Assembly: GCA_014189685.1 (NCBI GenBank)
Contig: DVAB01000008.1
Coordinates: forward strand, 1 to 37,144
Direction of reading: 5' to 3'
Source of the DNA: Candidatus Naiadarchaeum limnaeum
GTDB lineage: Archaea > Undinarchaeota > Undinarchaeia > Undinarchaeales > Naiadarchaeaceae
Length of the DNA stretch: 37,144 bases
In this document: piece by piece, positions 1-37,144 of the stretch
How positions within the stretch are numbered: position 1 is the first letter of the stretch
Layout of the letters: each line of letters opens with the position of its first letter
Notes under the pieces: model-generated
Databases searched by the model: none
What the model was told of the DNA's origin: nothing
What the model saw: the letters and a program-made list of their open reading frames with translations, nothing else
Translations under genes and position numbers: made by a program

Positions 1-82
1 AAAAAGCTTTACATTTACTTGCGGAACAGGAAATTGCTAAATTTTAGAAAACATTATTAATTCTGTATTTCTATGTGCTCAT

Positions 83-724
83 ATGAACACTCGCGGCCAG
101 GCAGAGGCACTTTCCCTAATCCTCATAGTTGCAATTCTTCTTGTAGTTATAATCTTAACTTATGTCTGGGGTCGCGGTTTATTCGAATCGCAAAGAACAA
201 GGAGTACTGTAGATTATGTGACATCAAAGCTCTTTGAGATTAGGGGCGCAATACTTGCTGTTTCACATGAAGGCGTGAATTCATCGAGGGTTGTTCAATT
301 AGATGTTCCTGTTGGCGAGTTAATTGTTTTAAATGGCACTTTTTGTTCTAGCAATAGGATGAGTGAAAATTTAATTGCTTTCAACATAACAACAACGAGC
401 AAACTTATTGAGTCAGAAGATTGGATAAGCATTGATCCAACAGAGAGCAATTCAAGCTGCAATGCTGGCTATGAGGGCAGCAGTGCCTCTGTTCTCATGG
501 GCAAGACCGAAAAAATAGGGACTAGCTATACAAATTCCTATTCCCTCTGGTTTAGAAATCTCACACAGTCAAACGGTGCTTCAAACAATTTTTATGTTAT
601 AAACATAACCCCTGGAACTACAACAAAGGTTTCTGGAGGCTCGCATAGAGTTGTAGTAAGAAATGCAGGGACTACTAATGTCAGTTATACAATTTACACA
701 TCTATTCAAGTTGATATAGTATGA
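83..724 (+). CDS. Type IV pilin-like protein 1 (class III-like leader)
   Basis: A 213-residue protein with a short N-terminal peptide (MNTRG), then QAEALSL and a hydrophobic helix to about residue 30, followed by an extracytoplasmic domain rich in Thr, Ser and Asn. The Gly-Gln junction followed by a hydrophobic stretch is the usual processing and assembly signal of archaeal type IV pilins. The predicted mature Q at +1 recalls class III (EppA-type) prepilins. The outer domain has seven N-x-S/T sequons, suggesting N-glycosylation. It is the first complete gene of the filament operon, and its stop overlaps the next start (ATGA). Likely a major or minor filament subunit. Family membership rests on architecture rather than a recognised domain. 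Confidence 0.7.
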   Translation: MNTRGQAEALSLILIVAILLVVIILTYVWGRGLFESQRTRSTVDYVTSKLFEIRGAILAVSHEGVNSSRVVQLDVPVGELIVLNGTFCSSNRMSENLIAFNITTTSKLIESEDWISIDPTESNSSCNAGYEGSSASVLMGKTEKIGTSYTNSYSLWFRNLTQSNGASNNFYVINITPGTTTKVSGGSHRVVVRNAGTTNVSYTIYTSIQVDIV

Positions 725-1200
725 AAAATATTAAATCGCGGTTTTTCAAAAATAAAAAAGCGGCAAGCATTTTGATTGAGCAGATATTTGTATTAATGTT
801 TGGAATACTCATACTGGTAATGGTAATAACTGTTTTTACAACTCTGCGCGCGAAGTCTTTTGATTTTGTTGCGAGCTCACAATTTGGAAGCGTTGCAAGC
901 TATGTGCACAATGGGGTTATTATAGCAGAGCAGAACATGCGCGTCGCAAATACAGGGAAAGTCTTTCTTGATTTGCCTGATAAAGTGGGGGATAAGCCAT
1001 ATCGAATTGAGATAAAAAATAATTTCATCAACGTTACTGATCTTGGGGGGGCTTTGAATACTTCTGTGGCACTTTTTAATATCAACGCAACTGTGAGTGG
1101 AAACGCTAGCTCAGGCGGGGGAGGAAGAATTTTTCTTTTCTACAATAGAACTGCAAACAGCATAACTCTGCAAGCAGAGGAAAGAGTAATAAGTACTTAA
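721..1200 (+). CDS. Type IV pilin-like protein 2
   Basis: A 159-residue protein with a basic N-terminus (MKNIKSRFFKNKKA), then ASILIEQIFVLMF and a single hydrophobic helix to about residue 42. The rest is a beta-rich outer domain with a glycine-rich turn near residues 131-135 and five N-x-S/T sequons. The Lys-Lys-Ala junction before the helix, with a Glu a few residues in, fits a prepilin-type leader. Translation is coupled to the preceding pilin-like gene by a 4-base overlap, and the filament ATPase starts 15 bases downstream. Probably a minor filament subunit. No specific family was recognised. Confidence 0.65.
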   Translation: MKNIKSRFFKNKKAASILIEQIFVLMFGILILVMVITVFTTLRAKSFDFVASSQFGSVASYVHNGVIIAEQNMRVANTGKVFLDLPDKVGDKPYRIEIKNNFINVTDLGGALNTSVALFNINATVSGNASSGGGGRIFLFYNRTANSITLQAEERVIST

Positions 1201-1215
1201 ATCGTAATCCCGATT

Positions 1216-3255
1216 ATGGCAAAGAGATTTAGCAAATTTTTAAGAAAGGCAGCTCTTGCTTACAAGCAAAGAGCCGAGGCGCAGCATAAAAAGCCGCGCA
1301 TTGATGAGATACACAGATATCTTGTGCATGAAGGAGTTTCCCCCGAGCTTGGCAAAAAGCTCCATGAGACAATAAGCAAGCAGACTGAAGTAGGGGCTGG
1401 GGAAAAAGTTATTTCTGTGATAAAAGCAGCCATTGAACAAAAGCGACAAGGAAAGCTAAGTGCAGAGGGCCTTGAAAAAATTGTTAATGAGGCTATTGTT
1501 GAAAGTGAAAAAGGGGTTCCAAAAGACGAACTTGCTGATCTAATTAGAGAAATTCTGCGTTCAGAACTACAAAAACATGAGATTGTCTCGTCATATGTTC
1601 CTCCAAAACAAGCTCAGATTTCCCTACTTCCTGAAGTTGAAAAACCAGAAGAGGGGCGCAAAGGAAAAGAAATTGCAATTCCACTTCCATCTGTGCACGA
1701 AGGAGGGTTAGTTAGGAGAAAGCCAGGAGTCGGAGCTGAATGGCGCACAATAGATCTAACGCAAGTAAACATAACTTTTCCGCTTTATTTTGCTGAAGGA
1801 AAAATTCATTTCTACGCGAATATTCGCTTTGACCCAAAACTTGGAGGGCTACTCTACAGAATAATTGAGCCGCAGCTCACAAAGGAAGAAAAAGCATTAC
1901 TTGATAAAGTTGAGGAAACTCTTGTTGAGGAGCTTGAGGTTGATTTTGCTGCTCTAAAAAAACAAACAGCGGAAAAATATCTTAAAGATAAGACAAATGA
2001 GGTAATTGAATATTATGGCTATAAGCTGTCCGAGCGAACAAAAACATTAATCGATTACTATATTGCTCGAGATTTTATTGGCTTGGAAAGAGTTGAGCCT
2101 GTATTTCAGGATGCGCAAATAGAAGATATTTCCTGTGATGGAGTTGGGGTTCCAATATATGTTTATCACAGAGACCCAAGATTTGGATCGATAAAGACAA
2201 ATATAATTTTCCACACAAACGAGGAGCTTGATTCTTTTGTTATGAAGCTAGCGCAGAGATGCGGACGCTCGATTAGTGTTGCAGATCCGCTTTTAGATGG
2301 GGCTCTGCCAGATGGGAGCAGAGTTCAGGCAACTTTTGGTTCTGGGATTTCAATGAAGGGGAGCAACTTTACAATAAGAAAATTCACAAAAGAGCCGCTC
2401 ACACTTATCGATTTAATTAAATACGGAACTGTAAACAGTGAAATGCTTGCTTACTTCTGGCTTGCAATTGAGCATGGAAAATCTATTTTGATTGCAGGGC
2501 CAACTGCCTCTGGAAAGACAACTTATCTAAATGCTTTATCACTTTTTATTCGGCCAGAAACAAAAGTTGTTACAATTGAGGACACTCCTGAATTAAGACT
2601 GCCCCTAGAAAACTGGGTTGCACAAGTTGCACGCTTAGGATTTGGAGCAGAAACTGTCACAGGAAGAAAAATAGGGGAAATAACCCTTTTTGATTTATTA
2701 AAAGCTTCCCTCAGACAGCGCCCAGATGTTATAATTGTCGGAGAGGTGAGAGGGCAGGAAGCCTATGTTCTCTTTCAACAAATTGCAACCGGTCATCCTG
2801 GATTAAGTACAATCCATGCAGAATCACTAGAGGCAGTCATAAATAGATTAAGGACTCCTCCCATAGAACTGCCCCCCAGCCTAGTGCAGCATTTAGATAT
2901 CTTAGTTGTCTTGACAAGGCAACGCGTGCGGGGGGAATATGTAAGGAGAACAAAAGAACTTGTTGAAATAACAGGCTATGATATTGTTAGGGATCATCCA
3001 TATTCGAACGTAGCATATACGTGGGATCCTGTAAAAGATGTATACGGTTATACAGGAAAAAGCGCAATTCTGCGCAGTGTTATGGAAACCATCGGATCAA
3101 CTCCTGAAGGAATATCAGCTGAGATTGAGAGGAGAATGGACGTAATAGAATGGATGTACAACAATGGCATTCGTGATTACAAAAATGTCGGCCGCGTAAT
3201 TGCTGAATACTATCAAAACGCCGAAGGGCTTATGCAAAAGATTGCAAAGATCTAA
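1216..3255 (+). CDS. Type II/IV secretion-system ATPase of a pilus-like system (FlaI/TadA/VirB11 superfamily)
   Basis: A 679-residue hexameric-type ATPase expected to drive filament assembly at the inner face of the membrane. Visible motifs: Walker A GPTASGKT at 428-435, the Asp-box region VVTIEDTPELRLP near 451-463, Walker B DVIIVGEVRG at 504-513, and the His box GHPGLSTIHA at 527-536. About the first 180 residues are a charged, largely helical extension beyond the usual N-domain. It may contact partner proteins, but that is inference. A short inverted repeat (AATCG, six bases, CGATT) abuts the start codon. The gene precedes two T2SSF membrane proteins, the normal ATPase-platform arrangement. 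The superfamily is certain; the exact filament class is inferred from context. Confidence 0.93.
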   Translation: MAKRFSKFLRKAALAYKQRAEAQHKKPRIDEIHRYLVHEGVSPELGKKLHETISKQTEVGAGEKVISVIKAAIEQKRQGKLSAEGLEKIVNEAIVESEKGVPKDELADLIREILRSELQKHEIVSSYVPPKQAQISLLPEVEKPEEGRKGKEIAIPLPSVHEGGLVRRKPGVGAEWRTIDLTQVNITFPLYFAEGKIHFYANIRFDPKLGGLLYRIIEPQLTKEEKALLDKVEETLVEELEVDFAALKKQTAEKYLKDKTNEVIEYYGYKLSERTKTLIDYYIARDFIGLERVEPVFQDAQIEDISCDGVGVPIYVYHRDPRFGSIKTNIIFHTNEELDSFVMKLAQRCGRSISVADPLLDGALPDGSRVQATFGSGISMKGSNFTIRKFTKEPLTLIDLIKYGTVNSEMLAYFWLAIEHGKSILIAGPTASGKTTYLNALSLFIRPETKVVTIEDTPELRLPLENWVAQVARLGFGAETVTGRKIGEITLFDLLKASLRQRPDVIIVGEVRGQEAYVLFQQIATGHPGLSTIHAESLEAVINRLRTPPIELPPSLVQHLDILVVLTRQRVRGEYVRRTKELVEITGYDIVRDHPYSNVAYTWDPVKDVYGYTGKSAILRSVMETIGSTPEGISAEIERRMDVIEWMYNNGIRDYKNVGRVIAEYYQNAEGLMQKIAKI

Positions 3256-3295
3256 GGCTTAAATTTATTTATATTAAGGGATTATTACGTTTAGC

Positions 3296-4171
3296 ATGGA
3301 CTTTTACGACAGGTATAGAATAGCTGCCGGAAATATTTTCAATAAATATGTTGAGCCACAGCTCACAAAATATCGTCGTGTGCACAAAGATTTAAAGATG
3401 GCGAACATGCCAATAATGCTGCGCGAGTACATAAGCATGGTTTATCTCACGATGGTTTTGACCGCTGTAATTTCTTTTCCGGTTTCATTTGTGATTTCTT
3501 TTCTTTTGGTTAAGGACTTAATTTTTGTACTCCTTTATACAGTGCTTTTTGGCGCGATTGCAACTCTTTCAGGCTATTTCATACCTTTAGAATTCCCTGC
3601 CATGAAAGCAAATGAGCGTAAGCGAAATATAGACAACAATTTGCCTTTTGCAACTCTTTACATGAACACAATTGCAGGAACAGGAGCACCTCCACATTTA
3701 ATTTTTAAGCTTCTCTCGGAATTCAAAGAATATGGTGAGGTTTCAAAAGAGGCGCAGTCAATTGTTGAAGATTTGGAGGTAATGGGATCTGATATACAAG
3801 TTGCCCTCCAGCGCGCAGCAGAAAGAACCCCCTCCCAGGATTTTAAGGATTTACTATGGGGCCTAATAACAACAATTGTTCGGGGAGGGGATATGAAAGC
3901 GCTTTTGCAGGAAAAGTCAAATCTATTAATGGAAGCTTATAGGAGAAAAATGGAAGAATACACAGATGACCTGTCGATGTATGTTGAAATTTACATAACA
4001 TTGGTGATTGTTGGCTCTATATTTTCAATAGTAATGCTGACAATTATGGGCGCAATTTCTGGATTTGAGACTCTTAAAGCAATTCAGCAGATTCTTGTAT
4101 TTGTTTTTCTGCCAATGGCTTCAATTGCGTTTATTGCACTGCTAAAATTCACATCTCCACTTACTACATAG
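3296..4171 (+). CDS. T2SSF-domain membrane platform protein 1 (TadB/TadC/FlaJ-like)
   Basis: A 291-residue polytopic protein. Two adjacent hydrophobic segments lie near residues 45-95. A cytoplasmic helical region follows, with the sequence NNLPFATLYMNTIAGTGAPP typical of T2SSF domains, and two C-terminal membrane segments lie near 230-285. It should be an inner-membrane platform that couples the ATPase to the pilins. Archaellum FlaJ proteins usually carry two T2SSF modules in about 500 residues. Here the module is single and a second gene follows directly, as in TadB/TadC. An AT-rich TATA-like stretch at 3264-3278 may give it its own promoter. Confidence 0.88.
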   Translation: MDFYDRYRIAAGNIFNKYVEPQLTKYRRVHKDLKMANMPIMLREYISMVYLTMVLTAVISFPVSFVISFLLVKDLIFVLLYTVLFGAIATLSGYFIPLEFPAMKANERKRNIDNNLPFATLYMNTIAGTGAPPHLIFKLLSEFKEYGEVSKEAQSIVEDLEVMGSDIQVALQRAAERTPSQDFKDLLWGLITTIVRGGDMKALLQEKSNLLMEAYRRKMEEYTDDLSMYVEIYITLVIVGSIFSIVMLTIMGAISGFETLKAIQQILVFVFLPMASIAFIALLKFTSPLTT

Positions 4172-4180
4172 AGCTCACAG

Positions 4181-5062
4181 ATGGAAATCAATATCTTTAA
4201 GAAAAACACAAAAGAAGAAAAAAAGACTAAGGAGTCTGAAGAATTCTTAGGGCTTTCCAAAAAAAAGCAATTGCTTTATTTTTCAATTATCTTTGCGGCT
4301 TTGATTACATTAATAGCAATTTTACTTGCGCCCCCACGTCTTTATGCACTATTTGTGGGATTATCAGTGATGGTAGCGTTTATCCCATACTCACTTCACT
4401 CGTACTTTGAGGCCGCGCGTTTAAGAGATATGGAGGATAATTTACCTGAATTTTTAAGAGATATTGCAGAAGCTCGAAAAACAGGAATGACTCTTCCAGA
4501 GGCGGTTTACAAGAGCATGCGTATTGATTATGGAAGGCTTACGCCAGAAGTTCAAAAAATGGCCTATCAAATATCGTGGGGAATTCCCTTCGATGAAGTG
4601 CTAAAAAGATTTGCTAAGCGCATAAAAAGTAGATTTATTGAGCGTGCAATTGCAATTATAATTCAAGCTCAGATTAGTGGGGGCGCTTTAACAGATACTT
4701 TAGATTCTGTTGCGCGCGATGCAACATTAATAAAGGAGGCTGAAAAAGAAAGAAAAACAAAATTAAACCAGCAGGCGCTGATAATGTATGCAATCTACAT
4801 TCTTTTTGTAATAATAGTCATTGCTCTGCAAAAATTAATGATCCCGCTTATCACAAGCCAGGGATTTACTCTTGCAACTCAAAATCCAGAGGAGATAGTT
4901 CAATTTTATAAAAACCTTTTTTTCTCAATGATAGTTATCCAAGCTGTATTTAACGGAATGCTTGCAGGGCAGATTTCAGAGGGCAGCCCTGTGATAGGAT
5001 TAAAGCACAGTGCAATATTTCTTGCATTTGGAGTGGTGGCATCATGGTTTTTCATATTATAA
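4181..5062 (+). CDS. T2SSF-domain membrane platform protein 2 (TadB/TadC/FlaJ-like)
   Basis: A 293-residue partner of the preceding platform protein. A Lys/Glu-rich N-terminus of about 30 residues is followed by two membrane segments (about 32-75), the T2SSF cytoplasmic region (MEDNLPEFLRDIAEARKTGM near 103-122) and two C-terminal membrane segments. It contains the typical IIIQAQISGGALTDTLDSVA stretch. The gene begins nine bases after its neighbour, and its 3' end overlaps the next pilin-like gene by 19 bases, so the operon is continuous. Two different T2SSF proteins probably form a heteromeric platform. The family assignment is firm; the heteromer is inference. Confidence 0.88.
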   Translation: MEINIFKKNTKEEKKTKESEEFLGLSKKKQLLYFSIIFAALITLIAILLAPPRLYALFVGLSVMVAFIPYSLHSYFEAARLRDMEDNLPEFLRDIAEARKTGMTLPEAVYKSMRIDYGRLTPEVQKMAYQISWGIPFDEVLKRFAKRIKSRFIERAIAIIIQAQISGGALTDTLDSVARDATLIKEAEKERKTKLNQQALIMYAIYILFVIIVIALQKLMIPLITSQGFTLATQNPEEIVQFYKNLFFSMIVIQAVFNGMLAGQISEGSPVIGLKHSAIFLAFGVVASWFFIL

Positions 5063-5562
5063 AAAATGCAAAGGCACAGGTAAACATAGAGTTTGTTGTA
5101 TCTATAATTATTCTTGTACTTATCACAATTAGCGCTGCAATAGCGATTCTTCGTCTCTTGCCAACTTTTAGTACAGCAACCGAGGATTCTGATTTGCGTG
5201 CGCGGGCAACTGATTTTTCAAAAGTACTTTTTGATAATCCAGGTGTGCCTACAAATTGGGTTACAAACCCTATTTTAGTTGGGCTTGCTTATTACAATAA
5301 TAATTCAAACGAAACCGTTCGGGGAGCTTTGGATCCGATTAAAGTTGATTATTTAAATGACTCAATTACCTACGACCAGTTAAAACAAAATCTAAATCTT
5401 GAGGATGATTTTAATTTTAAAATCGACATCTCGAATCAAACTTTTAGATTTCTTGATTATTTTAATCACACTCCTGGTAAAACAGATAAAACAATAACAA
5501 TTAAGAAATACGCATCAGTAAACAGAACTCAGGTGAATATAACTTTACTAGTATGGAAATAA
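5044..5562 (+). CDS. Type IV pilin-like protein 3 (class III signal peptide)
   Basis: A 172-residue protein. The N-terminus reads MVFHIIKNAKA then QVNIEFVVSIIILVLI. Ala-Gln with a Glu at +5 and an uninterrupted hydrophobic helix matches the archaeal class III signal peptide pattern (Q at +1, E at +5) processed by EppA-type peptidases. Seven N-x-S/T sequons lie in the outer domain, for example NET, NDS, NQT, NHT, NRT and NIT. The start codon lies inside the 3' end of the T2SSF gene, preceded by GTGGTGG, a plausible ribosome binding site. It is the clearest class III leader in the operon. Confidence 0.75.
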   Translation: MVFHIIKNAKAQVNIEFVVSIIILVLITISAAIAILRLLPTFSTATEDSDLRARATDFSKVLFDNPGVPTNWVTNPILVGLAYYNNNSNETVRGALDPIKVDYLNDSITYDQLKQNLNLEDDFNFKIDISNQTFRFLDYFNHTPGKTDKTITIKKYASVNRTQVNITLLVWK

Positions 5563-6041
5563 CTAATAGAAAAGGATACATAAGGCTTATTGAAGTTTCG
5601 CTTGCAGCAGCTCTTGTATTTGGATTTTTAATTTTTGTACAGCAAACACAATCATCTCTGCTAAGGGGTTCGCAGAGCTATGATCCAATTGTTTTAAAAA
5701 CTCTTGGCGAAGATATTATAAGAAGTCTCGACCTCAGGGATTCAGACAGAAATTTCCGCAGTGACTTGCGGGATTATTTAAGATTTGGAACGAGTTGCAT
5801 TAATAATTGGCCACAATTAACACAAGAAATCACTGCTGCGCTCCCAGAAAATGTTGGCTTTTCAGTGTTTTTAGTTGATAGCAGCGGCAACTCTCTCTAT
5901 CAAGGTGGAGTTGCAACAGGTGCTCAGCCAACTCAACGAGAAATTGTAACTATTAATTACATTGTTGCTGGCGACTATGGGAGTTATTGCAATATCTGGT
6001 CTCCGTGCAATGTCAAACTATCATTATGGTTTAAGATATGA
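5553..6041 (+). CDS. Type IV pilin-like protein 4, without N-glycosylation sequons
   Basis: A 162-residue protein with leader MEITNRKG, then YIRLIEVSLAAALVFGFLIF, a pilin-like hydrophobic helix with a Glu at position 6 of the predicted mature chain. A soluble outer domain follows, with three cysteines (Cys77, Cys146, Cys152). Unlike the other four pilin-like proteins here it has no N-x-S/T sequon. It overlaps the preceding gene by 10 bases and the next by four. It might be a minor subunit at the filament base or tip, which is inference. Confidence 0.62.
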   Translation: MEITNRKGYIRLIEVSLAAALVFGFLIFVQQTQSSLLRGSQSYDPIVLKTLGEDIIRSLDLRDSDRNFRSDLRDYLRFGTSCINNWPQLTQEITAALPENVGFSVFLVDSSGNSLYQGGVATGAQPTQREIVTINYIVAGDYGSYCNIWSPCNVKLSLWFKI

Positions 6042-6790
6042 GCAAAAAAACTTTTCCTAATCGGAAGGCACAGTTTTTTATAGCTAGCGCAGTGATAATA
6101 ATTTTTGTTGTAACCGCAGTTTTCTTTTTTGTTGCAAAAATCGGGCAAATAACAAATCCTGCTTTGCTCCAGCGCGAGATGAGTTTTTTCGCTTTAAATA
6201 CCAAAGAGGAGTTTGGCAAAGTTGTTGAAATTTCGCTCTCCGATGTTTCAAGGGACACTTCTTTAGATCCAAATACTTATCTTGATGCTAATTTGAGCTC
6301 TTTCAGCAAATATATACAGGCACAGGGACTGGAGCGCGGAATAATTGTTAATGCAAGCGCTACTCGAGTATCCGCATCCAACTCTTCCATGAACGCATCA
6401 CTTTATCTTTCGCTTTTTAGCCAGGGTTCAAATTTGGAAACAAACGCATATCTCTACCACGCAATTACAACTAACGCTTTAAATGGAACTCTTGTAACAA
6501 CTCCTACTTGCACATTAAATGTGACTGTAAAAAAAGAATTTGGCGAGCCAATTACAGAGCTGAACAGCAGCAATTTTGTTTTTAAAATAAATGGTACGAC
6601 ATGCTCAACTGTGAGCTATGATGAAAGGAGCAGAGGAAAATACAATGCAACTTGTTCTAGTTCAACTTGTCCAAGCTCAACTGTAAGAATCGAAGTTACA
6701 GAGCACAGAAATATATTTGGGTTTAGCACAATCCCAAACACAGGCTTAGGAAATGGATGCGCGGCAAATTGTGGTCAGCCAATAGATTAG
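6038..6790 (+). CDS. Type IV pilin-like protein 5, cysteine- and sequon-rich
   Basis: A 250-residue protein. Leader MSKKTFPNRKA precedes QFFIASAVIIIFVVTAVFFF, again an Ala-Gln junction before a hydrophobic helix. The outer domain holds nine N-x-S/T sequons, and its C-terminal half has several cysteines (TPTC, TTC, ATC, STC, GNGC, NCG), suggesting disulfide stabilisation. It is the last gene of the filament operon and is translationally coupled to its neighbour (ATGA). Its TAG stop interlocks with the TAA stop of the convergent rfcL gene in a shared TTAG. Probably the largest filament subunit or an adhesive minor pilin. Confidence 0.65.
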   Translation: MSKKTFPNRKAQFFIASAVIIIFVVTAVFFFVAKIGQITNPALLQREMSFFALNTKEEFGKVVEISLSDVSRDTSLDPNTYLDANLSSFSKYIQAQGLERGIIVNASATRVSASNSSMNASLYLSLFSQGSNLETNAYLYHAITTNALNGTLVTTPTCTLNVTVKKEFGEPITELNSSNFVFKINGTTCSTVSYDERSRGKYNATCSSSTCPSSTVRIEVTEHRNIFGFSTIPNTGLGNGCAANCGQPID

Positions 6791-7986
6791 GTATAATTCT
6801 TTAAAAAGCGAATTTGCTCCTCGTCTAGAGGCAAATCAAGAGATTTCTTTTTTAAAATTAAACTTAAATATGGAAATTGTTCAATAGTGCGCTTTTTTGA
6901 GCAGTGCAACTTTTTTCCAACTAAAAAAGCAACCTCATCTCTTGCAGCACGCTCTCCTTTTGAAGCACCCATTTTCTGAAGAATTTTTGGAGGCACATAG
7001 CGAGTGAATTTTCTATATTTTTCCTTTTTTGCGGCTGCGACTCCAAAAGTCATTAATTCGTTTGAAAAAGCCTGCAATCCCCATGCCTGATTGTGTATTA
7101 TTCTGCCTCGAAAAACATCTGCTCTTGAAAGCATATTATAAGCGGCTGCGATCTCTTCTGGCTTTTCGTATTCGTTCGGAATATTTTCTGCGATCCACAT
7201 TAAAATTTCATCAGGGGTTTTATCAGAGCTTGAGAATGCTTTTTGAATAATTCTCCAATCCTTTGATTTAAAAATTGCAAGCAGTGTTTCGAATATTGGA
7301 ATTTCTTTTTCTCTCCAAGATATGAGTTCCAAATCTTTTTCATCAACTTTTTTCATCCCCAAAGTTTGCAAATCATTAATTGCTGCGCGCAAATCTCCTT
7401 CTGCGCGGCGCGCGATTTCATGCAAAATGGCCTCTTTAATTTTAACCCCCTCTGTTTCTGCGATTTCTTTCAATCTTTTAACTATAGTGCGGAGATCAAC
7501 TTTCCTCATTTGAATTAGCTTGCAAGACAATCTTAAAAATCTCAGCTTGTCAATCCAAATATCATTTGCAGTCAGGATTATAGGATAATTTGTTGTTCTG
7601 ATTATTTTCTGCAGCGCTGAAATTCCGCCTCTGTCAGAGGTTCCATAGATTCCATCTATCTCATCAATCAAAACAATTTTTCCCTTTTTCTGAACTAAAG
7701 ACTGTTGAGAAACCGCGTGCCCAATTTTTTCCATAATTGTTTTCTCTGTCCTAAAATCAGAGGCGTTCATTTGAATTAGCTCATAAGTCAATTCATTTGC
7801 TAAAGCTTGAGCGAGCGCAGTTTTTCCATTTCCAGAAGGGCCGTGTAAAATTATAGCTCTGTTTTTTTCTTTTTTGAAATTCTTAATCCATTTTAGAAGA
7901 TCTTGAATGGCCGTATCTTGTCCTGCAATATCTCTTAATTTTTGCGGCCGGTATTTTTCGTTCAACAGAGAAAAATCTTTTTCCAT
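6787..7986 (-). CDS. rfcL: Replication factor C large subunit
   Basis: Clamp-loader large subunit, which with RfcS loads the PCNA sliding clamp. Walker A GPSGNGKT is near residues 49-56 and Walker B VLIDEID near 105-111, followed by the AAA+ lid and helical C-terminal regions. The ATG at 7986 is chosen over an in-frame TTG at 8001. The ATG is preceded by GGAGGAAGG, a strong ribosome binding site, and it overlaps the stop of the upstream gene in TAATG. The resulting protein is 399 residues, on the short side for the family. The usual C-terminal PIP box is not obvious; the last residues (EEQIRFLKNYT) are at best a weak match. Confidence 0.95.
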   Translation of the reverse strand: MEKDFSLLNEKYRPQKLRDIAGQDTAIQDLLKWIKNFKKEKNRAIILHGPSGNGKTALAQALANELTYELIQMNASDFRTEKTIMEKIGHAVSQQSLVQKKGKIVLIDEIDGIYGTSDRGGISALQKIIRTTNYPIILTANDIWIDKLRFLRLSCKLIQMRKVDLRTIVKRLKEIAETEGVKIKEAILHEIARRAEGDLRAAINDLQTLGMKKVDEKDLELISWREKEIPIFETLLAIFKSKDWRIIQKAFSSSDKTPDEILMWIAENIPNEYEKPEEIAAAYNMLSRADVFRGRIIHNQAWGLQAFSNELMTFGVAAAKKEKYRKFTRYVPPKILQKMGASKGERAARDEVAFLVGKKLHCSKKRTIEQFPYLSLILKKKSLDLPLDEEQIRFLKNYT

Positions 7987-8594
7987 TATCCCTTCCTCCA
8001 ACCAAATTTTGTTAGAAGCCCATATACCCCTTTGTTAAGTTCTGTAATTGTACTATTTTCCAAGTAGCTATAAACTTCAATTTCTCCAGTGTCAAGCTCC
8101 TCAAAAATCGTTTGTATCCCTAAATCATTCCTCAGTTGCATAAAAGTACTTTTTATCTTTTCTTCTTGCGCAGATTTAATTGTTGCACTCCATGCCATGC
8201 TTATCTCATTTGCAGTTAGGCTAAATGCGCAGCTTAATAATACTGGGTAAAATTTCATGCCTCGTTTAGTTATTCCAATAAAAACTAATCTTCCTTGAAG
8301 CATAGGAATTTTTTCTGGGCCCCAAAGTGTTGCTCTTTTTGCTTTTTCGCATATGCAAAGCGCAACAATTTCTCCATTTGTTTCAATTATAATTGCTGCA
8401 TTTTCAGTATCACTGAGATACTCTCTGAATTCTCGCTTCTCAATTAGTTTCCCATAACCTATTTTCTCTTCAACTGCCCATATTTTTTTTAAATCTCCCT
8501 CTCGTATAAGTCTGAGTATAAAAACACTTGATTCATTCTCTAAAGTCCAGATAGAATTCCTGCTCAATACTTCGTTCTGCAGCATTTCAATCAC
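7986..8594 (-). CDS. GNAT-fold-like protein encoded between rfcS and rfcL
   Basis: A 202-residue protein of unknown role. The N-terminal half has the look of a GNAT acetyltransferase: FILRLIREGDLKKIWAVEE, then a strand pair with AAIIIETNGEIVALCICEK, then GRLVFIGITKRGMKFYPVLL, where the acetyl-CoA loop (R/Q-x-x-G-x-G/A) would lie. That loop is not clearly conserved, so the protein may be degenerate or bind another ligand. The GTG start overlaps the rfcS stop (GTGA) and its own stop overlaps the rfcL start, so it is coupled at both ends to clamp-loader genes. Fold assignment is by eye and tentative. Confidence 0.6.
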   Translation of the reverse strand: MIEMLQNEVLSRNSIWTLENESSVFILRLIREGDLKKIWAVEEKIGYGKLIEKREFREYLSDTENAAIIIETNGEIVALCICEKAKRATLWGPEKIPMLQGRLVFIGITKRGMKFYPVLLSCAFSLTANEISMAWSATIKSAQEEKIKSTFMQLRNDLGIQTIFEELDTGEIEVYSYLENSTITELNKGVYGLLTKFGWRKG

Positions 8595-9574
8595 TTCTTC
8601 TTCCCAATCAGATAAATCTGCGCCAATAAAGCATCCAATTGTATTCTGTCATCCGAGCCTTCTATCACTCTGAAATCGTATTCCCCAATTTTATCAATTA
8701 ATTCTGTTAATTTTTCCTCAGAAATTCCCAGATTGGTATTCATAACAATTGAATGAACCTGTCTAATCACTTCCTCGCCAGCAAGCCCTTGCTCAATCAT
8801 AATTGTATTTAATCTGCTTCTTGCATCAACAAATTTTCCACTTAATGCAAGCTCAACAACCTCTTGAATTTGCTTTGGCTTTGCTTTTGAAGAAACATTG
8901 TAAACTTCATCTTCACTTATTTTGTTTGCCGTTGAGGCAGACGCCTGCAGAAGATTTATTGCAGTGCGCAGGTCTCCTTTTGCTATCTCAAGGATCGCCT
9001 TTTCTCCACCCTGCTCCAAATGTATGTTTTCTTTTTTTGCAATCATTTTTAATCGCTCGCCAACATCTTTCTCTGTTAAAGGCGCAAATCTAAACAGTGC
9101 ACATCTGCTCTGAATTGGAGAGATAATTTTGCTTCCATAATTTGCTGATAAAACAAATCTGCAGGTTCCTGTGTAGTCTTCCATTGTTCTTCTTAAAGCC
9201 TGCTGTGCCTCTTGTGTTAACGCATCTGACTCATCAAGATAAATTAATTTAAAAGGAACATCTCCAAAAGCCTTTGTGCGCGCAAAAGTTTTTACTTTAT
9301 TTCGTATAACATCTATTCCACGTTCATCTGAAGCATTTAATTCAAGAATATTTTGCCGCCAGTTTTCTCCAAACAATTCGCGCGCAACTGCTATAGCGCA
9401 AGTTGTTTTTCCTGTTCCGGCAGGGCCGACAAAAAGCAAATGCTGAAGTGATTTGTTTTTAACAAAACTTTTTAGACTCTTGACTATCAATTCCTGGCCA
9501 GAAACTTCGTCCAAAGTTAAGGGCCTGTATTTCTCTGTCCAAACATCCTCGACCACTTCTTTTTTTGTGGCCAT
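8591..9574 (-). CDS. rfcS: Replication factor C small subunit
   Basis: AAA+ clamp-loader small subunit of 327 residues, the normal length, which forms the core of the archaeal RFC pentamer. Visible: RFC box EKYRPLTLDEV near 14-24, Walker A GPAGTGKT at 50-57, Walker B YLDESDAL near 112-119, sensor region VLSANYGSKI, and the arginine-finger SRC motif at 156-158. It is the first gene of the three-gene operon. A TATA-like element at 9599-9610 sits about 27 bases before the start, predicting an almost leaderless mRNA. Confidence 0.97.
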   Translation of the reverse strand: MATKKEVVEDVWTEKYRPLTLDEVSGQELIVKSLKSFVKNKSLQHLLFVGPAGTGKTTCAIAVARELFGENWRQNILELNASDERGIDVIRNKVKTFARTKAFGDVPFKLIYLDESDALTQEAQQALRRTMEDYTGTCRFVLSANYGSKIISPIQSRCALFRFAPLTEKDVGERLKMIAKKENIHLEQGGEKAILEIAKGDLRTAINLLQASASTANKISEDEVYNVSSKAKPKQIQEVVELALSGKFVDARSRLNTIMIEQGLAGEEVIRQVHSIVMNTNLGISEEKLTELIDKIGEYDFRVIEGSDDRIQLDALLAQIYLIGKKK

Positions 9575-9596
9575 TGCGGAGTGTTATTTACAGCAC

Positions 9597-9612
9597 CCTT
9601 ATATATTAATTT
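9597..9612. promoter_or_regulatory. Shared TATA region for the divergent rfcS and cis-prenyltransferase genes
   Basis: TTATATATTAAT at 9599-9610 lies between the two divergent genes. Measured leftward, a start site about 27 bases away falls at the rfcS ATG. Measured rightward, the site falls near 9630, just before the GTG at 9639. The element reads as TATA-like on both strands. Inferred from sequence and spacing only. Confidence 0.55.
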
Positions 9613-9638
9613 ATCAATAAGCAGTTTGGGAGGTTAAG

Positions 9639-10343
9639 GTGAAAGCTCCAAAGATTAAGAATTACCCAACTCATCTATGCATAATTCCAGATGGCTGCAG
9701 GAGATGGGCAATTAAAAAGAAAATTGGTACAATTGAGGGCCATAAAAAAGGAATCGAGGTTTTAGAAAATCTTGGCAGATGGTCTATTGGAAACACCCCA
9801 ATAAAATACTACACTGTTTACGGCTTGTCATACGAAAACTTGCAACGGCCTGCTGTTGTTTTAAATTATTTGTATGATTTATATTCTGAACATTTTTTGA
9901 AGCTTGCCGAGGATAAAGACATCCATAAAAATAAAGTTAGTATTGATATTGTCGGTCGCGCTGATTTGCTTCCGCGAAAATTGTTGAATGCAATTAAAGT
10001 TGCGCAGGATTCAACCTCTATGTATGAGAAAAAATTCTTTAGAATTGCGCTTGCATATTCCGGAAGGCAGGAAATTGTTGACTCTGCAAAAAAAATCACT
10101 AATGATGGCGGAGAGATTACTGAAGAAAAGATTTCCAGAAATTTGTATTCAAATGCTCCTGACCCGGATTTATTAGTTCGAACAGCAGAAAAACGCATAT
10201 CGAATTTTATGCTCTGGGGCAGCGCGTATATGGAGCTATATTTTATTGATAAGTATTGGCCTGATGTAACTCTGCGCGATTATATTAATGCGCTGAAAGA
10301 TTTTGATAAGAGAAAGAGAAGATTTGGGAAATATGGGGGATAG
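9639..10343 (+). CDS. uppS: cis-Prenyltransferase (undecaprenyl/polyprenyl diphosphate synthase family)
   Basis: A 234-residue enzyme that extends an allylic diphosphate with isopentenyl diphosphate in cis configuration, making the polyprenyl lipid carrier for glycosylation. Family motifs: HLCIIPDGCRRWA at 12-24 with catalytic Asp18, YGLSYENLQRP, and RISNFMLWGSAYMELYF near the C-terminus. The usual Asn of DGNxRW is Cys20 here. The GTG start is supported by GGGAGGT just upstream. The product could supply the lipid for glycosylating the sequon-rich pilins, which is inference. It ends base-to-base against the convergent reductase gene. Confidence 0.92.
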   Translation: MKAPKIKNYPTHLCIIPDGCRRWAIKKKIGTIEGHKKGIEVLENLGRWSIGNTPIKYYTVYGLSYENLQRPAVVLNYLYDLYSEHFLKLAEDKDIHKNKVSIDIVGRADLLPRKLLNAIKVAQDSTSMYEKKFFRIALAYSGRQEIVDSAKKITNDGGEITEEKISRNLYSNAPDPDLLVRTAEKRISNFMLWGSAYMELYFIDKYWPDVTLRDYINALKDFDKRKRRFGKYGG

Positions 10344-11405
10344 TTACCACAAATATTTCAAAAACGGCAGATATCCAATTAAAAGTTCTGGGTTTCCTAA
10401 AACCGCTTTGACTAATTTTGATGGTTTGTCCATATCTCCGTGTTCTAAAATTATTTTTCTTATTTTTTCATTCTGCAATAAATCAAAAATTTTATCAATT
10501 TCACGGTCAGAAAGCATGTTTAAAAAGTTTCTAATTTTTAATCCATGTTCTAATTCAGGCATTATTTTCTCATACCACTCAGCCTCATAAAAATTTAAAT
10601 CATTTTTTGCAATTGCACTTGCTAAAATTCGCGCAGAAGCCATTCCTATATAAATTCCGCCTCCAGTTGTTGGCTTTACTTGCCCTGCAGCGTCTCCAAC
10701 TAAAGCAACATTTTCTTTTACAAATTGCGATCTCCATCGCATGGGAATTAGTCCGCCAATTGTTTCAAGAATTTCAACTTTTCCCAGCTTTGCCTTTACG
10801 AATTTATCTAAAAATTCCTTTGCATTTCCATTAACTGCCAATCCAACTCTTAACCTTTTATCTGTGGGCACAATCCAGGCAAAAAATCCAGGCGAAAATT
10901 CGCGGCCAAAATAAAGTTCAACAAAATCTTTTTCATGTGTTCCTTCATTGGGGATTTCATACTGCAATCCCAAAAGCCAAGTTTCTATTTCTGGAAATCC
11001 TGCAAGCTTTGCAACAGTTGATCTAGTTCCGTCTGCCCCTATAATGTATTTTGATTTAAAATTCAAATTCTCAACTCTTTTTCCTAACTCAACATCTATT
11101 CCCTTTGCCAATTCTTTTTCCAATTTATCGCGATCTAAAATGTATGCCTCATCCTCCTTTCTTGTTAATTCAACAACCTTTCCGCTTGGGGAATAAAACC
11201 GTGCGCCCTTAACCTTATTTAAAGTAATTTTTTTATGAAAATCAATAAACTCATCCAAATTTTTGCTTAAGATTCCCGTGTCATGGATCGGCTTTCCAAG
11301 TTCTTTGTGTTCCTCATAAACAACACTAGAGATTCCTTTCGTCTTTAATTCGCGCGCTAGAAACAAACCTGCAGTCCCGCCTCCAACAATAGTAACATCT
11401 GCCAT
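10344..11405 (-). CDS. Geranylgeranyl reductase family FAD-dependent protein
   Basis: A 353-residue flavoprotein. The Rossmann FAD motif VTIVGGGTAGL is at residues 4-14. The second FAD signature is NVALVGDAAGQVKPTTGGGI, with the GD-plus-Pro-Gly-Gly pattern of this family. FFAWIVPTDKRLRVGLAV lies where the substrate-pocket motif of archaeal geranylgeranyl reductases is found. It probably saturates isoprenoid chains of membrane lipids or of the polyprenyl carrier. Next to a cis-prenyltransferase, the dolichol-type carrier is a plausible substrate. The family is secure; the exact substrate is not. Confidence 0.88.
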   Translation of the reverse strand: MADVTIVGGGTAGLFLARELKTKGISSVVYEEHKELGKPIHDTGILSKNLDEFIDFHKKITLNKVKGARFYSPSGKVVELTRKEDEAYILDRDKLEKELAKGIDVELGKRVENLNFKSKYIIGADGTRSTVAKLAGFPEIETWLLGLQYEIPNEGTHEKDFVELYFGREFSPGFFAWIVPTDKRLRVGLAVNGNAKEFLDKFVKAKLGKVEILETIGGLIPMRWRSQFVKENVALVGDAAGQVKPTTGGGIYIGMASARILASAIAKNDLNFYEAEWYEKIMPELEHGLKIRNFLNMLSDREIDKIFDLLQNEKIRKIILEHGDMDKPSKLVKAVLGNPELLIGYLPFLKYLW

Positions 11406-11429
11406 TCCAATACTGTTTAATTGCTCCTA

Positions 11430-11447
11430 TTTATAAAATTATTTAAG
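11430..11447. promoter_or_regulatory. Back-to-back TATA boxes for the divergent reductase and wHTH genes
   Basis: TTTATAAAA at 11430-11438, read leftward, is about 27 bases from the reductase ATG (11405). ATTATTTAAG at 11438-11447, read rightward, is about 27 bases from the ATG at 11470. Both genes would be leaderless. The two boxes touch, so polymerase loading in the two directions should compete. Confidence 0.6.
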
Positions 11448-11469
11448 CAGAGAAAGCAATTTTACCTTT

Positions 11470-11799
11470 ATGGTAGAACACGAAGAGGATGATGAGAACA
11501 TTTCAATCCTTCCAGAGGAGTCCTACGAGAAGCATTTGGAAAAATATCCTGGCAAGGACACAAAAAGTAGAATAAAAAATATAATTCTGGAGATTGAAGA
11601 GCATTCCTTAATGTTTACGCGCGAAGAAGTTGTTGAACGTGCAAAGGAAAAAAGGATTCCAGCAGCTGAAACTAATGCAATTATTGACGAATTAATCAAA
11701 GAAGGCTATCTCTACTATGTTAAAGGCACAGAAAAATTGCTTTCGCGCTCAGTTTGGAAAGATTATTCGCCCGCATTTGAAGATTTTCCTGAATACTAA
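11470..11799 (+). CDS. Small acidic protein with a winged-helix-like C-terminal half
   Basis: A 109-residue protein of unknown function. The first 25 residues are highly acidic. Residues about 35-95 look like a winged helix: SRIKNIILEIEEHSLMFTR, then EEVVERAKEKRIP, then NAIIDELIKEGYLYYVKGTE. The last part resembles the C-terminal winged helices of MCM and of the OB-fold protein in this window (KGDLFEP..., KGDLYEP...). A role with DNA or replication proteins is possible but unproven. It appears to have its own leaderless promoter. Confidence 0.6.
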   Translation: MVEHEEDDENISILPEESYEKHLEKYPGKDTKSRIKNIILEIEEHSLMFTREEVVERAKEKRIPAAETNAIIDELIKEGYLYYVKGTEKLLSRSVWKDYSPAFEDFPEY

Positions 11800-11829
11800 A
11801 GAAAAAAAGTAAATCCTCGAGAGTAAAAA

Positions 11830-11858
11830 AGCTTATATATGATAAATTGTTATAACAA
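11830..11858 (+). promoter_or_regulatory. TATA box plus palindrome before the 93-residue gene
   Basis: GCTTATATATG at 11831-11841 is a TATA-like box ending about 20 bases before the ATG at 11862. TTGTTATAACAA at 11847-11858 is a perfect 12-base palindrome between box and start, where a bound repressor would block initiation. Operator function is inference. Confidence 0.45.
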
Positions 11859-11861
11859 AAC

Positions 11862-12143
11862 ATGGTACTGAGGGAAGTGGACGAGGCAAATTCTGCGGCT
11901 CTGGAAAAAGCTGTGAGAAATTTATTAAGCTCGTCGCGCGGAAAGAAACCTGAAGAAATTTTCAACAATCTTGATGCTCTAGCTGATTATGTTGCTGATG
12001 CTTATTTTGTTGTTCGCTCTTTAGAGCCGAATGACCAGTTGCGTTTTCTTGAAATTTGCGAGATTTTAGCGACAAAATTTAGTAAAAGAGACATAGCGAC
12101 AGTTGTAAAAACACAAGTAAGCGCGCAGTTAATAGAGGCTTAA
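11862..12143 (+). CDS. Small helical protein of unknown function
   Basis: A 93-residue protein that I do not recognise. It appears wholly alpha-helical and soluble: ALEKAVRNLLSSSRGKKPEEI, then LADYVADAYFVVRSLEPNDQ, then LRFLEICEILATKFSKRDIA. There is no cysteine pair, signal peptide or membrane segment. It stands alone with its own promoter and a palindrome just before the start, and is convergent with MTA phosphorylase nine bases downstream. Composition matches the neighbouring genes, so I take it as real. Confidence 0.6.
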   Translation: MVLREVDEANSAALEKAVRNLLSSSRGKKPEEIFNNLDALADYVADAYFVVRSLEPNDQLRFLEICEILATKFSKRDIATVVKTQVSAQLIEA

Positions 12144-12152
12144 GCTATTTTC

Positions 12153-12944
12153 TTATACAAGCGCCCCTTTCAGAGCATCTTTGCATGCGCAAGTTCTTTT
12201 CTCAGAAATTTTCGATAAAACAGTTTGCAGCATTTTTTTAACTTTATCCTCATTTGCCTTTACAGTGCGAATTATTTCTGCTGTACTAACTGTATGCCCT
12301 TTTTTCCAGCAATCATAATCTGTTACCATGCTTATAGAAGAATAGCAAATCTCTGCCTCGCGCGCCAAAACACATTCAGGAACTAAAGTCATCCCAATTA
12401 CAGAAACTCCCCCTTTTCTAAACAAGTTTGATTCTGCGCGGGTTGAAAATCGCGGCCCCTGAATACAAATATAAGTTCCGCCACTATGAATTTTAAATTT
12501 TAAACTTTTTCCAGTTTTAATCAATAAATCTCTTAATTCCGAGCAAAAAGGATCTGCTGTTGAAACATGTGCAACCTGCGGGCCATCAAAAAAAGTGTTT
12601 TCTCTTGTATGTGTGCGGTCAATAAATTGATCTGGAATTACTAAATCGCCTGGCTTATATTTTTCCTGCATGCTTCCAACAGCCTGCGGCGCTAAAATTC
12701 TTTTAACTCCAAGCTCTTTCAATGCAGAAATATTCGCCCGATAATTAATTTTGTGCGGCGGAATTTTGTGGCCGCGCGCATGCCGCGGCAAAAATGCGAC
12801 TTTTTTCCCTGCATAAATTCCAATTGTAATTTTGTCAGAAGGCGCTCCATATTTAGTTTCAACAGAAATCTCTTCAGAATTTTCTAAAAGTTTCGGGTCA
12901 TAGACTCCTGTGCCGCCGATAATTCCTATTAATGCTTTTGCCAT
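12153..12944 (-). CDS. mtnP: S-methyl-5'-thioadenosine phosphorylase
   Basis: Cleaves 5'-methylthioadenosine with phosphate to adenine and 5-methylthioribose-1-phosphate. 263 residues, the normal length. Visible family motifs: IGIIGGTGVYDP near the N-terminus, PRHARGHKIPPHKINYRANI (phosphate and ribose site), QAVGSMQEKYKPGDLVIPDQ, and GMTLVPECVLAREAEICYSS with VTDYDCWK (purine site). Adenine released here is the substrate of the APRT encoded 1.7 kb away on the other strand. TATTTATAAG (minus-strand reading of 12974-12983) gives a leader of only a few bases. An alternative is a 5'-methylthioinosine or related purine phosphorylase. Confidence 0.92.
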   Translation of the reverse strand: MAKALIGIIGGTGVYDPKLLENSEEISVETKYGAPSDKITIGIYAGKKVAFLPRHARGHKIPPHKINYRANISALKELGVKRILAPQAVGSMQEKYKPGDLVIPDQFIDRTHTRENTFFDGPQVAHVSTADPFCSELRDLLIKTGKSLKFKIHSGGTYICIQGPRFSTRAESNLFRKGGVSVIGMTLVPECVLAREAEICYSSISMVTDYDCWKKGHTVSTAEIIRTVKANEDKVKKMLQTVLSKISEKRTCACKDALKGALV

Positions 12945-12988
12945 TTGCCCACTTTTCTAAGAATTCGCGCGTACTTATAAATAGTTTA

Positions 12989-13507
12989 CTAAGAAAACTT
13001 AGCTTTTAAGTAAGGAGAAAAGTATTCGCCGTATTTTCTTTGTAATTCTGGCTTTTTCCAATCATCTGGGGTGATAATTTTGCGGCAATTTTGAGAATTG
13101 CATTCGCATTCAAAAGGCTCGAAAAAAGATTCCATAAATGCATAATCTAGAGATAATTCTTCTCCTGTTTTGATATCCTTTATTGCAATAATTTTAATTG
13201 TCCCATCAAAACCTATATTCGGATCGCAAGAATGGTTGTATGCTCCTGTTATCGTAATATCCTCTCTAGTATGCGGAACAAGGAAAAATTCATCGTCGAC
13301 TTGAAAACCAATATGCCCCACTTTAGCTCTATATTGCTTTATTTCTCTCAAAGGTACTACGATCCCTCCAAAAACACACACAACTTCACCTGCTTTTATT
13401 GGTTTAGTAGTAGCAACGCCCAAACCATTGATTTTGGAAGAGATAACTTTTGTTTTTTGATGACGCCACCTGTGTGGCCACCTAATATGCAAGTCTTTCT
13501 CAGTCAT
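12989..13507 (-). CDS. SET-domain protein methyltransferase with post-SET cysteines
   Basis: A 172-residue protein that is almost entirely a SET domain and probably transfers methyl groups from SAM to protein lysine. Visible: GLGVATTKPIKAGEVV near 28-43, NHSCDPN at 91-97 (SAM-binding pseudoknot), GEELSLDYAF at 115-124 with the catalytic Tyr122, and a post-SET C-x-C-x4-C (Cys134, 136, 141), which with Cys95 would bind zinc. The substrate is unknown; chromatin or ribosomal proteins are candidates. It is divergent from a tandem Lrp-like regulator, with paired repeats in the shared promoter. SET proteins are patchy in archaea, so horizontal transfer is possible. Confidence 0.9.
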   Translation of the reverse strand: MTEKDLHIRWPHRWRHQKTKVISSKINGLGVATTKPIKAGEVVCVFGGIVVPLREIKQYRAKVGHIGFQVDDEFFLVPHTREDITITGAYNHSCDPNIGFDGTIKIIAIKDIKTGEELSLDYAFMESFFEPFECECNSQNCRKIITPDDWKKPELQRKYGEYFSPYLKAKFS

Positions 13508-13531
13508 TTTCGCTCTTTAGTAATCGTGAAA

Positions 13532-13610
13532 TGCCACTTTGATATATGTTAGGCTCAAGTTTTTAGTCAAAACGAAAGAATTATAAACTAAAAATGACAT
13601 TTTGATATAT
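13532..13610. promoter_or_regulatory. Divergent SET/Lrp promoter with two direct repeats
   Basis: TGCCACTTTGATATAT (13532-13547) and TGACATTTTGATATAT (13595-13610) match at 14 of 16 bases and are 63 bases apart, about six helical turns. The first lies just upstream of the SET gene. The second lies between TTATAAAC (13581-13588, a TATA box) and the ATG at 13614. A dimeric regulator bound to both could loop the promoter and repress both genes. The tandem Lrp-like protein next door is the obvious candidate, by inference. Confidence 0.55.
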
Positions 13611-13613
13611 TCT

Positions 13614-14573
13614 ATGGCTGAACTCAATAAGTTAACAGATTTTAAGCGCCGCCTAATTGATGAATTGGATAAAAACTGCAGACAGAGCAACGCGCAAATA
13701 GCCAAAAGGCTAAAAGTTGGGAAAAATGTAGTTAATTACAGACTGAATAGCTTAATCAAAGAACAAATTATAACCGGCTTTTACTCTGTTGTTGACATTG
13801 CCAAACTTGGATATTTTGGCATACGCCTTTATCTTAAATTGCGTTTCGCCACTAAAAAGAAAGAACAAGAAATTTTAAATTCTTTAGTTAAGAGCAATGT
13901 AACATGGTGGGTTGGAAGTATAGATGGGGATTATGATATCGGAATTGTTGTCCGTGTAAAAGAAATAAACGACTTCTATAACTTTTGGGATCATTTTTCA
14001 AAACTTTATCATAGGTACATGGGCAAATCTACAATTCATGTCCATAAAGCAACTCATGAATATAGTTCATCTTTTTTTTCTGTAGAAGGTAGAAAAATAA
14101 GTTATGCCGGCTTTGTTGAACATGCCCAGCTCTCAAAAAAGGAAAAATTAGTTTTATCAACATTGGCTGAACAATCTAGGATGCCTATTGTTGAAATAGC
14201 ACAAAAAACTGGAATTTCAACTATTGCAGTTAAAAATATTATTAGTAGATTGGTAAAGCGTGGAATTATTAAAGCTTTCAAATTGAAATTAAATTACGAT
14301 AAATTGGGCTTAACTCTTTACAAGATAAATTTTTCTCTAAATGATTTTTCAAAAAAAGCAGAAATGCTTTCTTATACGAATAATCATTCAAATGTTCTTT
14401 TCGTAGATGAATCGATTGGCTTTGCCGATTTTGAAGTGAGCTTCCTAGTTGAAAATTATGCTCGTTTCAAAGAAATATTAAATAATTATAAATCAAAATT
14501 TTCAGACTCTATTGCAGATGTTAATTATTTTGTATATTCAAAAATCCACAAAATAAAATACTTTGAGGATTAA
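13614..14573 (+). CDS. Tandem Lrp/AsnC-like transcription regulator (two HTH, two RAM-like domains)
   Basis: A regulator of about 319 residues built of two Lrp-like units. Unit 1 has an HTH near residues 10-55 (RRLIDELDKNCRQSNAQIA, then KRLKVGKNVVNYRLNSL) and a RAM-like segment with WWVGSIDGDYDIGIVVRV. Unit 2 has an HTH near 160-215 (KEKLVLSTLAEQSRMPIVEI, then TGISTIAVKNIISRLVKRGI) and a second alpha-beta segment. The ATG at 13614 is preferred to an in-frame TTG at 13602 because a TATA box is about 27 bases upstream. It probably regulates itself and the divergent SET gene, and perhaps the methyl-cycle genes that follow. The ligand is unknown. Confidence 0.85.
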   Translation: MAELNKLTDFKRRLIDELDKNCRQSNAQIAKRLKVGKNVVNYRLNSLIKEQIITGFYSVVDIAKLGYFGIRLYLKLRFATKKKEQEILNSLVKSNVTWWVGSIDGDYDIGIVVRVKEINDFYNFWDHFSKLYHRYMGKSTIHVHKATHEYSSSFFSVEGRKISYAGFVEHAQLSKKEKLVLSTLAEQSRMPIVEIAQKTGISTIAVKNIISRLVKRGIIKAFKLKLNYDKLGLTLYKINFSLNDFSKKAEMLSYTNNHSNVLFVDESIGFADFEVSFLVENYARFKEILNNYKSKFSDSIADVNYFVYSKIHKIKYFED

Positions 14574-14619
14574 ACAAAATATTTAAACCTTCTTATTGAA
14601 ATAATGCGCTGGTGGGCGC

Positions 14620-15159
14620 ATGGATTTAAAGCAGCATATTAGAAGGATTCCGGATTTTCCAAAAAAAGGAATTGTTTTTAGGGACATTACTACACTTTTG
14701 CAAAACCCAGAGGCGTTTCGCTATACCATTGATAAATTTGCAGAGCGTTTCCAAAAGAAAAGCATTGACACAATAGTCGGCATAGAAAGTCGCGGTTTTA
14801 TTTTTGCAGCTCCGCTAGCTTACAAACTTGGGACAGAATTTGCAATCATAAGGAAAAAAGGAAAACTTCCATACAAAATTGTTTCAGAGGAATACGAATT
14901 GGAATATGGAAAAGATTGTATTGAGATGCATGAGGATGCTATTGAAGACGGGCAAACAGTTTTGTTTGTTGATGATTTGCTCGCAACAGGCGGGACAATG
15001 CTCGCTGCGGCGCGCTTAGTTGATAAGTTGGGCGGAGAAGTTGCAGGAATGGGATTTGTTGTTGAGCTGGATTTTTTAAAAGGCCGCGAAAAACTACTTA
15101 AATACAATCCGAACTATGATATCCTTTCTCTTGTTCACTATAAGAGCGAGGCTGAATAA
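14620..15159 (+). CDS. apt: Adenine phosphoribosyltransferase
   Basis: Converts adenine and PRPP to AMP. 179 residues, the normal length. The N-terminus IRRIPDFPKKGIVFRDITTL is typical of APRT. The middle has IVGIESRGFIFAAPLA, and the PRPP-binding motif is VLFVDDLLATGGTM. It would recycle adenine released by the nearby MTA phosphorylase. A TATA-like ATATTTAAACC lies near 14578-14588, and the leader holds GGTGGGCGC just before the ATG. The next gene (ahcY) begins directly after its stop (TAAATG), so they form an operon. Confidence 0.95.
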   Translation: MDLKQHIRRIPDFPKKGIVFRDITTLLQNPEAFRYTIDKFAERFQKKSIDTIVGIESRGFIFAAPLAYKLGTEFAIIRKKGKLPYKIVSEEYELEYGKDCIEMHEDAIEDGQTVLFVDDLLATGGTMLAAARLVDKLGGEVAGMGFVVELDFLKGREKLLKYNPNYDILSLVHYKSEAE

Positions 15160-16404
15160 ATGTCAAAAATTGCAAACCCAAAATTAGCGGCGCAGGGAAA
15201 GTTAAAAATTGAGTGGGCAGAATCAAGAATGCCTGTTTTAATGCAGATTAAAAAAGAATTTTCAAAGGCAAAGCCATTGAAAGGATTGACAGTTGCTGCG
15301 TGTTTGCATGTTACAAAAGAAACTGCAGTTTTAATGCGAACTTTAAGAGCCGGCGGCGCGAAAGTTGTTTTGTGTGGTTCAAATCCACTTTCAACTCAGG
15401 ATGATGTTGCTGCGCAACTTGCAAAAGAAGGAATATCAGTTTTTGCTTGGCGTGGGAATCATAAGCAGTACTATTGGTGTTTAAAAAAAGCTTTGGACTT
15501 CGAACCAAACATAACAATGGATGATGGCGGCGATTTAATTATAACAATTCATTCAAAGCGCAAGGAATTAATTCGAAATATGATTGGCGGCTCAGAGGAG
15601 ACAACAACAGGCGTAATTAGATTTAAAGCAATGGAAAAAGATGGCGCGCTAAAATTCCCAGTAATTGCTGTTAACGATGCGCAGACAAAACACCTTTTCG
15701 ATAATCGCTATGGAACTGGCCAATCAACAATTGACGGAATTTTGCGCAGCACAAACGTTCTTTTCTCTGGAAAAAATGTTGTTGTTTCCGGATATGGATG
15801 GGTTGGAAGGGGAATTGCAATGCGCGCAAAAGGAATGGGCGCAAAAGTAATTGTAACAGAAACAGATGCCGTAAAAGCACTTGAGGCAGCGATGGATGGA
15901 TATCAAGTAATGTCATTGAACGCAGCTGCAAAAATTGGAGATATTTTCATAACTGCAACCGGGAACAAGCATATACTCCGCAGAGAACATTTTTCAAAAA
16001 TGAAAGATGGGGTAATTTTGGCAAACGCAGGCCATTTCAATGTTGAAATAAAAATTCCTGATATGGAAAAAATGAAAAATGGGAAAAGGAAAATTCGCGA
16101 GAATTTGGAAGAATACAAATTGAGAAATGGGAAAAAACTTTACCTAATCGGAGAAGGTCGCTTGGTAAATCTTACGGCAGCAGAAGGCCATCCTTCAGAA
16201 GTAATGGATATGAGCTTTTCAAACCAGGCTTTAGTTGCAAGCTATTTGGCCGAAAGGCCGAAATTAAGGCCGCGCGTTTATTCTGTTCCAAAAGAGTTGG
16301 ACAATTTAGTTGCTGCACTGAAATTAAAATCAATGAAGTACTCAATTGATACAATGTCGAAAGAACAAAAAAAATATTTGGAGACTTGGCAGGAAGGAAC
16401 TTAA
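15160..16404 (+). CDS. ahcY: Adenosylhomocysteinase
   Basis: Hydrolyses S-adenosylhomocysteine to adenosine and homocysteine using bound NAD. 414 residues, typical of archaeal forms. Visible: [20 protein letters not shown] near 47-65, MDDGGDL near 120-126, [10 protein letters not shown] near 143-152, [18 protein letters not shown] near 172-189, and the NAD Rossmann motif GYGWVGRG at 211-218. It removes the inhibitory product of methyltransferases and gives homocysteine to the split methionine synthase downstream. The enzyme may act on the inosyl analogue in some archaea, which sequence alone does not settle. Confidence 0.96.
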
Positions 16405-16413
16405 TTTTTTCTC

Positions 16414-16773
16414 ATGACCAAATATACAGTAAAACTTCCATATTCGTTGAAGTCAAAGATTCTGAAAGAGGTTAAACGAATTACTGCGAATGGCCCTATA
16501 CCTTGGATAGAGGATCCGCGAGGTTATTTTTTAATCCGCATTAATCGAAAAAAGAAAGAAATTGAAGTTGGCTTTTGTGAGCGCGGAAATATTGTTCAGG
16601 TTATTATAACTGGAAAAAAGCCAGAGGAGATTTATTATGCCATTTTTAAAGAAGGCTTAGTTACAAAGTTTGATCACGCTGCTTATCTTGGAAAAGAGTT
16701 GGAAAAGGCTTATATTGCCTTGAAAACAGGTGCTAAATATGTTCAGGATTCTGATTTGGAATTAAAATTCTGA
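16414..16773 (+). CDS. DUF4346-like small protein
   Basis: A 119-residue protein resembling DUF4346, seen elsewhere fused to pterin-binding or MtrA-like modules. That comparison is from memory of the family pattern. Key segments: PWIEDPRGYFLIRINRKKKE near 30-49, then FDHAAYLGKELEKAYIALKT near 87-106, then KYVQDSDLELKF at the end. No membrane segment or signal peptide. It sits nine bases after ahcY and just before the methionine synthase pair and a MetF-like gene, which suggests a link to methyl transfer. Reaction unknown. Confidence 0.65.
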   Translation: MTKYTVKLPYSLKSKILKEVKRITANGPIPWIEDPRGYFLIRINRKKKEIEVGFCERGNIVQVIITGKKPEEIYYAIFKEGLVTKFDHAAYLGKELEKAYIALKTGAKYVQDSDLELKF

Positions 16774-16776
16774 ATT

Positions 16777-16818
16777 TTATTCCAATAGGAATAAGCAAAT
16801 CAAAAACGCTTAAATAAT
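16777..16818 (+). promoter_or_regulatory. Inverted repeat and TATA box before the methionine synthase pair
   Basis: TTATTCCAATAGGAATAA at 16777-16794 is a perfect 7-base inverted repeat with a 4-base spacer. TTAAATAAT at 16810-16818 is a TATA-like box, and AGAGGAAAT near 16841-16849 is a possible ribosome binding site for the ATG at 16853. The repeat sits about 16 bases upstream of the box, a usual place for an archaeal regulator. It could instead be a weak stem-loop ending the upstream transcript. Confidence 0.45.
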
Positions 16819-16852
16819 TACTTTTCTATCAATTTAGAGCAGAGGAAATAAA

Positions 16853-17863
16853 ATGGCAGTTCTCCATCACACAGGAATTTACGCTTATTCAAGAGAGCAT
16901 GCTCTTGCGGCGCGCAGGAAAAACCGTGGCGAAATAACAGCGGAGGAATTGCAGAAGATTAGAAGCTCTGATTCTAAAAAATTTCTTGATGAGCAAATTT
17001 CAGCGCGCTGCGACTATCTTTCAGACGGCCAATTTTCATGGAAAGATCTTGCGCGGCCATTTTGTTATTCAGAAAACGAAGAAAATTTGGAGATGGTAAG
17101 AAGAGCTGATACAAACACATTCGCGCGCAGGCCAAATATTACTTCTCTCGCGGGCATTGGCAGAGTTGATTTGTCCAAATTTTTATTGCATCGAGTAAAA
17201 AATCAGCAGCTAGCTGTTCTTGGGCCCTATTCGTATGGGCAACTCGCTAAAGTTGCTACTGGAATTTCTATAGAAGAGCTTCAGGCCGCATACGCAAAGG
17301 CGCTTTCACAGAGCCTTTCTTCACTTGCTAACAATGGAATAGCGCATGTTTTAATTAGCGAGCCAAATCTCGGGGAAAAAGACATCTCTGTAGATATTTG
17401 GGAGCAGGAAAAAGAAAATCTTAAAACAATTACTTCTTCTCTTGAGAATGCAAAAACGACCCTTGGGTTTTTCTTTTACAAAGCTAACTCAGCCTGGCAA
17501 AATTTGCTTGAACTTTCTGTTGATAATATCGCAGTTGACATGCGGCCGCGGGACTATTTCAATCCAACTCCAGCAGCAAAAATTCTTGTAAATTCACACT
17601 CATACCTATTTGAGTCCGACACCGATAAGCAAATTATTTTGGGATGCGTAAATGGGAGAAACGGGGGTTTTACTCCAAACAAAGGGCTGGAAAGCGCAGA
17701 GTGGATTGCAGATGTTGTTCGCTTGGCAAATAAACAAAACAATTCTTTGAAATTTGGAATTACATTTAGCACGGATGAAACTATTTTGACACGTGGCCTG
17801 GCGGATGCAAAACTAAAAAACATGGGATCTGCGAAAAAACTTCTTGCAGAGGATGGATTATGA
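16853..17863 (+). CDS. MetE-like methionine synthase, N-terminal-type subunit
   Basis: A 336-residue TIM-barrel protein of the cobalamin-independent methionine synthase family, N-terminal type. Recognisable parts: a start with HHTGIYAYSREHALAARR, then CDYLSDGQFSWKDLARPF, then LAVLGPYSYGQLAKVA, then VLISEPNLG, and a C-terminal FGITFSTDETILTRGLADAK. The catalytic zinc residues are in the next gene, so this subunit probably binds the methyl donor or has a structural role. Split MetE pairs are known in archaea. The two genes overlap by four bases (ATGA). The methyl donor (folate, pterin or corrinoid protein) cannot be told from sequence. Confidence 0.8.
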   Translation: MAVLHHTGIYAYSREHALAARRKNRGEITAEELQKIRSSDSKKFLDEQISARCDYLSDGQFSWKDLARPFCYSENEENLEMVRRADTNTFARRPNITSLAGIGRVDLSKFLLHRVKNQQLAVLGPYSYGQLAKVATGISIEELQAAYAKALSQSLSSLANNGIAHVLISEPNLGEKDISVDIWEQEKENLKTITSSLENAKTTLGFFFYKANSAWQNLLELSVDNIAVDMRPRDYFNPTPAAKILVNSHSYLFESDTDKQIILGCVNGRNGGFTPNKGLESAEWIADVVRLANKQNNSLKFGITFSTDETILTRGLADAKLKNMGSAKKLLAEDGL

Positions 17864-18999
17864 GCGCAAAATTGCGTTTATTAGAGCCAATGGAAGTTGG
17901 AAGTTTGAGGGCAGCAAGTTTTGCAGAGGCTCTGCGCGTCCATGCAAATTTTGATTCCAAGCGAGTGAAAAAATCTTTAGCAGAAATAAAAGAATGGGGG
18001 CAAAAATTAAAAATAAAGCATAAGGATTGTGGGGCGCTGAAAAAACTAATACAGAATCCTGAACAAAGTGAAAGATGGCATGATAAGGCAATTCGCTTAT
18101 CTTTAGTTTTGCCTGTTCGCTTTTTTCAGGAAGCAGGATTAAGAGTTTATTCTCCTAGTGGGGAATGGCATCTTGTAAAGGGAGATATGTATCAATGGGA
18201 AATCCATCAGATAAAAGGAATAACACTCGGCAATGATTATGTAAGATCGTTTGATGACAGAATCTGGCTGCCAGGAATTATTGAAGACCCGATAAAATTG
18301 GCACATGCTTTTCCAAATGATGAAGTGAATATTGCTGTGAAATATGCACAAAAAGGGGACATACTTAAATTTGCATTTAGCGGCGCGCTCACACAAATTT
18401 TTTGGAGCATGAATGAATATTATAAAGATGTGCAAGAGGCAGTGCTTGCTTATGCAAAAGAAGTTCTGCGCCCAAATATAAAGGATATGATTAAGCGCGG
18501 TGCTTCTCTAATTCAGATTGATGAGCCACAGGCGCATCAGCTTGGGGCAAAACTTTGCGCAGAAGCATTTAATGTTGCAACAAAAGGAATTAAGGGCGAG
18601 TTTTATTTGCATATGTGCTTTGGAAAATATAGAGAGGAAATTTTTCCAGAAATCATGGAGGCAAAAAATTGCGAATTGTTTACTCTTGAACTCTCGAATG
18701 GTGATCCCTGGGAAGTGAACGCAGCTCACACAGGTTATGATTTCTTAAAAGATTTTGCCCAGTATAATGATGGCCGCGCAATTGGTGTTGGTCTTTTTGA
18801 TATTCACAATCCAAAAGTTGAGAGCAAGGAACTTCAGCAAAAAAGACTTGAAACAGCGATTAAAAACTTGGGCGATCCGAAATATGCATTTCCATTTCCT
18901 GATTGCGGAGGAAGACAGCTGCATCCTTTTGATTCCTATCTGCCAAAGTTAAAAAATATGGTTGCAGCTGCGGATAGAGTGCGCAGTCAGTATGAGTAA
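17860..18999 (+). CDS. metE: MetE-like methionine synthase, catalytic zinc subunit
   Basis: A 379-residue protein with the catalytic half of cobalamin-independent methionine synthase, which methylates homocysteine to methionine. All four expected zinc ligands are present: His251 and Cys253 (YLHMCFG), Glu277 (LFTLELSNGD) and Cys349 (FPDCGGRQL). The IDEP motif is at 220-223 and GVGLFDIHNPKV near 309-320. About 160 N-terminal residues precede the barrel core. It overlaps its partner by four bases and the MetF-like gene by eight, so subunits and reductase are probably made together. Homocysteine would come from AhcY upstream. Confidence 0.9.
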   Translation: MSAKLRLLEPMEVGSLRAASFAEALRVHANFDSKRVKKSLAEIKEWGQKLKIKHKDCGALKKLIQNPEQSERWHDKAIRLSLVLPVRFFQEAGLRVYSPSGEWHLVKGDMYQWEIHQIKGITLGNDYVRSFDDRIWLPGIIEDPIKLAHAFPNDEVNIAVKYAQKGDILKFAFSGALTQIFWSMNEYYKDVQEAVLAYAKEVLRPNIKDMIKRGASLIQIDEPQAHQLGAKLCAEAFNVATKGIKGEFYLHMCFGKYREEIFPEIMEAKNCELFTLELSNGDPWEVNAAHTGYDFLKDFAQYNDGRAIGVGLFDIHNPKVESKELQQKRLETAIKNLGDPKYAFPFPDCGGRQLHPFDSYLPKLKNMVAAADRVRSQYE

Positions 19000-19921
19000 G
19001 AAAGAAGTACGGCCAAAGTTTCTGAATAAAAAACTTCCTATTTTATATGCTGTTTCTGCCCCAAAAGCAGAAGAAGGGATTTCTCAATATATAGAAGCGC
19101 TAAATCCTGTTTTCTCAAATAAGAATGTGCATGGAATAAGCTCTCCGGAACTTGTAACTCGAGTTGAGGGTCAGGGAAAAGTTTCCTATGTTTCTAATAC
19201 AATTCCTCCGGAGGATTTTCTCGGAAGTCTGCCAAAAAATCTTGATAGAATTACAACAGTTGTTGTTCCAAGAGTTCCAAAAAAAGAGTTTGTTTCAAGG
19301 CTTGAGAATATTAAATCAAAAGGAATTAATTCAGTTATTATTGTGGGCCCTGAAAGGCCGGAGGATGTTGTTTTATTAGGTGGATATACAGCAAATGAGG
19401 GCTTTGAAATTGCAACAAAGCATGGCTTTGCTTGCGGGGGAATTACAATTCCTTGGCGAGAGGTTCCTGTTCCCGGAGATAAAAATGTAAAGCCAATTTC
19501 TGAGGGCGAAAGGATTGTTTTAAAGCAAAAGCATGGCTGCAAATTTGTTGCGAGCCAGTTTATTTTTGAGTCAGTATCTTCTGAAAATTTACTAGTAAAT
19601 TATTCTCAATATTGCAAAGAAAAAAAGTTAGAGCCACTCACAATTTTTTTCAGCTTTTGTATTGTTCCAAGTGTAAAAACTCTTGACTTTATGGAAAAAC
19701 TACTTGTTAAAATTCCAGAAGCTAATAGGAATCGGTTACTAAAAAGCACAAATATGGAGAGGGAATCAATTGAAATTGCATGTGATATATGGAGCGCCAT
19801 TAGGGATACACAACGTTCAAGTGCAAAAAATGTTAAAATCGGATTACAAGTTGAGCCGATAAAAATATCCAGAGTTAATCCATCGCTCGAATTATTAGAT
19901 GAATTGCTACATATAGCATAA
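18992..19921 (+). CDS. Methylenetetrahydrofolate reductase (MetF)-like TIM-barrel protein
   Basis: A protein of about 309 residues resembling MetF, which reduces methylene-folate or methylene-pterin to the methyl form used by MetE. Visible: ITTVVVPRVPKKEFVSRLEN, NSVIIVGPERPE, CGGITIPWREVPVPGDK, and KQKHGCKFVASQFIFES, which match the later strands and the folate-site region of the barrel. The ATG at 18992 is chosen because it overlaps the metE stop (ATGAGTAA); the in-frame upstream start lies deep inside metE. The protein looks divergent, so the real carrier or cofactor could differ from bacterial MetF. Confidence 0.75.
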   Translation: MSKKEVRPKFLNKKLPILYAVSAPKAEEGISQYIEALNPVFSNKNVHGISSPELVTRVEGQGKVSYVSNTIPPEDFLGSLPKNLDRITTVVVPRVPKKEFVSRLENIKSKGINSVIIVGPERPEDVVLLGGYTANEGFEIATKHGFACGGITIPWREVPVPGDKNVKPISEGERIVLKQKHGCKFVASQFIFESVSSENLLVNYSQYCKEKKLEPLTIFFSFCIVPSVKTLDFMEKLLVKIPEANRNRLLKSTNMERESIEIACDIWSAIRDTQRSSAKNVKIGLQVEPIKISRVNPSLELLDELLHIA

Positions 19922-19929
19922 AAATCACC

Positions 19930-20006
19930 TTTATATACCCCCTTATATATTATATAAAGCTCCACTTATGCTTCGGAAGCAAAGCTTCCTTGCATTTTAT
20001 CGCTAA
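19930..20006 (+). promoter_or_regulatory. TBP gene leader: two TATA boxes, hairpin and 12-codon upstream ORF
   Basis: TTTATATA (19930-19937) and TATATAAAG (19951-19959) are two candidate TATA boxes. GGAAGC (19975-19980) pairs with GCTTCC (19984-19989) around AAA, and outer ATGC (19968-19971) pairs with GCAT (19992-19995). An ATG at 19968 opens a 12-codon ORF (MLRKQSFLAFYR) ending at 20006, ten bases before the TBP start. The first box would include the small ORF in the mRNA; the second would exclude it. Feedback control of TBP is possible but inferred. Confidence 0.5.
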
Positions 20007-20015
20007 CGCTCAAAA

Positions 20016-20603
20016 ATGGCAAAAAAAGCAAAACCTGTTTCTAAAAAAAGAAAATTGATCGGAAAGCCAAAGGTTCGCATCGAGAACGTTGTTGCATCTG
20101 CGAGTGTTGATGCTGAATTTGATCTTGATAAAATTGCAGCAACTCTTCCAAATGCGGAGTACGAGCCTGAACAATTCCCTGGATTAGTTTTGAGATTGGT
20201 TGATCCAAAAGCTGCAATTCTTGTTTTCTCAAGCGGAAAAATGGTTTGTACTGGCGCAAAGGAGCCAAAAATAATCAAGCTTGCAATTGAGAAAACTTTG
20301 AAACAAATTCGCACTGCAGGCGTAAAAGTTCGCGGGCCTGCAAAGATTACAATCCAAAATATCGTTGCAAGCTCTGATTTGGGAGTTGAATTAAATCTGG
20401 ATAAGATTTCCTTTTCACTTGAAAATGCTGAATTTGAACCAGAACAATTCCCCGGGTTGGTTTTTAGAATAGCTGAGCCAAAAGTTGTCTTTTTATTGTT
20501 TAGAAGCGGAAAAATTGTCTGCACTGGAGGAAAAAAACCATCTGATGTTGATAAAGGAGTTGCGCGCTTGATCCAAGAGCTTAAAAAAATTAAGGTCGTA
20601 TAA
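20016..20603 (+). CDS. tbp: TATA-box binding protein
   Basis: General archaeal transcription initiation factor that binds and bends TATA boxes and recruits TFB. 195 residues: a basic N-terminal tail (MAKKAKPVSKKRKLIGKPK), then two direct repeats of about 90 residues. Each repeat has the EPEQFPGLV motif followed by a strand ending SGK-x-VCTG (SGKMVCTG in repeat 1, SGKIVCTG in repeat 2). The tail is longer than in many archaeal TBPs. MCM follows from its own TATA box, 85 bases further on. Confidence 0.98.
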   Translation: MAKKAKPVSKKRKLIGKPKVRIENVVASASVDAEFDLDKIAATLPNAEYEPEQFPGLVLRLVDPKAAILVFSSGKMVCTGAKEPKIIKLAIEKTLKQIRTAGVKVRGPAKITIQNIVASSDLGVELNLDKISFSLENAEFEPEQFPGLVFRIAEPKVVFLLFRSGKIVCTGGKKPSDVDKGVARLIQELKKIKVV

Positions 20604-20634
20604 ACTCCAACAAGTATTCTACAGTTAGAAAAAC

Positions 20635-20680
20635 TTTATATACCATAATTCTTTACTTCTTATCCCCGCCGGGAGTGGGC
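20635..20680 (+). promoter_or_regulatory. MCM promoter and GC-rich leader
   Basis: TTTATATA at 20635-20642, followed by CC, is the same box as the first one upstream of tbp. A start near 20666 would give a leader of about 22 bases. That leader contains CGCC...GGCG (20667-20681), able to form a 4-base stem, and GGGAGTGGG, a possible ribosome binding site for the ATG at 20688. Confidence 0.5.
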
Positions 20681-20687
20681 GTTCTTC

Positions 20688-22802
20688 ATGGCTAAAAAAT
20701 TAACTGCTGATGATATCACGTATCAGACTCGAGAAACAACGAAAGTTGAAATAAATAATTCTATTGAGCGCTTTGTGCAATTTTTCCGCGAGGCGAACAG
20801 CAGAAAGTATTATGCTGAGCTTTTAAAAATTGCAAAAGTTTATCCTGAGAGAAAATCTCTTTTGGTTGATTATGTAGATTTGGAAAAATTTGATACAGAG
20901 ATCGCTGATTTTTTGCTTGCAAATCCAGAAGAGGCGTTGCGAGTTGCTCAGGATGCGATTTTTGAAATTGACCTTCCAATTGAGGGCGATTATAAGATTA
21001 ATGTTCGCTTTTTTAATTCTCCAAAAGAATCAGAGGTTACTATAAGGGATATAAGAGCAGAGCACATTGAACGTTTTATAACAATTGAGGGAATTGTAAA
21101 AGGGACAACAGAAGTAAGGCCAGAGGCTATTCGAATTGAATTTGAATGCCCAGTATGCAGAAAACCGATTATTATGTCGCAGTTTGGAAGGAAAATCCGC
21201 TCTCCGTTTGTTTGCGATGATCCAGCATGCGGTGGGAGGGGATATTTTAAAGTTCAAAAAGTCGATCTTGTTGATTCTCAAATAATTCAGATTCAGGAGC
21301 CACCTGAAGATATAGTTGGAAGCGAGCAACCAGCTCATCTTCCAGTTCATTTGACAGATGATATTGTTTCCCCAAAAGAAAGCAAAAAAGTTCTCCCTGG
21401 AAACAGGATTAAGATAACAGGACTTTTAAGAAAAATTCCTGCTGTTTCAAGGGCTGGCGCGCAGTTAACAAAATACGATTTATACATTGACGCGAATTAT
21501 GTTGAGCCAATTGAGCGCGAGTTTGAGGAAATAGAATTGAATTCAGAGGATGAAAAGGCGATTAAAAAGCTTGCAAAAGATCCGCACTTATATGAAAAGT
21601 TCATCACGAGCATAGCCCCTTCAATATTCGGATACCCAGAGATTAAGGAAGCTATCCTTTTGCAACTTTTTGGCGGAATTCCGAAGTCCCAGCCAGACGG
21701 GACAAAAATTCGCGGCAATATACATCTATTCCTCATAGGGGACCCTGCGGTTGGAAAGTCTCAATTGCTGTGGTATGTCTCACGGCTTGCCCCAAAAGGG
21801 AGATTTGTTTCAGGAAAAAAAGCTTCTGGTGCAGGATTAACAGCAGCTGTTGTGCGGGATGAGGTTACAGGGGGATTTATTCTTGAGGCAGGCGCTATGA
21901 TTCTTGCCAATAAGGGGATTGTTTGTGTTGACGAATTTGATAAGATGGACAAGGATGACATGTCTGCGATGCTGGAGGCAATGGAGCAGGGAACAATCTC
22001 AATTGCAAAGGCAGGAATTGTTACAACTTTAAATGCTGATACAACAATTTTGGCAGCTGCAAATCCAAAATATGGAAGATTTGACACTTATAAGTCATTG
22101 ATTGATCAAATCGACCTTGGAACAGGAGGAGCTGTTGTATTGAGCAGGTTTGACTTGAAATTCGTCATTCAGGATGTTCCTGGGCCTGAAAAGGATACCG
22201 CTTTAGCAGATCATGTTCTTGAATCCTTAACCGCTCCGGAAAGAATTGAGCCAAAATTGTCCATTGATTTGATAAGAAAATACATAGCATATGCAAAGAA
22301 AACTTCCAAGCCGAAGTTAACTGAGGATGCAAAGAAAATCATAAAGAGCTTCTATGTTTCCTGGCGTTCAAAGTACAGGGAAGAAGGCGGGGAAATGACA
22401 GTGGCTTTAACACCGAGGCAACTGGAAGCATTAATAAGAATTTCAGAGGCTTCAGCCCGTGTTCGCTTGGGTGGTGAAGTAACAGTTGATGATGCAAGGA
22501 GAGCAATTCGTTTGTTGGAGTATTCATTGCGCGCTGTTGGATACGAGCCAGAGACAGGAAGAATTGATATTGATCGAATAGATATAGGAATTTCCTCAGT
22601 TCAGCGCGGAAGAATGCATACAATGCTCACAATTGTGAATGAGCTGACTGAAGGAGTTGGCAAAGCGGTTCCAATTGAGGATATTTTAGTTAAGGCAAAG
22701 GGGCAGGGAATTGATAATATAGCGGCGATGGAAGTCATAAACAAGTTAAAGGAAAAAGGAGATCTGTTTGAGCCGCGGCCTGGATATATTCAGCGCGCCT
22801 AA
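20688..22802 (+). CDS. mcm: Replicative DNA helicase MCM
   Basis: The 3'-5' replicative helicase. 704 residues. N-terminal domain with a zinc site C-x2-C...C-x4-C (Cys154, 157, 176, 181), then the AAA+ core with Walker A GDPAVGKS at 351-358, Walker B IVCVDEFDKM at 411-420, sensor AAANPKYGRF and arginine finger LSRFDL. The C-terminal 65 residues form a winged helix ending in KEKGDLFEPRPGYIQRA. That end closely resembles the end of the OB-fold protein two genes on. No inteins or frameshifts are visible. Confidence 0.98.
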   Translation: MAKKLTADDITYQTRETTKVEINNSIERFVQFFREANSRKYYAELLKIAKVYPERKSLLVDYVDLEKFDTEIADFLLANPEEALRVAQDAIFEIDLPIEGDYKINVRFFNSPKESEVTIRDIRAEHIERFITIEGIVKGTTEVRPEAIRIEFECPVCRKPIIMSQFGRKIRSPFVCDDPACGGRGYFKVQKVDLVDSQIIQIQEPPEDIVGSEQPAHLPVHLTDDIVSPKESKKVLPGNRIKITGLLRKIPAVSRAGAQLTKYDLYIDANYVEPIEREFEEIELNSEDEKAIKKLAKDPHLYEKFITSIAPSIFGYPEIKEAILLQLFGGIPKSQPDGTKIRGNIHLFLIGDPAVGKSQLLWYVSRLAPKGRFVSGKKASGAGLTAAVVRDEVTGGFILEAGAMILANKGIVCVDEFDKMDKDDMSAMLEAMEQGTISIAKAGIVTTLNADTTILAAANPKYGRFDTYKSLIDQIDLGTGGAVVLSRFDLKFVIQDVPGPEKDTALADHVLESLTAPERIEPKLSIDLIRKYIAYAKKTSKPKLTEDAKKIIKSFYVSWRSKYREEGGEMTVALTPRQLEALIRISEASARVRLGGEVTVDDARRAIRLLEYSLRAVGYEPETGRIDIDRIDIGISSVQRGRMHTMLTIVNELTEGVGKAVPIEDILVKAKGQGIDNIAAMEVINKLKEKGDLFEPRPGYIQRA

Positions 22803-22809
22803 CAGAGAT

Positions 22810-22818
22810 TTTATAAAC
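22810..22818 (+). promoter_or_regulatory. TATA box of the presenilin homologue
   Basis: TTTATAAAC, ending 29 bases before the ATG at 22847, predicts a leader of about six bases. The gene can therefore be transcribed apart from MCM, whose stop is 45 bases upstream of the ATG. Confidence 0.5.
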
Positions 22819-22846
22819 CTTGAAAATTAAGCTATAGCTGAGAATT

Positions 22847-23674
22847 ATGGCTGATGATATGCGCTGGAAATTGTTTTTGAATGAAAGCATAATGTTTTTG
22901 CTTATTCAGGCAATTGGTCTATATGTGGGCTATCGGTTCTTTCTCCAACAAATGATTATTCCTGCAGAAACAACAAGCTCTATTTTTACATTTCTAATTT
23001 CGTTCGCAGTTGCGACCGTTGGATTAATTCTTTTGTTAAAATTTTTCAAAACAAGAGTATTTTTTAAATTTTTGCTTGCGTTTTTAATTTTTGTGGGCGC
23101 TGAAACTGTATTTTTAGTTTTTGTTCCAGAGGAAGCCGCAATTCTAATAGCAATTGAACTAGTTCTATTAAGATTCGTATGGCCAAATGTTTTCTCGCAA
23201 AACCTTGCACTTATATTTGCAGTATCAGGAATATCAGCAACTCTAGGATTATTCTTTTCTTTTGAGGCTGTTCTTGTGATTTTAGCAGTTCTTTCTGTTT
23301 ATGATGTTATTGCGGTTTATAGAACCAAGCATATGATAACTTTGTTCAAGGGCTTGCTCGAGAAAGGAGTTCCTTTCTCAATCATAGTTCCGGATAGAGC
23401 AGGAGATGTACGAGCGCAAGTAAAAGATGCTCAGCCAGGGACAGGAAGATTTTTGCTTTTGGGAACAGGAGATATTGCATTTCCGATTGTTTTTGCAGTT
23501 GCTGCCCTTAAATTCGGCATGCTTTCTTCAATTTCAATTATTTTAGGGGCATTTGTAGGATTATTCTTTATTCATTTAATTTTAATGCAAAAGAAAGTTG
23601 GAGCAATCCCTGCGCTTCCGCCAATTGTTTTCTTTTCATTAATAGGATTTATAATCAGCTTAGTTGTATTTTAG
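22847..23674 (+). CDS. Presenilin/SPP-like intramembrane aspartyl protease
   Basis: A 275-residue polytopic protein with about nine membrane segments and the three signatures of presenilin-type GxGD proteases: YD (Asp153 in SVYDVIAVY), GTGD (Asp209 in LLLGTGDIAFP) and the PAL motif in GAIPALPPI (255-258). It should cut membrane-spanning helices within the membrane. The loop between the two catalytic Asp residues is short and hydrophilic, as in other archaeal homologues. Type IV prepilin peptidases belong to the wider GxGD class but have a different motif layout, so this is not the expected pilin processor. Natural substrates are unknown. Confidence 0.92.
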   Translation: MADDMRWKLFLNESIMFLLIQAIGLYVGYRFFLQQMIIPAETTSSIFTFLISFAVATVGLILLLKFFKTRVFFKFLLAFLIFVGAETVFLVFVPEEAAILIAIELVLLRFVWPNVFSQNLALIFAVSGISATLGLFFSFEAVLVILAVLSVYDVIAVYRTKHMITLFKGLLEKGVPFSIIVPDRAGDVRAQVKDAQPGTGRFLLLGTGDIAFPIVFAVAALKFGMLSSISIILGAFVGLFFIHLILMQKKVGAIPALPPIVFFSLIGFIISLVVF

Positions 23675-23680
23675 TTAGGG

Positions 23681-24295
23681 GTGGGAATATTGCCAGTGGG
23701 GTTTCACTTTATAAAAGCCAGAATAGCAGATATTGTTAATGGGGAATTTGTAAAAAATGATGCCGGAGAGTTTTTGCGCGCCAAAAACGGAAAAGAACTT
23801 TCAAGGATAAGGATTTTGGGGCGTATTGTTGAAAAATTTGTCTCTAATGATGGGAATTATGCCGCATTGACTTTGGATGACGGGACAGAAACAATGAGAG
23901 CTAAATTTTTTCAGCAATCTGTTTCAGGAATTACAAATGTTATTGCTGGAGATTTAATTGATATTTTTGGGTTTGTTAGGGAGTACGAGGGAGAGGTTTA
24001 CATTGCTCCTTTGATTATGAAAAAAATTTCTGATTCGAACTACGAAACACTGCGCAAGCTCGAGTTAGCTGTAGATGCATCTGTTAAGGGCGGAGAGGAA
24101 ATTTCAGAGATTGATATGGAATCTGCGGTTTTGCTAAAAGTTTCAGAGCTTGATTCAGGAAGCGGAGTGAAAATTGAAACTTTATCAAACTCTTTAAGCA
24201 TCGAAGAGGATCGCACAATTGAACTGATTAGGAATCTATTAATAAAGGGCGATTTATATGAGCCCAAGAAAGGGTTTGTGAAGAGGATTGATTAA
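23681..24295 (+). CDS. OB-fold single-stranded DNA-binding (RPA-like) protein with C-terminal winged helix
   Basis: A 204-residue protein. Residues about 35-120 form an OB fold (LSRIRILGRIVEKFVSNDGN, then LTLDDGTETMRAKFF, then GDLIDIFGFVREYEGEVYIA), as in archaeal RPA32-like proteins. Residues about 140-204 form a winged helix ending LIKGDLYEPKKGFVKRI, similar to the C-terminus of MCM. It probably binds single-stranded DNA and contacts replication partners. The GTG at 23681 is used; an in-frame TTG (23690) or GTG (23696) after AGGGGTGGG is equally possible. Upstream of aIF2-beta with two bases between, so co-transcribed. Confidence 0.8.
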   Translation: MGILPVGFHFIKARIADIVNGEFVKNDAGEFLRAKNGKELSRIRILGRIVEKFVSNDGNYAALTLDDGTETMRAKFFQQSVSGITNVIAGDLIDIFGFVREYEGEVYIAPLIMKKISDSNYETLRKLELAVDASVKGGEEISEIDMESAVLLKVSELDSGSGVKIETLSNSLSIEEDRTIELIRNLLIKGDLYEPKKGFVKRID

Positions 24296-24297
24296 CT

Positions 24298-24702
24298 ATG
24301 GACTATGAAAAACTTTTGCAGCGCGCTAGAAAAAATTTGCCAGCCACAGCAGTAGAAGAGAGGAGATTCGAGCTCCCAAAATTTGAAAGTTTTATTGAGG
24401 GTGCGAAAACAATTATAAAAAACTTTATTGAAGTGGCCAAAAATTTGGGCCGTGACCCAGCGCACTTGTTGAAATTTTTGCAGGCCGAGACAGGGACTTT
24501 TGGGGAAATTGAAGATCAGCGTTTGGTTTTGAAGGGACCGAAGAAGGTAGAAGTTCTGAACGAAAAATTAGATTTGTACATTAAAGAGTTTGTTCTATGC
24601 AAGGAATGCAAAAAGCCAGACACTGAAATCAGAAAAGTTGAGCACATAGATCAGGTAAAGTGCAAGGCCTGCGGGGCAAAATATACAGTAAGAAAATTGT
24701 GA
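24298..24702 (+). CDS. eif2b: Translation initiation factor aIF2 subunit beta
   Basis: The beta subunit of the aIF2 GTPase complex that delivers initiator tRNA to the ribosome. 134 residues, the normal archaeal length. Visible: FELPKFESFIEGAKTIIKNF (N-terminal helix and core), RDPAHLLKFLQAETGTFGEI, and a C-terminal zinc finger with C-K-E-C and C-K-A-C pairs (FVLCKECKKPDTE, KCKACGAKYTVRKL). It lies in an operon with the OB-fold protein and DUF424, a set of informational genes. Confidence 0.96.
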   Translation: MDYEKLLQRARKNLPATAVEERRFELPKFESFIEGAKTIIKNFIEVAKNLGRDPAHLLKFLQAETGTFGEIEDQRLVLKGPKKVEVLNEKLDLYIKEFVLCKECKKPDTEIRKVEHIDQVKCKACGAKYTVRKL

Positions 24703-24707
24703 GCTGA

Positions 24708-25013
24708 ATGATTTCTTACAAAGAATACAAACACGGAAAAACTGATCTTTTAATTGCAGCCTGCGATTCAGATTTGCTCGGGAAAACTTTTCACGATTCT
24801 GAAAAGGGATTGAAATTAGAGGTAAAGAAAGATTTTTACGGCGGCAGCGAAATTTCAGCAGAAGAATTCGGGAAACAACTGAAAAAAGCAACAATTGCAA
24901 ATTTAGTTGGAGAAAAAACAATTAGCAAAGCAATTGATCTTGGATTAGTTGCTACGAGTAGTGTTTTAAAAATTCAAGGAGTGCCGCATGTGCAAATTGT
25001 GCGTGGACTCTAA
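24708..25013 (+). CDS. DUF424 family protein
   Basis: A 101-residue archaeal protein of the DUF424 type: [20 protein letters not shown] near 20-39, then [13 protein letters not shown], then [17 protein letters not shown], then VPHVQIVRG. Function is not established. The frequent neighbourhood with aIF2-beta in archaea hints at a translation or tRNA link. It begins five bases after the aIF2-beta stop. Its TAA stop interlocks with the TAG stop of convergent rpoK in a shared CTAA. Confidence 0.85.
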
Positions 25014-25276
25014 TACCACATCTCTTCCAAATCCGCGCTTGAGATGTCAATAGTAACAGAAGCTCGTCCTTCAATTCTGCGCACAACTGTCATTGGAACC
25101 GCGCGCTTCTTAAATTCAGAAACAGCAATCTCAGTTGGAACTGTAAGCTCTTTTGGAAGGTCAATTAGAATTGGCGCTCCCATAGAAATCTGCAAAGCCC
25201 TTGCGCCAATAATTCTAGCGCGCTCAAATCGAGTGAGCTTTGTTGTTGGATACATGCTTGATTTTTGAATGTCCAT
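25010..25276 (-). CDS. rpoK: DNA-directed RNA polymerase subunit K (Rpb6 homologue)
   Basis: Small polymerase subunit, homologue of eukaryotic Rpb6 and bacterial omega, needed for assembly and stability. Motifs: [20 protein letters not shown], then [10 protein letters not shown], then [20 protein letters not shown]. The ATG at 25276 is chosen (88 residues). The longest frame opens at 25327, but there its first codons lie in the shared TATA box, so it cannot be the start of a normal transcript. An ATG at 25255 (MYPTTK) is the other option. Divergent from aIF1A. Confidence 0.93.
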
Positions 25277-25314
25277 AAAACTATCTTGATTAGGCTTTGT
25301 AATACAGGTGAAGA

Positions 25315-25324
25315 TATTTAAATA
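25315..25324. promoter_or_regulatory. Palindromic TATA box shared by rpoK and aIF1A
   Basis: TATTTAAATA is a perfect 10-base palindrome. Its centre is about 30 bases from the aIF1A ATG (25349), implying a leaderless message. On the other side it is about 43 bases from the rpoK ATG (25276), implying a leader of about 17 bases. One TBP-binding site would thus serve both directions, with orientation set by flanking BRE elements. Confidence 0.6.
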
Positions 25325-25348
25325 CATTGCTCTCCATTCACTTTAGCC

Positions 25349-25774
25349 ATGGAACAGAAAAAACAGCTCACTGAAAAAGAGGAGCAGGAAGTCTTTGATG
25401 CTTACGAGGAGGGATTTGAGGAGGTAGCGCGCGGCAAAATATCAACGCCAGCTAGGCCAGCTGCTGGTGGGGGAATTCCAGAAGAATTTATTCGTATAAG
25501 ATTGCCGAATTCAAAAAATCGTGAGGTAATTGGCGTTGTTTTAGAGGATTACGGACAAAAATTATTGGTAAAATGCATGGATGGATATACAAGAACTTGC
25601 AGGATTCCTGGAAAAATCAGATATAAAGTTTACATCAATCCTGGAGATTTTGTTTTAATTCAAAAATGGGTTGTTCAGTCAAATGAAAAGGGCGATTATC
25701 TCTATAGATATACAAGAACTCAGGTTAATCATTTAATTAAAAAGGGATTTCTAAAAGAGAGCGATTTGCAATAA
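25349..25774 (+). CDS. eif1A: Translation initiation factor aIF1A
   Basis: OB-fold initiation factor that binds the ribosomal A site region and helps start-codon selection. 141 residues. A charged N-terminal tail of about 45 residues precedes the S1/OB domain: EFIRIRLPNSKNREVIGVVL, then KLLVKCMDGYTRTCRIPGKI, then VYINPGDFVLIQKW. The N-terminal tail is longer than in many archaeal aIF1A proteins. RIO1 kinase starts one base after the stop. Confidence 0.96.
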   Translation: MEQKKQLTEKEEQEVFDAYEEGFEEVARGKISTPARPAAGGGIPEEFIRIRLPNSKNREVIGVVLEDYGQKLLVKCMDGYTRTCRIPGKIRYKVYINPGDFVLIQKWVVQSNEKGDYLYRYTRTQVNHLIKKGFLKESDLQ

Positions 25775-25775
25775 A

Positions 25776-26519
25776 ATGGTTAAGAAATATTTACGCAGAA
25801 AGCCATTAGAATACGAGCGCAAGATTGAGGAAGGAGTTTTTGACACGCAAACAATTGGCGCATTGCGCAAGCTAATGAAGTTAAATATTATTGATTCTAT
25901 GGGGGGTGTGATCTCAACCGGAAAGGAAGCGGATGTTTTTAAGGGCTATATAAAAGGAGAGCTGCGCGCTGTAAAAATTTTCAGGATTGAGACAACAGGT
26001 TTCAAGGACATTGCGCCTTACATTGAAGGAGACCCCAGATTTAGATTGCATGGGAGAAAACACGAGATTGTTTTTGAATGGGCAAAAAAGGAATTCAGGA
26101 ATTTAGGCCGCGCTTTTCATGCCGGAGTAAGAGTTCCAAAGCCATTTAAAGTTTTAAGAAATATTTTAGTCATGAGTTTTATAGGAAATAATTCAGATCC
26201 GGCGTCGCCTCTGAACGCAATTTCGGCAGATCAGATTAAAAATCCAAAAAAGCTTTCCAAACTTTTGCTTGATAACCTGAAAAATCTTTATCAAAAGGCA
26301 GAATTAGTACACGCAGATTTTTCAGAGTTCAATGTTTTGATGAAATTTTTGAACGAGCCATATTTGATTGACTTTGCGCAAGCAGTTTTAAAAAATCAGC
26401 TAAATGCAGAAATGTTTCTACAGCGCGATGCTGAGAATTTTGTGAGGTATTTTGTAAAATTCGGCTTGAAATTTAGCAGGCAGGAGATCTTAGCCAAAAT
26501 TCAGGTTGGAAAAGCCTAA
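25776..26519 (+). CDS. rio1: RIO1-type serine protein kinase
   Basis: Atypical kinase/ATPase that acts in late maturation of the small ribosomal subunit. 247 residues. Glycine-loop equivalent STGKEADVF near 47-55, ATP-binding Lys67 in RAVKIFR, hinge VMSFIG, catalytic loop HADFSEFN (His179, Asp181, Asn186) and metal-binding IDFAQ (Asp199). GFKDIAPYIEGDPRF and WAKKEFRNLGRA are typical of RIO1 rather than RIO2. It directly follows aIF1A and precedes the KH-domain Dim2-type protein, a functional neighbourhood of 30S maturation. Confidence 0.95.
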   Translation: MVKKYLRRKPLEYERKIEEGVFDTQTIGALRKLMKLNIIDSMGGVISTGKEADVFKGYIKGELRAVKIFRIETTGFKDIAPYIEGDPRFRLHGRKHEIVFEWAKKEFRNLGRAFHAGVRVPKPFKVLRNILVMSFIGNNSDPASPLNAISADQIKNPKKLSKLLLDNLKNLYQKAELVHADFSEFNVLMKFLNEPYLIDFAQAVLKNQLNAEMFLQRDAENFVRYFVKFGLKFSRQEILAKIQVGKA

Positions 26520-26599
26520 TTTATTTACCATATGGATAATAATTAGCCCAAAACTTGCCAATTTTTAAGCTAAAACCGCTATGCAGCGCTGCAATTAAG

Positions 26600-26607
26600 T
26601 ATAAATA
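26600..26607 (+). promoter_or_regulatory. TATA box of the Dim2-like/topoisomerase VI operon
   Basis: TATAAATA lies 40 bases before the ATG at 26647, so a start near 26630 would leave a leader of about 17 bases. The 127-base gap after RIO1 also holds GCAGCGCTGC (26583-26592), a perfect 10-base palindrome just upstream of the box. A second TATA-like run at 26624-26630 is too near the ATG. Confidence 0.45.
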
Positions 26608-26646
26608 TCTGCTCATCCAATTGTATAAAAAAGCCTGCTTAAAACC

Positions 26647-27168
26647 ATGGTCGAATATATCAAAATTACCAGTGAGCGACTCAAGGTACTGCTTGCAGAC
26701 AAGCAAACAATTCCTCAGATAGAGAACGCCACGCACACTAAAATAGAAATTGATCGCAAAACAGAACAAATCGAAATTTACGAGAAAAAAGACACTCCGG
26801 ATCCACTTGGAACTTGGCGTGCCAGAGATGTGATAAAGGCAATTGGCCGTGGATTTGTTAAGGAAACAGCATTTCGTTTGTTGGATGAGGAAGCTGTTTT
26901 AATTATTATTGACTTAAATGAATACGCACATAAAAAGAAAAATGCCCTTGAAAGAATTAAGGGCCGCATAATCGGAACAGAAGGAAAATCAAAGCAAAGA
27001 ATTGCAGAAATAACTGACACTGATATTGTTGTCTATGGAAAAACAGTTTCAATAATTGGAAAATTAGAAAATGCAGAGCTTGCCGCACGCGCAATAACAA
27101 TGCTTTGTGAGGGTGCAATGCACAATACAGTGTTTAGGATGTTAGGAAGAGAGGCTGGCGCATTATGA
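26647..27168 (+). CDS. KH-domain ribosome maturation protein (archaeal Dim2/Pno1 type)
   Basis: A 173-residue protein with two KH folds. The second has the RNA-binding loop RIKGRIIGTEGKSKQRIAEI followed by TDIVVYGKTVSIIGKLENA. WRARDVIKAIGRGFVKETAF lies between the two and is typical of Pno1/Dim2. The family binds the 3' end of small-subunit rRNA during maturation. It starts its own operon but stands next to RIO1. It overlaps the next gene by four bases (ATGA). Confidence 0.9.
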   Translation: MVEYIKITSERLKVLLADKQTIPQIENATHTKIEIDRKTEQIEIYEKKDTPDPLGTWRARDVIKAIGRGFVKETAFRLLDEEAVLIIIDLNEYAHKKKNALERIKGRIIGTEGKSKQRIAEITDTDIVVYGKTVSIIGKLENAELAARAITMLCEGAMHNTVFRMLGREAGAL

Positions 27169-27770
27169 TAGCTTATTATGTCTACGGCACTCTTCGCTTT
27201 CGCGAAGTTGTTGAGGCGCGCCTAAAAAATAATGTTGACTTTGATAAAATCTCAATCTCGTACAGAGAAGCAAGCCTAACAAACTTTCAGCGATTAGTCG
27301 CAGCAACTCACGAAGGAGCAAATGCAGCCATTCCTATAAAAGGGCAAAAAATAAACGGGGAAAAAATTGAGACTGTAATTGCAGAAGCAGGAACTTTTAA
27401 TGTTCCTGAGGGCGCGCTCTTAACAATTGATGGCCCTGCGCTTGAACTGATAAAAGTGCTTCCGCCTCTTGACAGATATGAGACAAGCTATGTAAAAGTT
27501 GAGGTCCCTGTTCAAAGCGAAGATATAAAGCGTGCATATGTTTATGCAGCCTATCCTTGGCGAATAACCCAAAAAAATATTGAAAATCTCCCAAAAAACA
27601 TTCAAAAACTTTTAAATAGTTTGACAGAATATTACGCACTTTCGCGAATGCGAACGGAAGAAATTCAAAAGTTTATGTGCGAAGCTTACGAAAAGGAAAT
27701 TTCAAAAAATAAATCCGGAGTGGTAATATATGGCGCAGAAGGAAAAGCAAAAATTGAAAGCCAAAGTTGA
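27165..27770 (+). CDS. Gamma-glutamylcyclotransferase-fold-like protein between dim2-like and top6B
   Basis: A 201-residue protein of uncertain role. The N-terminus AYYVYGTLRFREVVEARL carries the YGTLR motif of GGCT/AIG2 proteins. The later LPPLDRYETSYVKVEVPV and RAYVYAAYPWRI fit their LD-x-x-E and final strands. The catalytic Glu of true cyclotransferases is not clear, so activity is unproven. It is coupled to the KH gene (ATGA) and overlaps the start of top6B by 41 bases. That is unusual, but the top6B start has a good ribosome binding site inside it. A YGTLR-like start could be coincidental; I rate the fold as likely, not certain. Confidence 0.6.
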   Translation: MIAYYVYGTLRFREVVEARLKNNVDFDKISISYREASLTNFQRLVAATHEGANAAIPIKGQKINGEKIETVIAEAGTFNVPEGALLTIDGPALELIKVLPPLDRYETSYVKVEVPVQSEDIKRAYVYAAYPWRITQKNIENLPKNIQKLLNSLTEYYALSRMRTEEIQKFMCEAYEKEISKNKSGVVIYGAEGKAKIESQS

Positions 27771-29400
27771 GGAAGAGGAAGGGCCGATAAAACAAGTTTC
27801 GGCCGAGGAGCTTTTCAAGGAATTCCGGGAAGTAAATGTTAGCCAGTTCTTTGCAAAAAACAAGCAATATCTTGGATATGTTGGAAAAGTTAAATCGCTT
27901 ACAACTGTTATTCATGAATTGGTAACAAACTCTTTAGACGCTTGTGAAGAAGCAGGAATTTTGCCAGATTTAAAAGTTAAAGTTGAGCAAATTGGAGAAA
28001 AGGATGCTGAGCATTACAAGGTAACTGTTGAGGACAATGGTCCTGGAATCCCAGAGGCAAATATAGAGAAAGTTTTCGGACAATTGCTTGCAGGAACAAA
28101 GTTCCACCGAAATATCCAATTGCGCGGCCAGCAGGGAATTGGAGCTTCAGGAGCAGTTTTGTTTGCGCAGATGACTACTGGAAAGCCTACTTATGTAAAA
28201 TCCGGAACAGGGAAGGGAAAAATTATTGAAATTCATGTCATGCTTGATACAAAGGCTGGCGCTCCAAAGATTCTTGACAAAAAAGTTCAAAGCGGGGAGT
28301 GGCGAGGAACTCTTGTTTCCTCTGAATTCAAAGGAGTTCAATATACAAAAGGGCAAAAAGGGCCTTATGAATACGTTCGCTGGACCGCAGCCGCGAACCC
28401 ACATACAAAAATTAAGTTTAAAGATCCAGAAAACGAAGTTGTTTTTGAGCGTGTTGTGAAAGAAATTCCTCAGCGCCCAGTAGAATCAAAACCCCATCCC
28501 TCTGGAGTTGAGACTCATGATTTGCTTGAGCTGGCGCATCACTCAACTGCGCATAAAGTTTCATCTTTCCTTGTGAATGAATTAACTCGTGTAAGCGCAG
28601 ATAAAGTTGCAGAGATTCAAAAACTTGTTAACTTTGATTTGGGAATTTCTCCCAAAAAAATAGAGTGGACACAGGCTGAGCAATTGGCCCAAGCTTTTAA
28701 AAAAATTAAGTGGATGGCTCCGCCTGCTATGGGTTTGATCCCGATTGGAGAAAAAACAATTGAAAAAGCGCTCAAAAGTCTTTTGCAGCCTGAATTTGTA
28801 ATGGCTCGAACAAGAGAACCTCGAGTTTACAAAGGCGGAATTCCATTTTTAATTGAAGTTGCAATCGCGTATGCAGGAAATGCGGGAAGGGAAACCCCTG
28901 AAGGAAAAAGGGCCGAGCTTATGAGATTCGCAAACAGAGCTCCTTTGCTTTTTGATGGTGGCGCTTGTGTAACAACCGCAGCGATGAACTCAATTGAATG
29001 GAAACGATATCATGTTCAAGATTTAGAAAACGAACCGATTACAATTTTTGTAAATTTAATCAGTACTCATGTTCCTTATACGAGTGCGGGAAAACAATCA
29101 ATTGCAGAGGAAGAAGAGATTTACGAGGAAATCCGTTTTGCTTTGATGCAAATTCTCAGGGATTTGCAAATTTTCCTTGGGGGAAAAAGGCGCGCTGCTG
29201 AGAGGGAAGAGAAAAAGAAAATATTTGAAAAGTATATCCCAGAGACTGCTAAAGCCCTTACCAAATTAACAGGCGAAAAAGAGGAAACTTTAATTAAAAA
29301 GCTTGAAAAGCTAGTGTACGATAGATTTGGAAAAGATTTTTCAAAAGAGCCTGAGGAAGAGAAGGAAGAAGTAGAGGAAGGAGATGTATCTGAGGAGTGA
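27730..29400 (+). CDS. top6B: DNA topoisomerase VI subunit B
   Basis: ATPase subunit of the type IIB topoisomerase, which opens and closes around DNA to pass a second duplex. 556 residues. GHKL motifs: N box HELVTNSLDA near 62-71, G1 box EDNGPGIP at 101-108, and GQQGIGASG at 133-141. A transducer domain follows, and the protein ends in an acidic, Glu-rich tail of about 20 residues. The ATG is preceded by GGAGTGGT. The A subunit gene begins 11 bases after its stop. Confidence 0.97.
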   Translation: MAQKEKQKLKAKVEEEEGPIKQVSAEELFKEFREVNVSQFFAKNKQYLGYVGKVKSLTTVIHELVTNSLDACEEAGILPDLKVKVEQIGEKDAEHYKVTVEDNGPGIPEANIEKVFGQLLAGTKFHRNIQLRGQQGIGASGAVLFAQMTTGKPTYVKSGTGKGKIIEIHVMLDTKAGAPKILDKKVQSGEWRGTLVSSEFKGVQYTKGQKGPYEYVRWTAAANPHTKIKFKDPENEVVFERVVKEIPQRPVESKPHPSGVETHDLLELAHHSTAHKVSSFLVNELTRVSADKVAEIQKLVNFDLGISPKKIEWTQAEQLAQAFKKIKWMAPPAMGLIPIGEKTIEKALKSLLQPEFVMARTREPRVYKGGIPFLIEVAIAYAGNAGRETPEGKRAELMRFANRAPLLFDGGACVTTAAMNSIEWKRYHVQDLENEPITIFVNLISTHVPYTSAGKQSIAEEEEIYEEIRFALMQILRDLQIFLGGKRRAAEREEKKKIFEKYIPETAKALTKLTGEKEETLIKKLEKLVYDRFGKDFSKEPEEEKEEVEEGDVSEE

Positions 29401-29411
29401 GGTGAATATGT

Positions 29412-30524
29412 ATGGCCACAAAAAAAGAAAAAATTGAAGAAAAACTTGATAAAGAATCTGTAAAAAAGCTTGAGGAATTTGGAGCTGAGCTGGCTGGAGA
29501 AATTAAAAAAGAGGAATCCCCTGCATTTCCACTCCCAATTAGGGCAAAGTCAAATATAACTTTTGACGAAGCAAAAAAACTTTTAGTTCTTGGCGAAAAA
29601 CTTGCGCATAGAAGATTTTTGAATGTTGCTCACACTCGCAAATTCATGCAATCTGTTTTAGTTGCAAGCGCATGTAAGGAATACATTGAAAGTGGCCGCA
29701 CAGTAGGAAAACGTGAGTTGTACTACAACCTAAAACACTCCTTGCCAAATTCAAAAGACAATACATTTGAGGACGATATTGAATCCGGAGGAGTTCTGGA
29801 TGATTTGGAAGCCTCTCTTGATATTTTGCGAGAGCGCTTGCATGTAGAAGCAAAATCCCGCGGCTCAATTTATGGAAATATTACTTTAAGCCAGGCTGGA
29901 AGCGATTTTGACTGCTCAAAACTCGGAAGAGGCGGCTGGGCAATTCCTGGTTTTGTCGAGGATGTTGAGGTTGTAAATTTTAAAGCAGACTATATCTTGG
30001 CAGTTGAAAACGATGCAATGATGTCCCGTTTAATTCAGGAAAAATTCTGGAAGGAAAACAATTGTCTGCTTGTGACAGGAGAAGGAATGTTTCCGCGCGG
30101 TGTAAGAAGATTTATAAAAATTTTAAACCAGAAACTAAAATTGCCTGTGATTGCCTTTGTTGATGGCGATCCATATGGATTCTATATTTACTCTGTTCTG
30201 AAATACGGCTCAATTGAGTTGGCGCACTTATCTGACAGATACGCAGTTCCAAACTGCAGCTATGTTGGAATGACAATGGACGATATTGATGAATACAAAT
30301 TGCAAAATGTTACTGAGCGATTAAAAGACGTTGACGTAAAGCGCATAAATGAGGAGCTTGAATATCCATGGTTTAAAGCTTCTAAAGATTGGACTCGCCA
30401 ACTTAAGTTGATGAAGGAAAAAGGCGTCAGAATCGAGCAGCAGGCGCTCGCTAGCAAAAGCTTGGAATTTGTTGCAAAGAAATATCTGCCTGAGAAAATT
30501 GATGGCAAAAAGTTTTTGCCCTAA
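29412..30524 (+). CDS. top6A: DNA topoisomerase VI subunit A (Spo11 homologue)
   Basis: DNA-cleaving subunit of topoisomerase VI. 370 residues. The 5Y-CAP domain carries the active-site tyrosine in VGKRELYYNLKHS (Tyr104 or Tyr105). The Toprim domain has Glu197 (LAVENDAMM) and the DxD pair Asp249/Asp251 (FVDGDPYGFY). A strong ribosome binding site GAGGTGAAT precedes the ATG and overlaps the top6B stop. About 45 charged residues precede the conserved region. Convergent with the RAM-domain gene. Confidence 0.97.
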   Translation: MATKKEKIEEKLDKESVKKLEEFGAELAGEIKKEESPAFPLPIRAKSNITFDEAKKLLVLGEKLAHRRFLNVAHTRKFMQSVLVASACKEYIESGRTVGKRELYYNLKHSLPNSKDNTFEDDIESGGVLDDLEASLDILRERLHVEAKSRGSIYGNITLSQAGSDFDCSKLGRGGWAIPGFVEDVEVVNFKADYILAVENDAMMSRLIQEKFWKENNCLLVTGEGMFPRGVRRFIKILNQKLKLPVIAFVDGDPYGFYIYSVLKYGSIELAHLSDRYAVPNCSYVGMTMDDIDEYKLQNVTERLKDVDVKRINEELEYPWFKASKDWTRQLKLMKEKGVRIEQQALASKSLEFVAKKYLPEKIDGKKFLP

Positions 30525-30597
30525 ACCTCCAAATACCTATAAAACTCATACGGCGTCGGCCTTATTGAATTCTGCAAAAACTCTTTTTCTTCTGCTT

Positions 30598-30825
30598 TTA
30601 CAATCCAATAAGCGTATTTGTGCTTGAAACATCTTGCAAACCGCGCAAATGCTTTATAATGAACTCATTCAGCTTATCTACAGTTTCTGCTTCAATCTTA
30701 GCAACAATATCATAATCCCCATAAACCGTAGTCGCTTCCTTCACTGTATTTTCACGGAGTATTTTGTGTAATACATCCTTCTCTTTTCCTGTTCTTGTTG
30801 TTATGAATACGAATGCAGTTACCAT
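30598..30825 (-). CDS. Stand-alone RAM (Lrp/AsnC ligand-binding) domain protein
   Basis: A 75-residue protein equal to the effector-binding domain of Lrp/AsnC regulators without the HTH. It starts MVTAFVFITTRTGKEKDVL and has TTVYGDYDIVAKIEAETVDK, the RAM core with the Y/TGDYD motif. Such proteins can bind amino acids and mix with full-length Lrp proteins to change their assembly. It is divergent from an Lrp/AsnC gene, so a partnership is likely. The ATG at 30825 is used; a GTG at 30834 would add three residues. Confidence 0.85.
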   Translation of the reverse strand: MVTAFVFITTRTGKEKDVLHKILRENTVKEATTVYGDYDIVAKIEAETVDKLNEFIIKHLRGLQDVSSTNTLIGL

Positions 30826-30892
30826 AGTGCTCACATACCCTGATAGATATTATTAATATTAAAGCTTTTTTGCCATTTTTCTTAATAAACAT

Positions 30893-30934
30893 AAAGTTTT
30901 TAAGCGAAAAGTTTAAAAATAGTAAAGTTTTAAG
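30893..30934 (+). promoter_or_regulatory. Three AAAGTTT repeats over the Lrp/AsnC promoter
   Basis: AAAGTTTTTAAG (30893-30904), AAAGTTTAAAAA (30908-30919) and AAAGTTTTAAG (30924-30934) are spaced 15 and 16 bases. The middle copy overlaps the likely TATA box (TTTAAAAAT), about 26 bases before the ATG at 30942. Repeats over and beside the box are what an autorepressing Lrp protein would use. Inference from pattern only. Confidence 0.5.
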
Positions 30935-30941
30935 TCTAAAT

Positions 30942-31388
30942 ATGGATATAGATCAAACAAATGTAAAGCTACTGCGCGCACTTAGAGACGATGCGCGTCG
31001 TTCTCTGAGGGAAATTGCAAAAGAACTCGGCGTATCAACTGTAACTGTGATAAATAGAATGAAAAATTTGCGCGGAGAAGGAGTTATAAAAGGTTTTTCT
31101 GCTCATATTGATCCCAAAAAAGTCGGCTTCGAGCTCACAGCAGTAATAAGTTTGAAAGCAAAAGGAAAAATGCTCTTGCCAGTGCAGGAAAAAATCGCCA
31201 AAGATCCGCATGTATGTGGGGTTTATGATGTTACAGGAGATTTTGACTCTGTTATTGTTGCACGGTTTAAAAACGTGAACGATTTAAACAATTTTATTAA
31301 AAAAACCCTTGCGCTGGAAGGGATTGATCGAACTTATACACAAGTTGCGTTAAATGTAATCAAGGAAGATTTTGGTGTGAATCTTTAA
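30942..31388 (+). CDS. Lrp/AsnC family transcription regulator
   Basis: A 148-residue regulator. The HTH is near residues 5-50 (KLLRALRDDARRSLREIAKE, then LGVSTVTVINRMKNLRGEGV) and the RAM domain near 65-140, with VCGVYDVTGDFDSVIVARF. The ATG at 30942 is chosen over a frame opening at 30870 because the TATA-like box and repeats lie in that interval, and MDIDQTNVKLL matches the usual family start. Probably self-regulated and possibly paired with the divergent RAM protein. The effector is unknown. Confidence 0.92.
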   Translation: MDIDQTNVKLLRALRDDARRSLREIAKELGVSTVTVINRMKNLRGEGVIKGFSAHIDPKKVGFELTAVISLKAKGKMLLPVQEKIAKDPHVCGVYDVTGDFDSVIVARFKNVNDLNNFIKKTLALEGIDRTYTQVALNVIKEDFGVNL

Positions 31389-31437
31389 ATTCTAAACATA
31401 TTAATACAAAAATATACAACTAATTAGCCGCGCTTTT

Positions 31438-31509
31438 GCCCCTGTAGCTTAGTGGTAGAGCGTCTGGCTGTTAACCAGAAGGTCGCCTGTTCAAACCAGG
31501 CCGGGGGCG
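31438..31509 (+). tRNA. tRNA-Asn (anticodon GUU)
   Basis: A full cloverleaf of 72 bases. The acceptor stem is GCCCCTG with CGGGGGC, closed by one T-G wobble; the discriminator is G. D arm GCTT...GAGC, anticodon stem TCTGG/CCAGA with loop CTGTTAA, so anticodon GTT. Variable loop AGGTC, T stem GCCTG/CAGGC with loop TTCAAAC. No intron, and the CCA end is not encoded. A TATA-like AATATAC around 31411-31417 lies at promoter distance, and a run of five T follows the gene. Confidence 0.97.
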
Positions 31510-31524
31510 CTATTTTTGCAAATC

Positions 31525-31533
31525 TTTATAAAT
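31525..31533 (+). promoter_or_regulatory. TATA box of the DUF2061 gene
   Basis: TTTATAAAT, centred about 28 bases before the ATG at 31557, predicts a leaderless mRNA. This supports the ATG at 31557 over any start inside the tRNA. Confidence 0.55.
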
Positions 31534-31556
31534 TAATCTACGCAAATCACTGCTCT

Positions 31557-31799
31557 ATGAGAAAAGAAAAAAAATTCACCTATTTTTCAACGCACAAGCG
31601 CTCTATTCTAAAATCAGCGACTTTTTGGTCTGTTTCAATTGCAGTTGACTTGATAGTTTTTTATCTTATATTTAAACAAGTCGAAACCTCGCTTATTGTG
31701 ACTGTTGTCGGAAATCTCACTGGCTTTACAATTTATTATTTTCACGAAAGAATCTGGAACAAACTTCACTGGGGAAAAAGAGCGCATCCGCACAGTTAG
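31557..31799 (+). CDS. DUF2061 small membrane protein
   Basis: An 80-residue membrane protein with two hydrophobic segments (about 22-40 and 45-63) and the family pattern: SILKSATFWSVSIAVDLIVF at the start and YYFHERIWNKLHWGKR at the end. Function unknown. The start at 31557 avoids overlap with tRNA-Asn, in which the longer frame begins, and fits the TATA box. Its TAG stop interlocks with the pyrE stop in TTAG (31796-31799). Confidence 0.85.
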   Translation: MRKEKKFTYFSTHKRSILKSATFWSVSIAVDLIVFYLIFKQVETSLIVTVVGNLTGFTIYYFHERIWNKLHWGKRAHPHS

Positions 31800-32443
31800 T
31801 TGTTTGCGATATACTGCTTTACTGTATCAAACTCTTTCTGCGTAATATATTTATTTCTCAATCCAAACTCCAAAGTCCTGCTCAAATTTGTCAAACTCCA
31901 AAGTTTCACTTTCAACTCACTTAATTTTTGTGCACCACCCTGTTCTCTATCAAAAACAACTAAGCAATCATTTATGCGGCCGCCGGAATTTCTTACTCCC
32001 TCAATAAAAGAAATCTTGCTTCCTCCATCTGTAATTAAATCTTCTACAAGCAAAACTTTATCTCCATTCTCGAGCTCACCTTCAATCTGTTTTCCTGTTC
32101 CATATTCCTTTGCGCCTTTGCGCACATAAACCATTTTCATCCCAAGTTTAGCAGCAATCCATGCAGCAAAAGGGATTCCTGCAGTTTCTCCGCCAGCAAG
32201 AACGTCCACGTTTCCAATATTTTTCTCAATTATTTCTTTTGCGCGCGCCGCTATTTGATCCATCACATTTGGAAATGAAATCAACTTTCTGCAATCAATA
32301 TAAATCGGGCTTAATTTTCCAGAAGCAAGAGTGAATTGTTTTTCAGTATTAATTTGAATAGCTTTTGCATCCCAAAGCGCGCGCTCAATCGATTCCTTGA
32401 ATTTTTTTACCGTCTTGATATTTTTCTTCTTTAGTTGTTTCAT
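31796..32443 (-). CDS. pyrE: Orotate phosphoribosyltransferase
   Basis: Converts orotate and PRPP to OMP in pyrimidine synthesis. 215 residues. Visible: LASGKLSPIYIDCRKLISFP (orotate and PRPP region), DVLAGGETAGIPFAAWIAAK, VYVRKGAKEYGTGKQIEGEL (flexible loop) and the PRPP motif VLLVEDLITDGGS. Its start overlaps the pyrF stop by four bases, so the two consecutive enzymes of UMP synthesis are co-translated. Confidence 0.95.
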   Translation of the reverse strand: MKQLKKKNIKTVKKFKESIERALWDAKAIQINTEKQFTLASGKLSPIYIDCRKLISFPNVMDQIAARAKEIIEKNIGNVDVLAGGETAGIPFAAWIAAKLGMKMVYVRKGAKEYGTGKQIEGELENGDKVLLVEDLITDGGSKISFIEGVRNSGGRINDCLVVFDREQGGAQKLSELKVKLWSLTNLSRTLEFGLRNKYITQKEFDTVKQYIANN

Positions 32444-33141
32444 TTTCTTTTCTTAAATCCCTCTAAACATTCCTTGTAAATTTTTTCAACTTCTTTAGCA
32501 GGATTTTCACTTTCATAAATCTGCCTTCCTATAATCGGATAGTCTGTTCCTGCTTGGACAGCCTCTTTTGCTTTTCCGCCCTGTGCTCCAATTCCCGGAC
32601 TGAGAATAGAAATTTCTTTTCCACTCTGTTTAATCCATTCTCGAATTAATTTTAATCTTTCAACTTTATTTCCCGGGGCAACTATGTGCCTAACCCCCAA
32701 TCCAACCGCGTCCTGAAAAACCCTCCACGCATAATCTGTGTGCAAATACTTATCGCTTTCAGAATGGGACATTTCTATTAAAACAATTGGCTCAACTTTA
32801 TTTCTCTGGCATGCACTAACAAAACTTTCCAAACTTTTACTGCCAGCACCCTGCGGAACTCCAATAAATGCGTTAACTCCATAATCTGAAGCAGATTTTA
32901 CTTGCTGCTCAACAATTTCTGGAATATCTGTTGCACCTTTTTGGTGGTCATAGATTAATGGGAGCTTTGTTGCAAGCCTTAATTCGGCAACAACTGATTT
33001 TAATCCAGATTCCATAACTTGCAGAGAACTAATTTTATACGCTGCAATTTTATCCTCAACTTTTTCCAAATCCCTAACAAGCCTTGAGGCTTTTTGTAAA
33101 GGAATATCTAGTGCAACAATTATTGAAGGCGGTTTTTTCAT
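32440..33141 (-). CDS. pyrF: Orotidine 5'-phosphate decarboxylase
   Basis: Decarboxylates OMP to UMP. 233 residues. Start region PSIIVALDIPLQKASRLV, then KISSLQVM, the catalytic region LPLIYDHQKGATDIPEI (Asp65, Lys68, Asp72), and the C-terminal phosphate site SPGIGAQGG and YPIIGRQIYES. The spacing D-x2-K-x3-D differs from the common D-x-K-x2-D. The ATG at 33141 is chosen over an in-frame TTG at 33168 because TTAAATAG (minus strand, 33171-33178) places transcription near 33148. First gene of the pyrFE operon. Confidence 0.9.
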   Translation of the reverse strand: MKKPPSIIVALDIPLQKASRLVRDLEKVEDKIAAYKISSLQVMESGLKSVVAELRLATKLPLIYDHQKGATDIPEIVEQQVKSASDYGVNAFIGVPQGAGSKSLESFVSACQRNKVEPIVLIEMSHSESDKYLHTDYAWRVFQDAVGLGVRHIVAPGNKVERLKLIREWIKQSGKEISILSPGIGAQGGKAKEAVQAGTDYPIIGRQIYESENPAKEVEKIYKECLEGFKKRK

Positions 33142-33210
33142 CCCAACTCCGATGCATTTTAGATGCAAGCCTATTTAAGAATAACTACGAATTCATTCGA
33201 AGCCTAAAAA

Positions 33211-33236
33211 GAGTATTTATACTCTCCAATACTCTT
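33211..33236 (+). promoter_or_regulatory. Palindromic promoter element before the envelope cluster
   Basis: GAGTAT-TT-ATACTC at 33211-33224 is a perfect 6-base inverted repeat that contains the likely TATA box TATTTATAC. The half-site ATACTCT recurs at 33230-33236, 11 bases after the first (33219). The box is centred 27 bases before the ATG at 33245. A regulator bound here would compete with TBP. Inference. Confidence 0.5.
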
Positions 33237-33244
33237 CCTATGCG

Positions 33245-33916
33245 ATGAAAAAAGAAACAGAATCTGAAATCAGCCACACCATAACATTTTCAGATCTCTT
33301 GCTCAGGCCGCGAAATGTTGCACTTTTAATCACGCGCAGTGAGCATGCATTTATAGCGCGCTCAATTGTGCTTTTATTGATTTTCTCAGCCCTTGTTGGA
33401 GGAATTTATGGCGGAATCTTTTCAACTGACAAAACATTTATTTTCCACGATGCATACAAAACAGCAATTGTAAACGGTTTAACGGTTCTTTTTGCCTATC
33501 CTTTGCTCGCAGTATTTTTGCGCTTGTTTGGGGGGCGAGAAGTCCTACTCATAAAATCTCCATTTAAGAAATGCCTAAGTGTTCTTTCAATTTCGTGGAG
33601 CTATTTGCCAATAATGCTTTTGCTTACTGCGCCAGCATATGTTCTCTCAGCCCTAAACAATTTGGGTTCAGGGGATATGATATTTAAAACATTGACAGTA
33701 TTCTCAGGAGTTGTTTCAATTATTATGCTTGCGCGCTATTTGCATCAGGTTTATGATATAAGCTATTTTGCAACAGTCCCAATTGCAATTTTAATTGGAT
33801 TTTACATGTTGTTACTAGCGATAAATCTGCTTGCGCTTTTAGCCCCATTCAAGAGCGTAGCTATCTACTATGGCTTTTATGGAAGGGCAGCAGAGGCGCT
33901 TACAATAGTGAAGTGA
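33245..33916 (+). CDS. Polytopic membrane protein, Yip1-like
   Basis: A 223-residue protein with about five or six membrane segments after a soluble start (TITFSDLLLRPRNVALLITR). The opening, a short amphipathic segment naming Leu-Arg-Pro followed by hydrophobic helices, resembles Yip1-domain proteins, and SISWSYLPIMLLLTAPAYVL and HQVYDISYFATVP fit as later segments. Function unknown. It heads a run of four genes for membrane or secreted proteins, each within 50 bases of the next. Confidence 0.65.
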   Translation: MKKETESEISHTITFSDLLLRPRNVALLITRSEHAFIARSIVLLLIFSALVGGIYGGIFSTDKTFIFHDAYKTAIVNGLTVLFAYPLLAVFLRLFGGREVLLIKSPFKKCLSVLSISWSYLPIMLLLTAPAYVLSALNNLGSGDMIFKTLTVFSGVVSIIMLARYLHQVYDISYFATVPIAILIGFYMLLLAINLLALLAPFKSVAIYYGFYGRAAEALTIVK

Positions 33917-33923
33917 GGCAAAA

Positions 33924-35147
33924 ATGAGAAAAATTTTTCCTTATGTTTTTATTGGAATTGTAACATTTATAATTTTGCTTAATGCAATTTCTGCTCAGGC
34001 AGCAGTTACTTACCCATATCAGTACAACTATGTATCGAGTTCAATAACATTTGATGAAAAAGGAAAAGCAGTTTTGGTAGCAACTCTAAATGCAGAAACT
34101 TTAAGAGACGAGGCTGTTGATGAAATAACTCTGCGCATTCCTTACGCTGATGTTTCAATTTGGTATGTAAAGGAGCAGGTTGAAAAGCGTGAATTACTAA
34201 TTTCACTTTCTAAAGATTGCGTTTATACAGTGCCATATGCAGAAGGGGCTGTAGATATAACAGCGCGCTCTCCCTCATACTATCCACCGCCTTGCAGCAA
34301 TGGAAAAATAAGAAGCAACGTTTATTACAGATCTGATTATTTTGATACAAACTTGGATATTAAAACAGAGGTAAGGGGCGGTTCAACCTATGTAAAAATT
34401 CCATTGCGTGGCGCATTTTACTCAAAAGAGGCGAGAAAGAAAATTGAAGAGCTGAATATAAAGGAAGCAGAGAAGAAAGTTCCGGATTTAATTGAGAAAT
34501 TTAATAATACAAATAAGGATTTTGATGAAATAAAACAGTCGAGCTATGAGGTTGCTGGAAAAATAACAATTAAGTACAGCGTACCAGGCGCTATTAAAGT
34601 TGCAGAGAAAGAGGGAAAATTAGAATTTAAAACTATAACAGATGTAAACGCTCCTATCGAAGTTTTAACAGTTGGAGTTTCTGCTCCATATGGGTATAAA
34701 TTTGAGGGAAAGCCTGATTTTCCGTTGGCAACACAAACAGAAATTCAGAGAAGTGGAATTTCAGCTCCCCTGGCGGGAATAGCCTCTTCTGGGGGAGGAG
34801 CATATTCAATTTCAAAAGGCGCTGTTTCTGGAGCAAGTGCGCAAAAAACAAGCGCTGCAATAAGCGAATTGACACAAATAGCTTCCGGTGAAGGATTTAT
34901 CACAGAGCCATATTATCCTGATTCATATCCGCAGCCGACTCCTCAGCAAAAAATTGATTATATTGAAGTGCGCTCAAATATTGATGGAAATGAAATTGTG
35001 AATATCGAAGGAAAATATCAAGTGGTAAAGGAAAAATCAACTGAGCTACCATCTGATTTAGAAAAATATCTCCCGTATATTATAGGTATTGTAGTAATTC
35101 TAGGAGTTGCAGCAATTGCTCAGAGATATAAATTGCTCTGGGATTAG
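33924..35147 (+). CDS. Secreted, C-terminally membrane-anchored surface protein
   Basis: A 407-residue protein. N-terminal signal peptide (hydrophobic to about residue 24, likely cut near SAQA), then a beta-rich ectodomain, a helical segment near 170-200 (KKIEELNIKEAEKKVPDLIE), a Gly/Ser/Ala-rich linker near 285-310, and one C-terminal membrane helix (YIIGIVVILGVAAIA) with a short cytoplasmic end. No known domain recognised. It could be a surface-layer associated or envelope assembly protein. It lies seven bases after the Yip1-like gene and seven before the next secreted protein gene. Confidence 0.7.
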   Translation: MRKIFPYVFIGIVTFIILLNAISAQAAVTYPYQYNYVSSSITFDEKGKAVLVATLNAETLRDEAVDEITLRIPYADVSIWYVKEQVEKRELLISLSKDCVYTVPYAEGAVDITARSPSYYPPPCSNGKIRSNVYYRSDYFDTNLDIKTEVRGGSTYVKIPLRGAFYSKEARKKIEELNIKEAEKKVPDLIEKFNNTNKDFDEIKQSSYEVAGKITIKYSVPGAIKVAEKEGKLEFKTITDVNAPIEVLTVGVSAPYGYKFEGKPDFPLATQTEIQRSGISAPLAGIASSGGGAYSISKGAVSGASAQKTSAAISELTQIASGEGFITEPYYPDSYPQPTPQQKIDYIEVRSNIDGNEIVNIEGKYQVVKEKSTELPSDLEKYLPYIIGIVVILGVAAIAQRYKLLWD

Positions 35148-35153
35148 CGAAGG

Positions 35154-35780
35154 ATGAAAAAAATCGTAGGAATTTTGATTTTATCTGCATTAATTTTTAT
35201 ACCTCAGCTTGTTTCTGCAGGTTCGATTGATGAAAGTACGACTGGCTCAACTCAAGCAAAAGAAATAAGAATTTGGCCTTCTGAAGCTCCCACAAATACT
35301 TGTTACGGGGGAGATAGTAAACCAAATCCATCTACAGGCCTAAATTCTGCTACATGGTTTAACTATGGAGATTGTGGAGATTGGAAAATTTTTGATGTTA
35401 CCCCAAATAAAGAATTAAGAATAAGAGCTTCTGGTGATAGCTGTCCCAGCTGCGCCCTTGGTCACTTAAATTTTAACATTTATGAGTACAATGAAATTCT
35501 TAATAATTGGGAATTTGTCACTCGATATGATGGACCTGATTGGTACGGAAATAGGCCAGCGAACATTAAAGATAATAGCGACTTTTACTACACTCCAAAG
35601 TATAATAGAATAAAAATAGAAGCATATGGAGGGGGATTTTACATAGAGGTTTACGGCAGCGTGATTACTGAATCCGAAACTTTTGTTAAAAATTTTTTTC
35701 CGCCAGTAGTTATAACATTACTCGGAATACTACTTCTTTTTTTACAAATTAAATATGAGATTTTTTGGCATAGAAAATAG
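35154..35780 (+). CDS. Small secreted, membrane-anchored cysteine-containing protein
   Basis: A 208-residue protein with a signal peptide (MKKIVGILILSALIFIPQLVSA), a Gly/Trp/Tyr-rich ectodomain with five cysteines (TCYGGD, GDCGDW, DSCPSCALG) and one C-terminal membrane helix (PPVVITLLGILLLFLQI) followed by a short basic end. The same signal-ectodomain-anchor layout as the gene before it. No known family recognised. The cysteines suggest disulfides or a bound metal. Confidence 0.65.
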   Translation: MKKIVGILILSALIFIPQLVSAGSIDESTTGSTQAKEIRIWPSEAPTNTCYGGDSKPNPSTGLNSATWFNYGDCGDWKIFDVTPNKELRIRASGDSCPSCALGHLNFNIYEYNEILNNWEFVTRYDGPDWYGNRPANIKDNSDFYYTPKYNRIKIEAYGGGFYIEVYGSVITESETFVKNFFPPVVITLLGILLLFLQIKYEIFWHRK

Positions 35781-35795
35781 TGTAACAGATTAAAC

Positions 35796-35804
35796 TTATA
35801 TACC
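35796..35804 (+). promoter_or_regulatory. TATA box of the proline-rich anchored protein gene
   Basis: TTATATACC, with its centre about 26 bases before the ATG at 35825, predicts a leaderless mRNA. It is nearly the same box as those upstream of tbp and mcm. Confidence 0.5.
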
Positions 35805-35824
35805 GAAAAACTTTATACTCTACT

Positions 35825-36478
35825 ATGGCTGCTAAAAAAGTTAAACCTCCTCTAGAGACTAAAGTGCCCCCTGAAGCTGATGCGCCCCCTGAAGAAGTCC
35901 ACGAAGGCCACAGCTTAATTACAATATTTTTTCTGATAGCAGTTATAGTTACAATCGTTCTTTTTATTCCGCCTGCTCTAGTCCAATTACCACAGCCTCC
36001 TGCTCAACCATCACAGCTTCCTCCAAAAGTCGAGCCAGTTAAAGAGGCTCCTGATTACGAATCGCGCTTTATAAGAAACTCTTATGATGTTAACAAACAG
36101 CATAACTTTGGATTATTTGAGAGCAAACTTTTGCGCATGGGATTTTATACTTTCTACAATGATGTGAGCAAACAAGAAGAAACAGTATTTCGCGCTGATA
36201 TATGGGTTAGAAATGTTGGAAAAGCAGAAGAGGATTTCAATTCTTTCAATGGTTTTATACGGCAGCCTCCGTATCATTACAATGTAACTGGCGGAACTTT
36301 CAATGGCGAGGATGTCACTCCAGGAGAGAGTAGGGAAGGATATATTCTGTTTGAAAATATTCCAAAAGATTTAAACGGAGATATTTCAGTTTCAATTGGA
36401 ACTGCCCGATCTTACAGCTCAATTTTTGGAATTCAATCACAGTTTCCATTTTTGTACGAATTATCTTACCCTGCGTGA
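35825..36478 (+). CDS. Signal-anchored protein with proline-rich stalk and beta-sandwich-like domain
   Basis: A 217-residue protein. A charged cytoplasmic start of about 30 residues precedes one membrane helix (LITIFFLIAVIVTIVLFIPP, 31-50) and a Pro/Gln-rich stalk to about residue 72. An ectodomain follows in which RADIWVRNVGKAEEDFNSF, YHYNVTGGTF and TPGESREGYILFENIP resemble DUF4352-type beta-sandwich domains. That resemblance is tentative. It is type II oriented, unlike the two preceding anchored proteins. Function unknown. Confidence 0.65.
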   Translation: MAAKKVKPPLETKVPPEADAPPEEVHEGHSLITIFFLIAVIVTIVLFIPPALVQLPQPPAQPSQLPPKVEPVKEAPDYESRFIRNSYDVNKQHNFGLFESKLLRMGFYTFYNDVSKQEETVFRADIWVRNVGKAEEDFNSFNGFIRQPPYHYNVTGGTFNGEDVTPGESREGYILFENIPKDLNGDISVSIGTARSYSSIFGIQSQFPFLYELSYPA

Positions 36479-36482
36479 ATAA

Positions 36483-37144
36483 ATGAAAAAAGAGCTTAGG
36501 CAGTACCATTTAAAGCGCGAACTGGGTTTAGTTGCCGCAACTTTGAGCGGCGTTGGAATAATTCTTGGCGCAGGAATTTATGCCTTGATTGGAAAAGCAG
36601 CTGGAATTGCAGGAAATGCTGTTTGGATCTCATTCTTTTTTGCAGCAGCTGTTGCGGCTTTAACTGGATTAAGCTACGCAGAATTAAGCTCTATGTATCC
36701 AAAAGCAGGAGCTGAATATGTTTATACTGAGCATGCGTTTAACAAGAAGCTTGCTTTCATAGTTGGACTTTTGATAATAATAAGTGGAATCATTGGGGCA
36801 GCAGCGGTTTCTCTCGGATTTGCAGGATATTTTTCAGCGCTTTTTAACACTCCCTTAGTCCCAACAGCAGCTGTTCTAATTTTTCTTTTGAGTGTTGTAA
36901 ATTATTGGGGGATTAAACAGAGCGCCAGAATTGCAATTCTCTTTACCCTAATTGAATCTTTTGGATTAATAGCAATAATTTTTATTGGAATCCCTTATTT
37001 CGGGAAAGTGGATTATTTCGAATTTTCACCTGTAGGGCTTGGCGGAGTTTTTTCAGCAGCCTCTCTAATATTTTTTGCGTATCTTGGGTTTGAGGAAATA
37101 GTAAAGCTTTCTGAGGAAACAAAAAATCCGACTAAAACAATTCC
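36483..37144 (+). CDS. APC-family amino acid permease, 5' part cut by window edge
   Basis: An ATG at 36483, four bases after the preceding stop codon, opens a frame that stays open to the window end (220 codons). It begins MKKELRQYHLKRELGL and has the first APC helix motif LSGVGIILGAGIYALIG, then SYAELSSMYPKAGAEYVYTE, a segment around VVNYWGIKQSARIAI, and the helix-6 region IFFAYLGFEEIVKLSEETKN. These are typical of amino acid/polyamine/organocation transporters. Substrate unknown. The 3' part lies outside the window. Confidence 0.92.
   Translation, partial: MKKELRQYHLKRELGLVAATLSGVGIILGAGIYALIGKAAGIAGNAVWISFFFAAAVAALTGLSYAELSSMYPKAGAEYVYTEHAFNKKLAFIVGLLIIISGIIGAAAVSLGFAGYFSALFNTPLVPTAAVLIFLLSVVNYWGIKQSARIAILFTLIESFGLIAIIFIGIPYFGKVDYFEFSPVGLGGVFSAASLIFFAYLGFEEIVKLSEETKNPTKTI

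Follow-up and report, generated by a model that had tools for sequence, protein, structure and literature searches.

A probable PilB4-type type IV pilus locus with a split membrane platform in a genome of the Undinarchaeota

Introduction

Two conserved type IV pilus (T4P) loci containing coiled-coil genes have been described in cluster-2 DPANN archaea and Undinarchaeota, and a role in host contact has been suggested for them in the locus descriptions of Hamm et al. (2024; PMC11291902). As presented there, locus 1 spans cluster-2 DPANN and Undinarchaeota and combines GroEL, a coiled-coil protein, PilA, a FlaF-like protein, a CpaF-type ATPase and TadC. A second point of reference is the haloarchaeal PilB4-type T4P (clade 2 in Fig. 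4B of Makarova et al., 2016; PMC4858521), represented by H. mediterranei plasmid pHME505. In this locus, genes for an ATPase and a platform protein with two modules are followed by genes for DUF7287, DUF7288, DUF7261, DUF7266 and DUF7289 proteins, and a type IV pilin N-terminal protein is encoded nearby. Two tadC-like genes have already been reported in many clade-2 loci (Makarova et al., 2016), and a split platform has been listed as a feature of both Tad and Epd systems (Denise et al., 2019; PMC6668835).

The window analyzed here, a DNA stretch of 37144 bp, is the whole of contig C40 in the 984-kb, 98%-complete genome of Candidatus Naiadarchaeum limnaeum, a small DPANN archaeon of the order Undinarchaeales. 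An original prediction made from its sequence had described a compact eight-gene operon for an Epd/Tad-like filament with five different pilin-like proteins, viewed as an ancestor-like form of Tad. The kind of pilus encoded is already known, here in a little-studied phylum. What is added here is the separation of the probable major pilins by a contig boundary, the rejection of a Tad ancestry and a match of five pilins to the haloarchaeal PilB4-type locus.

Results

Organization of the eight-gene core

The eight open reading frames all lie on the + strand, with intergenic gaps of at most 40 bp and overlaps of 4–19 bp (Table 1). Pfam matches bore out the presence of one ATPase and two single-module T2SSF proteins. 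All five pilin-like proteins (P1–P5) carry a cleavable-type leader, in which a short basic segment and a [KR][GA]/X junction precede a hydrophobic helix, and Gln occupies the +1 position in three of them (P1, P3 and P5), as had been noted. A search of the genome for the class III signal PF04021 gave weak matches on contig C8 only. A promoter scan gave fewer promoter-like sites than the shuffled expectation, and a terminator scan gave sites scattered within genes; neither was used.

Table 1. Features of the pilus locus and the adjoining gene in the window. A slash marks the predicted leader junction; "halo-only" denotes profile matches to haloarchaeal sequences alone.
Feature	Coordinates	Strand	Evidence or remark
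Third PilA-type pilin, C-terminal end (KSFTFTCGTGNC, then stop)	2..40	+	Front of gene apparently at end of contig C36
Predicted minor pilin P1 (DUF7289-type), leader MNTRG/QAEAL	83..724	+	Profile match to haloarchaeal DUF7289 97.1%; 96.3% halo-only
Predicted minor pilin P2 (DUF7266-type), leader ..KNKKA/ASILIEQ	721..1200	+	Profile match 92.4%
PilB/GspE/FlaI-type assembly ATPase	1216..3255	+	T2SSE, E 2.6e-35 (Pfam)
Membrane platform N-module	3296..4171	+	Single T2SSF, E 2.3e-14; N-part of FlaJ model, positions 4-248
Membrane platform C-module	4181..5062	+	Single T2SSF, E 2.4e-14; C-part of FlaJ model, positions 173-450 of 465
Predicted minor pilin P3 (DUF7287-type), leader ..NAKA/QVNIEF	5044..5562	+	Profile match to DUF7287 97.5%; 95.7% halo-only
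Predicted minor pilin P4 (likely DUF7288-type), leader MEITNRKG/YIRLIE	5553..6041	+	Profile match to DUF7288 92.9%; 34.5% halo-only
Predicted minor pilin P5 (probably DUF7261-type), leader ..PNRKA/QFFIA	6038..6790	+	Weak row-best match to DUF7261 32.6%; 6.4% halo-only
RFC large subunit (named by eye)	6787-8001	-	Convergent with pilus operon; next gene after P5

The locus probably extends onto a second contig

The window begins within another pilin gene, its first bases encoding a PilA-type C-terminus. Upstream of P1, the relatives L068, L069 and L071 contain, in order, a GroEL-type chaperonin, a coiled-coil protein of ~200 aa, a 67–69 aa protein with two transmembrane (TM) segments and at least one pilin (KGITPII..); the upstream gene order of L073, L076 and L077 resembles theirs. 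When the genome was searched with a relative's PilA-type pilin and GroEL, a single place matched: the end of contig C36. This end carries genes for GroEL, a coiled-coil protein and a two-TM protein of 68 aa, followed by a tandem array of three PilA-type pilins whose final member is truncated by the contig end. C36 stops at ..SSDETSADK plus AAAAA and C40 starts with AAAAAGCTTT.., while the C-terminal ends present on C36 are ..LFTFSCSFNQSC for PilA1 and ..LITFSCTT..GGC for PilA2. PilA1 matched Pilin_N at E 8.9e-4, below the cut-off. Among 51 relatives with enough upstream sequence, GroEL was found in 28, the coiled-coil protein in 34 and a PilA-like gene in 27.

From reading frame, homology and synteny we infer that C36 and C40 are adjacent, and that the full locus reads GroEL – coiled-coil – two-TM – PilA (three copies) – P1 – P2 – ATPase – platform N – platform C – P3 – P4 – P5, split over the two contigs. 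Because the upstream part lies on C36, the eight genes would make up the downstream end of a larger locus encoding at least eight pilin-like proteins. The compact operon first described thus holds for its eight open reading frames, coordinates, domains and leaders and not for its extent, since the contig edge cuts it; likewise the five pilin-like proteins are all distinct and conserved, but the three PilA proteins had been missed. These PilA proteins are probably the major pilins.

At the other end of the operon, the convergent arrangement with the RFC large subunit recurs in 16 of the 54 relatives whose sequence extends far enough downstream. In the closest relative (G001, locus L067, 6338-10003), the ATPase gene is convergent with PilA genes at a contig end and no platform genes follow, a layout that reflects either a rearrangement or an assembly error.

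The ATPase falls among euryarchaeal PilB/GspE proteins

Among PDB entries, the ATPase matched A. fulgidus GspE best (2OAP, E 3.6e-114), followed by FlaI (2.6e-80) and the Tad ATPase CpaF (2.8e-39), and the ranking was the same when its AF2 model was used for a structural search. 2OAP, at 39–40% identity in the structural alignment, is the closest solved ATPase. A tree of 82 rows placed the ATPase within a DPANN and euryarchaeal clade, close to 2OAP and to a PilB4-like protein of Haloferax and far from Tad; archaellum ATPases and the PilB/GspE clade form a group with support 95. On this sequence evidence, we conclude that the ATPase belongs to the euryarchaeal PilB/GspE clade, near the archaellum. 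Its closest relatives are encoded by metagenome-assembled genomes (MAGs) labelled Undinarchaeales, UBA55 and ARS1358, of the same order. Viral contigs scanned with the ATPase contained no relatives.

The N-terminal extension of the ATPase noted in the original prediction is indeed present in the AF2 model, as helices spanning residues 2-125 and a low-confidence linker over residues 126-178, and it is longer than that of 2OAP. Its conservation is moderate within the order and poor outside, and ATPase lengths differ widely across the close set. A special partner for the extension, as had been proposed, is possible.

The split platform is widespread among relatives

In a tree of single platform modules, N-modules and C-modules separated with support 97. 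The first T2SSF protein of the window is an N-module and the second a C-module, each closest to DPANN relatives. Both fall with modules of clade 2 and of archaella and away from TadB and TadC, whose branches are long. Two single modules are present in 76 of the 92 loci of the close set, and transitions between split and double platforms require at least four changes on the ATPase tree. Together with the two tadC-like genes reported by Makarova et al. (2016), these results show that an Epd or Tad identity cannot be read from a split platform; its earlier use as a mark of those systems was too narrow.

Five pilin positions correspond to haloarchaeal families

The five pilin positions, each represented by 21–62 DPANN sequences, were compared with the five haloarchaeal families in a profile-profile matrix. 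The diagonal values are listed in Table 1, and all off-diagonal cells were below 17%. When the haloarchaeal side was reduced to two haloarchaeal sequences, the diagonal was still row-best for all five positions, with lower values for P4 and P5. Profiles built from Undinarchaeales alone matched DUF7289, DUF7266 and DUF7287 at 62–65% and gave no match for P4 or P5. The P4 match depends on the euryarchaeal sequence L086, with families assigned by gene order and leader. P2 matched PF23928 at E 7.2e-6 (26.2 bits, cut-off 27.6) and its L068 orthologue exceeded the cut-off (E 2.9e-10); the L068 orthologue of P1 matched PF23960 at E 1.7e-4, below the cut-off.

The AF2 model of P1 (pLDDT 79.5) consists of a 60-residue N-terminal helix followed by a beta domain. 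Since a Foldseek search of the PDB with this model returned nothing with E < 0.001, the pilin fold rests on the leader, the helix-plus-beta model and the family matches. Counterparts of P4 in other DPANN range from about 120 to 850 aa, and the P5 position is conserved among relatives. Taken together, the full matrix and the two restricted comparisons indicate that the predicted family correspondence is secure for P1–P3 and likely for P4, while P5 is probably of the DUF7261 type as judged by position and leader. Our literature search found no papers on DUF7289, DUF7266 or DUF7287, and the position-by-position match appears a useful addition of uncertain novelty.

Prepilin peptidase

One prepilin peptidase gene was found in the genome. 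It encodes a 296-aa A24-family protein with ~7 hydrophobic stretches, matches PF01478 and PF06819 above cut-off and is located on C7, a contig other than that of the pilus operon.

Discussion

Because the ATPase clade and the pilin set both match, we assign the locus, with a probability of about 0.85, to the PilB4-type (euryarchaeal clade 2) T4P with a split platform, corresponding to DPANN locus 1. With the haloarchaeal PilB4-type locus it shares the ATPase clade, the same five pilin families, a PilA-type pilin association (through the three PilA genes at the C36 end) and the order P3-P4-P5 after the platform. The two differ in that the haloarchaeal platform is one double-module protein and the haloarchaeal ATPase has N- and C-terminal additions of its own; moreover, P1 and P2 precede the ATPase in Undinarchaeales, whereas the DUF7266 and DUF7289 genes come last in H. 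mediterranei. The GroEL and coiled-coil genes beside PilA, ATPase and TadC agree with locus 1 as the published loci are described. Unlike in those descriptions, the single locus is here split over two contigs, and the correspondence of the five pilins does not feature in the portions of Hamm et al. (2024) that describe the loci.

Two other machines share parts of this equipment. The reading as an Epd/Tad-like pilus, with an archaeal machine related to the ancestor of bacterial Tad, draws on the two single-module platform genes adjoining the ATPase, as in Tad and Epd (Denise et al., 2019), and on the class III-like leaders with Gln at +1. However, in AU tests that used quick trees with SH-aLRT only, placing the Undinarchaeales ATPases in one clade with Tad cost 125 log-likelihood units (p-AU 1.1e-78), and placing the window group with Epd-like loci, whose anchors (L052, L057, L100 and L101) were picked by content for their very short pilins of the QGSxEYL type and a neighboring gene for an EppA-like multi-TM peptidase, cost 407 (p-AU 1.05e-52). 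EppA is the dedicated Epd peptidase and has nine TM segments; neither a peptidase of this type nor a very short QGSxEYL pilin was found in the locus, unlike in the four anchors. A TadZ-like MinD ATPase was likewise absent from window positions 1–8000 and from L195, while MinD-family genes occur elsewhere in the genome. With split platforms arising at several places in the tree, platform modules that group with clade-2 and archaellum proteins, and pilins matching the PilB4-type set, we consider an Epd/Tad-like identity highly improbable. An archaellum or archaellum-derived motor has in its favor the rank of FlaI as second-best PDB match, a score of 401–404 bits with the NCBIfam archaellum ATPase model (NF058587) and the cost of only 27 log-likelihood units for a joint clade, which is not significant in the same quick-tree tests (p-AU 0.081). 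That score is nevertheless far under the cut-off of 550, which no ATPase of this genome passes and which is exceeded in seven other genomes of 41. The platform is split, whereas the archaellum members of the set have double ones, and no ArlH-like gene is present in the window operon; an archaellum is thus a very remote prospect.

A third proposal concerns function. Pili of all Undinarchaeota MAGs have been suggested, in one sentence, to take up DNA that feeds nucleoside salvage (PMC7414124). No ComEA- or ComEC-like competence gene stands beside the locus in the open reading frame lists of the window, however, and the same type of machinery serves adhesion in haloarchaea (PMC4858521). DNA uptake as the chief function is therefore unlikely, and the filament probably acts in attachment or adhesion.

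For a PilB4-type pilus, homology, gene order and phylogeny suggest the following scheme. The single A24-family peptidase found would remove the short leaders at the [KR][GA]/X junction, and an ATPase hexamer would drive pilin extraction and polymerization through a platform of the two T2SSF proteins. PilA proteins would form the filament shaft, with P1–P5 as a low-copy minor-pilin set for initiation or the tip, and the filament would attach the cell to surfaces or partner cells. More tentatively, P1–P5 might be a minor-pilin complex, conserved and ordered, that DPANN, haloarchaea and other Archaea have in common and that corresponds to the initiation/tip complex of bacteria. In some lineages, P4 or P5 (more than 900 residues at some loci) would have been enlarged into adhesins by which the partner cell is selected; we regard this reading as possible but doubtful.

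With these assignments, the presumed connection of DPANN to the origin of the Tad pilus falls away, and a split platform alone is no evidence for such a connection. The assignments also link a DPANN locus with a presumed role in host contact to a type of pilus present in haloarchaea, so that the role of the five pilins could be tested in genetically tractable haloarchaeal hosts.

Further loci and genes were observed in the course of the analysis. Contig C8 of the same genome carries a second pilus locus (L012, 4598-16433) with a split platform, a coiled-coil protein adjoining the ATPase and several pilin-like proteins; it is probably the counterpart of locus 2 as outlined by Hamm et al. (2024). 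A third filament-like locus on C22 (L013, 982-10244) has a divergent ATPase cut by the contig end, a platform protein of 698 aa with two modules, and several small proteins that each have a hydrophobic helix at the N terminus. The Epd-like loci L101 (433-8101, contig C38 of G013) and L100 (6170-13570, contig C29 of G035) each contain an ATPase, two single-module platforms, short QGSxEYL pilins and an EppA-like multi-TM peptidase. G013, a contig of which matches L122, is apparently the Diapherotrites MAG AUK171, in contrast to the confinement of EppA to methanococci, methanobacteria and thermococci given by Makarova et al. (PMC4858521). Farther along the window, a multi-TM protein with YD and GTGD motifs (22847-23674, + strand) is, judged by eye, possibly a presenilin-type intramembrane protease.
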